Positions 1 through 64,000 of a DNA stretch of 64,000 bases are shown piece after piece (the first letter of the stretch is position 1; each line of letters opens with the position of its first letter). The position numbers were made by a program, and so were the translations under genes. Under the pieces are notes generated by a model. That model did not search any database. It was not told where the DNA came from and saw only the letters and a list, made by a program, of their open reading frames with translations. Source of the stretch: Erysipelatoclostridium sp. AM42-17 (GTDB taxonomy: Bacteria; Bacillota_I; Bacilli_A; Erysipelotrichales; Coprobacillaceae); assembly GCF_003480255.1 (NCBI RefSeq), contig NZ_QUIN01000001.1:124001-188000 (forward strand), read 5' to 3'.

Positions 1-143
1 AAGCTAATGTGGTTGTTAATTATGGTGTTAATGTAGGTAAAACAGTAAATAAAATTCAAAATAATATTATTAATGCAATTGATGAAATGATGGGATTTAG
101 AAATGTAAAAGTTAACGTAAATGTTAATGATATTAAATTCTAA
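1..143 (+). CDS. Asp23/Gls24 family envelope stress protein, C-terminal end (partial)
   Basis: An open frame enters from the left edge (codons from base 3) and stops at TAA 141-143. The last 46 residues alternate hydrophobic and polar residues and contain NYGVNV, a stretch like KIQNNIINAIDEM, and a VNVNV ending, which is the usual C-terminus of the Asp23/Gls24 (DUF322) family. In Firmicutes this gene often sits directly before nusB, as here. These proteins are membrane-associated envelope-stress proteins of unclear mechanism. Only the tail is visible, so start and length are unknown. A terminator follows at once. Confidence 0.75.
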   Translation, partial: ANVVVNYGVNVGKTVNKIQNNIINAIDEMMGFRNVKVNVNVNDIKF

Positions 144-170
144 GAATTGCCAAAAGGCAGTTCTTTTTTT
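142..170 (+). terminator. Rho-independent terminator after the Asp23-family gene
   Basis: AAGAATTGCC (142-151) pairs with GGCAGTTCTT (156-165) with one G-T wobble and a 4-nt loop, followed by a run of T to 170. It overlaps the stop codon and separates this gene from the nusB operon. Confidence 0.9.
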
Positions 171-240
171 ATCGATGAGATTGTTTAATTTATAGATAAA
201 ATATGGTAAAATATTCATATATTTTGGAAGGTAGGATAAA

Positions 241-639
241 ATGAATAAAGTAAGAAAAAAAGTAATTAGAGAAAAGGCAATTATTGCCGTTTATCAATAT
301 TTATTAACACAAGTAAACAATGATGAAATTGATGCATTTTTGCTTAATGATAATACATTTAAAAATAATGAAGAAGAGTTAAAATTATGTAAAGAACGAA
401 TTAATAGCACAATTGATCATTATGATGAATATGTTAATAAAATCAAACCACATTTAAAAAAAGGATGGACTATTCAGCGTTTATCAAAAATGGAATTAGC
501 TATTTTATTGGTTGCTGTAGATGAATTACAAACAGAAAATAAAAGTGTTGTCATTAATGAAGCGGTCGAATTAACAAAAAAATATTGTGACGATGATTCT
601 TACAAATTTATTAATGGAATTTTAAACAACATTGGATAG
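241..639 (+). CDS. nusB: Transcription antitermination factor NusB
   Basis: A 132-residue all-helical protein of normal NusB length. The C-terminal half has the family pattern KGWTIQRLSKMELAIL followed by NEAVELTKKY and a final KFINGIL block. NusB binds boxA RNA with NusE (S10) and promotes antitermination on rRNA operons. It is the first gene of a run that continues with xseA, whose start overlaps the nusB stop by 8 bases. The ATG at 241 follows GGAAGGTAGGAT. AT-rich DNA upstream holds TAAAAT-like -10 elements but no convincing -35. Confidence 0.93.
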   Translation: MNKVRKKVIREKAIIAVYQYLLTQVNNDEIDAFLLNDNTFKNNEEELKLCKERINSTIDHYDEYVNKIKPHLKKGWTIQRLSKMELAILLVAVDELQTENKSVVINEAVELTKKYCDDDSYKFINGILNNIG

Positions 640-1948
640 AAAATATGTGACTGTATCTGCGCTAAATCGTTATCTTAAAGCTAAAATAGATCAAGATATT
701 CAGTTACAGTCAATCATGATAAAGGGCGAAATCTCAAATTTGAGGTACCATCGATCAGGGCACGTCTACTTTACTTTGAAAGATGAAACTGCAAGTATTA
801 AGGCAGTGATGTTTGCTTCAAATGCAAAAAAGTTAAAAATATCATTAAAAGATGGTGATAAAGTTTATGTTGAAGCTAATACATCTGTTTACCAAATTAG
901 TGGTGAATGTCAACTCATTGTAAAAAACGTAGAATTGGAAGGTGTGGGAGCCCTTTTTTTACAATTTGAGCAGTTAAAACAAAAGTTAGCCAAAGAAGGC
1001 TTGTTTGATGAAGGACATAAAAAGTCAATTCCTTCATTTCCAACAAAAATAGCTGTTCTGTCATCATATCCCAGTGCGGCATTGATGGATGTTGTAAGAA
1101 CTATCAAATCAAGATTTCCTATTGTAAGGATCGTTATTTTCCCAATACCTGTACAAGGGAAAGACGCTTATAAAGAAATAATGAAGACTCTTCGTTATGT
1201 TGATACGCTAAAGTTACATACAATTATTATCGCACGAGGTGGCGGAACAATTGAACAACTATGGAATTTTAATGAAGAGGATCTAGCACGTACGATATAT
1301 CAATGTCAAACACCTATTATTTCTGGAGTAGGTCATGAAATAGATTTTACTATTTGTGATTTTGTTAGTGATTTAAGAACCGCAACACCAACATATGCCG
1401 CTATGGCTGCAACACCAGATATAAAAGAATTAGAAAAAAATGTTGCTTATTACCAATATAATCTTAAACAGCTTATGAATCATATTATATCTGTTAATAA
1501 AAAACAAATTGAGCAAATCAAGTCTTTTTATTTATTTAAAAATCCTGAGAAGTTATTTGCCGATTATCATAATCAAATTGTTTTATATCAAGATAAACTT
1601 TTAAATTCTTTTAAATATATGTTGTTATCACAAAAAAATTTATACTATCAATCTCAAAAATCATTTATTCATCTTTCTGAACTATTATCACTTAAAATGC
1701 ATAATCAGTTAGATTCAATAAATGACAGGTTAAATAATAGTATGAAACAATCATTTAAACATCGACAAGAGCAATTTTACTACACAGTTTCTAAGTTAAA
1801 TGCATTGAGTCCTTTAAAAACATTAGAACGAGGGTACTCAATTGTATTAAAAGATAATAAAAATATTAATAGTATTCATCAATTAAAACCTCATGATGAA
1901 ATTGAAATACATCTTAAAGATGGTCATTGTAAGGCACAAATTAAGTAG
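632..1948 (+). CDS. xseA: Exodeoxyribonuclease VII large subunit
   Basis: 438 residues, normal for XseA. The N-terminal OB-fold contains IKGEISNLRYHRSGHVYFTLKDE-type sequence (about residues 25-47) and is followed by the catalytic region with IIIARGGGTIEQLWNFN and GVGHEIDFTICDFVSDLRTATPT-like motifs; a long coiled-coil segment precedes the tail ALSPLKTLERGYSI. With XseB it degrades single-stranded DNA to oligonucleotides. The likely start is TTG 632, inside the last codons of nusB, because residues 5-15 (KYVTVSALNRY) match the family N-terminus. There is no clear ribosome binding site, so translational coupling to nusB is likely. folD, which often lies between nusB and xseA, is absent. Confidence 0.93.
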   Translation: MDRKYVTVSALNRYLKAKIDQDIQLQSIMIKGEISNLRYHRSGHVYFTLKDETASIKAVMFASNAKKLKISLKDGDKVYVEANTSVYQISGECQLIVKNVELEGVGALFLQFEQLKQKLAKEGLFDEGHKKSIPSFPTKIAVLSSYPSAALMDVVRTIKSRFPIVRIVIFPIPVQGKDAYKEIMKTLRYVDTLKLHTIIIARGGGTIEQLWNFNEEDLARTIYQCQTPIISGVGHEIDFTICDFVSDLRTATPTYAAMAATPDIKELEKNVAYYQYNLKQLMNHIISVNKKQIEQIKSFYLFKNPEKLFADYHNQIVLYQDKLLNSFKYMLLSQKNLYYQSQKSFIHLSELLSLKMHNQLDSINDRLNNSMKQSFKHRQEQFYYTVSKLNALSPLKTLERGYSIVLKDNKNINSIHQLKPHDEIEIHLKDGHCKAQIK

Positions 1949-1960
1949 GGGGAAAAGTAA

Positions 1961-2200
1961 ATGGAAAATAATTTAAGTTACGAAAAAGCTATAAAGCGAT
2001 TAGAAGAAATTATTCATCTTTTAGAAAATGAAAATACATCACTTGATCAAAGTGTTGAATTATTCCAAGAAGGAATCAAATTATCAAAATTATGTTCAGA
2101 TAAACTGGCCAGTGTGGAAGATAAAGTTGCTAAAATACTAGTTGATGGACATTTAGAAGATTTTAATATTGAGGAGCAAAAAAATGGAAACAATGCTTAA
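1961..2200 (+). CDS. xseB: Exodeoxyribonuclease VII small subunit
   Basis: 79 residues with the family signature SYEKAIKRLEEIIHLLEN and SLDQSVELFQEGIKL, forming a helical hairpin. It binds the coiled-coil of XseA to make the active heteromultimer. The ATG at 1961 follows AGGGGGAAAAG, 12 bases after xseA. The 3' end overlaps the ispA start by 17 bases, and the ispA ribosome binding site lies inside xseB. Confidence 0.93.
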   Translation: MENNLSYEKAIKRLEEIIHLLENENTSLDQSVELFQEGIKLSKLCSDKLASVEDKVAKILVDGHLEDFNIEEQKNGNNA

Positions 2201-3032
2201 TGAAATCAATGAAAGATTAAGTCATATTTTAGACACTTATCCTGATTGTCAAACAAAAAAAGCAATGTATTATTCATTAAACGCTGGTGGCAAAAGAATA
2301 AGACCTACTTTAATGCTACTTGCGTTAAAAAGTTACGATATAAATTATCATCCCTATATAGATATTGCTTGTGCCTTGGAAATGATTCACACTTATTCTC
2401 TTATACATGATGATCTTCCTGGAATGGATAATGATGATTTAAGAAGGGGCAAGCCTACTTGTCATAAACAATTTGATGAAGCAACAGCCATACTTGCAGG
2501 TGATGCTTTGCTTAATGAAGCAGTTAATATTATTATTGATGCTCACTTAGATGATAATAAAACAATTAAACTCATTAAATGCCTTTATCAATCCAGTGGA
2601 TTAAATGGTATGATTTATGGACAACAACTAGACATTGAAAATGAAAACAAAGAAATAGACATAGATACATTAAGGAAAATACATCATTATAAAACAGGAA
2701 AACTTCTTAGTTGCTCATTAAAAATGGCAGCTATTATTGCAAATGAAAAAGACCAAGCTGTTTGGGAAAAAATAGGCTTCAAAATTGGGTTAGCTTTCCA
2801 AATTCAAGATGATGTTTTAGATGTAATCGGTGATGAAAAAATCATAGGTAAAAAAACAGGTAGTGACCTTCAAAATCATAAAGTGACTTATGTTTCTCTT
2901 TATGGTATTGAAAAATGTCAGGAATTAGTAGATCAGTTGTTCAATGAAGCTATACAGTTATTGTACTCATTAAGAATTAATCACGGATTAATGTTATGTA
3001 TATTTGAAAAAATAAGGAAAAGAGTGAGATAA
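2184..3032 (+). CDS. ispA: Polyprenyl (farnesyl/geranylgeranyl-type) diphosphate synthase
   Basis: Trans-isoprenyl diphosphate synthase of 282 residues. It has the first Asp-rich motif HDDLPGMDNDDLRRGKPT and the second FQIQDDVLDV, and GKKTGSDLQNHKVTYV near the C-terminus. It condenses IPP with allylic diphosphates for quinone, undecaprenyl or related lipids. I choose ATG 2184, 7 bases after GAGGAG (2171-2176); an upstream in-frame TTG at 2169 would place the start before that site. It sits next to dxs, which feeds the same pathway. Chain length cannot be fixed from sequence alone. Confidence 0.9.
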   Translation: METMLNEINERLSHILDTYPDCQTKKAMYYSLNAGGKRIRPTLMLLALKSYDINYHPYIDIACALEMIHTYSLIHDDLPGMDNDDLRRGKPTCHKQFDEATAILAGDALLNEAVNIIIDAHLDDNKTIKLIKCLYQSSGLNGMIYGQQLDIENENKEIDIDTLRKIHHYKTGKLLSCSLKMAAIIANEKDQAVWEKIGFKIGLAFQIQDDVLDVIGDEKIIGKKTGSDLQNHKVTYVSLYGIEKCQELVDQLFNEAIQLLYSLRINHGLMLCIFEKIRKRVR

Positions 3033-3035
3033 TAC

Positions 3036-4910
3036 GTGGATGTAAAAAATATTAAAGATCCATTGTTTTTAAAGGACCTCAACAATGAACAATTAAATGA
3101 TTTGGCTAATGATATACGTCAATTTATTATTCAATCTGTTTCCCGTACAGGAGGACATCTATCAAGTAATTTAGGTATTGTAGAATTAACTATTGCTTTA
3201 CATTATGTTTTTAACTCTCCTACAGATAAAATTTTCTTTGATGTAGGGCATCAAGCATATGTACACAAAATATTAACGGGGCGTGCTAATGAATTTGACA
3301 CGCTTAGAAAATACCATGGTTTGTCAGGCTTTCAAAAAAGGTGTGAAAGTCCACATGATGTTTGGGAAGCAGGGCATTCATCAACTGCATTATCAGCAGC
3401 AGTTGCGATGGCAGTTGCTCGAGATTTAAATCATGACAGTTATCATGTTGTTCCTGTTATTGGCGATGGAGCAATGGTTGGTGGTGAATCTTTAGAAGCA
3501 CTTAATCATTTAGGGTCTATTGAAAATAAAGTAATCATAATTCTTAATGATAACCAAATGGCTATTACTAAAAGTATTGGTGGGTTTAATAATTTTTTAT
3601 CAACAATTAGGTTAAGTGATACTTATCATCATTTTAAGGATGATTACAAAAATGCACTTAGTAAAGGAAAAATAGGAACATTTATTTATCAAATTTCTAA
3701 ATCTATAAAAGATTTTATTAAACACGGTTTAATTGATGATACGATTTTTGAAGATTTTGGAATTGATTATTTGGGTCCGGTTGATGGACATAATATAAGT
3801 GAACTCATTCGAGTGTTTAATATTGCAAAAATCTCTGATAAAAGTGTAGTTGTTCATGTTATTACTAAAAAAGGGAAAGGATATTTACCAGCAGAAAATG
3901 ATAAAGCAGGCAAATGGCATGGAACTGAACCGTTTAATATTAGTGATGGATCAAGTAAAACATCGCCTAGTTCCAAGATAAGTTGGTCTCAAGTTCTAGC
4001 AGATCATGTAGAAAAATGGATGGAAAAAGATAAAGATATTGTTGCAATCACACCAGCAATGATTAATGGTTCTGCTTTACAATCAATTTTTCAACATTAT
4101 CCACAAAGAAGCTTTGATGTAGGTATTGCTGAAGAACATGCACTAACTTTTACTGCCGGTTTATCAATCAGTAGAAAAAAGCCATTTATATCTGTCTATT
4201 CATCATTTATTCAACGTGCATATGATCAAATAAATCATGATATAACAAGAATGAATTTACCTTGTTTAATTGCTGTTGATCGTGCAGGAATTGTAGGCAG
4301 TGATGGTCCTACACACCATGGTGTTTTCGATTTATCTATTTTAACGCCATTACCTCATATAGTTATTTTTGCTCCTAAAGATGCTAAAGAAGCAAAATTA
4401 TACATAAATACAGTATTTATGAATTTTTATCATCCATATGTTGTTCGTATTCCAAGAGGTAAAGTTGAAAATTGCATACTAAATTTAAATGACACTATTC
4501 AAATAGGCTCATGGACTATTGAAGGTGTAAAAGAAAACTATGATATAACTATAATTTGTTATGGGGATAATGTTGATCGCATTTTAACTTTACAACAACA
4601 AAGTTTTAAAATAAGAGTTGTTAATGCACGTTTTATTAAACCGTTAGACCAAAATATTCTTAAATCAGTAATGAATGATGATAAACCTGTCATTGTATAT
4701 GAAACTGATTTAAAATTAGGATCTTTAGGAGAACATATAGCATCTTTTTGTAATGATTATGGTATTTCTAAAAAATTCAAACATATTGCAATCGATGATC
4801 ATTATTCTCCTCAAGGCTCTCTTGATGATATATATCGAGAAGAAAAAATAGACTTAGATAGTGTTTTACAATGTTGTAAGGAGGTTCTTCATGAAGAAAG
4901 AAAGAATTGA
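3036..4910 (+). CDS. dxs: 1-deoxy-D-xylulose-5-phosphate synthase
   Basis: TPP-dependent enzyme of 624 residues, the first committed step of the MEP isoprenoid pathway (pyruvate plus glyceraldehyde-3-phosphate). Visible motifs: GGHLSSNLG, FDVGHQAYVHK, the TPP/Mg motif GDGAMVGGE followed by LNDNQMAI, GPVDGHN, the catalytic AEEHALTFTAGL and DRAGIVGSDGPTHHG. The start is GTG 3036, 3 bases after the ispA stop, so coupling is likely. tlyA begins inside its last 20 bases. Confidence 0.95.
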   Translation: MDVKNIKDPLFLKDLNNEQLNDLANDIRQFIIQSVSRTGGHLSSNLGIVELTIALHYVFNSPTDKIFFDVGHQAYVHKILTGRANEFDTLRKYHGLSGFQKRCESPHDVWEAGHSSTALSAAVAMAVARDLNHDSYHVVPVIGDGAMVGGESLEALNHLGSIENKVIIILNDNQMAITKSIGGFNNFLSTIRLSDTYHHFKDDYKNALSKGKIGTFIYQISKSIKDFIKHGLIDDTIFEDFGIDYLGPVDGHNISELIRVFNIAKISDKSVVVHVITKKGKGYLPAENDKAGKWHGTEPFNISDGSSKTSPSSKISWSQVLADHVEKWMEKDKDIVAITPAMINGSALQSIFQHYPQRSFDVGIAEEHALTFTAGLSISRKKPFISVYSSFIQRAYDQINHDITRMNLPCLIAVDRAGIVGSDGPTHHGVFDLSILTPLPHIVIFAPKDAKEAKLYINTVFMNFYHPYVVRIPRGKVENCILNLNDTIQIGSWTIEGVKENYDITIICYGDNVDRILTLQQQSFKIRVVNARFIKPLDQNILKSVMNDDKPVIVYETDLKLGSLGEHIASFCNDYGISKKFKHIAIDDHYSPQGSLDDIYREEKIDLDSVLQCCKEVLHEERKN

Positions 4911-5694
4911 TGTATTATTAGTCGAACAAGGTTTTTTTGACTCGCGAGAAAAGGCAAAAAGAGCAATCATGGCAGGTATTGTCCACGATGACTATGACAT
5001 TATTGATAAACCTGGAACGAAAATACCTGTAGATTCTAATTTACATGTAAAGGGAGACATTTTACCTTATGTTTCACGAGGCGGTTTAAAACTAGAAAAA
5101 GCAATTAAAGAATTCAACATTAATTTGAACGATTGTATTATGGTAGATATCGGTTCATCAACTGGTGGTTTTACAGATTGTGCTTTGCAAAACGGAGCTA
5201 AATTAGTTTATGCAGTTGATGTTGGAACAAATCAATTAGTATGGAAATTACGAAACGATCCTCGTGTTATTGTAAAAGAACAAACTAATTTTAGATATGC
5301 TACAAAAGATCTTTTTAAATCAGGAATTCCATCAATTGCTACTATTGATGTTTCATTCATTTCTTTAAAACATATATTTAACGCTTTAAAAGATATATTA
5401 TCCTCAGGTGATCATGTCATTGCATTAATTAAACCTCAATTTGAAGCAGGAAGAGACGATGTTGGAAAAAATGGAATTATTAAAGATAAAAATGTACATA
5501 CTAGAGTTATTGAAAATGTTTTATCTTATGCAAATGCTGATCATTTATTTTTACAAGACCTTTCTTTTTCACCTATTACTGGGGGACATGGTAATATTGA
5601 ATTTCTAGCCCATTTTGTTTTTGATGGAGAAAATAATAATAGTATTGATATTCAGACAATTGTTGATGAAGCACATTTATGCTTTAAAGGATAG
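4891..5694 (+). CDS. tlyA: TlyA-family rRNA 2'-O-methyltransferase
   Basis: 267 residues. An N-terminal S4 RNA-binding domain (RIDVLLVEQGFFDSREKAKR) is joined to an FtsJ-like Rossmann methyltransferase with SAM motif VDIGSSTGGFTDCALQNGA. Homologs methylate 16S or 23S rRNA ribose; in Bacillus the gene is yqxC. The ATG at 4891 follows AAGGAGG (4878-4884); an upstream in-frame GTG at 4861 lies before that site and is rejected. It overlaps dxs and is followed directly by recN. argR/ahrC, usual between these two in Bacillus, is missing. Confidence 0.92.
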   Translation: MKKERIDVLLVEQGFFDSREKAKRAIMAGIVHDDYDIIDKPGTKIPVDSNLHVKGDILPYVSRGGLKLEKAIKEFNINLNDCIMVDIGSSTGGFTDCALQNGAKLVYAVDVGTNQLVWKLRNDPRVIVKEQTNFRYATKDLFKSGIPSIATIDVSFISLKHIFNALKDILSSGDHVIALIKPQFEAGRDDVGKNGIIKDKNVHTRVIENVLSYANADHLFLQDLSFSPITGGHGNIEFLAHFVFDGENNNSIDIQTIVDEAHLCFKG

Positions 5695-5702
5695 GTGAGA
5701 AT

Positions 5703-7361
5703 ATGCTTAATAGTTTATATATTGAAAATTTTGCAATTATCGATCGTTTAACAATAGATTTTTCTGAAAGTATGACTGTATTGACAGGAGAAACTGGTGC
5801 TGGAAAATCTATCATTATTGATGCCATTGGACAATTACTTGGTGAACGCAGTCAAACAAGCCTTGTAAAAAAAGGATCTAAAAAAGCATTTATTGAAGGT
5901 GTTTTTTCTCTAAATCATCCTACTTTAGAACTTACTAAAGAATTTGAAATTTACGATTTGCAATTAGATGAAGAAATTGTGGTTTCTAAAACAATAAAAG
6001 ATGATGGGAAGGCATCTATGAAACTCAATTATCGCACTGTTTCCCAAAGTGTAATTAAAAAGTTGATTCCTTATATTATAGATATTCATAATCAATTTGA
6101 TACCCATCAATTATTTAACCCTCAAACTCATTTGGCTATTTTAGATCAATTTATTGGTAAGAAAATAAATGAAATATATAATCAATATATTAATCATTAT
6201 CATCAGCTAGTATCTTTAAAAAAGAAAAAAAATACTTTAGAAAATGAAGTTCTCAGTGACGAACAACTTGATTTTTATCGAACACAAATTAATGAAATTA
6301 ATGAAATTGATTTAGAAAACATTGATGAAGAATATTTATTAAAAGAAAAGCAAAGAATACAAAATTATGAGAAAACAAAACAAAGAATGGATCAATATAA
6401 TGAATACGTTGATGGATATCAGGGTGCAATAAGTCAATTAAAGAACGCTTTAGACCAATTGCAATACTTAACAGATGATTCTCATTTTGAAAACTTCTAT
6501 AGCAAAATATATGATTTATACTACAATTTGATAGATGCAAATGATAATTTAAATAACTACTACCAAGAATTTAATTTTGATGAAAACTATATTAATGAAA
6601 TCCAAGAAACATTATTTACTTTAAATAAACTTAAAAGAAAATATGGACAAGATATTGAATCTATTAAAAAAAGCAAAAATGAAATTCAAGAAAAAATTGA
6701 TCATTTTCATGATAGAGATCAAATTCTTATTAATTTAAATAATGAAATTACAGAACTTACTAAACAAAGTCAAAAAGAAGCTCAACAAATGTCAGATATA
6801 AGAAAAAAATATGCTCATCAATTTGTCGATTTAGTAAGTAGCATCCTAAAAAAATTATATCTTGAAAATGTACGTTTTGACTTTCAATTTGACCAAGTAG
6901 AACTCTCTCAAAACGGTATAGACAATGTCACAATGATGATTTCTACTAATCCAGGGCAAGATTTACAACCATTACACAAAATAGCTTCAGGTGGTGAATT
7001 ATCACGGATCATGCTTGCTATTAAAACTGTATGTAATCAGTTTACTTCTATTGAAACGATGATTTTTGATGAAGCTGATACCGGTGTAAGTGGCAAAGTA
7101 GCTGAAAGTATCGGTAAGATTATGCATGAAATTTCAAAAAAACAACAAGTTATATGTATTACTCATTTAGCGCAAGTTGCTGCTTTTGCAGATCATCATT
7201 TGTCAATTGAAAAAAATGCTAATAAAGATCAAACAACTGTAACGATCCATGAACTATCACAAGAAAAAAGTATTCATGAAATTGCAAAAATGATTTCTGG
7301 TAAAGATGTTACAGAAGAATCATTAAATCATGCTCGTAAATTAAAACAAAATAGCGTATAA
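5703..7361 (+). CDS. recN: DNA repair protein RecN
   Basis: SMC-like ATPase of 552 residues. Walker A GETGAGKS is at residues 29-36, a long coiled-coil fills the middle, and the C-terminus carries the signature ASGGELSRIMLAI and Walker B TMIFDEADTGVSGK. RecN acts early in double-strand break repair. The start ATG at 5703 lies 8 bases after the tlyA stop with GGTGAG just before it. It is the last gene of the nusB-to-recN run. Confidence 0.95.
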   Translation: MLNSLYIENFAIIDRLTIDFSESMTVLTGETGAGKSIIIDAIGQLLGERSQTSLVKKGSKKAFIEGVFSLNHPTLELTKEFEIYDLQLDEEIVVSKTIKDDGKASMKLNYRTVSQSVIKKLIPYIIDIHNQFDTHQLFNPQTHLAILDQFIGKKINEIYNQYINHYHQLVSLKKKKNTLENEVLSDEQLDFYRTQINEINEIDLENIDEEYLLKEKQRIQNYEKTKQRMDQYNEYVDGYQGAISQLKNALDQLQYLTDDSHFENFYSKIYDLYYNLIDANDNLNNYYQEFNFDENYINEIQETLFTLNKLKRKYGQDIESIKKSKNEIQEKIDHFHDRDQILINLNNEITELTKQSQKEAQQMSDIRKKYAHQFVDLVSSILKKLYLENVRFDFQFDQVELSQNGIDNVTMMISTNPGQDLQPLHKIASGGELSRIMLAIKTVCNQFTSIETMIFDEADTGVSGKVAESIGKIMHEISKKQQVICITHLAQVAAFADHHLSIEKNANKDQTTVTIHELSQEKSIHEIAKMISGKDVTEESLNHARKLKQNSV

Positions 7362-7384
7362 ATAAAAGCATAGATGCCAAAATA
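7356..7384 (+). promoter_or_regulatory. Possible sigma-F/sigma-G type promoter for spoIVB
   Basis: GTATA (7356-7360) and CAAAATA (7378-7384) are 17 bases apart, resembling forespore sigma-factor elements (GYATA, CATAHTA with one mismatch). In Bacillus, spoIVB is transcribed by sigma-F and sigma-G. A hairpin (TTGTAGC 7387-7393 with GCTACAA 7397-7403) sits at the predicted 5' end, just before the ribosome binding site. AT-rich DNA gives such matches by chance, so this is only a candidate. Confidence 0.3.
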
Positions 7385-7416
7385 TATTGTAGCCATGCTA
7401 CAAAAAGGAGGTGTCT

Positions 7417-8394
7417 ATGCTTTTAAAAAAGCTAACAGTTTCCTTAATTGTTCTATTATTAATCATTATAAATATTACGTCAATATTTGGATTAGATGTC
7501 TATCTAGGTGGTGAATCAGTAGGGGTAGTTCTCAATTATAATGGTGTCTTAATAACTGGAGGTTATGATATTGAAATTGATGGAAAAAAATATAATCCAT
7601 TAGATTATGATTTCAAAGTGTTGGATTTGATTACAAAAGTTAATGGAAAAAAAATAGAAAATATTGAATCATTAACAAAAGTATTTGAAGACAACCAAGA
7701 TCATTACCAAATAACATTATTGAGAAATCAAGTTGAATTAAATAAAACACTTTTAATACAACGTCATCAAAATGAATTTAATTCCGGTTTATATGTAAAA
7801 GATGCATTAAGTGGATTAGGAACGATGACATATTACAACCCTCACACTCGTCAATTTGCCTGCTTAGGTCATGAAATGAATGATCACGGTATCCAACTCA
7901 ATAACGGGACTATTTATCAAGCTTCTGTTCATTCTATTAAGAAAAGTCAAAAAGATCAAATTGGACAAAAAAACGGGAAAATTGGTCAATCTAAAATAGG
8001 GACAGTTTTACAAAATAATGATTTTGGTATTTTTGGACAATACGAAATTCCAATGTCAGATTCCAATAAAATCGAGACATCCTCAATGGAAGATGTCAAA
8101 TTAGGAAATGCTTACTTTCTTACATCGCTTAATGATAATAAAGTAACGAAATGTGAAATAGAAATCACTTACTTGCAAAAACAGTCTGTCCCTCAAGAAA
8201 AAGGAATACAATTTAAACTTATAGATCAAAATATTCTTCATCAAACTGGAGGTATTATCCAAGGAATGAGTGGTTCTCCGATTATTCAAAATGGTAAATT
8301 AATAGGCTGTGTAACACATGCTAATTCAAGTAATCCTGTAATAGGATATGGTGTGTATATTGACTGGATGATTAATAATGAAGAAAAGAAATGA
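7417..8394 (+). CDS. spoIVB: SpoIVB serine peptidase (S55), sporulation signalling
   Basis: 325 residues: an N-terminal membrane anchor (about residues 5-27), a PDZ domain (residues about 35-110) and an S55 peptidase domain with CLGHEMND (catalytic His), LIDQNILHQTGG and GMSGSPI (catalytic Ser). In Bacillus the forespore-made peptidase cleaves SpoIVFA, freeing SpoIVFB to process pro-SigK; sigK is also in this window. The start ATG 7417 follows AAGGAGG (7405-7411); the GTG at 7411 lies inside that site. It is followed by spo0A as in Bacillus. Confidence 0.93.
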   Translation: MLLKKLTVSLIVLLLIIINITSIFGLDVYLGGESVGVVLNYNGVLITGGYDIEIDGKKYNPLDYDFKVLDLITKVNGKKIENIESLTKVFEDNQDHYQITLLRNQVELNKTLLIQRHQNEFNSGLYVKDALSGLGTMTYYNPHTRQFACLGHEMNDHGIQLNNGTIYQASVHSIKKSQKDQIGQKNGKIGQSKIGTVLQNNDFGIFGQYEIPMSDSNKIETSSMEDVKLGNAYFLTSLNDNKVTKCEIEITYLQKQSVPQEKGIQFKLIDQNILHQTGGIIQGMSGSPIIQNGKLIGCVTHANSSNPVIGYGVYIDWMINNEEKK

Positions 8395-8410
8395 CTCTGT
8401 CATTTCTTTT
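8384..8410 (+). terminator. Terminator of the recN-spoIVB region
   Basis: Perfect 12-bp stem: AAAAGAAATGAC (8384-8395) and GTCATTTCTTTT (8399-8410), loop TCT. The TGA stop of spoIVB lies within the left arm, so coding and terminator sequence overlap. Confidence 0.92.
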
Positions 8411-8413
8411 CAT

Positions 8414-8422
8414 TTTGACAAA
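8414..8422 (+). promoter_or_regulatory. Candidate Spo0A box upstream of spo0A
   Basis: TTTGACAAA at 8414-8422 is an exact match to the reverse complement of the 0A-box consensus TTTGTCRAA. It lies about 160 bases upstream of spo0A, just after the spoIVB terminator. A good TATAAT follows at 8460-8465. Autoregulation of spo0A is known in Bacillus; binding here is inferred. Confidence 0.45.
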
Positions 8423-8582
8423 AAATACCTTTAATATGAAATAAATGTCAGAATATTTTTATAATACGAAAATATTAATTACGTTTTTCCATAATACAGT
8501 AACGTTTTTTTATTATCTATAAAAAATAATTATGAGAATTTATATAATGTTTTTGTTGGTAAGAGAAAAACGGAGGAAAATT

Positions 8583-9386
8583 ATGGAAAAATATAAAGTG
8601 TATTTATTAGAAGAAAATAAAGAATTATTGGACAAAATAAAAAAAACAATAGAAGAAGATGAATTATTCTTAAGTGTCACATCTTGTACCAATGCCTTAG
8701 AATGTATAAATCATTTAAGTAAAAATCAGTACGATTTGTTTATTATAGATCTCATGACTTCTCAATTAGATGGAATTGGTGTATTGGAACGTATTAATGC
8801 AATAAATAAAAATGCATATAAAAAAGTTGTCTGCATGACAAATTTTACAAATCTTATTATTTGTGATGCTTTAGAAAAATTAAATGTAAGTTATTGTTTT
8901 AAACAACCTTTTGATTTTCAGTACTTTATGTCTACTTTAAAGAAAATTATGATTAACCAAAATCAACATTCTGTTGATATGGAATCAGAAAATAAAAAAT
9001 ATCAAAAAATTAAGATTGAAAATGAAATTACTGAAATATTACATGAAGTAGGCATTCCTGCTCATATTAAAGGATATATGTATTTACGAACAGCTATCAT
9101 GACTACATACTATAATATTGAAATATTAGGGCAAGTAACAAAAGTATTATATCCTGATATTGCTCGTAAATATAATACTACATCTTCCCGTGTCGAAAGA
9201 GCTATTCGTCATGCAATAGAGGTTGCTTGGAACCGAGGTAATACAGAAGCTATTGATGATATATTTGGTTATACAGTGAGTGCCTCTAAATCAAAACCAA
9301 CAAATTCCGAATTCATCGCAATGATTGCAGATAAGTTACGTCTAGCTCACAAAACAGCTCTTGCAAATAAACATCATTATTTATAA
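8583..9386 (+). CDS. spo0A: Sporulation master regulator Spo0A
   Basis: 267 residues, the same length as Bacillus Spo0A. The N-terminal receiver domain has the phospho-acceptor region [12 protein letters not shown], with acidic residues LLEEN in place of the usual DDN and Lys in KQPFD. The C-terminal DNA-binding domain is very conserved: [44 protein letters not shown] and [17 protein letters not shown]. Phosphorylated Spo0A starts sporulation. The start ATG 8583 follows GGAGG (8572-8576); the upstream ATG at 8532 lacks a ribosome binding site. Confidence 0.97.
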
Positions 9387-9415
9387 AATAATGTATAGAA
9401 AGTAGGGGATGAATC

Positions 9416-10591
9416 TTGCAAATTATATTTCATATCGATTTAAATGCATTTTATGCAAGTGCTGAAGCATCAGTTGATCCCTCGCTTATAGGAAAACCGG
9501 TTGTCATCTCAGGAATGAACAGAAGAAGTATTGTTTCCACCGCATCATATGAAGCCAGAAAATATGGCATTCATTCTGCTATGCCACTTTTTCAGGCTAA
9601 ACAATTATGTAAGAATTTGATTATAAAACCTGTTAATTTTGACTTGTACCGACGACTTTCTAATGATTTTTTTACAATAATTAGAACATATAGTTCTATT
9701 ATTGAAATTGCAAGTATAGATGAATGTTATGTCGATATGACAGATTATATTAGAATAAATCAATGTCAACCTTATGATCTTGCTTTAAAAATTCAAAATC
9801 ATGTTTATCAATCACTCAAGCTCAAGTGTTCTATTGGAATAGCACCTAATAAATTTTTAGCAAAAATGGCCAGTGATATGAAAAAACCAATGGGAATAAC
9901 TATATTGACTAAATATAACCTTAAAGAGTTAATGTGGCCTCTTGATATTTCTGATATGTATGGAGTCGGAAAAAAGACAGTACCTAAATTAAAGAAGGTG
10001 GGCATTAATACAATTGGTGATATTGCCCAATATAAAAATTATAACAAATTAAGAACTGTAGCTGGGAAATACGCACTTATTTTATATCGTAAAGCAAATG
10101 GTATTGACAATCAAAAGGTCCATGTTAATCGTGATGATTTAAAATCAGTAGGACATTCTACTACTTTACAATATGATAGTAATGATACTGATCAATTATA
10201 TGAAATTCTTAATCATCTAGCAAAAAGAGTATCATTGCGGGCTAAAAAAAACAATCTTGTTTCTAACTCAGTCAGTATTACAATTAAATATAGTCGTTTT
10301 GACACTGTTTCTAGACAAACTATTCTTCAGGATTATATTAATGATTATGAATCAATAATATCTACAGCTAAATATCTTTTTGATTCAAATTATAACGGCC
10401 AGCCTGTAAGATTATTAGGTATATCTTTAAACAATACAATTAATATCAATGATCAAATTGTACAAATTTCCTTATTTGATCATCAACAAATTAAAAAAAA
10501 AGAAAATACAACCCGTGATTTTATTCATAAATTAAATAAAGAACATCATTTAAATTTAAAAACTGTTGCAGATACTTTAAAAAGAAAATAA
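9416..10591 (+). CDS. dinB: DNA polymerase IV (Y family)
   Basis: 391 residues. Palm-domain metal motifs HIDLNAFYASAEA and IASIDECYVDMT, thumb helix-hairpin-helix around GVGKKTVPKLKKVGI, and a little-finger domain. A clamp-binding motif QISLFD lies near the C-terminus. It performs translesion synthesis and lacks a proofreading domain. The start is TTG 9416, 7 bases after GGGGATG, because the family begins M-x-IIFHIDLNAF. It is a single gene, and its transcript probably meets the hairpin at 10609-10655. Confidence 0.94.
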   Translation: MQIIFHIDLNAFYASAEASVDPSLIGKPVVISGMNRRSIVSTASYEARKYGIHSAMPLFQAKQLCKNLIIKPVNFDLYRRLSNDFFTIIRTYSSIIEIASIDECYVDMTDYIRINQCQPYDLALKIQNHVYQSLKLKCSIGIAPNKFLAKMASDMKKPMGITILTKYNLKELMWPLDISDMYGVGKKTVPKLKKVGINTIGDIAQYKNYNKLRTVAGKYALILYRKANGIDNQKVHVNRDDLKSVGHSTTLQYDSNDTDQLYEILNHLAKRVSLRAKKNNLVSNSVSITIKYSRFDTVSRQTILQDYINDYESIISTAKYLFDSNYNGQPVRLLGISLNNTININDQIVQISLFDHQQIKKKENTTRDFIHKLNKEHHLNLKTVADTLKRK

Positions 10592-10608
10592 TTACCGAAT
10601 AAATTATA

Positions 10609-10655
10609 AAAAGACATCATAATGTTTACTGGGAGGTAAACTTGTGATGTCTTTT
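10609..10655 (+). promoter_or_regulatory. Long hairpin covering the start of the SpoIIM-like gene
   Basis: AAAAGACATCA (10609-10619) pairs perfectly with TGATGTCTTTT (10645-10655). Inside it GTTTAC (10624-10629) pairs with GTAAAC (10636-10641), leaving the loop TGGGAG that contains most of the GGGAGG ribosome binding site. The GTG/ATG start codons lie in the outer stem. It may act both as the dinB terminator (it ends in TTTT) and as a translational lock on the next gene. Confidence 0.6.
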
Positions 10656-11189
10656 AAAAAAAATAAATTAATCTTATATATACATCAGTTTATTATCTTA
10701 ATGATTATATTTTCTATCTTGTTTGCCATATATTTTTTATTTAATAATAACGGGAATTTATTAAATTATTTATATGAGCCTATATTTATTTCTAATAATC
10801 ATCATTATCAGCTCTATTTAGTTCATACAATAGGCTACATAATTCTTTTAACTATATTTGCCACAAGTTATTTGGGTATACCATTTACTTGTCTTTTGAT
10901 AACTTATCGAATTCTTGCAATTATTTATAGTTTGGCAAAAATAGGAACGATTCAACTTAATTTATATTTAATATTTGTTATAATTATTCCTCAGATTATC
11001 CTTGAATTACTCATCACTTATGTTACTTCTTTTTATAGCATAAGATTCTCTCTACAGACATTCTTACTAAATTTTGTTTTTCAAGAAAATTATCGTTTTA
11101 AAGAATTAATTAATTATTTTTTAAATGATTATATAATGAGTATTCTACTTGTATTTATTTCAATAGTGATTAAAATATACCTTATATAA
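10644..11189 (+). CDS. SpoIIM-like membrane protein (divergent, probable)
   Basis: 181 residues with about five membrane segments. ATSYLGIPFTCLLITYRILA and IIPQIILELLITYVTSFYSI resemble the conserved blocks of the SpoIIM (DUF95) family, in which a small Gly-Pro segment and a PQ motif precede the last helices. SpoIIM is part of the DMP complex that remodels septal and engulfment peptidoglycan. In Bacillus spoIIM lies close to xerD-deoB, exactly the position here. It is shorter (usual 200-215) and diverged, so the call rests on topology and synteny. Start GTG 10644 or ATG 10647; both fit GGGAGGT (10631-10637). Confidence 0.55.
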   Translation: MMSFKKNKLILYIHQFIILMIIFSILFAIYFLFNNNGNLLNYLYEPIFISNNHHYQLYLVHTIGYIILLTIFATSYLGIPFTCLLITYRILAIIYSLAKIGTIQLNLYLIFVIIIPQIILELLITYVTSFYSIRFSLQTFLLNFVFQENYRFKELINYFLNDYIMSILLVFISIVIKIYLI

Positions 11190-11207
11190 GGTATGAAAGA
11201 GGTATTT

Positions 11208-12101
11208 ATGAATAATCAAGAACTAATTAATCACTTTCTTCAATATTTAATTGTTGAAAGGGGCCTAAGACATAATACAATACAAAATTACAAACAAGAC
11301 TTAACAAAATTCGTTAAATTTATAGAAACAGAATGCAAGATAACATCTATAAATGATGTGAAGCGCGAACATGTACAGCTATTTTTAAAACATGAAGATC
11401 ATCTAGCAAAAAGTACAATTTCTAGAGAAATTACTTCACTACGAATGTTTTACAAATTTTTAAAAAGAGAACAACTTGTAGAGATAAATATGATGTCTTA
11501 CTTTGATCTTCCTAAACAAGCTGATCATTTACCAGTAGTCCTTTCTTATGATGAAGTTACACGTTTGCTGGATTCCATTGAAATGAAAGATTTTAAATCT
11601 GCAAGAAATAGAGCAATGGTTGAACTATTATATGCTTCAGGAATTCGTGTTTCTGAACTCATTCAAATTAAATTATCTGATATCAATCTTAATCAAAATG
11701 ATTTAAAAGTAATTGGAAAAGGTGATAAAGAACGGATTGTGCCTATTAATAATTATGTTAGTCAAATTATTCATAAATATATAGTTGATTATCGTAATCC
11801 TTCTTTGCAATTTGAAGATAATCCATTACTTTTTTTTAACAACAAAAAACAAATGATTTCTCGTAGATCATTTTATAACACACTAAGAAAAATAGCAAAA
11901 GAAGCAGGCATAACAAAAAATGTATCACCTCATACTTTAAGACATAGTTATGCTACCCATTTACTTGAAAATGGGGCTGATTTACGTTCAATTCAGGAAT
12001 TATTAGGACATAGTGATATATCAACAACAACAATTTATACACATGTTTCAAATTCAAAATTAAAAGAAGACTACAATAAATTATTTAAAAAAGGAGATTG
12101 A
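11208..12101 (+). CDS. xerD: Tyrosine recombinase XerD
   Basis: 297 residues, normal for XerD. An N-terminal SAM-like core-binding domain (LIVERGLRHNTIQNYKQDL) precedes the catalytic domain with Arg in YASGIRVSEL, HTLRHSYATHLLENGADL (His-x-x-Arg) and LGHSDISTTTIYTHV (nucleophile Tyr). It resolves chromosome dimers at dif with a partner. ATG 11208 follows AAAGAGGT at 5 bases; an earlier ATG at 11193 lies before this site and is less likely. It is followed by deoB as in Bacillus. Confidence 0.94.
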   Translation: MNNQELINHFLQYLIVERGLRHNTIQNYKQDLTKFVKFIETECKITSINDVKREHVQLFLKHEDHLAKSTISREITSLRMFYKFLKREQLVEINMMSYFDLPKQADHLPVVLSYDEVTRLLDSIEMKDFKSARNRAMVELLYASGIRVSELIQIKLSDINLNQNDLKVIGKGDKERIVPINNYVSQIIHKYIVDYRNPSLQFEDNPLLFFNNKKQMISRRSFYNTLRKIAKEAGITKNVSPHTLRHSYATHLLENGADLRSIQELLGHSDISTTTIYTHVSNSKLKEDYNKLFKKGD

Positions 12102-12105
12102 TTTT

Positions 12106-13287
12106 ATGAAATACAAAAGAATATTTTTAATCGTGATGGATTCACTTGGCATTGGAAATGCATTAGATGCCAAAGATTATGATGATGTTGGTGCTAATAC
12201 ATTAAAACATATCTGTGAAAGAAATAATGGATTGAATGTACCTTACCTAGAAGGGTTAGGATTAGGATCATTGGGCCAATTTAAGGGAATTTACCCACTA
12301 CATAATCAATTAGGTTATTCCTTAAAACTCAATGAAGCATCTAATGGAAAAGATACAATTACAGGCCATTGGGAAATGATGGGATTAAAAATTACAAAGC
12401 CCTTTGTTACTTTTACTGATACAGGATTTCCAAAAGAATTTATTGAAGAATTCGAAAAAAGGACAGGTAGAAAATGTGTAGGAAATATAGCGACAAGTGG
12501 AACTGAAATTCTAGATGTATATGGTGAACATCAAATGAAAACAGGCGATTGGATTGTATACACTTCATCAGATTCAGTTTTCCAAATAGCTGCGCATGAA
12601 GATATTATTCCTTTAAATGAACTTTATGATGCATGTCAAATAGCAAGAGAAATAGCAATGGATGACCGCTATAAAGTCGGTCGCATTATTGCTAGACCAT
12701 ACATAGGAAAAGGGAAGGGAACTTTTAAAAGAACTTCTAATAGGCATGATTATGCACTTAAACCATTTTCCAAAACAGTATTGAATAGTTTAAATGATGC
12801 ACAATATCATGTTATTGCATTAGGAAAAATATCTGATATTTTTGTAAACGAAGGAATTAATGAATCAATTAGAACAATAAATAATGATGATGGTATGGAC
12901 AAGTTAATCATGGAAGCAAAAAAATCATTTTGTGGTTTGGTGTTTTTAAATTTAGTCGATTTTGATGCAGTGTATGGTCATCGTAGAAATCCTATTGGAT
13001 ATGGACAAGCTATTGAAAAATTTGATCAACAATTATTTGAATTTATGAAATATATTAATTCTGATGATTTAGTTATGATTACAGCTGATCATGGCAATGA
13101 TCCAACTTATAAAGGAACTGATCATACTAGAGAACAAGTCCCACTTATTATTTATAACAAGGAATTTAAGAATCCTTGTCAACTACCAACCATGGATACA
13201 TTTGGTATTATTGGCGCAACAATTGCTGATAACTTCAATGTATCATATAATGGTATCGGAAAATCAATTTTAAATATGTTAGATTAA
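12106..13287 (+). CDS. deoB: Phosphopentomutase
   Basis: 393 residues of the alkaline-phosphatase superfamily. Metal and phospho-site motifs: FLIVMDSLGIGNALD at the N-terminus, KDTITGHWEMMG, ATSGTEILD with the phospho-Thr region, LVDFDAVYGHRRN and ITADHGNDPTYKGTDHTRE. It interconverts ribose/deoxyribose 1- and 5-phosphates in nucleoside salvage. It starts 4 bases after xerD with AAAGGAG; the xerD-deoB pair is conserved in Firmicutes. Confidence 0.95.
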   Translation: MKYKRIFLIVMDSLGIGNALDAKDYDDVGANTLKHICERNNGLNVPYLEGLGLGSLGQFKGIYPLHNQLGYSLKLNEASNGKDTITGHWEMMGLKITKPFVTFTDTGFPKEFIEEFEKRTGRKCVGNIATSGTEILDVYGEHQMKTGDWIVYTSSDSVFQIAAHEDIIPLNELYDACQIAREIAMDDRYKVGRIIARPYIGKGKGTFKRTSNRHDYALKPFSKTVLNSLNDAQYHVIALGKISDIFVNEGINESIRTINNDDGMDKLIMEAKKSFCGLVFLNLVDFDAVYGHRRNPIGYGQAIEKFDQQLFEFMKYINSDDLVMITADHGNDPTYKGTDHTREQVPLIIYNKEFKNPCQLPTMDTFGIIGATIADNFNVSYNGIGKSILNMLD

Positions 13288-13300
13288 TGGAGTACAATAA

Positions 13301-13567
13301 ATGGAAAAAAAAGAATTTAATAAACTTTTATTATTATCAATGGGAGCCTATATAATTGCTGGTTTTATGTTTGCAATTGGCTTAATTATGAAGCAAACTG
13401 TGCTTTTAATTACTTTTTATATTATCGCTGCAGCATTAATGATATCAGGAGTAATTGCTTTATTTAATAATTACAAGAAAAATAAAATAAAACTTTTGTT
13501 ATTTTTATGTATTATTGGTACTATTTTATTTATCCTTATAAGTACTGCGATGATTGCATCATTATAG
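13301..13567 (+). CDS. Small three-helix membrane protein, unknown function
   Basis: 88 residues with three predicted membrane helices (about 12-30, 32-53 and 62-85) separated by short basic loops (NNYKKNKIK). I do not recognise a family. The start ATG 13301 is 13 bases after deoB with a weak GGAG, so it is probably the last gene of the xerD-deoB transcript. A strong terminator begins in its stop codon. Confidence 0.65.
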   Translation: MEKKEFNKLLLLSMGAYIIAGFMFAIGLIMKQTVLLITFYIIAAALMISGVIALFNNYKKNKIKLLLFLCIIGTILFILISTAMIASL

Positions 13568-13591
13568 AAGAAGATTTCTCTTCTTCTTTTT
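13567..13591 (+). terminator. Terminator of the xerD-deoB transcript
   Basis: GAAGAAGA (13567-13574) pairs with TCTTCTTC (13579-13586), loop TTTC, followed by TTTT. The left arm starts at the last base of the stop codon. Confidence 0.9.
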
Positions 13592-13592
13592 G

Positions 13593-13618
13593 TTATGCCA
13601 CTTTTATAAGTGGCATAA
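13593..13618. repeat. Perfect 11-bp inverted repeat between convergent genes
   Basis: TTATGCCACTT (13593-13603) and AAGTGGCATAA (13608-13618), loop TTAT, directly after the deoB-side terminator. It has no T run on either side, so it is not a standard terminator; it may be a second hairpin that stops read-through or a protein site. Confidence 0.7.
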
Positions 13619-13661
13619 TATACATTATGCGAAGTAAGATATATTGAACGGAACCTCCATT

Positions 13662-13693
13662 TATAATAAAACAAGGAGCAAAAAGCTCCTTGT
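13662..13693 (-). terminator. Terminator of purF
   Basis: On the minus strand ACAAGGAGC and GCTCCTTGT (13685-13693 and 13671-13679 on plus) form a 9-bp stem with a 5-nt loop, then TTTATTAT. It lies 10 bases after the purF stop. Confidence 0.88.
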
Positions 13694-13702
13694 GTGCAAA
13701 CT

Positions 13703-15121
13703 CTACTTTTCATCCTTATTAGCTTTATCAAACGAATCATATAATTTAGTAACATATTGTCCATTGAAACATGATAAACATAATCCACATGTATGTTCTT
13801 TTTTAAAATGAATAGACTTTCTTAAACCATCTTCACTAATAAATGCTAATGAATCAGCTTGGATATATTTACATAGTTCATCAACATCCATTTTATTTGA
13901 AATAAGCTCTTCTAAAGTCGAAGTATCAACCCCATAAAAACATGGGAATTTTATTGCTGGTGAAGCAATACGTACATGTACTTCTTTTGCTCCCGCTTCT
14001 TTTAATAATCTTACAATACGCTTAGAAGTAGTTCCCCTAACAATTGAGTCATCAATCATAATCACTTTTTTATCTTTTACAATTGAAGATACAGCAGATA
14101 ATTTCATTCTAACGCCCTGTTCTCTTAATTCTTGAGTTGGTTGAATAAAAGTACGCCCCACATATTTATTTTTAACTAGTCCCATTTCATATGGAATTCC
14201 AGAAGCTTCTGCATAACCAATAGCTGCAGAAATAGATGAATCAGGAACCCCTATGACAACATCTGCTTCAACTGGTGATTCATAATACAATTGTTTACCA
14301 GCAAGTTTTCTAGTTGTGTGTACATTAATTCCATCTAAAGTACTGTCTGGTCTAGAAAAATATATGTATTCCATTGCACATATCTTATCCACTATCTTAT
14401 CTTGTGTATAGATTTTGGAAAGTAGTTGTCCATCTTTTACTCTTACAATTTCACCTGGTTCAACATCTCTTACATATTGTGCACCAACAACATCTAAAGC
14501 ACATGTTTCTGAGGCAAAAACATAAGCACCATTTGGCATTTTACCAATAGATAATGGTCTTAATCCGTATTTGTCTCTTGCAGCATATAAACGATCTTCA
14601 ATAAGTATTAAAAAAGCAAACGCTCCATCTAACATATCTAAAGATTTGCAAATACGATCAATCATTCGACCACTCTGTCTTTTAATTAAATGTCCTAATA
14701 CTTCTGTATCAGAAGATGAAGAAAAAATGCTTCCTTCTTCTTCTAATTTTCCCCTTAATATATTAGCATTAACTAAATTTCCATTATGACATATACTCAT
14801 TGAACCATTTAAAGTTCTAAATAAGAATGGTTGTACATTAGCAATACCACCTCCACCGGCAGTAGAGTAACGCACATGCCCTATTGCAGCATCACCATCC
14901 AATTGATCCATTTTTTCAGGATTAAAGATTTCTGTAACTAATCCTTCTCCTTTATGTATTTTAAATTTTTTTTCACTATTGACAGTACATATACCTGCAG
15001 CTTCTTGTCCCCTATGTTGTAAACTATGTAATCCATAATAACAAATATTTGAAGCATTCTTATTACCAATTACGCCAAAGACACCACATTCTTCATGTAA
15101 TTCACGATCTTCTAGTATCAT
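13703..15121 (-). CDS. purF: Amidophosphoribosyltransferase (class II glutamine amidotransferase)
   Basis: 472 residues. An 11-residue propeptide ends before the catalytic Cys in ECGVFGV (Cys12). The glutaminase domain has GHVRYSTAG and SICHNGNL; the C-terminal PRTase domain has VIMIDDSIVRGTTS. Cysteines in KICAMEY, FPCFYG and CGLCLSC match the [4Fe-4S] ligands of the Bacillus-type enzyme. It makes phosphoribosylamine, the first purine step. It stands alone here, away from other pur genes. The start ATG follows AGGAGGAAG. Confidence 0.95.
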   Translation of the reverse strand: MILEDRELHEECGVFGVIGNKNASNICYYGLHSLQHRGQEAAGICTVNSEKKFKIHKGEGLVTEIFNPEKMDQLDGDAAIGHVRYSTAGGGGIANVQPFLFRTLNGSMSICHNGNLVNANILRGKLEEEGSIFSSSSDTEVLGHLIKRQSGRMIDRICKSLDMLDGAFAFLILIEDRLYAARDKYGLRPLSIGKMPNGAYVFASETCALDVVGAQYVRDVEPGEIVRVKDGQLLSKIYTQDKIVDKICAMEYIYFSRPDSTLDGINVHTTRKLAGKQLYYESPVEADVVIGVPDSSISAAIGYAEASGIPYEMGLVKNKYVGRTFIQPTQELREQGVRMKLSAVSSIVKDKKVIMIDDSIVRGTTSKRIVRLLKEAGAKEVHVRIASPAIKFPCFYGVDTSTLEELISNKMDVDELCKYIQADSLAFISEDGLRKSIHFKKEHTCGLCLSCFNGQYVTKLYDSFDKANKDEK

Positions 15122-15151
15122 TTTTAGTCTTCTTCCTCCTCATGTAAAAAT

Positions 15152-15180
15152 ATTTTATAATGCTTGAAATTTATAGTCAA
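15152..15180 (-). promoter_or_regulatory. Sigma-A promoter of purF
   Basis: On the minus strand TTGACT (15175-15180), a 17-base spacer and TAAAAT (15152-15157), about 30 bases upstream of the start codon. No PurBox pair or purine riboswitch is evident in the short leader. Confidence 0.7.
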
Positions 15181-15188
15181 TGAATTTT

Positions 15189-16919
15189 TTAATAGATTTC
15201 ATTGATATAAAGTGGACTTTTTGTTTTTAAAGAAAAATTAGCAAGCATTTGACAATATGGTTTACTATTCCATTCAACATCAATAGATTCTGGTAAATCA
15301 AATTGGACAACTTTATATTTTTCAAGAAGAAAATTAATAATTGGCACTATATATTTTTTTTCAGTATAAATAAATTCTGTAATAATAAGTTCATTACGAT
15401 TTATTTCATACTCTATATATCCTATTAATTCGTTATCAACTTTAATGAATTTTAAATTTCTATTCAATGATTCTAATCTTGGAATGAAGTAATTTCGATA
15501 ATAATTATTGTCTCTTACATAATATCCATCATATTGTTTACAATGTCTTTTATAAAGCATTAATAAGTTTTCTTCTTTTTCTTTAATATCAACATCATCA
15601 ATAAATATAATATCTTTTAATTCCTCATTATCTATAACCTTATCTGCCCTATAATGAATATTGATATAAGTGTCTTTAAATCCTAAATGATGATATATTT
15701 CAGGTATGTATGCTTGTAACATCACTTGTTTATTTTTAAAATCATTATCTAAAACATAACGAATCATCGTATTCATACAGCCATTGTGTCGGAAAGCTTT
15801 TTTTACAATAACACCTAAAATAAAATACACTGATTTAATTTTATCATGTTCAGAAATAGTAAATGGCCTAATTTGCATACAGCCAATAATCTTTTCATTA
15901 TTTTGTAGTAGATATGTATTTTCTTTTTTATAAAGGTGAGAAAAATAAAATTGTGTAGATAATTGATCTTCATCCTCAAATGTGTTTAACCAGTTCGATT
16001 GAAGTAGATTAAAATCAGAATCTTCAGCCTTTCTAATACGCAAATTTTTTTCAATAATTGTGTATTTTTTTACCATGTGATCAGGATGTAAATCCATTTT
16101 TGATTTTCTTAAACTTTCAAGTCCCATATCCTCCTCACGGTTAACATAAAGTGCATCAGGATAGTTATTTTGTAGAAATAATTGACCAATAAGTACATAT
16201 AAACCTCTAATATTTTTATTTGCCTTTTCAAAATGAATCTCAATAGTTTGATGATATAATTCTGATCCAATAGCAAATGCTTCTATTTCATTATTAATAT
16301 AAATACAACCTGTTTTTAAATGAAGCTCATGACGATGAATTAAAGCATACATAATGGCAATGTATTCTGATTGTATAGATTCTTCATTATCTTTTGAATC
16401 ATCCCATTTTCTTAAACATTTTAAAACTGCATCAATATCGTGGTCTTCTATTTCTTTATAAATATAATCTATATTACTTTTTTTAAATGCATTAAGATGA
16501 TTTCGCCTTTTTTGCATTTTTTTACCTTTTAAAGTCATTAAATTTTCTTTTAGGTAGACATAGTCAAAGTTATTCCTGTCTTCTATACAAAGAAGTTCAG
16601 AATGATTAATTTTTAATTTATTAACAAAATCTTCTGTTGCTACCTCAATTTTAAAAGAAAAATGGTTCTTATTTGCATAGTTTTTCATGTACTCTATTGC
16701 ATCATCAATATACTTTGATTTGCAAAAGGGCATTGAAAAAAAGCGTTCATTTCCATAAGTATGAAGCATCACCAAGAAATGTTCTTCTTGATGATAAAAA
16801 ATATTGTACTCATGATCCCATAGCATCATATTAACAAAGTTGCTATTATAACCATCATACTGTGCTAAATCTAAATAATATTTGACTGTTTTGTAATCAT
16901 TCAATGTTAATTTTTTCAT
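15189..16919 (-). CDS. DUF2156 (FemX/lysyltransferase-like) domain fused to GNAT acetyltransferase
   Basis: 576 residues. The N-terminal half (about 1-290) resembles DUF2156, a GNAT-fold domain related to phosphatidylglycerol lysyltransferases, with KKMQKRRNHLNAFKK and NREEDMGLESLRKSK typical of the family. The C-terminal part (about 295-400) is a GNAT N-acetyltransferase with YFILGVIVKKAFRHNGCMNTMI; a third, weaker GNAT-like or SCP2-like part follows. The substrate is unknown. ATG 16919 follows AGAGAGG; the upstream TTG 16937 is rejected. It is in the same direction as purF but has its own spacing of 67 bases. Confidence 0.75.
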   Translation of the reverse strand: MKKLTLNDYKTVKYYLDLAQYDGYNSNFVNMMLWDHEYNIFYHQEEHFLVMLHTYGNERFFSMPFCKSKYIDDAIEYMKNYANKNHFSFKIEVATEDFVNKLKINHSELLCIEDRNNFDYVYLKENLMTLKGKKMQKRRNHLNAFKKSNIDYIYKEIEDHDIDAVLKCLRKWDDSKDNEESIQSEYIAIMYALIHRHELHLKTGCIYINNEIEAFAIGSELYHQTIEIHFEKANKNIRGLYVLIGQLFLQNNYPDALYVNREEDMGLESLRKSKMDLHPDHMVKKYTIIEKNLRIRKAEDSDFNLLQSNWLNTFEDEDQLSTQFYFSHLYKKENTYLLQNNEKIIGCMQIRPFTISEHDKIKSVYFILGVIVKKAFRHNGCMNTMIRYVLDNDFKNKQVMLQAYIPEIYHHLGFKDTYINIHYRADKVIDNEELKDIIFIDDVDIKEKEENLLMLYKRHCKQYDGYYVRDNNYYRNYFIPRLESLNRNLKFIKVDNELIGYIEYEINRNELIITEFIYTEKKYIVPIINFLLEKYKVVQFDLPESIDVEWNSKPYCQMLANFSLKTKSPLYINEIY

Positions 16920-16979
16920 AAAAACCTCTCTTAACAAAACACATTATAGACTAATCTTTCATAAATATAAAATAGAATG

Positions 16980-17009
16980 CAAAAAAAATTAGGCATTTGC
17001 CTAATTTTT
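16980..17009 (-). terminator. Terminator of the ACT-PFL operon
   Basis: AAAAATTAGGC (16984-16994) and GCCTAATTTTT (16999-17009), an 11-bp stem with loop ATTT; the minus-strand T run covers 16980-16988. It overlaps the PFL stop codon. Confidence 0.9.
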
Positions 17010-18365
17010 AAAACTATGTATTGGTGCAGGAATACGTCCCCCACGATTAATAAATTCAGCACATCCAAATTTGTTAATTGGCATGATTGGTGCATAACCT
17101 AACAAGCCTCCAAATTCAACTGTTTCTCCAACAGTTTTACCAATTACTGGAATAATTCGAACAGCTGTTGTTTTTTGATTAATCATTCCAATTGCCATTT
17201 CGTCAGCAATAATTCCAGAAATAGTTGTATTAGCAACATCACCAGGAATAGCAATCATATCTAATCCAACTGAACATACACATGTCATTGCTTCTAATTT
17301 TTCAAGAGTAAGTGCACCATTTTCAACTGCGTTAATCATTCCTTGATCTTCACTTACTGGAATAAAAGCACCAGATAGCCCGCCAACATAAGAAGATGCC
17401 ATTACACCACCTTTTTTAACTTGATCATTTAAAATGGCAAGTGCAGCCGTTGTTCCTGGAGCACCCACACTATCTAAGCCCATACCTTCTAAACAATCAG
17501 CAATACTATCACCAACTGCTGGTGTTGGAGCTAAAGATAAATCAATAATTCCAAAAGGAACATTCAATTTTTTTGATGCTTCTTTGGCAACTAATTGGCC
17601 AACACGTGTAATCTTAAAAGCAGTCTTTTTGATAGTTTCACATAACTCACCAAAATCTGCACCTTTGCATTTTTCAATTGCATTTTTAACAACACCTGGT
17701 CCACTAACACCAACATTAATAATACAATCAGCTTCACTTACACCATGAAAAGCTCCTGCCATAAATGGATTATCATCAGGTGCATTACATAAAACAACTA
17801 ATTTAGCACACCCAATTGAATCATTTTCGGCAGTAAGTTCTGCTGTATTTTTAATAATATCACCCATAAGTTTAACAGCATCCATATTAATTCCTGTTTT
17901 AGTTGAACCTACATTTACAGAGCTACATACGTAATTTGTTACTTTCATTGCTTCAGGAATAGATTCAATTAATAGTTTTTCAGCAGGTGTCATTCCTTTT
18001 GAAACAATTGCACTATATCCACCAATGAAATTCACTCCCAATTCAATAGCACATTTATCTAATGTTTTTGCGATTTTTACAAAATCACTTGTACTATGAC
18101 AAGCATTTGCTCCTACAAAGCCAATAGGAGTAACTGAAATTCTTTTATTAACAATAGGAATTCCATATTTTTTTTCAATTTCTTGACCAGTAGGTACTAA
18201 GTTTTTTGCAACACGCATAATCTTTTTATAAACATTATCACATAAAACATTAATATCATGATCCATGCAATCCAACAAGCTAATACCAAGAGTAATGGTT
18301 CTTACATCTAAGTTTTCTTGTTCAATCATCTTATTAGTTTCAGTAACTTCGAATAAATTAATCAT
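17001..18365 (-). CDS. PFL family protein (UPF0210/DUF711)
   Basis: 454 residues, the usual length of UPF0210. Family features include [12 protein letters not shown] near the N-terminus, [50 protein letters not shown] and [18 protein letters not shown]. The fold is related to pyruvate formate-lyase/glycyl-radical barrels, but the reaction is unknown. It is preceded by a small ACT-domain protein, a pair conserved across Firmicutes, which suggests amino-acid-responsive control of one activity. RBS GGGGAGGAAAT precedes ATG 18365. Confidence 0.88.
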
Positions 18366-18379
18366 ATTTCCTCCCCATA

Positions 18380-18652
18380 TTAAATACGATGCATTTTGTT
18401 AAAAATATTTTCATGTTGTAATTTAATGTTAACACCAATTTTTTGACCTAATTGATCTAAATCTTCACATACGTTTCCAAAATCTTTATCCATTTTAGAT
18501 AATTCTACAATCATCATCATATTAAAATATCCTTGTATAATTGTTTGTGAAATATCTAAAATATTAATATTGTTATCAGCAAGAAAAGAACAAACTTCAG
18601 CAATAATCCCCACTTGATCTTTTCCTACGACAGTAATAATCCCCTTTTCCAT
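18380..18652 (-). CDS. ACT domain protein (UPF0237)
   Basis: 90 residues forming one ACT domain: [20 protein letters not shown] at the N-terminus, [19 protein letters not shown] in the centre. ACT domains bind small ligands, often amino acids. It lies 14 bases upstream of the PFL gene and probably regulates or partners it. RBS AAGGAGGACAC precedes ATG 18652. A palindrome sits in the promoter spacer upstream. Confidence 0.9.
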
Positions 18653-18677
18653 AATGTGTCCTCCTTAATTTTTAGAT

Positions 18678-18706
18678 ATTATACCATATTGTATACAATA
18701 AAAAAA
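18678..18706 (-). promoter_or_regulatory. Promoter of ACT-PFL with GntR-type palindrome in the spacer
   Basis: On the minus strand a TATAAT (18678-18683) is preceded by a 17-base spacer that contains the perfect 14-bp palindrome TATTGTATACAATA (18687-18700); the -35 is only T-rich. The core ATTGTATACAAT recurs in front of citrate synthase (54267-54280). TTGTATACAA is the core of the Bacillus GntR operator, so a FadR/GntR-type repressor is likely. Confidence 0.6.
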
Positions 18707-18726
18707 GTCTCTTTTTTTTTAACAAT

Positions 18727-18752
18727 AAAAAAAGGATGCATCTAAGCATCCT
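18727..18752 (-). terminator. Terminator of the PTS IIB gene
   Basis: On the minus strand AGGATGC and GCATCCT (plus 18746-18752 and 18733-18739), loop of 6, followed by a T run over 18727-18732. Confidence 0.9.
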
Positions 18753-18759
18753 CATTAGA

Positions 18760-19077
18760 TTATTCACCTAATAATTTTAAAGCGTTTTCGAATACAGCTT
18801 TACCATTCATTGTTCCATAATCTCTCATATCGATTACATCAACAGGGATTGGTCCAGCTTTACGTCCTGCTGCTAATTTTTCAATTGCAGCTTTTTGGAA
18901 TCTAACTTGAGGTCCAAGTAAGATACAATCTACTTCTTCTAACACTCTTGGTGCATCTGAAAAAGGTAAAGCAAAGATTTTACATTCGTAATTTGCATCC
19001 TTTGCTGCTGCTTCCATTTTTGTAACTAATAAACTTGTTGACATACCTGCCGAACATACTAATAAAATGCTTTTCAT
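18760..19077 (-). CDS. PTS sugar transporter IIB, lactose/cellobiose family
   Basis: 105 residues. The phosphocysteine motif LLVCSAGMSTSLLVTKM places Cys8 at the active site; ILLGPQVRF and IDMRDYGTMNG are the usual later motifs. It passes phosphate from IIA to the sugar at IIC. No IIA, IIC or glycosidase gene is adjacent, so it is an orphan unit that must work with partners encoded elsewhere or have a signalling role. RBS AAAGGAG precedes ATG 19077. Confidence 0.93.
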   Translation of the reverse strand: MKSILLVCSAGMSTSLLVTKMEAAAKDANYECKIFALPFSDAPRVLEEVDCILLGPQVRFQKAAIEKLAAGRKAGPIPVDVIDMRDYGTMNGKAVFENALKLLGE

Positions 19078-19107
19078 TTTTTACACTCCTTTTTTTAACC
19101 TGTATTT

Positions 19108-19144
19108 ATTTTACCAATTATTCTTTATATTGTAAACACTTTCT
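19108..19144 (-). promoter_or_regulatory. Sigma-A promoter of PTS IIB with overlapping cre-like site
   Basis: Minus strand: TTTACA (19131-19136), 17-base spacer, TAAAAT (19108-19113). The -35 overlaps TGTAAACACTTTCT (19131-19144, plus strand), which matches the CcpA cre consensus TGNAARCGNTTNCA at 8 of 10 fixed positions. This suggests carbon catabolite control. Confidence 0.55.
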
Positions 19145-19223
19145 TAAAATTTTTTTCTCATTTGGAAAATGACATTTCTTGTTAAAAGAGTATAATTAAA
19201 GTGATAGTATAAAAAGGAGAAAT

Positions 19224-19766
19224 ATGATGAGAATTCTACTAATAAGCGATACCCATATGTATAATGAAAAAATGGATCATATTTTAGAACATGAAAAATA
19301 CGATATAGTCATTCATTGTGGAGATATTTCTGTTGATGAAGATGATCCACATCTAAAAAAAATGCTTGTAGTTCAAGGAAATCATGATCAGTCATTTTTA
19401 CCTATTACAATTAAAAAAAACATTGATGGATATCATTGCTTAATTACTCATGGGCAAAAATTCGATGTTTACCGTGGTTACGATAAATTGTCTCAATATA
19501 TGGATAATAACGATCTACAAATATGTTTTCACGGTCATACCCATGTTCCCACATATATTCACCAAAATAATGAAATATTTATTAATCCTGGAAGTGTCAT
19601 GATTAATCGAGCAGAATATGGATTCGGTACCTATGCAATAGTAGAAATTCATCAAAAAAACATCAATGTAGAATTTCATCACGCAGACACTTTTGAGATT
19701 GTAGATATGAAAATTATTAATGAAGGAATGAAGATTCTCGAAGAATTTAAAAAATTACTAAAATAA
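19224..19766 (+). CDS. YfcE/MJ0936-type metallophosphoesterase
   Basis: 180 residues of the calcineurin-like family, with all metal-site motifs: ISDTH, HCGDI, VQGNHD, LITHGQK and FHGHTHVPT. Members hydrolyse phosphodiesters in vitro; the natural substrate is uncertain. Two ATG codons (19224 and 19227) follow AAGGAG; MRILLISDTH is the family start, so either is possible. It is convergent with the XRE regulator gene and shares a terminator with it. Confidence 0.9.
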   Translation: MMRILLISDTHMYNEKMDHILEHEKYDIVIHCGDISVDEDDPHLKKMLVVQGNHDQSFLPITIKKNIDGYHCLITHGQKFDVYRGYDKLSQYMDNNDLQICFHGHTHVPTYIHQNNEIFINPGSVMINRAEYGFGTYAIVEIHQKNINVEFHHADTFEIVDMKIINEGMKILEEFKKLLK

Positions 19767-19795
19767 ATGGACTTGATTAACTCAAGTCCATTTAT
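19763..19795. terminator. Shared hairpin between convergent genes
   Basis: Perfect 14-bp stem ATAAATGGACTTGA (19763-19776) and TCAAGTCCATTTAT (19782-19795), loop TTAAC. The stop codons of both flanking genes lie in its arms. T runs are short, so termination strength is uncertain. Confidence 0.75.
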
Positions 19796-20133
19796 GCATT
19801 TCGTTTGTTTCTTTCATCATTTCTTTTTCGTTTATATTCAATAATAAACATAACTTCTTTTAAATCTTCATCAGGAAGTTCAGTTAATAAACGTGCTATA
19901 TTAGCGATATTATAATAATCATATTTTTTCCCACTCATAATTTCTTCTACACTTCTGCCATATAGATTTGAAAAAATTTTCAATTCACCAACTGTAATAT
20001 CACGTTTACCATTTTCTATATCTGAAATAGCTGAATGAGGAACATTAAGATGTGCGGCAACATCCTTTTGTGTAAGATGTTTAAAATTTCGATATGAACG
20101 TAATCTTTTAGCTAATTCTAAATCTATTGCCAT
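19792..20133 (-). CDS. XRE-family transcriptional regulator
   Basis: 113 residues. A helix-turn-helix domain (about 7-62) contains LTQKDVAAHLNVPHSAISDIENGKRDITVGEL; the C-terminal part has LLTELPDEDLKEVMFIIEYKRKR, a short helix possibly for dimerisation. ATG 20133 follows TAGGAGG; codons upstream belong to the leader. Its promoter is embedded in a perfect inverted repeat, so it probably represses itself. The target genes are unknown; the adjacent gene encodes a U32 protein in the same direction. Confidence 0.88.
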   Translation of the reverse strand: MAIDLELAKRLRSYRNFKHLTQKDVAAHLNVPHSAISDIENGKRDITVGELKIFSNLYGRSVEEIMSGKKYDYYNIANIARLLTELPDEDLKEVMFIIEYKRKRNDERNKRNA

Positions 20134-20162
20134 ATAATTCCTCCTAAATTCTTTATACCTAA

Positions 20163-20205
20163 ATTTTAGCATTTTCAAAATTTAACTGCAATTAAATTTT
20201 GAAAA
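20163..20205 (-). promoter_or_regulatory. XRE promoter within a perfect 14-bp inverted repeat
   Basis: Arms TTTTCAAAATTTAA (20172-20185) and TTAAATTTTGAAAA (20192-20205) are exact inverted copies around CTGCAA. On the minus strand those six bases read TTGCAG, a -35 that is 17 bases from TAAAAT (20163-20168). A regulator bound to the repeat would cover the -35 element. Confidence 0.75.
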
Positions 20206-20250
20206 AATATAATTAATTATGCATTTTTAGATATATAATTTGTAAAAAAG

Positions 20251-20275
20251 AAAAACAGGATTAAAAATATCCTGT
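20251..20275 (-). terminator. Terminator of the yqeH-U32 operon
   Basis: Minus strand ACAGGAT (20269-20275) and ATCCTGT (20255-20261) with a 7-nt loop, then TTTTT. It overlaps the end of the U32 gene. Confidence 0.85.
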
Positions 20276-22573
20276 AAATGTGTTTAGATTTGTCGTATTG
20301 ATTACTGACCTATTATTAATAATATGATCATATCTATTAATAATCTTTTTGATATCATCAAATGCCTCATTAGTAAAATTTAAAATGATTGCATCTGCAT
20401 TAAAATAATCTAATTCATAACATTCGAGTGTCTTATAATGCAAAATATAATTATTACAATATGTGTCAGTAAGAATATCAAATAATTTCCCTTTACGATC
20501 TTTTAATTGATATGTACCATGTTTACATAAATTACACTTATCAACTTTTTTCCCTAAATAAAATTGACTTATAATACAATGTTTCATATTCATATTTGTA
20601 ATTTTTCCATAAGCAATAAAATAAGATTTTTGAGTAGTATGAATATTATTGATTTGTTTTTCCGTCATTTCATAAGGTATCACAAAATCATTATTTAATG
20701 CTTCTATCCCATAATCGTTGCATAGGTTGAAATTATTGCTTAAAATCACTTTCTTTTTTTCCTTTATTAATTGCAATGCACCATAATCGCTAACAAGTAC
20801 CTGATTAAACAAATTAAACAAATCAGATTCGATAAATTCATTTAAATCATCTTGCGAGTATAAATAAGGTATATATGGTATGATACGATCATCAATATTA
20901 TCCATCTTATTCAAAAGAAAAAACGGAATAAATACATGATGAACTTGATTTAAATCAATAGCACTATATTGTTTTAAATTTGAAATCATAACATTAAGTT
21001 CTTTTACTTGTTTTCTTTTCGTGAGTTTTTTATCTAATATGACGTGAACTGATTCTTGATGCTTATTTAATTTCTTTTGTTGAAACTGTGCGATAGCTTC
21101 TCTCCTTAAGTCATTTAAAGATTTAATCGGAATAATGCCATTATCACAAAAATCAATTGTAATTTTATCTAAATGGTAAATTGTGTTTCCTAATTTAGAT
21201 AACTGTTGTTTAATTCTCTCAGTTGATAATGGCGTTTTTAAAGCCTTTTCTATTGTTTGTGTAGTGTGCACCGTTAAAGACGTCGAATCATCATATACAG
21301 TTAAAGTCAAAGGCTCATTAATCTTACCGATTACTTTCATAGAAATAGGTAAAGAAATATTTTCATGTTGAATATATTTTTGTAATTCTTTTTCATATAC
21401 ATAATCACTTATTTTATAAACATCTTGTTTTATATCAATTTCTTTATTTAATTCAATTTCAATAATATCATCTTTATATGCTTCATTCACCAATAAACGC
21501 TTTTTAAACATCTTTGTCACTGTACGTGTCAGTTCTTCTTTAGGAAAATAAAGACGATCATTTTGATGAATTAAATTTGTTAAACGTAGTATAAGTTTTT
21601 TTTCTTTTTTATTGTATCTTACTATTTGTGCAACTTTAACACCTCTATTTCCGGGAATGTCTGATGAAACAAAATTTTTGTCATTCCATAAAAATCCACC
21701 AGTAAATCCACGATTAAAGATCTTCATCATATTATTTTTGGCTTGTTGAGTATCTATAGGTTGATTTTTGTAATAAGCATCTATCGCTTGACGATAAGAA
21801 GAAACAACACTCGCTACATACTCTGGCTTTTTCATTCTTCCTTCAATTTTAAAAGATTTAACACCCGCTTCAATCAATCTAGGAATATGATCAATAGAAC
21901 ATAAATCTTTAGGTGAAAGTATATATTTATTTTCATTATGCTCTATTTTACCATTTTTTAAAAACTCATACTGTAATCGACATGGTTGCCCGCACGCACC
22001 CTGATTACCACTTCTTTTAGCAATCATACTACTCATCAAACATTGACCAGAGTAAGACATACAAATTGCACCATGAACAAAAACTTCAATGTCAATGTTT
22101 GTATCATGGCAAATATCTTCAATTTCATCTATTGATGTTTCTCTAGCAATGACAACACGATCAACATTTTGACTTTCAAAATATTGAACACCAGCTTTAT
22201 TTTTGACACTTGCTTGTGTAGAAATATGAATTTCAAAATGGGGAAAGTATTTTTTTACAAAATAATACAATCCCATATCTTGAATAATCAATGCATCTAC
22301 ATGAATAGAATATAAATAATTGATGTATTCTAATAATTCTTCAAATTGAGAATTTTGGTATAAAATATTTACTGTCACATACAATAGAACTCGATGTAAA
22401 TGACAGTATTCGACTGCTTTTTTTAATTCATCACGATCAAAATTGGTAGCATAGGCACGAGCACCAAAAAGCTGTCCACCTAAATAGACAGCATTTGCAC
22501 CAGATTGAACTGCAGCAACCATTGCTTCATAACTACCGGCAGGTGCAAGTAATTCTATCTCTCCTTTTCTCAT
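20261..22573 (-). CDS. U32 family peptidase-like protein (RlhA/DUF3656 type)
   Basis: 770 residues. The N-terminal U32 domain has LLAPAGSYEAMVAAVQSGA and a Cys cluster, HGAICMSYSGQCLMSS with GACGQPCRL, then GVKSFKIEGRMKKPEYVA. A middle region matches DUF3656, and a second Cys pair (KCNLC) is near residue 710. In E. coli the related RlhA makes 5-hydroxycytidine in 23S rRNA, and other U32 proteins hydroxylate tRNA or ubiquinone precursors, so an RNA-modification role is more likely than proteolysis. It is the last gene of a ribosome-biogenesis operon, which fits. Confidence 0.88.
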   Translation of the reverse strand: MRKGEIELLAPAGSYEAMVAAVQSGANAVYLGGQLFGARAYATNFDRDELKKAVEYCHLHRVLLYVTVNILYQNSQFEELLEYINYLYSIHVDALIIQDMGLYYFVKKYFPHFEIHISTQASVKNKAGVQYFESQNVDRVVIARETSIDEIEDICHDTNIDIEVFVHGAICMSYSGQCLMSSMIAKRSGNQGACGQPCRLQYEFLKNGKIEHNENKYILSPKDLCSIDHIPRLIEAGVKSFKIEGRMKKPEYVASVVSSYRQAIDAYYKNQPIDTQQAKNNMMKIFNRGFTGGFLWNDKNFVSSDIPGNRGVKVAQIVRYNKKEKKLILRLTNLIHQNDRLYFPKEELTRTVTKMFKKRLLVNEAYKDDIIEIELNKEIDIKQDVYKISDYVYEKELQKYIQHENISLPISMKVIGKINEPLTLTVYDDSTSLTVHTTQTIEKALKTPLSTERIKQQLSKLGNTIYHLDKITIDFCDNGIIPIKSLNDLRREAIAQFQQKKLNKHQESVHVILDKKLTKRKQVKELNVMISNLKQYSAIDLNQVHHVFIPFFLLNKMDNIDDRIIPYIPYLYSQDDLNEFIESDLFNLFNQVLVSDYGALQLIKEKKKVILSNNFNLCNDYGIEALNNDFVIPYEMTEKQINNIHTTQKSYFIAYGKITNMNMKHCIISQFYLGKKVDKCNLCKHGTYQLKDRKGKLFDILTDTYCNNYILHYKTLECYELDYFNADAIILNFTNEAFDDIKKIINRYDHIINNRSVINTTNLNTFTGYF

Positions 22574-22574
22574 C

Positions 22575-23267
22575 TTATGCCACCTTAACTAATTCAACAC
22601 ATAACTTTGCAGAAGCTTCACTTGCTTTTTTTAAATACTCATCAAATTGAATAGACGAATTGCCTTTACCAAATACATCAGATAATGAACGTGTAATAAT
22701 AAACGGAATTTGGTATTTATAACAAGTTTGTGCAATAGCAGTTGATTCCATTTCACTACAAAGTGCATTAGGAAAATTATTTTTTATTTCATCAACTTGT
22801 ACTTTTTGATGAATAAATTGATCTCCAGATACAATTAAACCATGATGATATGTAATATTCATTTCATTTAAGATTGTTTTAGCCTTATCAACTAAGATCG
22901 AATCTGCTTTAAAAACAACTGGCATTCCTGGTATTTCGCCAATTTGTCTACCAAAAGCAGTAACATCAACATCGTGATATGCTACTTCCTTTGAAATAAC
23001 AACATCACCTACATTTTGATTAGATTGTAAACCACCTGCTGAACCAATATTGATAATAAAATTTGGGTGATATTCACTAATTAAAATAGATGTACAAATT
23101 GCAGCATTTACTTTTCCAATTCCACCCTGTAAAACAACAATATCTTTATCAAAAACTTTGCCTTCGTAAAAATGACAATCCAATATTTGCTTTTCTTGAT
23201 TGATTTCACATTTATCTAAAATAGCATTTACTTCTTCTTCCATTGCTCCAATAATACCTATCATCAT
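22575..23267 (-). CDS. mtnN: 5'-methylthioadenosine/S-adenosylhomocysteine nucleosidase
   Basis: 230 residues. IGIIGAMEEEVNAI, INIGSAGGL, SEMESTAIAQTCY (purine and ribose contacts) and ITRSLSDVFGKG (catalytic Asp) are all present. It removes adenine from MTA and SAH, recycling by-products of SAM-dependent reactions. Its start overlaps the yqeM stop (ATGATGA), indicating coupling to the methyltransferase gene before it. Confidence 0.95.
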   Translation of the reverse strand: MMIGIIGAMEEEVNAILDKCEINQEKQILDCHFYEGKVFDKDIVVLQGGIGKVNAAICTSILISEYHPNFIINIGSAGGLQSNQNVGDVVISKEVAYHDVDVTAFGRQIGEIPGMPVVFKADSILVDKAKTILNEMNITYHHGLIVSGDQFIHQKVQVDEIKNNFPNALCSEMESTAIAQTCYKYQIPFIITRSLSDVFGKGNSSIQFDEYLKKASEASAKLCVELVKVA

Positions 23268-23980
23268 TTTGCCTCTTTTCTACAAACAAATATAACTCTT
23301 TCACAGTCATCATGATATTCACCAAAATCACTGTAAATTTCAATATCTTTAAATCCTACTTCTAATAACATGTTTTTGTATTCATCTACTGTCAATGTTT
23401 TTTGTATATGTTCTTCGCTTACATGTTCATTTTCAATCTTATCAATAATTTCAACATGATGTACAACATGTCCATATCCTAACGAATCTACTTTCCACTT
23501 GAAATAAAAATCAGGATCATCATTTTCTTCAAGATAATCTTTTAGAATATTTTCCATCTTATAAATACTATCTACATCAAATATAAAACAACCATCGTCT
23601 TTGATAGCATTAAAACAGTTAACAAATGTCTTTTTCACTTCATCACGTTCTATAATGTAATTAAGAGAGTCACATAAACATAAAACTAAATCTAATTTTT
23701 GATCAACTATAAAATCTCGCATATCTATGCGTCCTAGCATCAATTCAACGTTTTGTCTTGAAGCTTTCATTCGTGCAACTTCTAACATATCTTTAGATAA
23801 ATCAGTTGCATAAACCTCCTTCTTTCGCTTGGCTAGACGCACTGCAATTTCGCCAGTACCACATCCTAATTCCAAAACAGTTTGAAAATCAGCATGTTCT
23901 TTTATAAATTGAACGTAATCTTTATAAAAATCAGCATCCATTAAACTATCATAATAATATGCAAATGCTTCGTATGACAT
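23264..23980 (-). CDS. yqeM: Class I SAM-dependent methyltransferase (YqeM)
   Basis: 238 residues. SAM motif VLELGCGTGEIAVRLAKR, then ATDLSKDMLEVAR and LVLCLCDSLNYI. The substrate is unknown. Synteny rsfS-yqeM matches Bacillus. Start ATG 23980 overlaps the last base of rsfS. Small-molecule or ribosome-related targets are possible, but nothing in the sequence decides. Confidence 0.88.
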   Translation of the reverse strand: MSYEAFAYYYDSLMDADFYKDYVQFIKEHADFQTVLELGCGTGEIAVRLAKRKKEVYATDLSKDMLEVARMKASRQNVELMLGRIDMRDFIVDQKLDLVLCLCDSLNYIIERDEVKKTFVNCFNAIKDDGCFIFDVDSIYKMENILKDYLEENDDPDFYFKWKVDSLGYGHVVHHVEIIDKIENEHVSEEHIQKTLTVDEYKNMLLEVGFKDIEIYSDFGEYHDDCERVIFVCRKEAK

Positions 23981-24324
23981 TATTTTAATAACTCCTCAAT
24001 ATCCACTGTTGGCATATCTGCCCATAATTTTTCTAAGTTATAGTTTTTTCTTTCTTCTGGATCAAATAGATGAACAACAATATCTCCATAATCCATCAAA
24101 ATCCATTGACTTGCTTTTTTACCTTCAATAGATTTAACGGAATATCCGTTTTCTTCGCATTTTTCTTCAACATTATCTTTTAAAGCTAACATTAATCTTT
24201 CATTAGCAGCAGTAGCAATGACAAAATAATCACATACAGGGCTAGTCATCCCCATATCTAAAACAGTAATATCTTTAGCTAATTTTTCATCTAACGCTTT
24301 AACAATAATCTCTAATTTTTTCAT
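23980..24324 (-). CDS. rsfS: Ribosomal silencing factor RsfS
   Basis: 114 residues with the Iojap/RsfS pattern: DITVLDMGMTSPVCDYFVIATA, GYSVKSIEGKKASQWILMDYGDIVVHLF and YNLEKLWADMP. It binds L14 on the 50S subunit and blocks subunit joining in starvation. It abuts the nadD-yqeK gene by one base; RBS AAAAGGAG precedes ATG 24324. Confidence 0.95.
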   Translation of the reverse strand: MKKLEIIVKALDEKLAKDITVLDMGMTSPVCDYFVIATAANERLMLALKDNVEEKCEENGYSVKSIEGKKASQWILMDYGDIVVHLFDPEERKNYNLEKLWADMPTVDIEELLK

Positions 24325-25416
24325 TTATATCTCCTTTTTAAATTTATTAAATATTTCAAAAAAGCAAGGATCTATTTCCCTATTTTTCTTTTTTGAAAAT
24401 TGGTAAAAATCATTTAAGCAATATACAAATCCTTTTTTAATATCTTGATTACATAATGCAATTGCTTCACTTGAATCATACCCTCTTAAAGGATCAAGTT
24501 TGTCAGCACAATATACGCACATATCTAATAAATGCATATCTAAACTAGCAGTTGTATGGTTCTCTATAGCTTGCAATATCTCTTGATCATGTATATCAAA
24601 TTCATTTTGACAAACATAAGACGATAACCATTGATGATAAACAGGTTCCGGTTTATTAAGAAATTCAGAATAATATTTTTTCATTAATTCTAATTCTAAA
24701 TCCTTATCCATTTCTTTAGCCACATCATGCATCATAGCTGCTATATAAGCCTTCAAATCATCTAAATGATTACTTTGTGCAAATTCTCTTGCTAGTTTAG
24801 CGACACTAAGCGTATGAAGATAACGCTTATTGGACATTTTTTTCTTAATAAGTGAATCTAGACATAGTCCGTGATTTGCAAGATAAGATAAAACATTTTT
24901 ATCTAACATTTCTATATGTCCTTGTTTAATTGCTGTACTTGATTCATGACTTATAGAAGTTTCTATTTCAAAAAAATGATAAGTTTTTAAATTGTTATTT
25001 TCTTGATAATCCGGTCTTTTAAATACAACTAAAGAAACAAGTTCACTAATTTCTTTGGCATTTTTCCATTGATTAAACTTGCTTGCCTGATCCATGCCCA
25101 TAATATAAAACAATTCATCATTTTGATACTGTTTTTTTAAAGTTTTCAAAGTATCTATTGTATAGTTTTTATCCTCTGTTAAGCTATCTAGCTCAATTGT
25201 ACAAATTTTAGCTTTAGCTATATCCTTTATCGCTAAAGAGATTGTATTAATACGATCATTATTAGACAATGCACTATGATCTTTCCAAGGATTATTTTTA
25301 GTTGGTATAACTAACAATGTATCAAGATTCAACTTTAAAATAGATTCTTTTATAATTCTTGTATGTCCTAAATGAATGGGATCAAAAGCTCCACCTAATA
25401 TTCCAATGCGACTCAT
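24325..25416 (-). CDS. nadD: NadD-YqeK fusion: nicotinate-nucleotide adenylyltransferase plus HD hydrolase
   Basis: 363 residues that fuse two proteins encoded by adjacent genes in Bacillus. Residues 1-190 are NadD, with GGAFDPIHLGHTRI, IPTKNNPWKDH and the ATP motif ISHESSTAIK. Residues about 195-363 are YqeK, an HD-domain protein with LHTLSVAKLA, AAMMHDVAKEMD and YCADKLDPLRGYDS; YqeK-type enzymes hydrolyse diadenosine tetraphosphate. The start ATG overlaps the yhbY stop by 4 bases. One polypeptide thus makes NaAD and may remove Ap4A-type nucleotides. Confidence 0.93.
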   Translation of the reverse strand: MSRIGILGGAFDPIHLGHTRIIKESILKLNLDTLLVIPTKNNPWKDHSALSNNDRINTISLAIKDIAKAKICTIELDSLTEDKNYTIDTLKTLKKQYQNDELFYIMGMDQASKFNQWKNAKEISELVSLVVFKRPDYQENNNLKTYHFFEIETSISHESSTAIKQGHIEMLDKNVLSYLANHGLCLDSLIKKKMSNKRYLHTLSVAKLAREFAQSNHLDDLKAYIAAMMHDVAKEMDKDLELELMKKYYSEFLNKPEPVYHQWLSSYVCQNEFDIHDQEILQAIENHTTASLDMHLLDMCVYCADKLDPLRGYDSSEAIALCNQDIKKGFVYCLNDFYQFSKKKNREIDPCFFEIFNKFKKEI

Positions 25417-25700
25417 GGTAATCTATAAATTTCCTTATCACTAGGTTTATATAAAATAATTGTTCTTCCTAAAATTTGGACAACATCAGCTTTTGTTTTC
25501 ATAGAAAGTTCTAAAGCCACTTCATTTTTTGATTGACTGCAACTTTCTAATATTTTTACTTTAATTAATTCTTTAGCATCTAAGGCATCAGTAATACCTT
25601 CAATTTGAGTTCTATGTACCCCATCTTTACCAATTTGAAAGATTGCTGATAAATGATGTGCTTCACTTCTTAAATATCTTTTTTGTTTTCCTGTTAACAT
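25413..25700 (-). CDS. yhbY: Ribosome assembly RNA-binding protein YhbY (CRM domain)
   Basis: 95 residues forming one CRM domain: LTGKQKRYLRSEAHHLSAIFQIGKDGV is the conserved GxxG-type N-terminal block and VQILGRTIILYKPS the C-terminal strand. It associates with pre-50S particles. Bacillus name yqeI. It lies between yqeH and nadD as in Bacillus. Confidence 0.94.
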   Translation of the reverse strand: MLTGKQKRYLRSEAHHLSAIFQIGKDGVHRTQIEGITDALDAKELIKVKILESCSQSKNEVALELSMKTKADVVQILGRTIILYKPSDKEIYRLP

Positions 25701-25709
25701 ATTTTCCTC

Positions 25710-26804
25710 CTATATAAGTGCTTCTCTTATAAATACCCCAACACCATGAGGCGCTTTTACTTTAATAATTGAATCAGGTGAATGAACACTGATAAAACCT
25801 AACCCAGAAATAACAATATCCACTTTATAATCAGGCAATTTAAATTGAAAATTTGCAAAATCTTTAATAGATTCAATTTGCTTTAAAGTTGGTTTAAGTG
25901 TTTTATGACGATTATATAACTCATCTGCATTAATTAATTTTGTACGATGAATTGTTAAGCGTCTATTAAAATAGCATGTAAAACTACTATGCTTTCCTTT
26001 AATAAAATCAATTCTTGCTAATCCACCAAAATATAACGTTTGCTGGTTATCTAATTGGAATGTAGCAGGTCTTAATTCTCCAGTTGGCATAATTTCTTTC
26101 AATGTTTCTTTTTCAACGATATGAGCTATTTGATGTTTATTAATAATTCCTGGTGAATCATATAAACTACTGTGATCATCAAAAGGAATTTCAATTAAAT
26201 CTAATGTTGTACCTGGAAATTCGCTTGTTGTAATTAAATTATTTTCTGTTGGATTAATACTTTTAATCAAAGTATTAATCATCGATGATTTCCCTACATT
26301 TGTTACTCCCACAACATAGACATCTCGCTTGTTTCGATAATGTTCTATCATCTCTATAAGCGTATCAACATTATATTTTTTTATACCGCTAGTAAGTAAT
26401 ACATCTACAGGTTTTATACCATATTCTTTTAATTGTCTTCTTAACCATTTAATTATTTTTTGATCTTTTGCAGACTTAGGCAAAATATCTCGTTTATTAC
26501 CTACAATCAAGATATCATTTTGACTTAAATGTCGTGTTAAACCAGGAATAAGACTACCATTAAAATCAAATAAATCAATCATATAAACAACAAGACTATT
26601 GGTATCCTCTATTGTCTGTAAAATATTTAAAAAATCATCTTGTGTTAAATTTGTTTCATTTAACTCATGATAATTTTTTAATCTAAAACATCTTTGACAC
26701 AATACAACTTCATTATTCATCGCACTCTTTGGAATATATCCAATCATTTTTTTATTTTCATTTTGAATAATTGCTCCACAACCATAACATCTTATTTCTT
26801 CCAT
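25710..26804 (-). CDS. yqeH: Circularly permuted ribosome biogenesis GTPase YqeH
   Basis: 364 residues. An N-terminal zinc finger (CYGCGAI and CQRC) is followed by a permuted GTPase with G4 GNKRD, G5-like TSGIKK, G1 GVTNVGKSSMINTL and G3 YDSPGI in that order, then a C-terminal RNA-binding region. YqeH is needed for 30S assembly. ATG 26804 follows GTGAGG; ATG 26816 lies before that site and is less likely. It is the first gene of a seven-gene operon running to the U32 gene. Confidence 0.93.
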   Translation of the reverse strand: MEEIRCYGCGAIIQNENKKMIGYIPKSAMNNEVVLCQRCFRLKNYHELNETNLTQDDFLNILQTIEDTNSLVVYMIDLFDFNGSLIPGLTRHLSQNDILIVGNKRDILPKSAKDQKIIKWLRRQLKEYGIKPVDVLLTSGIKKYNVDTLIEMIEHYRNKRDVYVVGVTNVGKSSMINTLIKSINPTENNLITTSEFPGTTLDLIEIPFDDHSSLYDSPGIINKHQIAHIVEKETLKEIMPTGELRPATFQLDNQQTLYFGGLARIDFIKGKHSSFTCYFNRRLTIHRTKLINADELYNRHKTLKPTLKQIESIKDFANFQFKLPDYKVDIVISGLGFISVHSPDSIIKVKAPHGVGVFIREALI

Positions 26805-26942
26805 ATTCAACCTCACTTCATGACCAATTGTACCTCATTTTAACCTATTTTAAAAGAAAAGAAAAGTCCTATAATTCTTTATTTTCTATTCATTCTTCAT
26901 TATTTTTTATTTTACGACATAAGATAAAATAAAGGTGATAAA

Positions 26943-27632
26943 ATGTTTAATCTAATACTTACATTACTAACAAACAGTTTCTTCGTTTCTTATATTCGTT
27001 CTAAATCATTTGAACTTCCTTTAAGCCATCACGAAGAACAATTTTATTTAGCTAAAAAACTTACTGGGGATTTACAGGCAAGAGATATTTTGATTGAAAG
27101 GAACCTAAGGCTAGTAGCTCATATAGCTAAAAAATACGAAAATCAAAAAGATCTACAAGAAGACTTAATATCAATTGGAACAATTGGTCTAATTAAAGCT
27201 GTTGATTCTTTCAATCCTGATAAAAATATTAAACTTGCAACTTATGCATCCAGATGTATTGAAAATGAGATTTTAATGCATCTAAGAAGCAGTAAAAAAA
27301 CAAACAGTGATATCTCCCTCAATGAAATAATTGGTGTTGATAAAGATGGAAGTGAAATAGTTTTAGAAGAACTCTTAGAAAATAACGATCCCCCTCTTAT
27401 TGACCAAGTTGATCAAAATGATAAAATACAAAGCCTTATTCAAAACTTTTCTATTTTAAACAAAAGAGAACAAGAAATATTAATAAAACGTTATGGATTA
27501 AACAATCAATCCAAACGCACCCAAAAAGAACTTGCTAAAGAAATGAACATCTCACGTTCATATGTATCTCGTATTGAAAAAAGAGCTCTCATCAAACTAT
27601 ATAAAGCATATATAAAACAAAACAACTCATAA
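26943..27632 (+). CDS. sigK: Sporulation sigma factor SigK (pro-sigma-K)
   Basis: 229 residues. The N-terminus is a hydrophobic pro-sequence of about 16 residues ending FFVSYIRSKSF, matching the VS-Y site that SpoIVFB cleaves in Bacillus. Region 2 has NLRLVAHIAKKYE, EDLISIGTIGLIKAVDSF and KLATYASRCIENEILMHLR; region 4 has TQKELAKEMNISRSYVSRIEKRAL. It drives late mother-cell genes, including dipicolinate synthesis in Bacillus. The gene is intact with no skin-like insertion. ATG 26943 follows AAGGTGAT. Confidence 0.95.
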   Translation: MFNLILTLLTNSFFVSYIRSKSFELPLSHHEEQFYLAKKLTGDLQARDILIERNLRLVAHIAKKYENQKDLQEDLISIGTIGLIKAVDSFNPDKNIKLATYASRCIENEILMHLRSSKKTNSDISLNEIIGVDKDGSEIVLEELLENNDPPLIDQVDQNDKIQSLIQNFSILNKREQEILIKRYGLNNQSKRTQKELAKEMNISRSYVSRIEKRALIKLYKAYIKQNNS

Positions 27633-27642
27633 GAGTTGTTTT
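27619..27642. terminator. Bidirectional terminator between sigK and parC
   Basis: AAAACAACTC (27619-27628) and GAGTTGTTTT (27633-27642), loop ATAA. The sigK stop (27630-27632) is in the loop and the parC stop begins at 27641. Confidence 0.88.
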
Positions 27643-30235
27643 AATCTTTTAAAAAGTCATCAAGTGATAATTTTTCAAACTTATTAACCTTTTTATCATG
27701 TGATACTTTCGTTTCATGATTTCTACTTTCTTGGTTATCCACTAAATCAAACAATGTATCTTCTACGACTTCTTTATTTTTTAAATGAATATCTTGATTT
27801 GTTTTAATAATAAAATCAGAAGTATATAATGGCTTATCAATATATACATCTTTTAGCCATTCATTTTTACTTAATTTAATAAGAGGTGTAAAGCGTGAAT
27901 CTAAACGTGCGTTATTAAAATCAACAGCTTTAAATTCCTTAGAATTTAATGAAGTTGTCGTAACATTAATTTCATCTTGATTACTTACAACAACAGCTTT
28001 ATACGTGAAAATAGTCTTTGTTTTTAAATTGTGATATAGTGGTGTTCCCTTTGTGGTACGTTTACAAGCTGGAATATCTGCTAATTTTAATCTTTTAATA
28101 CCACCATCACTACTCAACACTAACAATGAATAAGTCAACATTGGATTAAAAACATCCATCGAAACAACAATATCATCTTTTAAGTTAAGTGCTTTAATTC
28201 CTGAAGCTTTTAGACCTACTATTGAAACTTCTTGTTCACTATATAACACACCATATCCTGCACGTGTTACTAAAATAACTCCTCTATTTTGATCTGTAAG
28301 TTTTACATCTATCACTTCATCTTCACCTTTAAGCCCCATACATTTCATCGCCTTGGAATATCGCTGTACTTCAAAGTCCTGCAATGCTGTACGCTTAATT
28401 TGCCCATTTTTAGTAGCAATCATAACATACAACGGCTGTTTAAAATCATCAACCAAAATGGCAGAAACAATTTTTTCATCAGCTGGTACTTTAACAAGAT
28501 AACTTACATGCTTTCCTACATCTTTCCACTTAAATTCTTCTATTTTATGACAAGGAATAAATAAATAATTTCCTTTATTAGTAAATAAAAGTAAATTATT
28601 AACTGTATTGGCTTTAAATAAAGCAACTAATGAATCATCATCTTTTTTACCAAATGGTGTTTTGTCACTTGCTTTAATAGAACGATTAGAAATACGTTTA
28701 ATATATCCATCTCTTGTAATAGAAATATTAATATCTTCAGCAATAATCATCGCTTTTTCATCAATTTTCACTTCACTAACTTGTTCTTTTATTTGAGTAA
28801 GTCGAGGCATTGGATATTGTTTTTTAATTGATTTTAAGCGGTTAATAATAACTGACCGTAACTTATCATCACTGTCAAGAATTTCATTCAATTCATTTAT
28901 TTGAAGATCTAATTGTTGCTTTTCTTCTTCTAATGAAACAATATCTGTATTTGTTAAACGATATAATTGTAACATGACAATTGCTTCCGCTTGTTTTTCA
29001 CTAAATTGATATTGTGTAATTAAATTGTTTTTAGCATCACTCTTATCCTTAGATGCTCTAATTGTTTTAACGACTTCATCTAAAATAGAAATAGCTTTAA
29101 TCAAACCATCTACAATATGTAATCTTGATTTAGCTTTATTTAAATCATAAATACTGCTACGTGTTACAACATCAATTTGATGATCAATATAACCATCAAG
29201 AATATCAATAATACCCATTAATACAGGTCTTTTATTCTTAATTGCAACCATATTATAATTATAATTTTTTTGTAAATCTGTATTTTTATATAAATAATTT
29301 AACGTATTTTGCACATCAGCAGTCTTTTTTAAATCAATAACAATTCTTAAACCTTCACGATCGGACTCATCTCTCACTTCGATAATACCATCTATATTCC
29401 TATTAAAACGAATTTCGTCTATCTTTCTAACAAGATCAGCTTTATTCACTTCGTAAGGAATTTCACTCACTACTATTTGATTCATGTTTTTATCTTCTAC
29501 GATTTCTGTTTTAGCACGAACAATAACTTTTCCTTTTCCATTCTTAAAAGCATTTTTAATCCCATCAATACCTTCCACAATGGCGCCAGTAGGAAAATCA
29601 GGTCCTTTAATAAATTCCATCATTTTTTCTAAAGTGCAATGATCATGTTTTATACGATAAATCGTAGCGTCAATAACTTCTTCTAAATTATGAGGTGGTA
29701 TATCTGTAGCATAACCTGCCGAAATACCAGTAGCTCCATTCACTAATAAATTAGGATAAGCAGCAGGTAAAACAGTTGGCTCATATTCTGTATCATCAAA
29801 ATTTAATGACATTAATACAGTTTCTTTATCTAAATCCTTTAATAATTCACTGGCTATTGGAGAAAGTCTTGCCTCTGTATAACGCATAGCAGCAGCAGGA
29901 TCATTATCGATTGATCCGTTGTTCCCTTGCATGTCAACAAGTGGTGCTCTCATCTTCCATTCTTGTGATAAACGAACCATCGCATCATAAACCGATTTAT
30001 CCCCGTGAGGATGATAATTACCAATAACATTTCCCACTGTTTTAGCAGATTTACGATATGGTTTATTTGCTGTATTTCCTTCTTTATTCATTGAATAAAG
30101 AATACGACGCTGAACAGGCTTTAATCCATCACGAACATCTGGTAAAGCACGGTCTTGAATTATATATTTTGAATATTTACCGAAACGATCTCCCATGATT
30201 GTTTCTAGTGTCATGACTATTTTTTTATCGCTCAT
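27641..30235 (-). CDS. parC: DNA topoisomerase IV subunit A
   Basis: 864 residues. The winged-helix region has NYHPHGDKSVYDAMVRL, the catalytic Tyr is in AAMRYTEARLS, and the C-terminal beta-propeller lacks the GyrA box QRRGGRG, having CMGLKGEDEV instead, so ParC rather than GyrA. The quinolone-contact residue equivalent to Ser79/80 of other cocci is Lys80 here, with Asp84 retained. It decatenates chromosomes with ParE, encoded 11 bases upstream. Confidence 0.93.
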   Translation of the reverse strand: MSDKKIVMTLETIMGDRFGKYSKYIIQDRALPDVRDGLKPVQRRILYSMNKEGNTANKPYRKSAKTVGNVIGNYHPHGDKSVYDAMVRLSQEWKMRAPLVDMQGNNGSIDNDPAAAMRYTEARLSPIASELLKDLDKETVLMSLNFDDTEYEPTVLPAAYPNLLVNGATGISAGYATDIPPHNLEEVIDATIYRIKHDHCTLEKMMEFIKGPDFPTGAIVEGIDGIKNAFKNGKGKVIVRAKTEIVEDKNMNQIVVSEIPYEVNKADLVRKIDEIRFNRNIDGIIEVRDESDREGLRIVIDLKKTADVQNTLNYLYKNTDLQKNYNYNMVAIKNKRPVLMGIIDILDGYIDHQIDVVTRSSIYDLNKAKSRLHIVDGLIKAISILDEVVKTIRASKDKSDAKNNLITQYQFSEKQAEAIVMLQLYRLTNTDIVSLEEEKQQLDLQINELNEILDSDDKLRSVIINRLKSIKKQYPMPRLTQIKEQVSEVKIDEKAMIIAEDINISITRDGYIKRISNRSIKASDKTPFGKKDDDSLVALFKANTVNNLLLFTNKGNYLFIPCHKIEEFKWKDVGKHVSYLVKVPADEKIVSAILVDDFKQPLYVMIATKNGQIKRTALQDFEVQRYSKAMKCMGLKGEDEVIDVKLTDQNRGVILVTRAGYGVLYSEQEVSIVGLKASGIKALNLKDDIVVSMDVFNPMLTYSLLVLSSDGGIKRLKLADIPACKRTTKGTPLYHNLKTKTIFTYKAVVVSNQDEINVTTTSLNSKEFKAVDFNNARLDSRFTPLIKLSKNEWLKDVYIDKPLYTSDFIIKTNQDIHLKNKEVVEDTLFDLVDNQESRNHETKVSHDKKVNKFEKLSLDDFLKD

Positions 30236-30246
30236 AGTTTACTCCT

Positions 30247-32175
30247 TTATTCAATATTGTAATCATCTTCTAAAGAAAATTGGACATTTTGTTCTATCCA
30301 TTCACGACGTGGCTCAACTTTATCACCCATCAATACCGAAACACGTCTTTCAACAATAGCTGCATCTTCAATAGACACTTGAATTAATGTTCTTGTTTCA
30401 GGATTCATTGTTGTTTCCCATAATTGAGTTGCATTCATTTCCCCTAATCCTTTATATCGTTGAACATTATAACCTCTTCCAATTTTCTTTTTTGCTTCTT
30501 CAAGTTCATGATCTTCCCAGGCATAAATAATTTGTTCCTTTTTACCTACCTTTTTAGAAACCTTATATAATGGTGGTAAAGCTATATATACTTTTCCTGC
30601 TAAAATTAAATCTTTCATATAGCGATAGAAAAAAGTTAATAATAAAATTTGGATATGAGCTCCATCAGTATCGGCATCGGTCATAATAATCACTTTATCA
30701 TAATGACTATCTTTTACTTGGAAATCAGCACCAACCCCTGCACCAATAGTATTAATTAACGTAGCCAGTTCTTCATTCTTCATAATATCTTGAATTGATG
30801 TCTTTTCACTATTTAACACTTTTCCACGCAAAGGCAAAATTGCTTGATATTTTCGATCTCGTCCTTGTTTAGCACTTCCGCCTGCTGAATCACCTTCGAC
30901 TAAATACAATTCGTTTTTCTTTTTGTTTTTTGATTGCGCTGGCGCTAATTTTCCACTTAATATTCTTTCTTGCTTTGTTCCTTTTCCTTTTCTAGCAGCT
31001 TCTCTTGCTTTTCTTGCAGCATCTCTTACTTGTGCCGCTTTAATCATTTTTTTAACAAGTAAATCAGCAATCTCTTTATTTTCTTCTAAATAATAGGACA
31101 GCTTTTCATACACTAACGAATCTACTGCATTTCTTGCTTCTGTTGTCCCTAACTTAGACTTCGTTTGTCCTTCAAACTGCAATAAATGTTCAGGAACTTT
31201 GACAGAAATAATAGCAGTCAATCCTTCTCGAATATCATTACCTTCTAAGTTTTTATCTTTTTCCTTTAATAAGCCATATTTTCTAGCATATTCATTAAAA
31301 GTTTTTGTTAGACCACTTCTAAATCCTGTTTCATGTGTTCCTCCATCTCCAGTACGAACAAGATTAACAAATGATAAGGTATTTTCTTGATATCCATTTG
31401 TAAACTGTAATGCAATATCTAGTTCAATTTCTTGACTTACTCCTTCTAAAGAAACTATAGGATGCAGTGTTTCTTTATTAAGATTTAAATAATCTATAAA
31501 TGCTTCTAATCCATTTTCATAACAATAGGAAACCTCTTTATCAGTTCTTTCATCTTTTAAATTAATTGTAATTCCTTTTAAAAGAAAAGCACTTTCCATC
31601 AATCTTTCACTAATCATATTATAATTGAATTCAGTCGTTGAAAAAATATCTTTATTAGGTAAAAAATGAATTGTAGTCCCCGTATCTTTACACTTACCAA
31701 TAACTTCTAGTTTACCAATTGTCTCTCCACCATCACTAAAATGTTGATGATAAATCTTACCATCGCGATGAATGGTCACTTCAAGCCATGAAGAAAGAGC
31801 ATTAACAACACTGGCACCTACTCCGTGCAATCCTCCAGATGTTTTATACCCACCATCTTCAGAAAATTTTCCACCAGCATGAAGGATAGTTAAAATAACT
31901 TCGGTTGTAGGTCGTCCTGAAGCGTGCATTCCTGTAGGCATTCCTCGTCCATGATCTGTGACTTTTATACTATTATCTTTGCCAATTGTCACTTCTATTT
32001 TATTACCAAACCCTGAAAGTGCTTCATCAATTGCATTGTCTACTATTTCCCATACGAGATGATGCAATCCACGTGCATCAGTTGAACCGATGTACATTCC
32101 CGGTCTTTTTCTGACCGCTTCAAGTCCTTCAAGAATTTGAATATTTGATTCATCATATGAATGATTATTTGCCAT
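30247..32175 (-). CDS. parE: DNA topoisomerase IV subunit B
   Basis: 642 residues. GHKL ATPase motifs WEIVDNAIDEALSG, DHGRGMPTGMH and GGLHGVGASVVNALS, then the Toprim motifs LVEGDSAGGSAKQGRDR and IIMTDADTDGAHI. It pairs with parC downstream and is divergent from plsY, the arrangement seen in Bacillus. ATG 32175 has AAGGAGG about 11 bases upstream. Confidence 0.94.
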   Translation of the reverse strand: MANNHSYDESNIQILEGLEAVRKRPGMYIGSTDARGLHHLVWEIVDNAIDEALSGFGNKIEVTIGKDNSIKVTDHGRGMPTGMHASGRPTTEVILTILHAGGKFSEDGGYKTSGGLHGVGASVVNALSSWLEVTIHRDGKIYHQHFSDGGETIGKLEVIGKCKDTGTTIHFLPNKDIFSTTEFNYNMISERLMESAFLLKGITINLKDERTDKEVSYCYENGLEAFIDYLNLNKETLHPIVSLEGVSQEIELDIALQFTNGYQENTLSFVNLVRTGDGGTHETGFRSGLTKTFNEYARKYGLLKEKDKNLEGNDIREGLTAIISVKVPEHLLQFEGQTKSKLGTTEARNAVDSLVYEKLSYYLEENKEIADLLVKKMIKAAQVRDAARKAREAARKGKGTKQERILSGKLAPAQSKNKKKNELYLVEGDSAGGSAKQGRDRKYQAILPLRGKVLNSEKTSIQDIMKNEELATLINTIGAGVGADFQVKDSHYDKVIIMTDADTDGAHIQILLLTFFYRYMKDLILAGKVYIALPPLYKVSKKVGKKEQIIYAWEDHELEEAKKKIGRGYNVQRYKGLGEMNATQLWETTMNPETRTLIQVSIEDAAIVERRVSVLMGDKVEPRREWIEQNVQFSLEDDYNIE

Positions 32176-32242
32176 GAATTATAAATCCTCCTTTTTACGC
32201 TTTTCCTATTATATCAAAGTTCTTATTTTTTTTAAAGATTAT

Positions 32243-32270
32243 TTGCTTTTTTGATATTCTTCATTATAAT
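32243..32270 (+). promoter_or_regulatory. Probable promoter of plsY
   Basis: TTGCTT (32243-32248), a 16-base spacer and TATAAT (32265-32270), 18 bases before the plsY start. Confidence 0.55.
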
Positions 32271-32288
32271 AATGTTGGTGATAAAAAA

Positions 32289-32888
32289 ATGAAAGAAATA
32301 ATACTTATATTAATAAGTTATTTATATGGATCAATACCTTTTGCTCTGGTCATTGGTAAGTTGTTTTTTAATACAGATATTCGTTTATCTGGATCTGGGA
32401 ATTTGGGTGGAACAAATGCAGGACGCGTTTTAGGAAAACCGGTTGGTTTGGCTGTTATTATATTAGATGCATCTAAAGCAATGATAGTTGTACTTTTAAC
32501 AAGTTATTTATGTTCTGTTTTACATATCAATCAAGATTTAAAATATATTTGTGCTTTAGCTTGTGTCATTGGACACTGTTGGCCAATCTTTGCAGGATTT
32601 AAAGGTGGTAAAGCCGTCTCAACTGCTATAGGATATTTCTTTGCAGTTTATCCATTATGGGCTTTAGCTGTACTACTTGTATTCCTCATCATTCTAAAGA
32701 TATTCAAATATGTTTCATTATCATCTGTCCTTGCATCACTTACAGTGCTTCTATGCACACCATTTATGTCAATTTCACTTACAGGTAAAATCGTTAATTT
32801 GTTTATTGTACTTATTCTTGTTTACCGACATATACCAAATTTAAAGCGCATCAAAAATCATACTGAACCTAAAATTAAATGGATGTAA
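32289..32888 (+). CDS. plsY: Acyl-phosphate glycerol-3-phosphate acyltransferase
   Basis: 199 residues, integral membrane protein. Conserved loops SYLYGSIPFALVIGK, RLSGSGNLGGTNAGRVLG and HCWPIFAGFKGGKAVSTAIG match the three PlsY active-site motifs. It transfers acyl groups from acyl-phosphate to glycerol-3-phosphate, the first step of phospholipid synthesis. RBS is weak (GGTGAT). A strong hairpin follows. Confidence 0.95.
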   Translation: MKEIILILISYLYGSIPFALVIGKLFFNTDIRLSGSGNLGGTNAGRVLGKPVGLAVIILDASKAMIVVLLTSYLCSVLHINQDLKYICALACVIGHCWPIFAGFKGGKAVSTAIGYFFAVYPLWALAVLLVFLIILKIFKYVSLSSVLASLTVLLCTPFMSISLTGKIVNLFIVLILVYRHIPNLKRIKNHTEPKIKWM

Positions 32889-32914
32889 AAAAGTCATATG
32901 TTTATATGACTTTT
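32889..32914. terminator. Bidirectional terminator between plsY and the phosphatase gene
   Basis: AAAAGTCATAT (32889-32899) and ATATGACTTTT (32904-32914), loop GTTT, flanked by A and T runs on both strands. Confidence 0.9.
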
Positions 32915-33539
32915 ATTTATAGCTAATTTTAGTTTGTGGATCCAAATAATCATCTTTGCCAAGATACTGTATTTGATATTGACTATTTTTATACTCAATC
33001 AATGACAAAGAACAGCCACGTATAATTTCCCCGTTAATTTCATTAAAACGATTTACAGGTAAATTTAAGGCAATTCCATGAACAATTGTAAATAACATAC
33101 CATGAATAGTAATAAAAATTGTTTGATTAGGATTCTCTTTATATTTTTCGTCAATGAAATTTTGAAAACGATCAATAACTTGTTGATATGTTTCACCACC
33201 TGGTAATCCATAATTCGGTGAAGGGTTATTCCACAAATCATGATATTCATGATTATTTTTTAATTCCTTAATATTTCTTCCTTCATAAATACCAAAATTC
33301 ATTTCCATTAAACGTTTATCTTTTATAATTTCACTTTTAGGAAAAATGATTTGAGCTGTTTCATAGGCCCTGTTTAATGGACTAGAATAGACAGAGTCAA
33401 TGTTTTTATCTTTGATTGCATCTTTTAAACACAATGCATCACGTTTTCCATCTAAAGTGAGTGGGGAATCTTTCCAACCTTGAAGCTTAAATTGTTCATT
33501 CCAAAGAGTTTTAGAATGACGCGTAATATATATTTTCAT
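32913..33539 (-). CDS. Histidine phosphatase superfamily protein (phosphoglycerate mutase-like)
   Basis: 208 residues. The phospho-His motif is in ITRHSKTLWNEQFKLQGWKDSPLT; SSPLNRAYETAQ, LMEMNFGIYEGR and the second His in FITIHGML are also present. The short length and RHS in place of RHG suggest a broad-specificity phosphatase of the CobC/PhoE type rather than a glycolytic mutase. It may be the last gene of the ynzC-tkt-yneF run or separate; a terminator lies just upstream. Confidence 0.88.
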   Translation of the reverse strand: MKIYITRHSKTLWNEQFKLQGWKDSPLTLDGKRDALCLKDAIKDKNIDSVYSSPLNRAYETAQIIFPKSEIIKDKRLMEMNFGIYEGRNIKELKNNHEYHDLWNNPSPNYGLPGGETYQQVIDRFQNFIDEKYKENPNQTIFITIHGMLFTIVHGIALNLPVNRFNEINGEIIRGCSLSLIEYKNSQYQIQYLGKDDYLDPQTKISYK

Positions 33540-33540
33540 A

Positions 33541-33567
33541 ATAAAAAATAAGGGATATCCCTTATTT
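33541..33567 (-). terminator. Terminator after yneF
   Basis: CCCTTATTT (33559-33567) and AAATAAGGG (33546-33554), loop ATAT; on the minus strand followed by a T run over 33543-33548. It overlaps the yneF stop codon. Confidence 0.85.
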
Positions 33568-33765
33568 ATATTGTGCTTTTACTGTATTCATAATTTTTCT
33601 AATTTGAGCTTCACTAGGTTTTCTACCCATTTCCATGTACATAGCACGAATCATTTTTTCATTGATTGGTGGATTTTTTTGCATTTGTTTTTTAAAGAAA
33701 TAACGTGCAGCAAAGAAACCAGCTACCAGTCCTATAATTAGACCAATGATTAAATATAATACCAT
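33562..33765 (-). CDS. yneF: YneF family membrane protein (UPF0154)
   Basis: 67 residues. An N-terminal membrane helix with small residues (LIIGLIIGLVAGFFAARYF) is followed by the conserved cytosolic part NPPINEKMIRAMYMEMGRKPSEAQIRKIMN. Function unknown. It completes the order ynzC-tkt-(yneE/sirA)-yneF known from Bacillus. RBS TTAGGAGGTAT. Confidence 0.92.
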   Translation of the reverse strand: MVLYLIIGLIIGLVAGFFAARYFFKKQMQKNPPINEKMIRAMYMEMGRKPSEAQIRKIMNTVKAQYK

Positions 33766-33783
33766 TGTAATACCTCCTAATAT

Positions 33784-34146
33784 TTACACTTGCTTTGACA
33801 TTATAACATAACTTTGCGAAATTTGATATAATATATCAAAGAATATATTATATTTATCTTTAGATAGTATTGTTATGTAATAATGATTAACAATACAACA
33901 AATTTTTTCATTTGTTAATTCATTAATAAAATAATGTTTGTTACCACTTCTTTTATAGCCTTTTCTCAAAGATAAGTTTTGATAAATTAAATTATTAATA
34001 TTTTCGTTATCTGCAAATATTTGTTGTAATTGCCTTTCATGGTAAACATTATCCGGTTTTATACTACGAAAAACATCAATAACACATGGATATTTATGAA
34101 TTAAATTTGATAGTTCATCTCGATAACGGTAAATAACATATTTCAT
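33784..34146 (-). CDS. Probable SirA-like inhibitor of replication (hypothetical)
   Basis: 120 residues. Not recognisable by strong motif, but it lies between tkt and yneF, where Bacillus has yneE (sirA), the Spo0A-induced protein that binds DnaA and blocks new rounds of replication. The layout agrees with my recollection of SirA: an aromatic N-terminal strand (KYVIYRYRDEL), a helix (CVIDVFRSI), an EKQIQYI-like helix (ERQLQQIFADN), and a C-terminal strand-helix ending IFFDILYQISQ against IFFEVLKKVSP. ATG 34146 follows GGGTGATC; GTG 34155 is possible. A Spo0A-type promoter is upstream. Confidence 0.55.
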   Translation of the reverse strand: MKYVIYRYRDELSNLIHKYPCVIDVFRSIKPDNVYHERQLQQIFADNENINNLIYQNLSLRKGYKRSGNKHYFINELTNEKICCIVNHYYITILSKDKYNIFFDILYQISQSYVIMSKQV

Positions 34147-34163
34147 TTTGATCACCCATATTT

Positions 34164-34199
34164 AGTATACACTTTCAAAACAAAAATAATTGTCAAAAA
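34164..34199 (-). promoter_or_regulatory. Spo0A-activated type promoter of the SirA-like gene
   Basis: On the minus strand TTGACA (34191-34196) and TATACT (34164-34169) are 21 bases apart, too far for a normal sigma-A promoter. TTTGACAAT around the -35 matches the 0A box TTYGACAAA at 8 of 9 positions. The Bacillus spoIIG promoter has the same layout: a wide spacer and 0A boxes over the -35. Confidence 0.5.
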
Positions 34200-34460
34200 A
34201 AGGATTGATTTTACACACCCATTCTTTATCCTTTTATGTACATACAAAACGTATCCTCACTTTTTTGAAGCCACTTCATTTTTCGTCCATTAATACGCTA
34301 TACTAACAGACATATATACTTGCACATCAAAAAATAACCTTGCTTTTATAGTTAACAAAATAGCCATCATTGTCGATTGCGTCTTATTTGTATACCATAT
34401 TATCTTAGCTTTTTAGTTTTAATTTTTCATAAATTTAATGTCAACAACAATTGTATGATA
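34200..34460. other. Intergenic stretch with no recognised content
   Basis: Part of a 369-base gap between the SirA-like gene and tkt. The left end holds the SirA-like promoter and the right end the tkt terminator. Between them I see no ORF with a ribosome binding site, no strong hairpin and no repeat; it is slightly less AT-rich around 34240-34330 and could be a decayed gene or a small RNA. Confidence 0.5.
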
Positions 34461-34495
34461 TAAAAAAACTGTTAACAAATTATTGTCAACAGTTT
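34461..34495 (-). terminator. Terminator of tkt
   Basis: AAACTGTTAACAA (34466-34478) and TTGTCAACAGTTT (34483-34495), loop ATTA. The single mismatch is a G-U pair on the minus strand only, and the T run follows on that strand, so it serves tkt. Confidence 0.88.
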
Positions 34496-34515
34496 AAAAA
34501 GATTAACTTTATTCT

Positions 34516-36495
34516 TTATTTAATTATTTCTTTCATATTTTTAACAACGTTTTCTACAGTGAACCCATAATGAGTAATCACTTCATTTGCTGGTGCACTC
34601 GCTCCAAATTGATCAATACCCATAGTTTTTCCATCTAAGCCAACATATTTATGCCAACAGAAATCTCTTCCCATTTCAATAGAAAGACGATGACGGATAC
34701 CATTTGGTAAAACAGATTCTTTATAAGCAGGATCTTGTTTATCAAATAATTCCATGCATGGCATTGATACAACACGTACATCAATATTATCTTTTAATAA
34801 TTCTTCTTTAGCTTTCATAGCAAGATTAACTTCACTACCAGAAGCTAAAATAATACCATCAAGTCTGTCTTTTTCATGCCCAATAACATATCCACCATGT
34901 TTAACACCTTCATAGCTACTATTTTCCATTGTTTCTACATTTTGTCTTGTAAGAATTAAAGCAGTTGGACAATCTGTTGTTTCTACAGCAATTTTCCATG
35001 CAGAAGCCATTTCAATAGCATCAGCTGGTCTTATGACTTGAATATCAGGTAAAGATCTAAGCATTGTTAATTGTTCAATTGGTTGATGAGTTGGACCATC
35101 TTCACCAACAGCAATTGAATCATGAGATAATGGTAAAATAATTGGTAATTTCATAATGCTTGCCATACGTAAAGCACCTTTGAAATAATCAGAGAAAACT
35201 AAGAATCCCCCTGAAGAAACTTTTACACCTTTATGTAATGTCATACCATTCAAAATAGCAACCATAGCAAATTCACGAATTCCAAACACTAGATTACGAC
35301 CATCATAATGTTCTGTACTAAAATTGTTTTCACCTTTAATTTGTGTTTTAGTTGATGATGCTAAATCAGCTGTTCCAGACATGAATGTAGGATTTTGTTT
35401 GGCTACCTCTTGAATAATTTCTAATGAAGTATTTCTTGTCGCATCTGAATATCCTTTTTCATATTTCTTTGTAATTTCATCAATATCAAGGTGATAATGT
35501 CCATCAATAGCATCAAATAACTCTTTAGCTAATTCAGGATATTTTTCTTTGTATTGTTTTACAGTACGATTCCACTTGTTGAACTTATTACGTCCACGTT
35601 TAATACATGTATCTTTAAAATCATCATAAACTTCTTCAGGAACATAAAAATCTTCATGATCAAACCCATAAGATAATTTGGCATTTTTACCATCTTCTTG
35701 TCCTAATGGTGAACCATGTACTTTGTTTGTTCCTTGATTTTTAGAACCAAAACCAATTGTAGTATTAACAATAATTAAACTTGGTTTAAAACTTTCCTTT
35801 TTAGCTTTTTTTATTGCTTTATGAATTGAAACAATATCATTTCCATCATCAACTTCTATGACTTGCCATCCACACGCTTCATAACGTTTTTTAACATTTT
35901 CGCTAAATGACATTGATAATGGACCATCTAAAGTGACTTGATTTGCATCATATAAAACAATAAGTTTTCCTAAAGATAAGTGTCCAGCAATTGAAGCAGC
36001 TTCATAAGTTACCCCTTCTTGCATATCTCCATCACCACATAAAACATATGTATAATGATTAACAATATCTAAATCTTCTTTATTATATTTTGTTGCTAAA
36101 AACTTCTCAGCCATTGCCATTCCTGTTGCCATTGGAATACCTTGTCCAAGTGGTCCAGAAGAAGCATCTACCCCATCAGTCATACCATGTTCAGGATGTC
36201 CAGGAGTGTTAGAACCCCATTGTCTAAATTGTTTTAAATCATCAATTGAAATTTGATAACCAGATAAATGCAATAATGAATATAATAATGCCGAAGCATG
36301 ACCTGATGCTAAAACAAAACGATCACGGTTAAACCAATTAGCTTCCTTATGATAAAAATTCATTTCTTTTGTAAATAAAGTATATAAAGCAGGTGCAGAT
36401 CCAAGAACCATTCCAGGATGCCCAGAATTGGCTTTATTAATTGTATCAATACCTAAACTTCTAATCGTTGCTATAGATAAATTTGACGTGTCCAT
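34516..36495 (-). CDS. tkt: Transketolase
   Basis: 659 residues. TPP-binding GDGDMQEGVTYEAASIAGHL, NSGHPGMVLGSAP near the N-terminus, FGIREFAMVAILNGM with the catalytic Glu and HDSIAVGEDGPTHQPIEQL. It moves two-carbon units in the pentose phosphate pathway. ATG 36495 follows AAGGGAG; upstream in-frame codons to 36564 run through the promoter and are rejected. ynzC precedes it, as in Bacillus, but a promoter lies between them. Confidence 0.94.
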   Translation of the reverse strand: MDTSNLSIATIRSLGIDTINKANSGHPGMVLGSAPALYTLFTKEMNFYHKEANWFNRDRFVLASGHASALLYSLLHLSGYQISIDDLKQFRQWGSNTPGHPEHGMTDGVDASSGPLGQGIPMATGMAMAEKFLATKYNKEDLDIVNHYTYVLCGDGDMQEGVTYEAASIAGHLSLGKLIVLYDANQVTLDGPLSMSFSENVKKRYEACGWQVIEVDDGNDIVSIHKAIKKAKKESFKPSLIIVNTTIGFGSKNQGTNKVHGSPLGQEDGKNAKLSYGFDHEDFYVPEEVYDDFKDTCIKRGRNKFNKWNRTVKQYKEKYPELAKELFDAIDGHYHLDIDEITKKYEKGYSDATRNTSLEIIQEVAKQNPTFMSGTADLASSTKTQIKGENNFSTEHYDGRNLVFGIREFAMVAILNGMTLHKGVKVSSGGFLVFSDYFKGALRMASIMKLPIILPLSHDSIAVGEDGPTHQPIEQLTMLRSLPDIQVIRPADAIEMASAWKIAVETTDCPTALILTRQNVETMENSSYEGVKHGGYVIGHEKDRLDGIILASGSEVNLAMKAKEELLKDNIDVRVVSMPCMELFDKQDPAYKESVLPNGIRHRLSIEMGRDFCWHKYVGLDGKTMGIDQFGASAPANEVITHYGFTVENVVKNMKEIIK

Positions 36496-36529
36496 TCCAT
36501 AATCTCCCTTTTTAATAAAACTAAATCTT

Positions 36530-36557
36530 ATTATACACATTTCGACATAAAAAACAA
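36530..36557 (-). promoter_or_regulatory. tkt promoter with a Spo0A-box core in the spacer
   Basis: Minus strand TTGTTT (36552-36557), a 16-base spacer and TATAAT (36530-36535). The spacer contains TGTCGAA (36541-36547, minus strand), the exact seven-base core of the 0A box. A site between -35 and -10 would act as a repressor site. A chance match is possible. Confidence 0.5.
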
Positions 36558-36580
36558 GGCACAAATCAGTGAATTCATGC

Positions 36581-36805
36581 CTAGTTTAAATGCTTTGTTT
36601 TTTTATGAGGAGTCACATCATTCCCCTTTTCATCAACAACTTTTACATTACTTAATTGTTGTTTAAATCCCGCACGGAATGCCTTAAGATATTGAGCTCT
36701 TAGTTCTTTTTGCTCATCTAGTTCTTCCTCAGTAATTGTTCCTTCTTTTTTCTTTTTAGCTAATTCATTAATTCTTGAAATTAACTTTTGATCTATTTCA
36801 GCCAT
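36581..36805 (-). CDS. ynzC: DUF896 protein YnzC (UPF0291)
   Basis: 74 residues. ISRINELAKKKKEGTITEEE and EQKELRAQYLKAFRAGFKQQL are the signature of this helical-hairpin family, which is of unknown function and in Bacillus belongs to the lexA/yneA region. It precedes tkt by 85 bases. RBS AAAAGGAG precedes ATG 36805. A structured RNA ends about 20 bases upstream. Confidence 0.93.
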   Translation of the reverse strand: MAEIDQKLISRINELAKKKKEGTITEEELDEQKELRAQYLKAFRAGFKQQLSNVKVVDEKGNDVTPHKKTKHLN

Positions 36806-36825
36806 AGTTATAATCTCCTTTTAAT

Positions 36826-36978
36826 AAAAAACTAGAGAGTTTGTTAGATTATCCCTGGTATGTGCAGGTGGGCACCTTTAAATAATTTTAGGATTCCTAT
36901 TCTTGACAGGCTTTCAACACCATTATTTAGATCAGGTTCCCTTATCTAATTTGTAGGAAATTTATTATACTCTCTAGC
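36826..36978 (-). ncRNA. Structured RNA of about 153 nt upstream of ynzC, 6S-like rod (identity open)
   Basis: A TATAAT on the minus strand (36985-36990) predicts a start at G 36978. The transcript begins with CTAGAGAGT (36969-36977), which pairs exactly with ACTCTCTAG (36832-36840), followed by TTTTTT. Inside, TTAGAT pairs with either of two ATCTAA copies, TAAATAAT pairs with ATTATTTA, and the 3' side carries the hairpin AGGTGCCCACCT. End-to-end pairing, an open middle with a 3'-side hairpin and a terminator in the closing stem resemble 6S RNA. A regulatory leader of ynzC-tkt is the alternative. No known riboswitch matches fully. Confidence 0.6.
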
Positions 36979-37022
36979 ATTGGTATTATACCATAGAAAA
37001 TATTTTAATAAACATCTTTCAT

Positions 37023-38300
37023 TTATTTTTTTACAATAAACGTTGATGTATACTTTAAATCAAAATACTTCATAACACTATAAATATCTTCAAGTTGAAT
37101 TGTTGAAATAATGTCAACAATATCTAACGAAATAATACCCTCAAAATAATAACGACTAAATAAGTTTGCAATCGCCTCAGGACTATTATAAACATTTATA
37201 AAATTGCCGATATTTTTTCTTTTTATTCTTTCAAAATCTTCTAAATTGAATTTAATATCTTTAATATGTTCAATAAAATCATAAATTTGATCTTTAAGTT
37301 CAAGATAACGATCTTGATCTCCGCCCATTTGAATAAATGCATAGTCTCTTTCTTGTGTAAAGTTTGCACTGAAAGAATCATTAATGATTCCTTTTTCTAA
37401 CCATTCGTTATATAATTTTGAACTTTTAGAAAATAATAAATCAAACAGGATATTTAATGACAATTCTCTTTTTAACTTTTCTAGGGGTGTTTTTAATTGT
37501 TCGTTAACTTTTATTGAAACAATAATCTTACTCATTTCAACATCCATTGTTTTTTCAACTAACGGTGTTTTAATATCTAATGGTTCTTTTATTTCACGTC
37601 GTACAATAGGTTGAGGTAAATCAAAATGTTTTTTATTTTGATTGTCTATGATAAGTTTCATTGTGACATGAGGATCAATATTTCCGACAACAAAAAGCAT
37701 CATATTATTGGGATGATAAAATGTTTTATAACATGTTTCCAACATTTCTTTAGTCGTTCTATTTACCGTTTCTACTGTTCCAGCAATATCCTTTGCTACC
37801 GGATGATTTTGATAAAGGTTTTCAATTGACCCAAAATAGACTCTCCAATCAGGATCATCATCATACATTTTTATTTCTTGACCAATGATTCCTTTTTCTT
37901 TCTCTACACTTTTATCAGTAATAGCTAATTCTTGAACAAAATCTAATAAGAGTTCAACACATTCATTTTCATGAGAAGTCGTTGAAAACAAATAAGCAGT
38001 ACGACTAGATGATGTAAAAGCATTAGAACTTGCTCCTAGTAAAGCAAATTTGTCGGCTGCATCACCATCTTTCATATCAAACATTTTATGTTCAAGAAAG
38101 TGAGCAACACCATCTTCAACAGTTATCATCTTATTTTCACCAAGAGGTATAAAAGTGGTATCAACTGAACCAAAACGAGTAGAAAATAATCCATAAGTTT
38201 TTTCAAAGCCAACTTTAGGCAGTAAATATACTTCTAGACCATTATCAAGTTTTTCATGATATAAAGTTTCTTTTAATGTTTGGTAATATAATTCTTCCAT
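37023..38300 (-). CDS. ymfH: M16-family peptidase-like protein YmfH
   Basis: 425 residues. The inverted zinc motif HFLEH (about residues 68-72) with a downstream Glu region (EKGIIGQEI) marks the catalytic partner of an M16 pair. The neighbour at 38300 is the non-catalytic partner. In Bacillus ymfF-ymfH follow spoIIIE, as here; the pair has been linked by annotation to EF-P modification, though its substrate is uncertain. The start overlaps the ymfF stop by one base. Confidence 0.88.
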   Translation of the reverse strand: MEELYYQTLKETLYHEKLDNGLEVYLLPKVGFEKTYGLFSTRFGSVDTTFIPLGENKMITVEDGVAHFLEHKMFDMKDGDAADKFALLGASSNAFTSSSRTAYLFSTTSHENECVELLLDFVQELAITDKSVEKEKGIIGQEIKMYDDDPDWRVYFGSIENLYQNHPVAKDIAGTVETVNRTTKEMLETCYKTFYHPNNMMLFVVGNIDPHVTMKLIIDNQNKKHFDLPQPIVRREIKEPLDIKTPLVEKTMDVEMSKIIVSIKVNEQLKTPLEKLKRELSLNILFDLLFSKSSKLYNEWLEKGIINDSFSANFTQERDYAFIQMGGDQDRYLELKDQIYDFIEHIKDIKFNLEDFERIKRKNIGNFINVYNSPEAIANLFSRYYFEGIISLDIVDIISTIQLEDIYSVMKYFDLKYTSTFIVKK

Positions 38301-39562
38301 TATTCACTTCTCCCTGTTAATAAGAAAATTGTATCTAATTTCATTGTACCAGCAATAGCCATGATTTCTTCTTTAGTTACAGCCATTAATTTGCTCAAAT
38401 ATTCATCATCCGTTTCTTCTTTACCAGTAATATCTCGATTATATAATAAAGAAATCATACTTAAAGATTCATCTTTAGAACGTGTCAAAGCATTTTTTAG
38501 CATACCTTTTATAATATCTAATTCCTCATCACTAAACTTTCCTTGTTGAATTAATTTAAGTTGTTCATCAATAAGTTCTCTTGTCTTTTGATAATCTTTT
38601 CTTTCAATCCCAGCATTAACAATGACAATACCATTAAACGCATCATAACTAGAAGAAATATAATAACATAATGAATGTTGTTCTCTAACAACTTTAAATA
38701 ATTTTGATTGACTAAAGCCACCAAACAAAGCATTGAACACAGTCGTAGCATAATGATTATGTGACATGAATTCACTGTCTATTTGATAACCTATATTTAA
38801 TTTAGATTGTGTAATATCTTGTTCTTCAATGATTTCTTGAATATCATTACGGTATACTTGATAATGATAAGAAGTGTCATAAGTATGATTTTGTTCAGGC
38901 AATGTCAAGTATTGCTCAAATAAGCTAACAATAGAATCATCAATATCCCCTACAACATAAAGATGTTTATGATCCTCCATTAAACATTGCTTGAAATAAG
39001 CAAACAACTCTTCATTAGTTATTGCATCAAGTTCTTCAAGATAGCCACTAGTAGAAATACCTAATGGTTGATCTTTTCCCATATATTCAAATAGTTTTTC
39101 TAAACTATAAGAAAATTTGTCATCTTTTTGAACAATTAAGCGTTCTTTTAATTCTCTTTTTTTAATTTCAAACATTTGTTCATTAAAAAGATGGTTCATT
39201 GCATTAGGGTGATTTAAAACATCATTCAACATTTGGATTTGTTGCGTTAACAAATCCTCTTGATAAGGCAAGTATTCTTGATTAATACAAATGCTATTCA
39301 TATTAATAATATGACTTTTTCCTTTAGATGTTACACTTGTCCCATATTTCATACCATATAAATTTTCTAAAAATTTCGAAAACTCTTGTGTGGATGGATA
39401 TTTTTGTGTTCCTGTAACAAGCATAAAAGAAAGTAAAGTTCTTTTTGTTACTGTTTTTAAATCTAATTTGTTTTGTAATTTTAATGAAATTGTAATATTT
39501 TTAAACTTTGTTGTTGGTATCAAATGTAACTGATACCCTTTCATCATATAATTTTTTTCCAT
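38300..39562 (-). CDS. ymfF: M16-family inactive partner YmfF
   Basis: 420 residues with the M16 fold (TKRTLLSFMLVTGTQKYPSTQEF in place of the zinc site; no HxxEH). The C-terminal half has SEFMSHNHYATTVFNALFGG and KVVREQHSLCYYISSSYDAF, typical of M16 peptidases. Such inactive halves form the chamber with the active subunit, here YmfH. ATG 39562 follows AAAGGAG; TTG 39580 is rejected. Confidence 0.88.
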   Translation of the reverse strand: MEKNYMMKGYQLHLIPTTKFKNITISLKLQNKLDLKTVTKRTLLSFMLVTGTQKYPSTQEFSKFLENLYGMKYGTSVTSKGKSHIINMNSICINQEYLPYQEDLLTQQIQMLNDVLNHPNAMNHLFNEQMFEIKKRELKERLIVQKDDKFSYSLEKLFEYMGKDQPLGISTSGYLEELDAITNEELFAYFKQCLMEDHKHLYVVGDIDDSIVSLFEQYLTLPEQNHTYDTSYHYQVYRNDIQEIIEEQDITQSKLNIGYQIDSEFMSHNHYATTVFNALFGGFSQSKLFKVVREQHSLCYYISSSYDAFNGIVIVNAGIERKDYQKTRELIDEQLKLIQQGKFSDEELDIIKGMLKNALTRSKDESLSMISLLYNRDITGKEETDDEYLSKLMAVTKEEIMAIAGTMKLDTIFLLTGRSE

Positions 39563-39610
39563 AAATACTCCTTTAAACAAACATTATTATACACCATTAT
39601 TCATTATTTT

Positions 39611-39642
39611 AAAAAATGATAGAACCAATTCTATCATTTTTT
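39611..39642 (-). terminator. Terminator of spoIIIE/ftsK
   Basis: Perfect 14-bp stem AAAAAATGATAGAA (39611-39624) and TTCTATCATTTTTT (39629-39642), loop CCAA. It overlaps the stop codon of the upstream gene. Confidence 0.92.
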
Positions 39643-41917
39643 AAATATCTTCTTCACTATAACCACGAATATAGACTTCACGTGGCTTTGAGCCGATTTG
39701 AGGTCCAATGACGCCATCACTTTCTAATTGATCAATAATTCTTGCTGCCTTATTATAACCTATTCTAAATTGCCTTTGTAATAATGATGTGCTTGCTTTT
39801 TGCGCTTTAATAACAAAAGCACGACACATTTCATATTCTTCATCTTCAGCTTCTTCTTTAGCTAAATTAGCAGATAGCGTAGGTTTAACATTGACATATT
39901 TTTCATCATACTGAACTGCCTGTTGATTTGTAACATGATAGACAATAGCCTGCACTTCTTCATCGGTAACAAACGCACCTTGAACACGTACCGGAGAAGA
40001 AGAACCCATTGGTGAAAATAACATATCACCCTTTCCAAGAAGTTTTTCAGCACCAGAGCAATCAAGAATAGTACGAGAATCAATACTAGAAGAAACAGCA
40101 AAAGCAATACGTGAAGGAATATTAGCTTTAATTACACCTGTAATGATATCGGTTGATGGTCTTTGGGTTGCAACAATCAAATGAATTCCAGCTGCCCTTG
40201 CAAGTTGGGCAATACGCATAATGCAATCTTCAACATCTTTACTTGCAACCATCATTAAGTCAGCAACCTCATCTAAAATAACAACAATGTAAGGTAATTT
40301 TTCAAGTTCATCATTTTTGTTATTTTCAACATATTGATTATACATTTCAATCTTTTTAACATTGGCTTTTGTAAACAAGTCATAGCGTCTTTCCATCTCA
40401 GCCACGACTTCTCGTAAAGTAGCTGCCGCTTTTTTGGGATCAGTTACAACAGGCGCCAATAAATGAGGAATACCATTATAATTAGATAACTCAACTTTTT
40501 TTGGATCAACCAAAATCAGTTTTACTTCATCTGGCTTAGCCCTCATTAAAATACTACAAATAATTGTATTAACACACACAGATTTACCCGATCCCGTTGC
40601 CCCAGCTATCAATAAATGTGGCATTTTATTTAATTCAGCATAGATGGCTTTGCCACTAATATCTTTTCCTAAAGGAACCAAAAGTTTATTATCCCTTAAA
40701 TTGGCAGGAATATCTTTAAAAACCTCTTTAAAAGTAACCATAGAAGGCACAAGATTTGGAATTTCTACACCAATCGCTGACTTTCCAGGAATAGGTGCTT
40801 CAATACGAATATCACGTGCCGCAAGAGCTAGTTTAATATCATCTTGCAGCTGCATAATCCGATTGACCCTTGTTCCAGTTTCTAATCTTAATTCATATTT
40901 AGTAACCGAAGGTCCAATAAAAATATTGCTGATGCTCGCATGAACCCCAAATTCTTTTAGAACATCTCGCAATTTTTCTGCATTATCTAAAGCGTGTGTC
41001 TTATTTTCACCATTTTTCTTGTTTGGTATTGTTTGCAATAATGAAAGAGATGGCAAACGATATTTTCCTGTTTTTTTAGGTTGTGGTTTTTCTTCAACGA
41101 CTTCTTCCTGTAATTCTTCTTTGTCTTTAATATCTAAAGAATTTGACTCTTCATTATAAGCAAAAGTTGTTGGCAAATCCTGATCCTCTTCATTAAATTG
41201 ATCTAAATGAGGTTCTTCCAGTTTATTAATTTCATTGTTTTCTTGTATAGAATCTGTTTCTTGATTTTCATCTTCAAAATAGTCTTCAGGGAAAAAGGAT
41301 GATTGATCTTCTTTTTTCTTTGAAAAGAATTCTTTAAAAATACTCTTTCCTTTATATGTATCATGTTGAGAATCTTTTTTTTGTAACAATGATTTCCCTT
41401 TATGTGTTTTTTTATACTGTACATAATAACGGCTAAAAATCAATGTCATCCCAATTAATAAAATAAGTACTGCTGCGATCATAGCTCCTGCATAGTCAAA
41501 AAGCATACTTAAAACACCATATAAAACAGCGCCTATTAATCCTCCTCTATTTAAAGGAATAGTTTTAATATATACTTGAATGACTTGAATTCCTGTATTG
41601 CCATCTTGATTAATATTCATCATGACTAATATTCCAATTAAAGCCATATAAAAACCAACAGCCTTTGGAGTAGAGAAGGAAGGCAAAGTCGCACCATAAA
41701 CAACATAAACACTTAAAGCAACAAATAAAGAATAAATAATGCCGTAGAAGTTACCAAATAAATAACGAACAACAAAATCTAATTTTTCGCCTACTATTCC
41801 TAACTTTAAAGCTGCGATAATAATTAAAAATAAGCAAACCGAAGCAATAATACGTGTTCTTAATTCTTCACTAATCTGTTCTTGCTTTGATTTTTTCTTA
41901 CGTTTTGTCTTTGCCAT
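39641..41917 (-). CDS. spoIIIE: DNA translocase FtsK/SpoIIIE
   Basis: 758 residues. Four N-terminal membrane helices (about 25-165), a Glu/Asp-rich linker, then the RecA-like motor with Walker A GATGSGKSVCVNTI and Walker B YIVVILDEVADLMM, and a C-terminal gamma winged helix (QLESDGVIGPQIGSKPREV) that reads polar DNA sequences. It pumps DNA into the forespore or through the division septum. Position before ymfF-ymfH and after an RNase J gene is that of Bacillus spoIIIE (ymfA-spoIIIE-ymfF-ymfH). Confidence 0.93.
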   Translation of the reverse strand: MAKTKRKKKSKQEQISEELRTRIIASVCLFLIIIAALKLGIVGEKLDFVVRYLFGNFYGIIYSLFVALSVYVVYGATLPSFSTPKAVGFYMALIGILVMMNINQDGNTGIQVIQVYIKTIPLNRGGLIGAVLYGVLSMLFDYAGAMIAAVLILLIGMTLIFSRYYVQYKKTHKGKSLLQKKDSQHDTYKGKSIFKEFFSKKKEDQSSFFPEDYFEDENQETDSIQENNEINKLEEPHLDQFNEEDQDLPTTFAYNEESNSLDIKDKEELQEEVVEEKPQPKKTGKYRLPSLSLLQTIPNKKNGENKTHALDNAEKLRDVLKEFGVHASISNIFIGPSVTKYELRLETGTRVNRIMQLQDDIKLALAARDIRIEAPIPGKSAIGVEIPNLVPSMVTFKEVFKDIPANLRDNKLLVPLGKDISGKAIYAELNKMPHLLIAGATGSGKSVCVNTIICSILMRAKPDEVKLILVDPKKVELSNYNGIPHLLAPVVTDPKKAAATLREVVAEMERRYDLFTKANVKKIEMYNQYVENNKNDELEKLPYIVVILDEVADLMMVASKDVEDCIMRIAQLARAAGIHLIVATQRPSTDIITGVIKANIPSRIAFAVSSSIDSRTILDCSGAEKLLGKGDMLFSPMGSSSPVRVQGAFVTDEEVQAIVYHVTNQQAVQYDEKYVNVKPTLSANLAKEEAEDEEYEMCRAFVIKAQKASTSLLQRQFRIGYNKAARIIDQLESDGVIGPQIGSKPREVYIRGYSEEDI

Positions 41918-41987
41918 TATCTTCCCTCCTTTAGTTGTATATTATATCGTATAAGTACATAATCGTCAAAATAAGGTTACATCATAA

Positions 41988-42012
41988 AATGCACCATTAT
42001 TAATGGTGCATT
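41988..42012 (-). terminator. Terminator of the RNase J gene
   Basis: AATGCACCAT (41988-41997) and ATGGTGCATT (42003-42012), loop of 5; on the minus strand followed by TTTATG. The T run is short. Confidence 0.7.
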
Positions 42013-42018
42013 AACACA

Positions 42019-43713
42019 TTATACTTCAATAACTATTGGTAAAATGACAGGTTTTTTCCCTGTTTCTTTAGTAATAAATTTATTTGTTTTTTCTTTAATT
42101 GTCTGACGTACCTCAACGACTTCCAATTCTGGATTTTTTTCTAAATCTTTAATACATGTTTCAGCAATATCAATAATTCCTTTAATAATATTTTCAGAGT
42201 CTTTTAGATAAACAAATCCTCGAGTCTGTACATCTGTATTAGCTATAATTTTCTTTGTTTTACTGTCGATTGTCACACCAATAATAACAACACCATCATT
42301 TGATAATTGGATACGATCATCAATGACTTTTGCTCCGACATCACCAACACCAATACCATCGATCATTACATCTTCAATTTCAAAAGTATCTCGATAATCT
42401 TCTAATTTACCACCTTTAAATGAAATGCGTTCTCCATTATCAATGATAATGATATGATCATCTTTAATATTCATTCCTCTTGCAATATCACCACAAGCAA
42501 TAAAGTGTTGATACTCTCCTTTGATTGGAATAAAATATTTTGGTTTAAAAATTTGAATAATCACTTTAATATCTTCTTGACTAGCATGCATTGAATAAAG
42601 TTCTTTGTTTTTTAATACATGTATTTTAGAATCTGTTTTATATAACTCATTGATAGCTTTGTTTGCAATCTTTTCTGTTCCGGGTAATACCGGAGATGCA
42701 ACAACAAAGGTATCAGTATCCTTTAATTTTAAATATTCATCACCACCATCAATGATATCACAAATATCATGATAAATACGTCTAGGACTACCACTTAATA
42801 AAATAACTAAACGATCATTCAATTCTTCTTTAGCAATATCTGTAGAAAAAGCAATAAGTTTTTTAGGAATCGAGATAACCGCTTTTTTTAACTGCTGTCC
42901 AATACGAACAATACTATTCGTACTATCATATTTATCACGTCCATAAAAAACAATACGACGATTATATTTTTTAGCTAATTCAACAATTTCTTTACTTCTA
43001 AAAATATTTTGCGCATAACTAGAAATAATAATTCTTCCTTCACTATCTTCAAAATCTTGTTCTATTTGTGAAGTAAGTTTATGTTTTGGCGAAGTATAAC
43101 CATCATTTTTAGCATATGATGATTCACATAATAAAGCCAATACACCTTTTTTTCCAATTTCCATCATTTTTTGAATATCACATCCAAAACCTTCAGGAGC
43201 TCCAAAATCAATAATAAATTCTCCACCATAAACAATGTAACCTCTATTTGTCCATAAAGCGACACCAACGCTTCCAGGAATAGAATGTGTTACTGGAAAA
43301 AATTCTACAGGAACCCCTGCGATTTCAATTGAATCATTACGTTTTACTCGATTCAATTGATATTTTGTCTTGCTTCTTGTTTTCTTTTGATAACGATGTA
43401 TCATTTGTTCAATTAAATCAGCTGTTAGATTAGGTGCATAAATAGGTACATTAATTTCCTCTAATAAATAAGGTAAAGCCATCATCACATCATCATGTCC
43501 ATGAGTAATAATTACCGCAACAATTTTATCTTTATTATCTTTTAAATAATCAAAACTAGGAATAATGATATCTACTCCAAGCTTATCCACTTCTGGAAAA
43601 CGATGTCCTGCATCTATAATAAATATCTTTTCATTAATTTCTATACAATACATACTCTTACCCATTTCAGCTTGACCACCCATAGGCAAGATTTTAACAA
43701 CATCTTTTTTCAT
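42019..43713 (-). CDS. rnjB: Ribonuclease J homolog with degenerate metal site (RnjB-like)
   Basis: 564 residues with the full RNase J layout: metallo-beta-lactamase, beta-CASP and C-terminal domains. The ligand motif HxHxDH reads HGHDDV (residues 71-76, last His replaced by Val), the bridging Asp is Glu165 in VYGGEF, and the His of PIHGE is Lys398 in IPIKGE; His143 and His376 remain. Weak or inactive J2 subunits that work with an active J1 are known in other Firmicutes. Synteny rnjB-spoIIIE supports this role. J1 must lie elsewhere. Confidence 0.88.
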   Translation of the reverse strand: MKKDVVKILPMGGQAEMGKSMYCIEINEKIFIIDAGHRFPEVDKLGVDIIIPSFDYLKDNKDKIVAVIITHGHDDVMMALPYLLEEINVPIYAPNLTADLIEQMIHRYQKKTRSKTKYQLNRVKRNDSIEIAGVPVEFFPVTHSIPGSVGVALWTNRGYIVYGGEFIIDFGAPEGFGCDIQKMMEIGKKGVLALLCESSYAKNDGYTSPKHKLTSQIEQDFEDSEGRIIISSYAQNIFRSKEIVELAKKYNRRIVFYGRDKYDSTNSIVRIGQQLKKAVISIPKKLIAFSTDIAKEELNDRLVILLSGSPRRIYHDICDIIDGGDEYLKLKDTDTFVVASPVLPGTEKIANKAINELYKTDSKIHVLKNKELYSMHASQEDIKVIIQIFKPKYFIPIKGEYQHFIACGDIARGMNIKDDHIIIIDNGERISFKGGKLEDYRDTFEIEDVMIDGIGVGDVGAKVIDDRIQLSNDGVVIIGVTIDSKTKKIIANTDVQTRGFVYLKDSENIIKGIIDIAETCIKDLEKNPELEVVEVRQTIKEKTNKFITKETGKKPVILPIVIEV

Positions 43714-43828
43714 TTCTACCTCCTATTTCATTTTTTTATGATTCTTTACAGTGCGTTTATTCTAACATAAAGTTAATCAGTTTGCTAACTCTTTATTTAT
43801 TGTAACAAATAAATCAAAAAAGAAAAAG

Positions 43829-44422
43829 TCATCTTTCACGTTTGTGAGTAATAAAAATCGGCTGAATTTGATGATCATTTAAAGCATTAACAATTGTTTG
43901 AATTCCTAATGTATATTCAGTTAATAAACTATTGGGTTTCTTTATTGTATCATCCTGATACATAGGCATAAAATAAAAGTGTTTTGTATTCATCAACTGC
44001 ATAAAATTAACACCGCTTGTTGAAAGAGCATCATTTGAACAAAGTCCAATCACAATATTTCGATTATTTCTTAAAGTAGCTTTAACTGCCATTGTAACAG
44101 CATTATCATTAATCCCATGAGTTAACTTAGCTAAAGTATTCCCGCTGCAAGGATAGACAATCATTAAATCTAACTGAATTACTGGACCAAAGGGTTCAGC
44201 ATCAACAATATGAGTAATTAACGGATGCTTTGTATATTCTTTTATTTGCGATATTAAATGTTGATGTTTAAAAAAGCGTGTATCATAGTTTAATACTTCA
44301 TCAGTCAAAAAGACATAAAGATCCACACCATGATCATTTAATTCTTTTAAAAAAAGCAACAATGGCTTCATAGAACAAAAAGAACCAGTAATACCTATTC
44401 CTATCTTCTTATTTTTTAACAT
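43829..44422 (-). CDS. dpaB: Dipicolinate synthase subunit B
   Basis: 197 residues, a flavoprotein of the HFCD fold (GIGITGSFCSMK at the N-terminus, LMIVYPCSGNTLAKLTHGINDNAVTMAVKATLRN in the centre). With DpaA it oxidises dihydrodipicolinate to dipicolinic acid in the mother cell (SpoVFB). The start overlaps dpaA by 14 bases, so the two are coupled. Synteny with RNase J and spoIIIE is that of Bacillus spoVF. Confidence 0.93.
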   Translation of the reverse strand: MLKNKKIGIGITGSFCSMKPLLLFLKELNDHGVDLYVFLTDEVLNYDTRFFKHQHLISQIKEYTKHPLITHIVDAEPFGPVIQLDLMIVYPCSGNTLAKLTHGINDNAVTMAVKATLRNNRNIVIGLCSNDALSTSGVNFMQLMNTKHFYFMPMYQDDTIKKPNSLLTEYTLGIQTIVNALNDHQIQPIFITHKRER

Positions 44423-45074
44423 TTCTCATCACCCTATCCATAGTATGAAAAATAAGTTTGGCACTTTGCCTTGGAAAAAACATTCCCGGTAACGATCGAT
44501 ATGAATAATACGATGCATGATTTATACTTATAGTTGTAGCTAAATCATAAATAACACTTTTGTCAAATGTTTGATAACAAATTGTTTCTTTAGGGATAGT
44601 GTTAATAATGACATCAAATTCCCCTTCTATATGTTTCAAATCAACATGCTGGTATCCCCTTTGTTTAATAATGACATCATCTTTATTATTCCTATTAGCA
44701 ATCGTTATTGTATTATGATATTGCTTTAAACAATGCGCTATTTTTTGAGCTAAATCTCCAAAACCCAAAATCAAAATACGATTGCGATAGCCGTGCCTGT
44801 TTTCAATCATTAATTTTAACAAACCTAAAACCGTCAATAAATTATTTTCTTGCTTAAAAATAATATCTTTATTAATATTAATTGTTGGATATACTCCGTC
44901 ATTTAATGTAAAAATATAAGGACATCTTAAATCACAATATTGATTTCCATTTTTACCTAAATAATAAAAATCTAAATCGTTTCTAAATTCGCTTAACTTA
45001 TATCCTGAATTTAACAAATAATATTTAAGCCATTCATCTCTTTTATCTAAGACCTCGACATATCCTTTCATCAT
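44409..45074 (-). CDS. dpaA: Dipicolinate synthase subunit A, short form
   Basis: 221 residues against nearly 300 in Bacillus SpoVFA. The Rossmann core ILILGFGDLAQKIAHCL and DVIINTIPKETI and the C-terminal IYDLATTISINHASYYSYRSLPGMFFPRQSA are kept; the missing part is N-terminal. It binds NAD(P) and acts with DpaB. Two ATG codons overlap at 45074 and 45071; GAGGTGGC is the ribosome binding site. Compactness may be clade-specific rather than a truncation, because the frame is intact. Confidence 0.85.
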   Translation of the reverse strand: MMKGYVEVLDKRDEWLKYYLLNSGYKLSEFRNDLDFYYLGKNGNQYCDLRCPYIFTLNDGVYPTININKDIIFKQENNLLTVLGLLKLMIENRHGYRNRILILGFGDLAQKIAHCLKQYHNTITIANRNNKDDVIIKQRGYQHVDLKHIEGEFDVIINTIPKETICYQTFDKSVIYDLATTISINHASYYSYRSLPGMFFPRQSAKLIFHTMDRVMRNVKK

Positions 45075-45141
45075 GCCACCTCAATAATAATATATGACAT
45101 AAAGTAAAAAATGATATAAAATAAAAAATAAGGAGTCTATT

Positions 45142-45636
45142 ATGGAATATCTACTCATTATTTTAACAATTTGTTTATCTTTTACATTTCATCCTCTTTA
45201 TAATAATTTCACAAGTTTACTTGTTTATCATCATTATGTTCTCTATTTTGGATGGCTTATAATCAATATTCTTTTTATATTTATCAAGCTTTATCATCTT
45301 AGCAACAGATCAAATAGAAGAATCCTATATCTTATTTCTTGTTTGTTTATTATTGGTACCTTTTTACCCTATCATCTTTCTACCAGTGATTTAACTTCAT
45401 TTTTACATGTAGGGCTTACTTTTTTAGCACTCATTCTTACTTTTGTTTTGCTCAAACTCATCATTAAACAATCCATGTTAACATCATATAAAAAAGCCAA
45501 TCAAGTTGATTATTGGCTTAATTGGCAAATAAGTATTATTATTTTATTACTGATGATGTTTGGTACCATTAATGGTATTATTGAAATTGTAACATTAAGT
45601 AGTATTCTATTAACAATGAGACAACTATCACATTAA
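45142..45636 (+). CDS. Membrane protein of unknown function, divergent from dpaA
   Basis: 164 residues with about five membrane helices (2-20, 31-52, 63-78, 86-108, 128-155). Short loops are rich in His and Lys (YHHYV, YHLSNRSNRR). I do not recognise a family. ATG 45142 follows AAGGAG. The 67-base divergent spacer shared with dpaAB may mean joint sporulation control, but that is inference. Confidence 0.65.
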   Translation: MEYLLIILTICLSFTFHPLYNNFTSLLVYHHYVLYFGWLIINILFIFIKLYHLSNRSNRRILYLISCLFIIGTFLPYHLSTSDLTSFLHVGLTFLALILTFVLLKLIIKQSMLTSYKKANQVDYWLNWQISIIILLLMMFGTINGIIEIVTLSSILLTMRQLSH

Positions 45637-46184
45637 TGATTGATTAGATAATGATATTGCATAGATTCTTTTAATGGCTCACTATCAATGCCTAACGCTT
45701 CAACTATTTCATAAGCAAAAGCAAACCCTGCTGCTGGACCTTTACCAGTGATAATATTTTTATCCTTTATTACTAATGCTTCTTTATAATTTGCGTCTGT
45801 TAATTCATCTTCAAAGCCAGGATAACATGTTACGGTTTTATTTTTTAAAGCACCGGCAGCCTGTAATACAATAGGACCTGCACAAATAGCCGCAACAATC
45901 TTGTTTGCTTCAAACATCATTTTAACTAATTCTAATACTCGATGATCTTTTTGTAAGTTTTTTGCTCCAGGCATCCCTCCTGGGATAACAACAGCATCAA
46001 AGTCTTTTATTTCATCATCGTAAAGTCTATCTGCCTTAACAATCAAGTTATGTGAACTGGCTACAAACTCACTATCCATACCAATTAATTCACCTTCAAT
46101 ACCTGCTCTACGGCAAACATCTAAAACACTTAAAGCTTCTAATTCTTCAAATCCATCTTTTAATAAGATAGCAACTTTTTTCAT
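45633..46184 (-). CDS. DJ-1/PfpI family protein
   Basis: 183 residues. Glu in LLKDGFEELEALSVLDV, nucleophile Cys in IVAAICAGPIVLQAAG, and VVIPGGMPGAKNL place it in the DJ-1/YajL/ThiJ group. Proposed roles include glyoxalase or deglycase activity and protein stress protection. The C-terminus converges on the membrane protein gene, overlapping it by 4 bases. RBS AAAGGGAG. Confidence 0.92.
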   Translation of the reverse strand: MKKVAILLKDGFEELEALSVLDVCRRAGIEGELIGMDSEFVASSHNLIVKADRLYDDEIKDFDAVVIPGGMPGAKNLQKDHRVLELVKMMFEANKIVAAICAGPIVLQAAGALKNKTVTCYPGFEDELTDANYKEALVIKDKNIITGKGPAAGFAFAYEIVEALGIDSEPLKESMQYHYLINH

Positions 46185-46285
46185 GATATCATCTCCCTTT
46201 GTTATTATAACATAGTATCATTGAATTATCATAAAACACGTAATATAATATTAACGTTAAAATAAGAAAAGAAAGAGAATGAAAA

Positions 46286-47467
46286 ATGAAAAAAATAATT
46301 ATCGGTGTAACTGGTAGTATCGCTGCTTATAAAGCATGTGAAGTTATTAGTTTACTCAAGAAAAAAAATCAATACGACATTGAAGTCATTATGACAAAAA
46401 ATGCAACTCAATTTGTAAGTCCTCTTACTTTTGGCGCCTTAATTAATAAACCTGTACTCATCGACGATTTTGATGAAACAGGTTATCAAATTAAACACAT
46501 CCAAATTGTTAAAAATGCAGATTGCTTTGTTATCGTTCCTGCAACAGCAAATATCATTGCAAAAATTGCCAACGGCATTAGTGATGATGTTCTTACAAGC
46601 GCATTTCTTGCTGCTACATGTCCTAAATTGATTGCTCCTGCAATGAATGTTAATATGTACGATAATCTAGCAACGCAAAGGAACATCGAAAGATGTTTAA
46701 CCTATGGGATTCGTTTTATCGATCCGGCATATGGCAAATTAGCTTGTGGTGATGTAGGAAGAGGAAAATTAGCTGATGTCGAAGACATTGTAGATCTTAT
46801 AGAAGGTTCTATGTATCCTCAATCATTACATTTAAGAAATGTTTTAATTACAGCCGGCCCTACTCAAGAAGCCCTTGATCCTGTTCGTTATATTACCAAT
46901 CATTCAAGTGGCAAAATGGGATATGAACTTGCAAAAAGTGCTCGTAACCTTGGTGCCCATGTTACATTAATTACTGGTCCTACTCACTTAAAAAAACCTT
47001 ATGGTGTAGATATTATTGAAATAACCAGTGCTATGGAAATGTTTGAAGAAACAAAAAAATTAGTCGAATACCAAGATTATATTATCATGGCTGCAGCCGT
47101 TGGTGACTATCGTCCTAAAACAAAAGCAGCACAAAAAATAAAAAAAGCAGATCACAACTTTAATATAGAATTAGAAAAAAATCTTGATATTCTTAATTAT
47201 GTTGGAAATATCAAAACACATCAAACATTATGCGGGTTTGCAATGGAAACAGAAAATGTAATCGAAAATGCTAAAAATAAATTTATTAAAAAGAATTGTG
47301 ATTTACTTGTTGTCAATGATTTATTTGAAAAAGGTGCTGGTTTTAAAGGAGATACGAATAAAGTAGCCTTTATAACCAAAAATTTTGTTGAATACAAAGA
47401 TCTTATGTCTAAATCTCAATTAGCAGATTTAATTATAGATAAATTAAGAAAAATCAAAGGAGAATAA
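46286..47467 (+). CDS. coaBC: Bifunctional phosphopantothenoylcysteine decarboxylase/phosphopantothenate-cysteine ligase
   Basis: 393 residues. N-terminal CoaC flavoprotein: IGVTGSIAAYKACEVISLL, VIVPATANIIAKIANGISDD and PAMNVNMYDN. C-terminal CoaB: LITAGPTQEALDPVRYITNHSSGKMG and MAAAVGDYRPK. It carries out two consecutive steps of coenzyme A synthesis. coaX, the first step, follows one base later, so the operon supplies the early CoA pathway. Confidence 0.95.
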   Translation: MKKIIIGVTGSIAAYKACEVISLLKKKNQYDIEVIMTKNATQFVSPLTFGALINKPVLIDDFDETGYQIKHIQIVKNADCFVIVPATANIIAKIANGISDDVLTSAFLAATCPKLIAPAMNVNMYDNLATQRNIERCLTYGIRFIDPAYGKLACGDVGRGKLADVEDIVDLIEGSMYPQSLHLRNVLITAGPTQEALDPVRYITNHSSGKMGYELAKSARNLGAHVTLITGPTHLKKPYGVDIIEITSAMEMFEETKKLVEYQDYIIMAAAVGDYRPKTKAAQKIKKADHNFNIELEKNLDILNYVGNIKTHQTLCGFAMETENVIENAKNKFIKKNCDLLVVNDLFEKGAGFKGDTNKVAFITKNFVEYKDLMSKSQLADLIIDKLRKIKGE

Positions 47468-47468
47468 T

Positions 47469-48236
47469 ATGTTAGTTGTTGTAGATATTGGAAATACAAA
47501 TATAACTATGGGATTATATCATGATGATAAATTAGTTGGTAATTATCGTTTAACAACTAAATTACAGCGTACATCCGACGAATATGGCTTTATGATTTTA
47601 AGTTTCTTAAATGCTTATCATACAAAAGTCGAAGATATCAAAGATGTGATTATTGCTAGTGTTGTACCTAAAATCATGTATTCTTTTACCAATTCAATTC
47701 GTAAATATTTTCATAAAGAGCCCATTATTGTAGGTCCTGGAATTAAAACAGGAATTTCAATCAAAATAGATAATCCAAAAGCTTTAGGTGCTGATCGTCT
47801 AGTTGATGCTGCTGGTGCATACTATTTACATCATTGTGCATGCTTGGTCATTGATTTTGGTACTGCTACAACTTTTGATATCATTTCATCAAAAGGAGAA
47901 TTCTTAGGTGGCGCTACTGCCCCAGGACTTGGCATCAGTGTTGAAGCTTTATCTTCCCAAGCTGCCAAATTACCAGAAATCGAAATCAAAAAACCTGCAT
48001 CAATAATTGGTCGTAATACTGTTGACAGTATGCAAGCTGGTGTCGTTTATGGTTATATCGGTTTAACCGATAAGATTATCTCTCAAATCAAAAAAGAATA
48101 TGGTGAAGAATTAAAAGTTGTCTCTACTGGCGGGCTAGGTCGTATGATATATCATGAAACTGATCTTATAGATACTTATGATCCAGATCTAACATTTAAA
48201 GGATTAAAAATTATTTATGATCTTCAAAACAAATAA
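47469..48236 (+). CDS. coaX: Type III pantothenate kinase
   Basis: 255 residues of the ASKHA fold. Phosphate motif VVDIGNTNITMGLY, pantothenate region GADRLVDAAGAYY, and VIDFGTATTFDII. It phosphorylates pantothenate and needs a monovalent cation. RBS AAAGGAG in the end of coaBC. Grouping with coaBC supports the assignment. Confidence 0.96.
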   Translation: MLVVVDIGNTNITMGLYHDDKLVGNYRLTTKLQRTSDEYGFMILSFLNAYHTKVEDIKDVIIASVVPKIMYSFTNSIRKYFHKEPIIVGPGIKTGISIKIDNPKALGADRLVDAAGAYYLHHCACLVIDFGTATTFDIISSKGEFLGGATAPGLGISVEALSSQAAKLPEIEIKKPASIIGRNTVDSMQAGVVYGYIGLTDKIISQIKKEYGEELKVVSTGGLGRMIYHETDLIDTYDPDLTFKGLKIIYDLQNK

Positions 48237-48270
48237 CACCTCTTGTTAATATATAAGAGGTGTTTTTTAT
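48235..48270 (+). terminator. Terminator of coaBC-coaX
   Basis: AACACCTCTT (48235-48244) and AAGAGGTGTT (48255-48264), 10-nt loop, then TTTTAT. Its tail overlaps the end of the convergent YetF-like gene. Confidence 0.9.
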
Positions 48271-48965
48271 ATAAAATCTTTTTCTTCATTAGACAATTCA
48301 AAAATTATTTCTTGACTGTTTTCCAAATAATACATGAGATAAATATGTTGTAACGATATATTTTTGACTTTCAATAACTGATCTAACCAAGTTCTATCCC
48401 GCCCGATATTCTTTAATTGATCAACTAGAACACTTCCTTCTTTAACCAATAAAACAGGTAGTTTTTTATCTTGGATTATTTTTTGGCTATCTCCTAGTTG
48501 ATAAGGACGATATTCTTCTTTTGGTAGAAAACTAAGTGTTCCATTTGTCTCGAGTACAACCTGATTAATCTGAGATATATCGAAATAGCCATTAATCCGA
48601 CATTGCATCAAAAATTCATCTAAATCCATTTTTGCTTTCTTTAATTGATTATTATATATTTGATCATTTTCATATAAAACAATCGGCCTTCCTTCAACTA
48701 AATAACGAATCTTAGGATATCGATACGTAATTTTGGATAAAAAATAAGGGAATAAAGCATATATAATCATACCAATCAAAGGTTTTAAAATATGAGCAAA
48801 GTCTTTCATAATCAATTCTGATGCAATAGAACCAATCGTGATTCCAATTATATAATCATACATACTTAATTGACTAACTTGCCTATACCCCAATAATTTT
48901 GTTAAAAAAAACAATACAATTAAAGAAAGAATAGGTAAAATTATAAACTCTAATAATTTCATCAT
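48267..48965 (-). CDS. DUF421/YetF family membrane protein
   Basis: 232 residues. Three N-terminal helices (about 7-80) with GYRQVSQLSMYDYIIGITIGSIAS, a DUF421 signature, then a soluble C-terminal domain with DEFLMQCRINGYFDISQINQVVLETNG. Bacillus has several paralogs; one type is needed with a 2Duf protein for spore stability or germination. A link with sporulation here is possible but not shown. RBS is weak. Confidence 0.88.
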   Translation of the reverse strand: MMKLLEFIILPILSLIVLFFLTKLLGYRQVSQLSMYDYIIGITIGSIASELIMKDFAHILKPLIGMIIYALFPYFLSKITYRYPKIRYLVEGRPIVLYENDQIYNNQLKKAKMDLDEFLMQCRINGYFDISQINQVVLETNGTLSFLPKEEYRPYQLGDSQKIIQDKKLPVLLVKEGSVLVDQLKNIGRDRTWLDQLLKVKNISLQHIYLMYYLENSQEIIFELSNEEKDFI

Positions 48966-48992
48966 ATCACCAATTTAAGTATGACCATAAAT

Positions 48993-49027
48993 AAAAAAAA
49001 GAAACGATTAAATTAATTAATCATTTC
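48993..49027 (-). terminator. Terminator of the LUD-flavin reductase pair
   Basis: GAAACGATTAA (49001-49011) and TTAATCATTTC (49017-49027), with a G-U pair on the minus strand, then a T run over 48993-49000. It overlaps the stop codon. Confidence 0.85.
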
Positions 49028-49517
49028 TATAACAAGCAATAATTTCACCTATATACATTTCATGATAATCTTTTTCAGGATACCATCTTTGATCAATTGA
49101 ATCATCAATAAAATGTTCCGGTTTAAGATAATCACTATACATTTTTTTACATATAAAAACCATTTTACCTTGTTTGAATGTAGGTTGTCCTTCAATTTCT
49201 TCTATATCAAAATGTACATCTGAAATTTTATCTCCATCACGTCCAGAACGTGACCCTAAAATACCTAATTCTTTTTTATAACCATCAAATAACGTAACAG
49301 TAAAGTAGTCTTGAGCATCTACAAATTTTTTTGTATATCTTTGAGGTCTAATGAATACTGTAGCTACATTTTTACCCCATAAATGTCCAAGTTGACCCCA
49401 ACTTGCAGTCATTGTATTGACTTGATCATTATTTTTAGCACTAATAAGAACCCAATGATTAGAAATTTCATCAAAGGGGTTAAAAGATAATTCATTTATA
49501 TCAATTTTTTTATACAT
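49017..49517 (-). CDS. Flavin reductase family protein
   Basis: 166 residues. FNPFDEISNHWVLISAKNN, NTMTASWGQLGHLWGKNVATVFIRPQRYT and DYFTVTLFD are typical of the FMN-binding split-barrel flavoprotein family. These proteins reduce flavin or related substrates with NAD(P)H. It follows the LUD gene by 13 bases, so both are likely co-transcribed in one redox function. RBS AAAGGAGAG. Confidence 0.88.
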   Translation of the reverse strand: MYKKIDINELSFNPFDEISNHWVLISAKNNDQVNTMTASWGQLGHLWGKNVATVFIRPQRYTKKFVDAQDYFTVTLFDGYKKELGILGSRSGRDGDKISDVHFDIEEIEGQPTFKQGKMVFICKKMYSDYLKPEHFIDDSIDQRWYPEKDYHEMYIGEIIACYRND

Positions 49518-49530
49518 ACACTCTCTCCTT

Positions 49531-50172
49531 TTAATAACCTAAATCTTCATTAACAACAATAACTTGTATTCTATTTTTTACAGATTGATAAGATAGTTTA
49601 ACAAAAGAACTACAAATACGATCAGCAGAATGACAATTTAAACATTTACCAGCCTTGGTACAAGGCGTATTTTTATTTAAACGTAAAGCGTTAGTGGGCG
49701 CCGCTACATTTCTAATATGATTAATTGCCGCTTCTTCATTTGTAAAAATTTTATTTCTGCCAACAATAACAAGCACCTTCTTAGGTCCATAAATCATCGC
49801 AGCAACTCTATTTCCATTACCATCAATATTATAAAGACAACCATTCATATCAATAGCATTACTACTTGTAATATATAAATCAGCCAATAACGACTGTCTA
49901 AAAATATCTTGAATTTGTTCACCGGTTAATCCTTCTTGATAACGATCATAAAATTTAACAGGACTTTTTCTAATTTTATCAATAACACCTGTTTCAAATA
50001 ATGTCATTGATCCTCCCACACCAACACTCACGTTATCTTTAAGATATTGATTCAAATAATCTAATAGTTCTCCCTTATCATTTAACTGTACCAATTCCAT
50101 ATTATTATCGCGAAAAGCTTTTTCCATTTTTTCACGCTTTAAATTAATTAATGTTTCTAAATTTTTATCCAT
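49531..50172 (-). CDS. LUD domain protein (lactate utilization LutC/DUF162 type)
   Basis: 213 residues. NVSVGVGGSMTLFETGV, LLADLYITSSNAID, GNRVAAMIYGPKKVLVIVG and a Cys cluster, CTKAGKCLNCHSADRIC, are visible. LUD proteins occur in lactate-utilisation complexes, but stand-alone short forms like this one with a Cys cluster are of unknown function. Partners lutA and lutB are absent; the neighbour is a flavin reductase. Confidence 0.88.
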   Translation of the reverse strand: MDKNLETLINLKREKMEKAFRDNNMELVQLNDKGELLDYLNQYLKDNVSVGVGGSMTLFETGVIDKIRKSPVKFYDRYQEGLTGEQIQDIFRQSLLADLYITSSNAIDMNGCLYNIDGNGNRVAAMIYGPKKVLVIVGRNKIFTNEEAAINHIRNVAAPTNALRLNKNTPCTKAGKCLNCHSADRICSSFVKLSYQSVKNRIQVIVVNEDLGY

Positions 50173-50250
50173 CTTTACACATCATCACTAAGTGACTTTC
50201 CTCCTACCACCATAGTATAACACTCAATCTATCATTTATTAAGCATCAAT

Positions 50251-51054
50251 TTATGAAATAGTAATGACATCTAAATCATTAGGAACATAAACATTTCCCT
50301 TAAAATATTGTTTAGCTTCTTGCGTATATAATTCTTTTCTATTTTTTAAGTTTTTCTCTTCAGTATGATATAAGACAAGATTTTTTACATTTTGTTGGTT
50401 AGCTAAAATACTTGCATCTTTAGCCGTTGAATGATGCTTTTCATATGGTTTAAATATATCTCTTTGATCATATAAACAAAAAGCTTCACATAAAAGCCAA
50501 GTTGAATCTTTTACATAATCTAAACAAGATTCATCACATGGCTCATCGCCTAAACATGTTAATTTTTGATTTCCCTCTAAAATATAAAAACCGAACTGTT
50601 TCATTTTAGTTGAATGAATATCAAAAAAAGTAAATGGTAAGTGATTGATTATACATGTTTGTAAGTGTGTGACTTCTTTAATAAAAATACGATTATCTAA
50701 TAGACCAACCATCTTATTGACTAAAGTCAACTCTAAAATTGTTTTTAACGTAGTCGCTGCTTCATCATGACAGTATATGTAAAAATCACCAGAATATGTC
50801 CCTTGTAAAATTTGTGTTGCTATCATACGATAAACCCAAATTGCTCCTAAGATGTGATCCGTATGACAATGTGTAATAATCATATGATGAATTTGATTTA
50901 ATGATATATTAGCTAAATCTAATTGTTTTAAAATGCCGTTACCCCCTCCGGCATCAACTAAAACATATTCATTTAAGTTTTTTATTGCAAAACAAGTGTT
51001 ATAACAGTCTTTTACAGTTGCATTTCCAGTACCCAAAAAAATAATTTCTTCCAT
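50251..51054 (-). CDS. MBL-fold metallo-hydrolase
   Basis: 267 residues. Start IIFLGTGNATVKDCYNTCF, then ITHCHTDHILG (HxHxDH) and the later ligand region LGDEPCDESCLDYV; HHSTAKDASILANQQNVKNLVLYH is like the RNase Z/ElaC tail. It may be a phosphodiesterase of the RNase Z-like group, but the exosite arm of true RNase Z is not evident. It stands alone. RBS AAGGAGATG. Confidence 0.85.
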   Translation of the reverse strand: MEEIIFLGTGNATVKDCYNTCFAIKNLNEYVLVDAGGGNGILKQLDLANISLNQIHHMIITHCHTDHILGAIWVYRMIATQILQGTYSGDFYIYCHDEAATTLKTILELTLVNKMVGLLDNRIFIKEVTHLQTCIINHLPFTFFDIHSTKMKQFGFYILEGNQKLTCLGDEPCDESCLDYVKDSTWLLCEAFCLYDQRDIFKPYEKHHSTAKDASILANQQNVKNLVLYHTEEKNLKNRKELYTQEAKQYFKGNVYVPNDLDVITIS

Positions 51055-51147
51055 TGTTTCATCTCCTTATGTAATCTTGATTTATCATATCATAAATCAA
51101 TTGAATGGCAAGATTATATCTTATAAAATAAACTAGGAGGTTTAATT

Positions 51148-51675
51148 ATGAAAAGATTACTTATTGTTGTTGATTATCAAAATGATTTTGTTAACGGTAG
51201 CCTAGGATTTGAAAATGCTAAAAAAATTGATTCCTATATTGCTTCTCTTATAAAACAATTTCATCAAAATCAAGATGATGTTATTTTCACTTATGATAGT
51301 CATGAAACAAATTACTTAAACACACAAGAAGGAAAAAATCTACCCATTGCTCACTGTATTAGAAAAACGGATGGTTGGAATCTATATGGAAAAGTTGCTC
51401 AAGAAAAAAATAAAAATGACCTATGTATTTATAAAAATACCTTTGGCTCATTAGAATTAGGAAACATCTTAAAAGATACTCGTTATCTTGATATTACAAT
51501 TGTTGGTATTGTTTCTAATATATGTGTTCTTTCTAATGCTATTATTGTTAAAAGTGCTCTTCCCGAAGTGCCTATTTATATAGATAAAAAAGGGATAGCC
51601 AGCAATGATTTAGATTTACAAGAAAAAACAATAGAAATTTTAGAAAATTTACAATTTAAAGTAAAAAATAAATAA
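51148..51675 (+). CDS. Isochorismatase-family cysteine hydrolase (nicotinamidase-like)
   Basis: 175 residues. Catalytic Asp in LIVVDYQNDFVNGSLG, Lys region CIRKTDGW, and nucleophile Cys in VGIVSNICVLSNAII. Nicotinamidase (PncA) is the closest functional idea and would fit with NadD in the window, but the metal-binding His pair is not fully clear. RBS TAGGAGG. It lies before ilvE, which has its own promoter. Confidence 0.8.
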   Translation: MKRLLIVVDYQNDFVNGSLGFENAKKIDSYIASLIKQFHQNQDDVIFTYDSHETNYLNTQEGKNLPIAHCIRKTDGWNLYGKVAQEKNKNDLCIYKNTFGSLELGNILKDTRYLDITIVGIVSNICVLSNAIIVKSALPEVPIYIDKKGIASNDLDLQEKTIEILENLQFKVKNK

Positions 51676-51694
51676 AAGTTCATGTTGTTTTCTG

Positions 51695-51723
51695 TTGACA
51701 CTCTTCTTAATGAAGCGTAAAAT
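51695..51723 (+). promoter_or_regulatory. Sigma-A promoter of ilvE
   Basis: TTGACA (51695-51700), a 17-base spacer and TAAAAT (51718-51723), giving a short leader of about 30 bases before ATG 51760. No T-box or attenuator is present. Confidence 0.8.
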
Positions 51724-51759
51724 TTGCTTTAAGATAAAACAAGAAAGGAAGTACTTAAA

Positions 51760-52788
51760 ATGTCAAAGAAAGATATTGATTGGTCTAATATCGGTTTTGG
51801 ATATATACCAACAGAAGCAAGATTTGTTGCAAATTATAAAGATGGAGCATGGGATGAGGGCGTGATTACTGCTGATGACAAAGTTGTAATTAGTGAATGT
51901 GCTGGTGTTTTACAATATGCACAAACTTGTTTTGAAGGATTAAAAGCATATACTACAAAAGATGGTAAAGTTGTTTGCTTCCGTCCTGACTTAAATGCAG
52001 AACGTATGGCAAATACATGTAAAAGATTGGAAATGCCAGTTTATCCTGAAGATAAATGGGTTGAAGCAATTGAAAAAGTTGTTAAAGCAAATATTGATTA
52101 TGTACCACCTTATGGTTCAGGAGCAACTTTATATATTCGTCCATATATGTTTGGTAGTGACCCAGTTATTGGAGTTAAACCTGCAAATGAATATCAATTT
52201 AGAGTGTTTGTTACTCCAGTAGGACCATATTTTAAAGGAGGAGTTAAACCTATTACAATTAGAGTTTCTGATTTTGACAGAGCAGCTCCACACGGAACAG
52301 GACATATTAAAGCTGGTTTAAACTATGCTATGAGTTTACATGCTATCGTTGATGCTCATAATCAAGGATTTGATGAAAATATGTATTTAGATGCAGCTAC
52401 TAGAACTAAAGTTGAAGAAACTGGTGGAGCAAACTTCATTTTCGTTACTAAAGATAATAAAGTTGTTACTCCTAAATCAAATAGTATTCTTCCTTCAATT
52501 ACTAGACGTTCATTAATGTACGTAGCTAAAGAATATTTAGGATTAGAAGTTGAAGAAAGAGAAGTTTACTTTGATGAAGTAAAAGATTTCGCTGAATGTG
52601 GTCTTTGTGGTACTGCAGCAGTTATTTCTCCAGTCGGAAAAATTAATGATCATGGAAAAGAAATCTGCTTCCCAAGTGGAATGGAAGAAATGGGACCAAT
52701 CACTAAAAAACTTTATGAAACATTAACAGGTATTCAAATGGGAACAATTGAAGCTCCTAAAGGTTGGATTAAAGTTATTAAAGAATAA
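51760..52788 (+). CDS. ilvE: Branched-chain amino acid aminotransferase
   Basis: 342 residues of PLP fold type IV. FEGLKAYTTKDGKVVCFRPD at the N-terminus, the PLP Lys in GTGHIKAGLNYAMSL, EETGGANFIFV and CGLCGTAAVISPVG. It transaminates leucine, isoleucine and valine with glutamate/2-oxoglutarate. It is a single-gene unit between its promoter and a strong terminator. Its codon choice looks biased to frequent codons, suggesting high expression. Confidence 0.94.
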   Translation: MSKKDIDWSNIGFGYIPTEARFVANYKDGAWDEGVITADDKVVISECAGVLQYAQTCFEGLKAYTTKDGKVVCFRPDLNAERMANTCKRLEMPVYPEDKWVEAIEKVVKANIDYVPPYGSGATLYIRPYMFGSDPVIGVKPANEYQFRVFVTPVGPYFKGGVKPITIRVSDFDRAAPHGTGHIKAGLNYAMSLHAIVDAHNQGFDENMYLDAATRTKVEETGGANFIFVTKDNKVVTPKSNSILPSITRRSLMYVAKEYLGLEVEEREVYFDEVKDFAECGLCGTAAVISPVGKINDHGKEICFPSGMEEMGPITKKLYETLTGIQMGTIEAPKGWIKVIKE

Positions 52789-52794
52789 ATTATT

Positions 52795-52829
52795 AACGTT
52801 ACAGAAATAATCTGTAACGTTCTTTTTTT
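52795..52829 (+). terminator. Terminator of ilvE
   Basis: AACGTTACAGA (52795-52805) and TCTGTAACGTT (52811-52821), loop AATAA, then CTTTTTTT. Confidence 0.93.
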
Positions 52830-52837
52830 AGATAAAA

Positions 52838-52871
52838 ACAAAGCGTTTAGATAGATAATTCTAAACGCTTT
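52838..52871 (-). terminator. Terminator of the citrate synthase gene
   Basis: AAAGCGTTTAGA (52840-52851) and TCTAAACGCTTT (52860-52871), 12-bp stem with an 8-nt loop, followed on the minus strand by GTTTTTATC. Confidence 0.85.
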
Positions 52872-52876
52872 ATTAC

Positions 52877-54214
52877 TTATTTACGATCTTCCATTTTTAT
52901 ATAATCTCTTGTTTCACCAACATATTTAGCAGCCGGTCTTACAATACGACCAGAATAAAGTTTATTTTCTATGTTGTGGGCTAACCATCCAACCGAACGC
53001 CCAATGACAAACATGAGTGTATAGAGTTCACGAGGAATATTTAACATATCATAGATAAGTCCACTATAAAAATCTATGTTAGCACAAACGTGTATTCCTT
53101 TACGTGATTCAATTTCTTGAATAGCTTTTTTTTCAAATCGGTTAAAGAATTCATATTCTTTATACCTGTTTTTTTCTATAGCAAGTTCTTTACATTTAGC
53201 ACGAAGAATCTCACAACGAGGATCACTAATTGTGTAAACTGCATGCCCTATTCCATAAATCAAACCAGAATTATCATTAAAATCTTTATCTAATATACGT
53301 TTAACTAAAGATTCAATTTCCTGATCACTTGCATCTAAGCCAATTTCTTTGATTACTAAATCCATTTGTTTTTTTACTGCAAGATTAGCACCACCATGTC
53401 TAGGTCCTTTTAACGATCCAATCGCCCCGGCAAAACTAGAGTAAATGTCAGTCCCTGTTGAACTAATAACGACGTTTGTAAAAGTCGAGTTATTACCTCC
53501 ACCATGATCAGCATGTAAAACTAAGCACATATCCAAAACTTCAACTTCTTTTTTAGTAAACTTTTGATCATCCCTTAAAAGACATAGTATATTTTCAGCT
53601 ATTGAATAGTCAGAACGAATTTGGTGAATAAACAAACTCTTTTTATCAAAATAATGAACCTTACTACGATATGCATAACAAACAATAGAAGGTATTTTAG
53701 CAATGAGATCTAAACCTTTATCTAAAGTTGCTTCTACTGAAATGTTATCTGGATCATCATCATATGAATAAAGCATTAAAACTTCCTGTTGTAATTTATT
53801 CATCATATTTTTGGTTGGAAAACCTAAAATTTTACTTTCTAAAAAGTATTCAGGTAAAGCGTAACGTTTAGATAATTCTTTTTTAAAAGCATCTAATTCA
53901 TCTTTATTTGGTAGATATCCAAATAAAATTAAAAAACTAACTTCTTCAAAAAGATAACGATCATCAGGATTATGTCCATTAATTAATTCAGAAACACGAA
54001 TCCCCCTATAATATAATCGTCCTTCTGTATCAACCTTTTTTCCATCAACTCTTTTATAACCTACTACATCGGCAATTTTAGTTAATCCAACTAAAACACC
54101 TGTTCCATCTTCATTTCTTAAACCATTTTTAACATTGTATAAGGAATAAAGACTGTTTTCTATATTATTTATTTGTTTCCCCTTTTCAAAAAAACAATCT
54201 ATAGTATCACTCAT
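52877..54214 (-). CDS. Citrate synthase (citrate/2-methylcitrate synthase family)
   Basis: 445 residues. Catalytic regions CLVLHADHGGGNNSTFTNVV, GPRHGGANLAVKKQM and CANIDFYSGLIYDMLNIP. N-terminal extension of about 60 residues before GRLYYRGIRVSELI. It condenses oxaloacetate with acetyl-CoA, or propionyl-CoA in methylcitrate synthases. No aconitase or isocitrate dehydrogenase gene is adjacent. ATG 54214 has better spacing to GGGGG than ATG 54217. A 26-bp palindrome covers the promoter. Confidence 0.92.
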   Translation of the reverse strand: MSDTIDCFFEKGKQINNIENSLYSLYNVKNGLRNEDGTGVLVGLTKIADVVGYKRVDGKKVDTEGRLYYRGIRVSELINGHNPDDRYLFEEVSFLILFGYLPNKDELDAFKKELSKRYALPEYFLESKILGFPTKNMMNKLQQEVLMLYSYDDDPDNISVEATLDKGLDLIAKIPSIVCYAYRSKVHYFDKKSLFIHQIRSDYSIAENILCLLRDDQKFTKKEVEVLDMCLVLHADHGGGNNSTFTNVVISSTGTDIYSSFAGAIGSLKGPRHGGANLAVKKQMDLVIKEIGLDASDQEIESLVKRILDKDFNDNSGLIYGIGHAVYTISDPRCEILRAKCKELAIEKNRYKEYEFFNRFEKKAIQEIESRKGIHVCANIDFYSGLIYDMLNIPRELYTLMFVIGRSVGWLAHNIENKLYSGRIVRPAAKYVGETRDYIKMEDRK

Positions 54215-54246
54215 CATGTCACCCCCAAAATTATTTACGTATGATT

Positions 54247-54286
54247 ATTATAACACATTATTTAAAGATTGTATACAATCTTTAAA
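54247..54286 (-). promoter_or_regulatory. Citrate synthase promoter overlapped by a perfect 26-bp palindrome
   Basis: The palindrome occupies 54261-54286 with arms TTTAAAGATTGTA and TACAATCTTTAAA. On the minus strand TATAAT (54247-54252) and TATACA (54270-54275) form a promoter with a 17-base spacer, the -35 lying in the palindrome centre. The core ATTGTATACAAT also lies in the ACT-PFL promoter. Confidence 0.75.
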
Positions 54287-54291
54287 TTCAA

Positions 54292-54323
54292 AATAAAAAC
54301 AAATGTTTCCATTTGTTTTTATT
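54292..54323 (-). terminator. Terminator of the small hypothetical gene
   Basis: Perfect 14-bp stem AATAAAAACAAATG (54292-54305) and CATTTGTTTTTATT (54310-54323), loop TTTC. It overlaps the stop codon. Confidence 0.85.
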
Positions 54324-54588
54324 AGAACTTAAGTTTTTTTACATACGATTGAACATCTTTGATAGTATATTGATCATGATTATAAATTACATGAATCCAT
54401 TGTGATAATCGATTCATCATATTTTTAGATCCTACTGTTTCCCCTTTATTCATTTGAAATAACTGTGTAAGAAAAAAACAAATATCGTCACAGTCTAAAT
54501 CCGGAATATCTTTTACAGTAACAATTCCTTTTAAATCAAAGATTTCTTTTGCTTTTACTTTCGTTCTTTTAGATACTTCTAAAATCAT
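54322..54588 (-). CDS. Small hypothetical protein
   Basis: 88 residues, no recognised family. It has a conserved-looking start (MILEVSKRTKVKAKEIFDLKG style), an acidic stretch DIPDLDCDDICFFLTQLF and a basic end (YVKKLKF). Predicted mostly helical and soluble. A ribosome binding site before ATG 54588 is weak. It has its own terminator, which supports a real gene. Confidence 0.5.
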   Translation of the reverse strand: MILEVSKRTKVKAKEIFDLKGIVTVKDIPDLDCDDICFFLTQLFQMNKGETVGSKNMMNRLSQWIHVIYNHDQYTIKDVQSYVKKLKF

Positions 54589-54665
54589 AATATAATTTTA
54601 TAAATATGTAGCGACTTACATATTATACTCTTTTTAAATATAAAAAGAAATATGTATCTGATTAA

Positions 54666-54694
54666 TTGTCAAATATATGCAAATTGATTAAAAT
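54666..54694 (+). promoter_or_regulatory. Sigma-A promoter of the P-type ATPase operon
   Basis: TTGTCA (54666-54671), a 17-base spacer and TAAAAT (54689-54694), 21 bases before ATG 54716. Confidence 0.7.
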
Positions 54695-54715
54695 ATATTT
54701 ATAGGAGAAGCTTTT

Positions 54716-57082
54716 ATGAAAATAAATAATTTTAATTATCACGGTTTGTCATCTCAAGAAGTTAAACAACGTATTGATTTAAAGCAGACTAATAAAATAA
54801 ATCAATCAATTACAAAAACATACAAAGAAATTTTTTGTCAAAATATTCTTACTTTCTTTAATCTCATTAATATCATTTTATTTTTATGTGTTTTACTCGT
54901 TGGATCTTATAAAAATATTTTATTTATTTTTATTATTATCATCAACACAGCCGCAGGAATTTATCAAGAAATTAAAGCTAAGCGTATACTTGATCAACTA
55001 TCACTTTTAGAAAAACAGACAATCGAAGTCATTCGAGATAATAAGATTGAACTTATTGATATAGAGAATATTGTTTTAGACGATGATATCATACTTACAA
55101 CAGGCAAACAGATTCCTGTCGATTGTACAATGATAGACGGACATATTGAAGTCAATGAATCTTTACTAACAGGAGAAGCAGATGCTATTTTTAAGCAAAA
55201 CGGAGACACTCTTTTATCCGGTAGTTATGTTACTTCAGGTAAGGCAATTTGTCATGTAATTCGTGTAGGAGATGAAAGTTATATTAATAAAATCATTGAT
55301 GAAGCAAAACAGTACCAACAAAAATCATCTCAACTTTATCAATCATTAGATCATATTTTAAAAATTATTAGTATTATCATCATTCCTATTGGAATCTTAT
55401 TATTCTTAAAACAATTTTTATTAAGTCGTATTTCTTTGCAAAATGCAATTCTTTCAACCGTAGCTGCTTTACTTGGTATGATTCCCGAAGGTCTTGTCTT
55501 ACTAACAAGTGTTGCCTTAACCCTTAGCATTCTCCGTCTTGCAAAAAAACAAACTCTTGTTCGTGATTTATATAGTATTGAAACACTTGCGAGAGTAGAT
55601 ACTGTTTGTTTGGATAAAACTGGTACTTTAACAAAAGGACAATTAACTGTAGAAAATATTGAATCTTTTAATAATCAACCTATAAGGGAAATTATTGCTA
55701 ATATGAATTATTGTTTTGAAGATAAAAACAGTACAGCTGTTGCTTTACAAGAATATTTCAAACAAGAACATAACTACCATCCCGTACACATTGTCCCTTT
55801 TTCATCTAAAAGAAAATATAGTGCTGTTTCATTTGAAAACAAAGGAACTTATTATATCGGTGCCTATCAATTTTTATTTCCTAATGGACATGAATATATA
55901 GAAAAAAAATACAATGAGTATAGCCATCATGGATTACGAATTATTATTCTTGCCCATCACAACAAAATCATCCAAGATGATCAACTGTTAGAACAACTTG
56001 AACCTATTGGAATGATTACACTAACTGATATTGTTCGTCAAAGTGCCCCTACTACATTGCAATATTTCAAAAACCAAGGCACAAATATTAAAATTATTTC
56101 TGGCGATGATCCAGTAACAGTGTCAAACATTGCTAGAAAAGCAGGATTAGATGGTTATCAACATTACATTGATGCCTCATCCATAGAAAATGACTGTGAT
56201 ATAATAAATCTAGTAGAAAAATATAATATTTTTGGTCGCGTTAGTCCAGAACAAAAAAAGCAGATTGTTTTAGCTTTACAACATCATGGTCATACTGTAG
56301 CAATGACAGGTGATGGCGTTAATGATATTTTAGCTTTTAAAGTTGCTGATTGTGCAATTGCTATGGCTTCAGGAAGTGAAGCAGCAAAAAATTGTGCTAA
56401 TATTGTTTTATTAGATAATCAATTTGAAGCAATTCCTGATATTGTCAATGAAGGTCGCCGTGTTATTAATAATATTACTGCCTCGTCATCTATGTTTTTA
56501 ATCAAGACAACCTTTTCAGTTATTTTAGCAATTGGTACCATTTTATTTGGTAGCATCTACCCTTTTTTACCTATTCAGTTATCAGTATTAGGTGCTTGCT
56601 GTGTAGGTATACCAACATTCTTTTTAACTTATGAAGCTAATTTTAATCGGGTGCAAAGTAGATTTATGTACCACGTTTTTAAAAATGCTTTCCCTTATGG
56701 TATTTTAATTGCTATAAGCTCAATTATCATTATGAATATTGGACAAATAATTGGTTTTAATAGTCAAACACTATCAACTATATGTGTTTTAATTACTGGA
56801 TGGTGTTACTATTGTGGCCTAAAAGATATCTATTCACCTATGACACTTTATCGTAAAGTTGTAATTTATGTACTTCAAATATGTTATTTTATTATTCTTA
56901 TTATTGGTCAAAAATTTCTTTCTTTAGGGAACATTGATTTTTTTAATGCAATTGTACTTATTTTCATTATTACAACATCACATATGTTTTTTGATTTTAA
57001 CCGATACATATACGATTTATTATTTATACATTTTAAAAAGAAATATCAAAAAAAGGAGCATAGAGTATGGACAAAAAAATAG
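54716..57082 (+). CDS. Cation-transporting P-type ATPase (Ca2+-type, CtpE/Exp7-like)
   Basis: 788 residues. Actuator loop ESLLTGEADAI, phosphorylation site CLDKTGTLTKG, hinge MTGDGVNDILAFKVADCAIAM, and about ten membrane helices. The M4 segment reads GMIPEGLVLLTS, a PEGL motif like Ca2+ pumps, with no CPC and no N-terminal metal-binding domain, so it is not a heavy-metal exporter. The ion cannot be decided. RBS TAGGAGAAG. The M20 gene starts inside its last 16 bases. Confidence 0.9.
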   Translation: MKINNFNYHGLSSQEVKQRIDLKQTNKINQSITKTYKEIFCQNILTFFNLINIILFLCVLLVGSYKNILFIFIIIINTAAGIYQEIKAKRILDQLSLLEKQTIEVIRDNKIELIDIENIVLDDDIILTTGKQIPVDCTMIDGHIEVNESLLTGEADAIFKQNGDTLLSGSYVTSGKAICHVIRVGDESYINKIIDEAKQYQQKSSQLYQSLDHILKIISIIIIPIGILLFLKQFLLSRISLQNAILSTVAALLGMIPEGLVLLTSVALTLSILRLAKKQTLVRDLYSIETLARVDTVCLDKTGTLTKGQLTVENIESFNNQPIREIIANMNYCFEDKNSTAVALQEYFKQEHNYHPVHIVPFSSKRKYSAVSFENKGTYYIGAYQFLFPNGHEYIEKKYNEYSHHGLRIIILAHHNKIIQDDQLLEQLEPIGMITLTDIVRQSAPTTLQYFKNQGTNIKIISGDDPVTVSNIARKAGLDGYQHYIDASSIENDCDIINLVEKYNIFGRVSPEQKKQIVLALQHHGHTVAMTGDGVNDILAFKVADCAIAMASGSEAAKNCANIVLLDNQFEAIPDIVNEGRRVINNITASSSMFLIKTTFSVILAIGTILFGSIYPFLPIQLSVLGACCVGIPTFFLTYEANFNRVQSRFMYHVFKNAFPYGILIAISSIIIMNIGQIIGFNSQTLSTICVLITGWCYYCGLKDIYSPMTLYRKVVIYVLQICYFIILIIGQKFLSLGNIDFFNAIVLIFIITTSHMFFDFNRYIYDLLFIHFKKKYQKKEHRVWTKK

Positions 57083-58380
57083 AGGAACTTGCAAATATAT
57101 TAGAGGACGAAACAATAGCTATACGAAGAAGTCTTCACCGTTATGCTGAAAGAGGATGGTTAGAATACCGTACAGCATCATTAATTGCAAGAAGATTAGA
57201 TAATTTAGGTTATCAAGTTCTTGTTGGAAAAGAGGTTATGAAAGCTGATGCCCGTATGAATTTACCACCAAAATCAATATTAGATTTAAGTTACAAAAGA
57301 GCCTTATTACAAGGAGCTGATAAATACTATTTAGAAAAAGTCAAAGATGGTTACACAGCTGTTGTTGGTATTTTAAAAAATGGCAAGGGACCAACTGTAG
57401 GAATTCGCTTTGATATGGATGCACTCGGCATTTTAGAATCGAAAAATGAAGAGCACATTCCTACTCAGTTAGGATTTGGATCATGTAATCTTGGCGCAAT
57501 GCATGCTTGTGGCCATGATGGACATGTTTCAATTGGCTTAACCGTAGCAAAAATTTTAATGCAAATTAAAGAATCAATGCATGGAACAATCAAATTGATA
57601 TTCCAACCCGCTGAAGAATCAGTAAGGGGTGCTAAATCAGTAGCCTTAAGTGGTATTTTAGATGATATAGACTATTTATATGCTGGTCATATTTGGCCAC
57701 AAAATCCTGGGGACGATAGTGATTTATACCTTGGTATGGATGAAACATTCGCAACAACAAAACTGGATGTATTTTATCATGGTGTTTCTGCTCATGCATC
57801 GGGTATGCCACAGTTTGGTAAAAATGCCCTTTTATCGGCTGCTTCATGTATTTTAAATTTACACGCAATTCCTAGAAACAGTGATGGTTGTACTCGAATA
57901 AATGTAGGAACTGTCCAAGCTGGTACAAGTAGAAATGTCGTTCCTGAAATAGCAAAATTAGAAATAGAAGTTCGTGGTGCTACTTCACAACTCAATCAAT
58001 ACATGGAAGTTTATGCTCGTGATGTTATTCAAGGCGCTGCTTTAATGCATGATACTTATGTTGAAATCAAAGAAGTTGGAAAAGCTTTTACCATCGATTG
58101 TGATCAACCATTTATGAATAAAATTCGCCAAATTATTTCTACATATCAACCACAAATTAAGATTGCTAAAAAGGATTGTGGTGCGCTTGATGGAAGTGAT
58201 GATTTTTCATATATGACTAGCAGAGTACAAAGCCATGGCGGTCAAGCAACATACATGCAATTTGCTTGTAAGGTAACAGAGACTCCTCACAATGATGCCT
58301 ACGATTTTGATGAATCCATCTTAAAAAAAGCAGTTATTATCTTTTCTACTATCACCTATCACTTATTAAAAAATGATTAA
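57067..58380 (+). CDS. M20-family amidohydrolase (AbgA-like)
   Basis: 437 residues. Metal motifs VGIRFDMDAL, MHACGHDGHVSIGLTVAKIL and FQPAEESVRGA; dimerisation domain with HGVSAHASGMPQFGKNALLSAA; late DCGALDGSDDFSYM. The N-terminus (LHRYAERGWLEYRTASLIA) resembles p-aminobenzoyl-glutamate hydrolase subunit A and related N-acyl amino-acid hydrolases. The overlap with the ATPase gene means co-transcription; the functional link is unclear. RBS AAAAGGAG. Confidence 0.88.
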   Translation: MDKKIEELANILEDETIAIRRSLHRYAERGWLEYRTASLIARRLDNLGYQVLVGKEVMKADARMNLPPKSILDLSYKRALLQGADKYYLEKVKDGYTAVVGILKNGKGPTVGIRFDMDALGILESKNEEHIPTQLGFGSCNLGAMHACGHDGHVSIGLTVAKILMQIKESMHGTIKLIFQPAEESVRGAKSVALSGILDDIDYLYAGHIWPQNPGDDSDLYLGMDETFATTKLDVFYHGVSAHASGMPQFGKNALLSAASCILNLHAIPRNSDGCTRINVGTVQAGTSRNVVPEIAKLEIEVRGATSQLNQYMEVYARDVIQGAALMHDTYVEIKEVGKAFTIDCDQPFMNKIRQIISTYQPQIKIAKKDCGALDGSDDFSYMTSRVQSHGGQATYMQFACKVTETPHNDAYDFDESILKKAVIIFSTITYHLLKND

Positions 58381-58405
58381 GCAAAAAGCTTAATCATTTA
58401 TTTTT
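58371..58405. terminator. Bidirectional terminator between the M20 and lipoprotein genes
   Basis: AAATGATTAAGC (58371-58382) and GCTTAATCATTT (58388-58399), loop AAAAA, T run after it on plus. The M20 stop is in the left arm. Confidence 0.88.
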
Positions 58406-58865
58406 TGAAAAATTGTGAAAATTGATCAATGAATGAATCCATACCTGTTTCAAATTTATCTTTTAAATCTACTAAATCATCTTTACCTTTTTCAATTATA
58501 TTATCGCGATCATTATCATTAGCTAAGTAGACATTTTTAGCATAATCTTTAGCTTTAATTGCATACTGTGTTACTTCATTATCAATTTTTTGATTACTTT
58601 TTTTTGAAACAGCTTCAATATAATATGCTTTTTCATATATCTTTTTAGCAACCTCTTCATCTTTAATATCATCCAAATGATGATGAATATAATTTAATGC
58701 ATCTTTTAATTCATCACGTGAATAAGTAAAATGATCACCTAATTGATCATCAACATTATTTTGTAAATCTGTTAAATCATCTTCACTTCGGTTATTATTT
58801 TGACAACCTGTTAATAATAAAACAAAAGAAAACATACATAAACCATATATTAATAATTTTTTCAT
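58398..58865 (-). CDS. Putative lipoprotein
   Basis: 155 residues. Signal peptide MKKLLIYGLCMFSFVLLLTGC ends in lipobox LLTGC (Cys21). The mature part is helical and very charged, with DDLTDLQNNVDDQLGD and a repeated pattern of DxLxxxLxY; no known domain is recognised. It would be lipid-anchored on the outer face of the membrane. RBS AGGAGATG precedes ATG 58865. Confidence 0.8.
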   Translation of the reverse strand: MKKLLIYGLCMFSFVLLLTGCQNNNRSEDDLTDLQNNVDDQLGDHFTYSRDELKDALNYIHHHLDDIKDEEVAKKIYEKAYYIEAVSKKSNQKIDNEVTQYAIKAKDYAKNVYLANDNDRDNIIEKGKDDLVDLKDKFETGMDSFIDQFSQFFKK

Positions 58866-58913
58866 TATTTCATCTCCTACTTATATTGTGGATAAAATAA
58901 CAAAATTTATACT

Positions 58914-59678
58914 CTAAAGATGATTTAAAACATACTGATTACATTCATTTTTTACAAATTCCATTTGTTTTTTCAACAAAGGATTATAAACAAAACGATC
59001 TATATTTTTTCTTATATATTGCGTTTCTTTTAAATACTGAAAACTAGCGTTAAAATTCAAATCAAAAACAAAAGCAAAATAAGAAACCCACATATCAACT
59101 TCATTTTTTCTATTGCTTGATAATATTAAGTGATGTTTTTTAATATCGTCAATAATATTATCACTAACCAATTGATTAACAAAGTTTTCTTCAGATATAT
59201 CAAACAAAGTTTCAATAGATTCAATGTTTTTGACTCTAAAATTATCTAACTTATCGCTATCCCTTATTAGCTTCGCATGCAATAAAATTTTTTGATCTTT
59301 AATGACAGGTAATTGATATAAAGAATGATACTGAATAGCCGATTTTATAATTTGATCATATTGGTCAGTGTCAATAAATTCTCTAATCAAATTATCCTCA
59401 AATAATATTTTTACACCTAATAAAGCATGATCTACGTTTTGATCACTAAAACTATTAAATTGTTTCAATTGTTCAAAGCGACCGATGTCATGTAACAACG
59501 CAATTAATAAAGATAACTGGTAATCTTCGTAAGATAACTGTTCGTGTATTGCAATGTATTTAGAAGTTTCAACTACACAATATGTGTGAATCATTTTTAA
59601 TCTGATTTTATCATTATTTAAATCATATTGACTCACATACTTTTCAAATCTTTTTTTCGCTTTATCGATATCAATCAT
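58914..59678 (-). CDS. HD-domain phosphohydrolase family protein
   Basis: 254 residues. HD motif LLIALLHDIGRFEQLKQFN with the upstream His in KMIHTYCVVETSKYI and later Asp in IRDSDKLDNF. Substrate unknown; members include nucleotidases and (p)ppGpp or cyclic dinucleotide hydrolases. It is the only gene between the lipoprotein and fRMsr genes. RBS AAGGAGTG. Confidence 0.85.
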   Translation of the reverse strand: MIDIDKAKKRFEKYVSQYDLNNDKIRLKMIHTYCVVETSKYIAIHEQLSYEDYQLSLLIALLHDIGRFEQLKQFNSFSDQNVDHALLGVKILFEDNLIREFIDTDQYDQIIKSAIQYHSLYQLPVIKDQKILLHAKLIRDSDKLDNFRVKNIESIETLFDISEENFVNQLVSDNIIDDIKKHHLILSSNRKNEVDMWVSYFAFVFDLNFNASFQYLKETQYIRKNIDRFVYNPLLKKQMEFVKNECNQYVLNHL

Positions 59679-59723
59679 ACAAACACTCCTTTTTTTATGC
59701 TATAGTCATACTGAGGTGATATC

Positions 59724-60176
59724 ATGAATACATTATTATTGAAACAATATCAAGCATTAATTGAAAATATAAATTATGATCTTTCTCTGCTTGCAAACAC
59801 ATCAGCATTTATTAAAGAAAACATTAAAGATGTTTCTTGGGCGGGATTTTACTTATATTATGATGATAAATTAATTTTAGGTCCATTTCAAGGATTGGTT
59901 GCCTGTAATGAAATACAATTAAATCGTGGTGTTTGTGGAAAATGTGCAATTACTAAAGAAACCCAAAGAATTGCAAATGTCCATGAATTTGCCGGACATA
60001 TTGCCTGTGATAGTTTGAGTCAAAGTGAGCTAGTCATTCCTATTATTTTTCAAAATCAACTTTATGGCGTATTAGATTTAGATTCATACAAAGTTAACCG
60101 TTTTTCAAAGGAAGATCAACTATTTTTTGAAAATATTGTTTCCATATTAGAAACACAATTAAAAGGAAATAAGTAA
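59724..60176 (+). CDS. Free methionine-R-sulfoxide reductase (GAF domain)
   Basis: 150 residues forming one GAF domain. DVSWAGFYLYYDDKLILGPFQG, then the three redox Cys in NRGVCGKCAITKETQRIANV and HIACDSLSQSELVIPI match fRMsr. It reduces free methionine-(R)-sulfoxide with thioredoxin. It is a monocistronic gene; RBS GAGGTGAT. Confidence 0.92.
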   Translation: MNTLLLKQYQALIENINYDLSLLANTSAFIKENIKDVSWAGFYLYYDDKLILGPFQGLVACNEIQLNRGVCGKCAITKETQRIANVHEFAGHIACDSLSQSELVIPIIFQNQLYGVLDLDSYKVNRFSKEDQLFFENIVSILETQLKGNK

Positions 60177-60188
60177 TTATTTCCTTTT
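60161..60188. terminator. Bidirectional terminator after fRMsr
   Basis: AAAAGGAAATAA (60161-60172) and TTATTTCCTTTT (60177-60188), loop GTAA. The coding end of fRMsr lies in the left arm. Confidence 0.85.
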
Positions 60189-60191
60189 AAT

Positions 60192-61316
60192 TTAAAATAA
60201 ATGTTTTCCTTCTAAAAGTAGCATGTATTTAAGCAAAGTTAATGATATAGTTCTATTTACACTAGACATATTTTTAAATCCCTTCATCCCCGTTATTAAC
60301 TTATTCAGTTTATTTTCAGTAATATCACAAACCATTTTAATATTAGATTGGTTAAGCAATTCAAAGAATTCATTAACAAAGGATTCTTTTTGAACATTAT
60401 CCATACTTTCTAATATTTTATTAATCTCATCATTAATCTTGATACAGCGTTCATCCAATTGATCACATACCTTAAATTTATCAGCCTTTATTTTCCATGT
60501 AAACCCACTATGTTGCATCATCGTATGTGAAAAAGAACTCACAATTATCTGTCTACAATCATGATATAAAAGACCACCTATAACACTTCCTTGCGGTCTA
60601 AAAGTAATAATCTTATCTTTCATTTCTTGATATTCAGTTGTTTTTAAAAATGACTGATTAAAGCCTGGTCCATCAAAATTATAGATTTTTTTAACATACT
60701 TTTTTATTTTTCTATCTAATTTGACTCCTGCATAAATAGCTAAATTGCCACCTTTAGAATGACCAGCTAAATATACATGAGGATATTTAAAAAAGTGCCC
60801 TTTTTTATTTAATATTATTTTGTAATCTTTTATGACTTGTTCAGTATACTTAACTGCCTCTTCTTGAGATGGAACTTTTTCTCTATATATCATATTAAAA
60901 TCTTCTTTCCAGCCCAAGATAGTATCATCCGTTCCTCTAAAAGCAATATATAAACAACATTGTGGTAAAACAAATGTCATAGCTGAAAACTGTTTTTCTT
61001 TACAATAATCAATATCATTACAATATCGAATAATAGAAATATCTTTGAAGCGAGAATAATTATTTAATATTTGAACTAAATTTGTTGATTCATATATTAA
61101 AGAAAATTCTGATTTTGCATCTTTTAAAGCATTTTGACAGTATAGTGATAACTCACCAATTGTCATATTTTCTTTTATATAATCATCACATGAAATGTAT
61201 GATAATTCACTCAATATCAAACTATCTACATCATTAAATGGAACTTGTTCAAATGATAAATTTCCCCACCAATTTAAATAATCATATATACATCCCCATT
61301 CAATTATTTCTGACAT
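60192..61316 (-). CDS. DUF2974 (Mbeg1-like) alpha/beta hydrolase
   Basis: 374 residues. Nucleophile elbow VYLAGHSKGGNLAIYAG, oxyanion region AFRGTDDTILGWKEDFNM, and FDGPGFNQSFL; FRPQGSVIGGLLYHD may hold the catalytic Asp/His region. The family is lipase-like and of unknown substrate. ATG 61316 has better spacing to GGGAG than TTG 61325. It is divergent from the deacetylase gene. Confidence 0.88.
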   Translation of the reverse strand: MSEIIEWGCIYDYLNWWGNLSFEQVPFNDVDSLILSELSYISCDDYIKENMTIGELSLYCQNALKDAKSEFSLIYESTNLVQILNNYSRFKDISIIRYCNDIDYCKEKQFSAMTFVLPQCCLYIAFRGTDDTILGWKEDFNMIYREKVPSQEEAVKYTEQVIKDYKIILNKKGHFFKYPHVYLAGHSKGGNLAIYAGVKLDRKIKKYVKKIYNFDGPGFNQSFLKTTEYQEMKDKIITFRPQGSVIGGLLYHDCRQIIVSSFSHTMMQHSGFTWKIKADKFKVCDQLDERCIKINDEINKILESMDNVQKESFVNEFFELLNQSNIKMVCDITENKLNKLITGMKGFKNMSSVNRTISLTLLKYMLLLEGKHLF

Positions 61317-61384
61317 GATATTCAACTCCCTTTTTAGTTAATTTATATAAAAATCAAGAAAGAAAGTCAACTAGGTGACATAAA

Positions 61385-62794
61385 ATGTTAAAACAATTTC
61401 ATTTAAAATATCTTTTTCTTTCCTTTGTCATTATATTGAGTATTATCTTTTGTTATCAAAAATATCAAAAAGAACTTATTTTTTTTGAGAATCACCCACG
61501 TATTGAAATACACCAACAGTACAACTTTTTAGCAAATATTAAATCAGTAAAAAACGGTAAAATTAAAGACGTTTCTTATAATATCAATAATCTTAATATT
61601 CATAAGCTAGGAACATATACCATAAACTATCACTATCATCATCGTCAATATCCCCTAAAAGTGGATGTTATTGATTCAAAAAAGCCATCATTTCAGATTC
61701 ATCCTTATGAAATAGATTTAGGCATGCAAGCATATCCTAAAAATTTTATTAGCCATATTCAAGATCAAACCCAAACAAAAATATATTTTGACAAAAAATA
61801 TCGATTCAATAAGCCTGGTAAACAAAAAATATCGATTACAGTTGAAGACCAAGCGCATAATAAGACAACCAAAAGCACATATCTTAAAATATGCAAAGCC
61901 GATAAACAAAAACCAATTATCAAAAATCTTCAACCTCTTACATTAAAAATCAACACTCCTTATGATTTAAAAGAAGGCCTTGTTTATCACGATAATCAAG
62001 ACCCTCACCCACAACTTATTATTAATTCAAACCAATTTGATATATCTAAAGAAGGAACATATTATGTATCATATATTGTAAAAGATCGTTCAGGAAATCA
62101 AACAAAAAGAATAAGAAAAATAACGGTTGTCAAAAATATCAAAATAGGAGTTGAACAGGAAAGTCATGAAAAAATAGTATATTTAACTTTTGATGATGGT
62201 CCATCATCAAATACAATTAAAATATTAAGAATATTAGATCAGTATAAAATCAAAGCTACTTTTTTTGTAACAGGTAATGGTCAAAATTATAATAAATATA
62301 TAAAATTAGCCCAAGAAAAAGGACATACTATAGGAATGCACTCATACAGCCATGATTATGATAAAATATACAAATCAGTCAATGACTACATGGCTGACTT
62401 AGAACGTTTAAGCCAGATGTTAAATAATCTCATTGGCTATACACCCCATTATATACGCTTTCCAGGAGGAAGTAGTAATCAAATATCTAAACAATATAAT
62501 ATAGGAATTATGTCGGCGCTGACTAAACGCGTTATCGATGAAGGATACCAGTATTATGATTGGAACTGTGGTACAGGTGATGCCACTGCTCACCTTGTTT
62601 CTGTAAACAAGATCATTCAATCAGCCACGCATTCATCACATAACAATATCATTATATTAGCTCATGATACAAACACTAAAACAACAACAGTAGAAGCTTT
62701 ACCAACAATTATTCAATACTATTTGAATAAAGGTTACAAATTTAAAGCTATTGATGATCATTCTTTTACTTGTCATCATCATGTTAAGAATTAA
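61385..62794 (+). CDS. Membrane-anchored polysaccharide deacetylase with Ig-like repeats
   Basis: 469 residues. One N-terminal membrane helix (about 7-25), two Ig-like (DUF5011-type) domains (about 36-97 and 173-250; the second has DRSGN), then a NodB deacetylase: TFDDGP (268-273), HSYSH (319-323), RFPGGSSN and ILAHD. The metal triad Asp271, His319 and His323 is intact. It probably removes acetyl groups from peptidoglycan or another wall glycan outside the cell. ATG 61385 follows TAGGTGAC. Confidence 0.92.
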   Translation: MLKQFHLKYLFLSFVIILSIIFCYQKYQKELIFFENHPRIEIHQQYNFLANIKSVKNGKIKDVSYNINNLNIHKLGTYTINYHYHHRQYPLKVDVIDSKKPSFQIHPYEIDLGMQAYPKNFISHIQDQTQTKIYFDKKYRFNKPGKQKISITVEDQAHNKTTKSTYLKICKADKQKPIIKNLQPLTLKINTPYDLKEGLVYHDNQDPHPQLIINSNQFDISKEGTYYVSYIVKDRSGNQTKRIRKITVVKNIKIGVEQESHEKIVYLTFDDGPSSNTIKILRILDQYKIKATFFVTGNGQNYNKYIKLAQEKGHTIGMHSYSHDYDKIYKSVNDYMADLERLSQMLNNLIGYTPHYIRFPGGSSNQISKQYNIGIMSALTKRVIDEGYQYYDWNCGTGDATAHLVSVNKIIQSATHSSHNNIIILAHDTNTKTTTVEALPTIIQYYLNKGYKFKAIDDHSFTCHHHVKN

Positions 62795-62817
62795 AGGAGA
62801 CTACTTGTCTCCTTTAA
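62791..62817. terminator. Bidirectional terminator between the deacetylase and TetM-NYN genes
   Basis: TTAAAGGAGAC (62791-62801) and GTCTCCTTTAA (62807-62817), loop TACTT. Both stop codons lie within the structure. Confidence 0.85.
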
Positions 62818-64000
62818 AATCATCTAATAAATAGTTCTTCATAACCTTATTTTTACGTTTAAATTCATCGTAATTCTCTTTATGTGTATGACTTACAATC
62901 ATCTCAAATTCTCGAGAAGACATTCTCGTTGCACCTCTACCACTGACAATGAGTTGTTCTAAAGCATCTGATGTCACAACGACAACTCTAAAATTTTTAG
63001 CTAAATCATGAGTTACCCTTTCAATATACATATCTGCCGTTTGAGCTTCTTTTGTATAAACCAGAAAAATATTATCGTATTTTTCAATAAGTCCATCATT
63101 CTTTTTTACTTTATAAGCATCAAAAACAAGTATTAAAACATTATTTTTGTATCCTTGGTAATTACACATCATATCAATAAGTTTCATTCTTGCAGCATCT
63201 AAATTATCTTTAGCTAAATCTTTCAACTCATCCCATGAAAATATAACATTATAACCATCAACTAATAAACACTCTGGCAAAATTGTTACTTTTTCATTAT
63301 TTATTATTTCGATTTTTCTATTCATATCTTTAGATAGGCGATGTTTAATTGGACCATAAGTACGAATAAATATCTCTTCCAATTCTTTTTCATCTATAAC
63401 TTGTTGACGGTGATTATTTTTTGGGGGCTGATATGTTTTTTTTAAAGGTAAATGCATATATTGTTCTACTTGATTCCATGGTACATAAAACCCACTACCA
63501 TTCTTACAAAAAATAGAACCTGTAGGATAATATGGATCCTCTTCACTATTGTAATGTATTTGATTTATGACTTCTTCTTGATTATTGACTTCATAATATC
63601 CATCAAGCTGATATGATAAATGACCACTTCCTTTGGTAGAATCTTTAAATCTTAAAGGATAATCAAGCATTTTAGAAACAGGACCTGTTCCTTTGATTAC
63701 AATCATTTCATCTTGTGTAATTTCAAATTTACAGTCCATTAATTCCAAATCAAATATAACTTTACTCATATATTCTTGATTTAAAGTCATTTTAAAAGCA
63801 TAATATGGCTCTAAAATAATTGATTTTGCCTTCTTAAGACCTTGCCTTAGCGCCCGTAATGTTGCTTCTTTAAAGTCACCACCTTCGGTGTGCTTTTGAT
63901 GTGCCTTTCCATTAATGACTGTAATCTTCATATCAGTAACAGCTCCACCGATTAAAACTCCTTTTAAATATGACTCTTTTAAATAATGAAGACAAGCATT
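62801..64000 (-). CDS. TetM/EF-G-like translation factor fused to a Rae1-like NYN nuclease (5' partial)
   Basis: The frame is open to the right edge; 399 residues are visible. The first ATG (63931) is internal: the 23 codons before it continue EF-G domain IV (LKGVLIGGAVTDMKITV). Then follow ATLRALRQGLKKAKSIILEP and domain V (FKMTLNQEYMSKVIFDLELM). From LLVDGYNVIFSWDELKDLA the protein is a NYN/PIN nuclease close to Bacillus Rae1 (YacP), with acidic residues in LVDGYN, LVFDAYKV, TADMYIE and VTSDALEQ. Rae1 cuts mRNA in the ribosomal A site. The GTPase domain should lie beyond the window. Confidence 0.85.
   Translation of the reverse strand, partial: NACLHYLKESYLKGVLIGGAVTDMKITVINGKAHQKHTEGGDFKEATLRALRQGLKKAKSIILEPYYAFKMTLNQEYMSKVIFDLELMDCKFEITQDEMIVIKGTGPVSKMLDYPLRFKDSTKGSGHLSYQLDGYYEVNNQEEVINQIHYNSEEDPYYPTGSIFCKNGSGFYVPWNQVEQYMHLPLKKTYQPPKNNHRQQVIDEKELEEIFIRTYGPIKHRLSKDMNRKIEIINNEKVTILPECLLVDGYNVIFSWDELKDLAKDNLDAARMKLIDMMCNYQGYKNNVLILVFDAYKVKKNDGLIEKYDNIFLVYTKEAQTADMYIERVTHDLAKNFRVVVVTSDALEQLIVSGRGATRMSSREFEMIVSHTHKENYDEFKRKNKVMKNYLLDDFKGDK

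Follow-up and report, generated by a model that had tools for sequence, protein, structure and literature searches.

At the edge of the window (by which we mean the whole stretch of DNA that was analysed, 64,000 nucleotides from Erysipelatoclostridium sp. AM42-17) lies a gene whose visible end joins the closing domains of a translation factor to a ribonuclease domain like that of Rae1. We give about an even chance to the proposal that this fusion is the organism's Rae1, tethered by a flexible linker to a GTPase of the EF-G/Tet superfamily, and that the GTPase may act first, clearing or checking the A site, with the cut to follow.

Sections of several papers (PMC12320835, PMC10100781, PMC6613710) describe Rae1 as an A-site mRNA nuclease, and passages of another (Atkinson 2015, PMC4342817) report that Tet proteins from ten Clostridiales species acquired a YacP-like NYN domain, whose RNase activity may serve resistance. 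The architecture itself, then, is not new; it has been in print since 2015, without a tested function. The sequence-only reading of this DNA had known of no described function for the arrangement, a statement that was half right: the arrangement is printed in those passages of Atkinson 2015, but no tested function was found, and in the open-licence literature, searched by titles and abstracts, no experimental study of the fusion was recognised. Domains IV-V and the NYN domain of the published architecture are present in the window, its GTPase half is present in three full-length relatives, and the window protein is in all likelihood, to judge by this shared architecture, a member of the same group. 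What is new here is the result on the Tet cut-off and the tip motif, the single clade, the exclusivity of fused and free genes, the vacated slot between rlmB and sigH, and the unfused orthologues.

The gene at the window's edge

How much of the protein is in view? The frame of the fusion ends in a stop codon at 62801-62803, and at its other end it is still open at the window edge (64000); the unseen 5' part, beyond base 64000, is expected from comparison with the full-length relative L001 to hold about 500 codons. The features of the visible part are as follows.

62801..64000, minus strand: C-terminal part of the GTPase-NYN fusion gene, 399 codons and stop (open frame; alignment to full-length L001-L003)
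63821..64000, minus strand: EF-G/Tet-type domain IV, C-terminal part, residues 1-60 (Pfam EFG_IV)
63872..63910, minus strand: domain-IV tip GKAHQKHTEGGDF, residues 31-43, the GTPase subfamily signature (columns of the 64-row alignment)
63524..63820, minus strand: EF-G domain V, residues 61-159 (Pfam EFG_C; confident in the model)
63449..63523, minus strand: conserved tail with the C-terminal helix, at the place of the TetM helix; residues 160-184, roughly SIFCKNGSGFYVPWNQVEQYMHL (alignment; TetM 3j9y against the L001 model)
63275..63448, minus strand: linker with one short helix, residues 185-242, partly disordered (AlphaFold2 pLDDT)
62804..63274, minus strand: Rae1/YacP-type NYN ribonuclease domain, residues 243-399 (Pfam NYN_YacP; Rae1 the top fold match)
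63257..63259, minus strand: D248, which aligns with Rae1 D7 as counted in the printed alignment (64 of 64 rows)
63119..63121, minus strand: D294, conserved NYN acidic residue (64 of 64 rows)
63032..63034, minus strand: D323 of the TAD motif (64 of 64 rows)
62966..62968, minus strand: D345 of the TSD motif (64 of 64 rows)

That factor-like domains IV-V are joined to a Rae1-like NYN domain had been claimed from the sequence alone, and Pfam, PDB sequence matches and a fold search agree on it. By Pfam, the window frame matches NYN_YacP over residues 245-394 (E 1.3e-47, 162 bits against a cut-off of 24.6) and, also above cut-off, EFG_C over residues 62-141 (E 3.7e-14) and the last 53 positions of the EFG_IV model over residues 7-59 (E 3.9e-9). 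Against PDB sequences, the first half finds EF-G (E 2.7e-11) as well as TetO and TetM, and the second half finds Rae1/YacP of B. subtilis (E 1.7e-21). The AlphaFold2 model of the window residues (mean pLDDT 82.7, pTM 0.46) is confident in domain V and in the NYN domain, with pLDDT below 50 at residues 195-202 and 219-237 of the linker, and Foldseek with this model ranks Rae1 (5mq9) first (E 3.4e-10) and EF-G structures next; the fold of the NYN domain rests on this search because the VIA comparison of the full-length model barely covered that part.

Loss of the NYN acidic residues in relatives had been named in the sequence-only reading as grounds for refuting it; this was looked for and not found. 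All 64 aligned rows agree at D248, D294, D323 and D345, and the same four aspartates, which align with Rae1, are among the invariant columns of a 109-row alignment (the rows of both alignments, made for folding, were chosen from those at hand). With these acidic active-site residues kept, the nuclease domain of the window protein looks intact.

The GTPase plus NYN architecture was sought in other genomes as well, and full-length fusions were found there, such as L001 (937 codons), L002 (928) and L003 (840). The window piece aligns to them at 49%, 45% and 44% identity, respectively, and since the alignment runs through the domain junction, the joining of the two halves is neither chance nor an assembly join. 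In all three, GTP_EFTU, domains IV and V, and NYN are above the Pfam cut-off, and the domain II-III matches are weak or partly below it; a G domain in the window's own gene is what these relatives would lead one to expect, and they make it unlikely that a stop codon follows just past the edge, the other refuting condition of the sequence-only reading. Sequence searches listed 240 fusion proteins, 239 of them with at least 780 residues (a length limit used in those protein lists favoured full-length proteins), and simple patterns for the GTPase motifs find G1 in 235 of these 239, RGIT in 238, DTPGH in all 239 and NK[MIL]D in 198. Compared by eye, L001-L003 have no neighbour gene in common; the closely related L043-L045 have one or two. 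A search with a two-row alignment for near relatives of the window protein listed proteins near L001 instead, from Lachnospiraceae where named, and the genomes sampled included none close to that of the window.

Kinship of the GTPase half

To which family does the first half belong? One answer is in print, proposed in Atkinson 2015 for the proteins of Clostridiales: the fusion would protect the ribosome and so confer tetracycline resistance, as Tet proteins do, and would have gained an RNase. According to passages of the same paper (PMC4342817), it is through loops at the tip of domain IV that Tet proteins drive tetracycline off the ribosome. Several findings speak for this answer. The best NCBIfam model of L001-L003 is tet_protect (NF012153), at 402-431 bits; the top PDB sequence matches of the L003 protein are TetO and TetM; a C-terminal helix aligns with TetM; several members are named TetM, TetW, TetO or TetS in databases; and two members are on plasmid records. 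Yet the cut-off of that model, 775 bits, is missed by all three fusions (L003 431 bits, L001 402, L002 407) and by two members that lack the NYN domain (425 and 374). The control, a Tet-type protein of genome G217 (L124, tip SPASTPADF), scores 892 bits, so far above the fusions and their NYN-less relatives that tet_protect separates them from it. (The window fragment scores 60 bits and is too short to be judged by score.) The EF-G model (TIGR00484, cut-off 659.4 bits) is missed too, at 297 bits for L003, 261 for L001 and 295 for L002. On these scores the kinship of the fusions with Tet proteins is fair, and the family cut-off places them outside Tet.

The tip of domain IV also sets the fusions apart. 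AHxKHTxGGDF is found there in 236 of 239 fusions and GGDF in all 239, and a TPADF-type loop in none of the 239; the window has GKAHQKHTEGGDF at this place, and H34, K36, H37, T38, G40, G41, D42 and F43 are identical in all 64 rows, the window included. The EF-G tip, readable in 4 of 7 EF-G loci, is SYHEVDSSE or SYHDVDSSE. What of the helix after domain V? The VIA comparison carries the alignment of TetM 3j9y with the L001 model as far as residue 678, whereas most EF-G rows end at about 645-652 and those of archaeal EF-2 near 662. Some spliceosomal relatives, however, extend to 672-679 too, and this helix, whose place in the window gene is 63449..63523 on the minus strand, is therefore not a mark of Tet proteins only. 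The earlier description of the factor as TetM-like thus survives for the fold and the C-terminal helix, but not for the tip, which is not that of Tet, nor for the family score of the full-length relatives.

Two possible identities lost ground in the same comparisons. An ordinary EF-G paralogue became less likely, since the EF-G cut-off is missed, the tip is another one and an NYN domain is present; a tetracycline cassette became less likely, since the Tet cut-off is missed and the tip motif differs. Separate EF-G-sized frames, besides the fusion, are found in all eight of the eight fusion genomes examined. A further translational GTPase, of 661 codons, was met in genome G518 (L046 / L125); its tip, GEDHVMHTHPQDF, is not of the EF-G, the Tet or the KHTEGGDF type.

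The surroundings bear on the same question. Genes in the window include parC, parE and recN, a member of the RNase J family, and those for transketolase and citrate synthase, neighbours that mark the window gene as chromosomal. (The window's ParE is 84% identical to Thomasclavelia and Erysipelatoclostridium proteins, with one further protein at 89%; a 6S RNA lies at 36825-36983 on the minus strand, scoring 55.3 bits against an Rfam gathering score of 46.4.) It had been said from the sequence alone that this is no mobile cassette, and the topoisomerase IV, RecN and transketolase neighbours fit, yet in two relatives the gene is on a large plasmid record; both records are typed non-mobilizable, and this typing speaks against the resistance reading as well. 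These are the two, among 72,556 plasmid records, with a match over at least 80% of the L003 protein: L180 (NZ_CP143948.1), a fused gene on a 252 kb plasmid of Agathobacter rectalis, and L181 (NZ_OY725736.1), a fused gene on a 518 kb plasmid of Monoglobus pectinilyticus. The fused gene of L180 adjoins a toxin-antitoxin pair whose toxin is of the BrnT type.

Unfused relatives, at 46-47% identity, are on large plasmids of Ligilactobacillus salivarius. One of them, on the megaplasmid pMP118 of L. salivarius UCC118 (L179, positions 3995-5929; typed mobilizable), is an unfused GTPase of the subfamily annotated as tetracycline resistance, and it adjoins rpsN, for ribosomal protein S14. Two records named 'Bacteriophage sp.' carry the fusion, L178 (MT835514.1) and L177 (MT835563.1), at 52% and 47% identity to the L003 protein. 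A phage gene was considered and lowered, since MT835514 also encodes AddB- and AddA-like proteins, FeoB, RsmH and GltX and looks like a bacterial chromosome; three frames tried from MT835563 gave no NCBIfam model match at 1e-60, but long frames overlap on both strands of that record, and the three may not be its real genes. The family is not strictly chromosomal, and it bears no mark of a resistance cassette. With cut-off, tip and plasmid typing taken together, we consider it very unlikely that the fusion is a tetracycline-protection protein to which an RNase was added.

Fused, free and unfused genes across genomes

Does the fusion stand beside the ordinary nuclease gene or in its stead? In the class of L003 (the 'Clostridia' of our counts), PF05991 matched 192 of 293 genomes, 191 of them over the cut-off, with one match in 188 genomes and two in 4; in three of those 4 the second match is below the cut-off, so that G287 is the one genome in which the fused and the free form occur together. 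The other 101 of the 293 have no match, through real absence or incomplete assemblies. Frames were classed by length as the sole criterion (fused at 600 codons or more, free at 220 or fewer, with 43 of the 192 matching genomes outside), and among the matches listed (150 in 149 genomes) 86 genomes have a fused frame, 59 a free one and 5 an intermediate one, G287 being in the first two groups. If the two kinds were independent, 17.3 genomes would be expected to have both, against the one observed, a rough yardstick that ignores kinship.

The usual place of the free gene can be checked directly. Compared by eye with L042 as the pattern, rae1 lies between rlmB and sigH in 7 of 12 free-form loci; L021, L022 and L026 have it next to sigH but with a different gene on its other side, the sequence covered for L011 stops short of that side, and in L024 it is away from sigH. 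Among 18 fusion genomes, 11 have rlmB beside sigH, the two frames being less than 290 bases apart, with rae1 missing. The exception is G287, which keeps rlmB-rae1-sigH; five more have no rlmB in the stretch around sigH (in three of them the sigH match is at 38-46% identity and may be another sigma factor), and the last has no sigH match. The pattern suggests that the fusion took the place of the usual free-standing nuclease gene, and a fusion that replaced the free gene would do Rae1's work, with the tie to a GTPase being of some use. (In genome G649, rae1 was matched as two adjoining pieces, L144 and L145, each in a 174-codon frame.)

How often did the two halves meet? In a tree of 72 chosen NYN sequences (41 fused, 31 free), the 41 fused domains and one free one, L024 of genome G212, form a single clade (support 100/99), and the data do not reject a grouping of the 41 that leaves L024 out (p-AU 0.39). 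In a GTPase tree of 63 chosen sequences, built by a quick method, 24 fused GTPases form one clade and 30 unfused another. In a rerun with 62 sequences (two 'other' rows out, L150 in), L150, the unfused GTPase of G212, joins the fused sequences as a long-branched neighbour of their clade, not as a member. In G212, then, the two halves are two genes, on different contigs, either as the state before fusion or as a later split. From these trees the nuclease probably joined this GTPase once.

Unfused orthologues of the GTPase occur elsewhere. A sample of 249 genomes of the phylum gave fused matches in 16 and unfused ones in two, G485 and G509, by our own count of strong rows. In the order of G485 the unfused GTPase is found in 10 of 159 genomes and a PF05991 match in all 159, with no fusion among the matches; the idea that G485 is in the window's own order is apparently wrong for that reason. 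Across its class (at a guess, Bacilli), matches at E 1e-37 or better place the GTPase in 35 of 299 genomes, always unfused. Those 35 carry a single PF05991 match apiece, in short frames (170-255 codons), but since every one of the 159 genomes in the order of G485 has free rae1, finding it in all 35 is weak evidence of partnership. In the class of L003, 19 genomes with free rae1 were checked: 13 are without the GTPase orthologue, and six have it unfused (G131, G166, G293, G109, G217 and G212, the one in G217 being classed without its tip). G109 has two unfused copies (L121 and L139). All 42 unfused and all 19 fused genes of the loci, each distinct gene being counted once (the 19 are 23 frames minus 4 cut copies), have the tip HTxGGDF or YTxGGDF; they had been selected by how well they score with a model that was itself made from fusions. 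Directly ahead of GGDF, 16 of the 19 fused genes have E, and 37 of the 42 unfused ones have S or H. Databases name this subfamily only 'translation factor GTPase family' or Tet.

It is tempting to extend the proposal to the whole subfamily: when a ribosome is blocked, GTPases with the HTxGGDF tip might make its A site ready for Rae1, as one protein in Clostridia and the window organism and in trans elsewhere. We offer this tentatively and think it somewhat more likely to be wrong than right. The main counter-evidence to any cut assisted by a GTPase is in the counts just given, with 13 of the 19 checked Clostridia having a free Rae1 and no GTPase; the unfused orthologue is also patchy (10 of 159 genomes in one order, 35 of 299 in the class), and the linker, disordered as modelled, would fix no geometry that places the NYN domain in the A site.

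Might the two halves then be joined for convenience? The NYN domain would do ordinary Rae1 work and the GTPase a job of its own (such as helping ribosomes under stress), with the link giving dosage and nearness to the ribosome and GTP hydrolysis not steering the cleavage. Rae1 without the GTPase in many genomes, those 13 of 19 among them, is what one would expect of such a pair, as are a linker that is long as well as partly disordered and the separate halves kept by G212. Set against this, fused frames are kept in 86 of the 149 genomes with listed matches, and 11 of 18 fusion genomes have no free gene where it usually lies, two findings which suggest that the link itself is useful. We regard a fusion of this sort as unlikely.

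Proposed mechanism and known systems

How, then, might a tethered nuclease and a factor-like GTPase share one ribosome? The sequences show which domains are joined, that the nuclease residues are conserved, that the fusions form one clade, that the free gene is absent and that unfused orthologues stand beside free rae1; binding to the ribosome, GTP-driven clearing of the A site, the order of events and the substrates we infer. Domain IV and the NYN domain both seem to need the A site and are therefore proposed to act in turn; Tet domain IV, for its part, dislodges tetracycline in the decoding site. In the scheme that we favour, the GTPase would bind a slow or stalled ribosome, its domain-IV tip would enter the decoding site and clear or check it, and GTP hydrolysis would release the factor from the ribosome; the tethered NYN domain could then take the vacated A site and cut the mRNA, after which tmRNA or another rescue route would recycle the ribosome.

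The cut might instead serve regulation rather than rescue, with chosen short reading frames being cut in normal translation, in the manner of B. subtilis Rae1, and the GTPase tuning which paused ribosomes are addressed. Known targets of Rae1 include short or cryptic reading frames, and the window gene has ordinary chromosomal neighbours; but blocked ribosomes are where the nearest relatives of the GTPase module do their work, and we hold regulated decay to be distinctly improbable. Rarer still, in our estimation, is the chance that the fusion is a factor for ribosome assembly or for the maturation of rRNA or tRNA, its GTPase module docking on ribosomal particles. A maturation role was proposed early for NYN domains, an idea quoted in passages of PMC4342817, but Rae1 has since been described, in the sections cited at the outset, as an A-site mRNA nuclease, and the domain-IV tip is strongly conserved, as would be expected for work at the decoding site.

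If the clearing and cutting proposed here were borne out, Rae1 would gain a GTPase partner, as release factors and tRNA have theirs. The fusion, its unfused halves and G212 together make it testable how an A-site nuclease gains entry to an occupied or blocked decoding site. There is a practical side as well, in that genes of this subfamily named 'TetM/TetW/TetO/TetS tetracycline resistance' could inflate counts of resistance genes.

How does the fusion compare with what is known? TetM and TetO (PDB 3j9y, 4v6v) are without an NYN domain, have 639 residues and carry the tip SPVSTPADF (YYSPVSTPADF when written longer), whereas the fusions carry AHxKHTEGGDF and miss the Tet family cut-off. EF-G has its own tip, SYHEVDSSE, which is replaced in the fusions. 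The Tet-NYN proteins of Atkinson 2015 were filed, in the passages cited, under Tet, with a role in resistance suggested; the full-length members studied here differ from that filing in missing the Tet cut-off, in their tip, in having subfamily kin that lack the NYN domain and in mostly replacing free rae1. Rae1/YacP of Bacillus subtilis (5mq8, 5mq9) is like the NYN domain of the window in its family (PF05991), its fold and its four aspartates, with 124 residues aligned at E 3e-22; it is a free protein of about 170-180 residues, whereas in the window the same domain is the tail of a factor.
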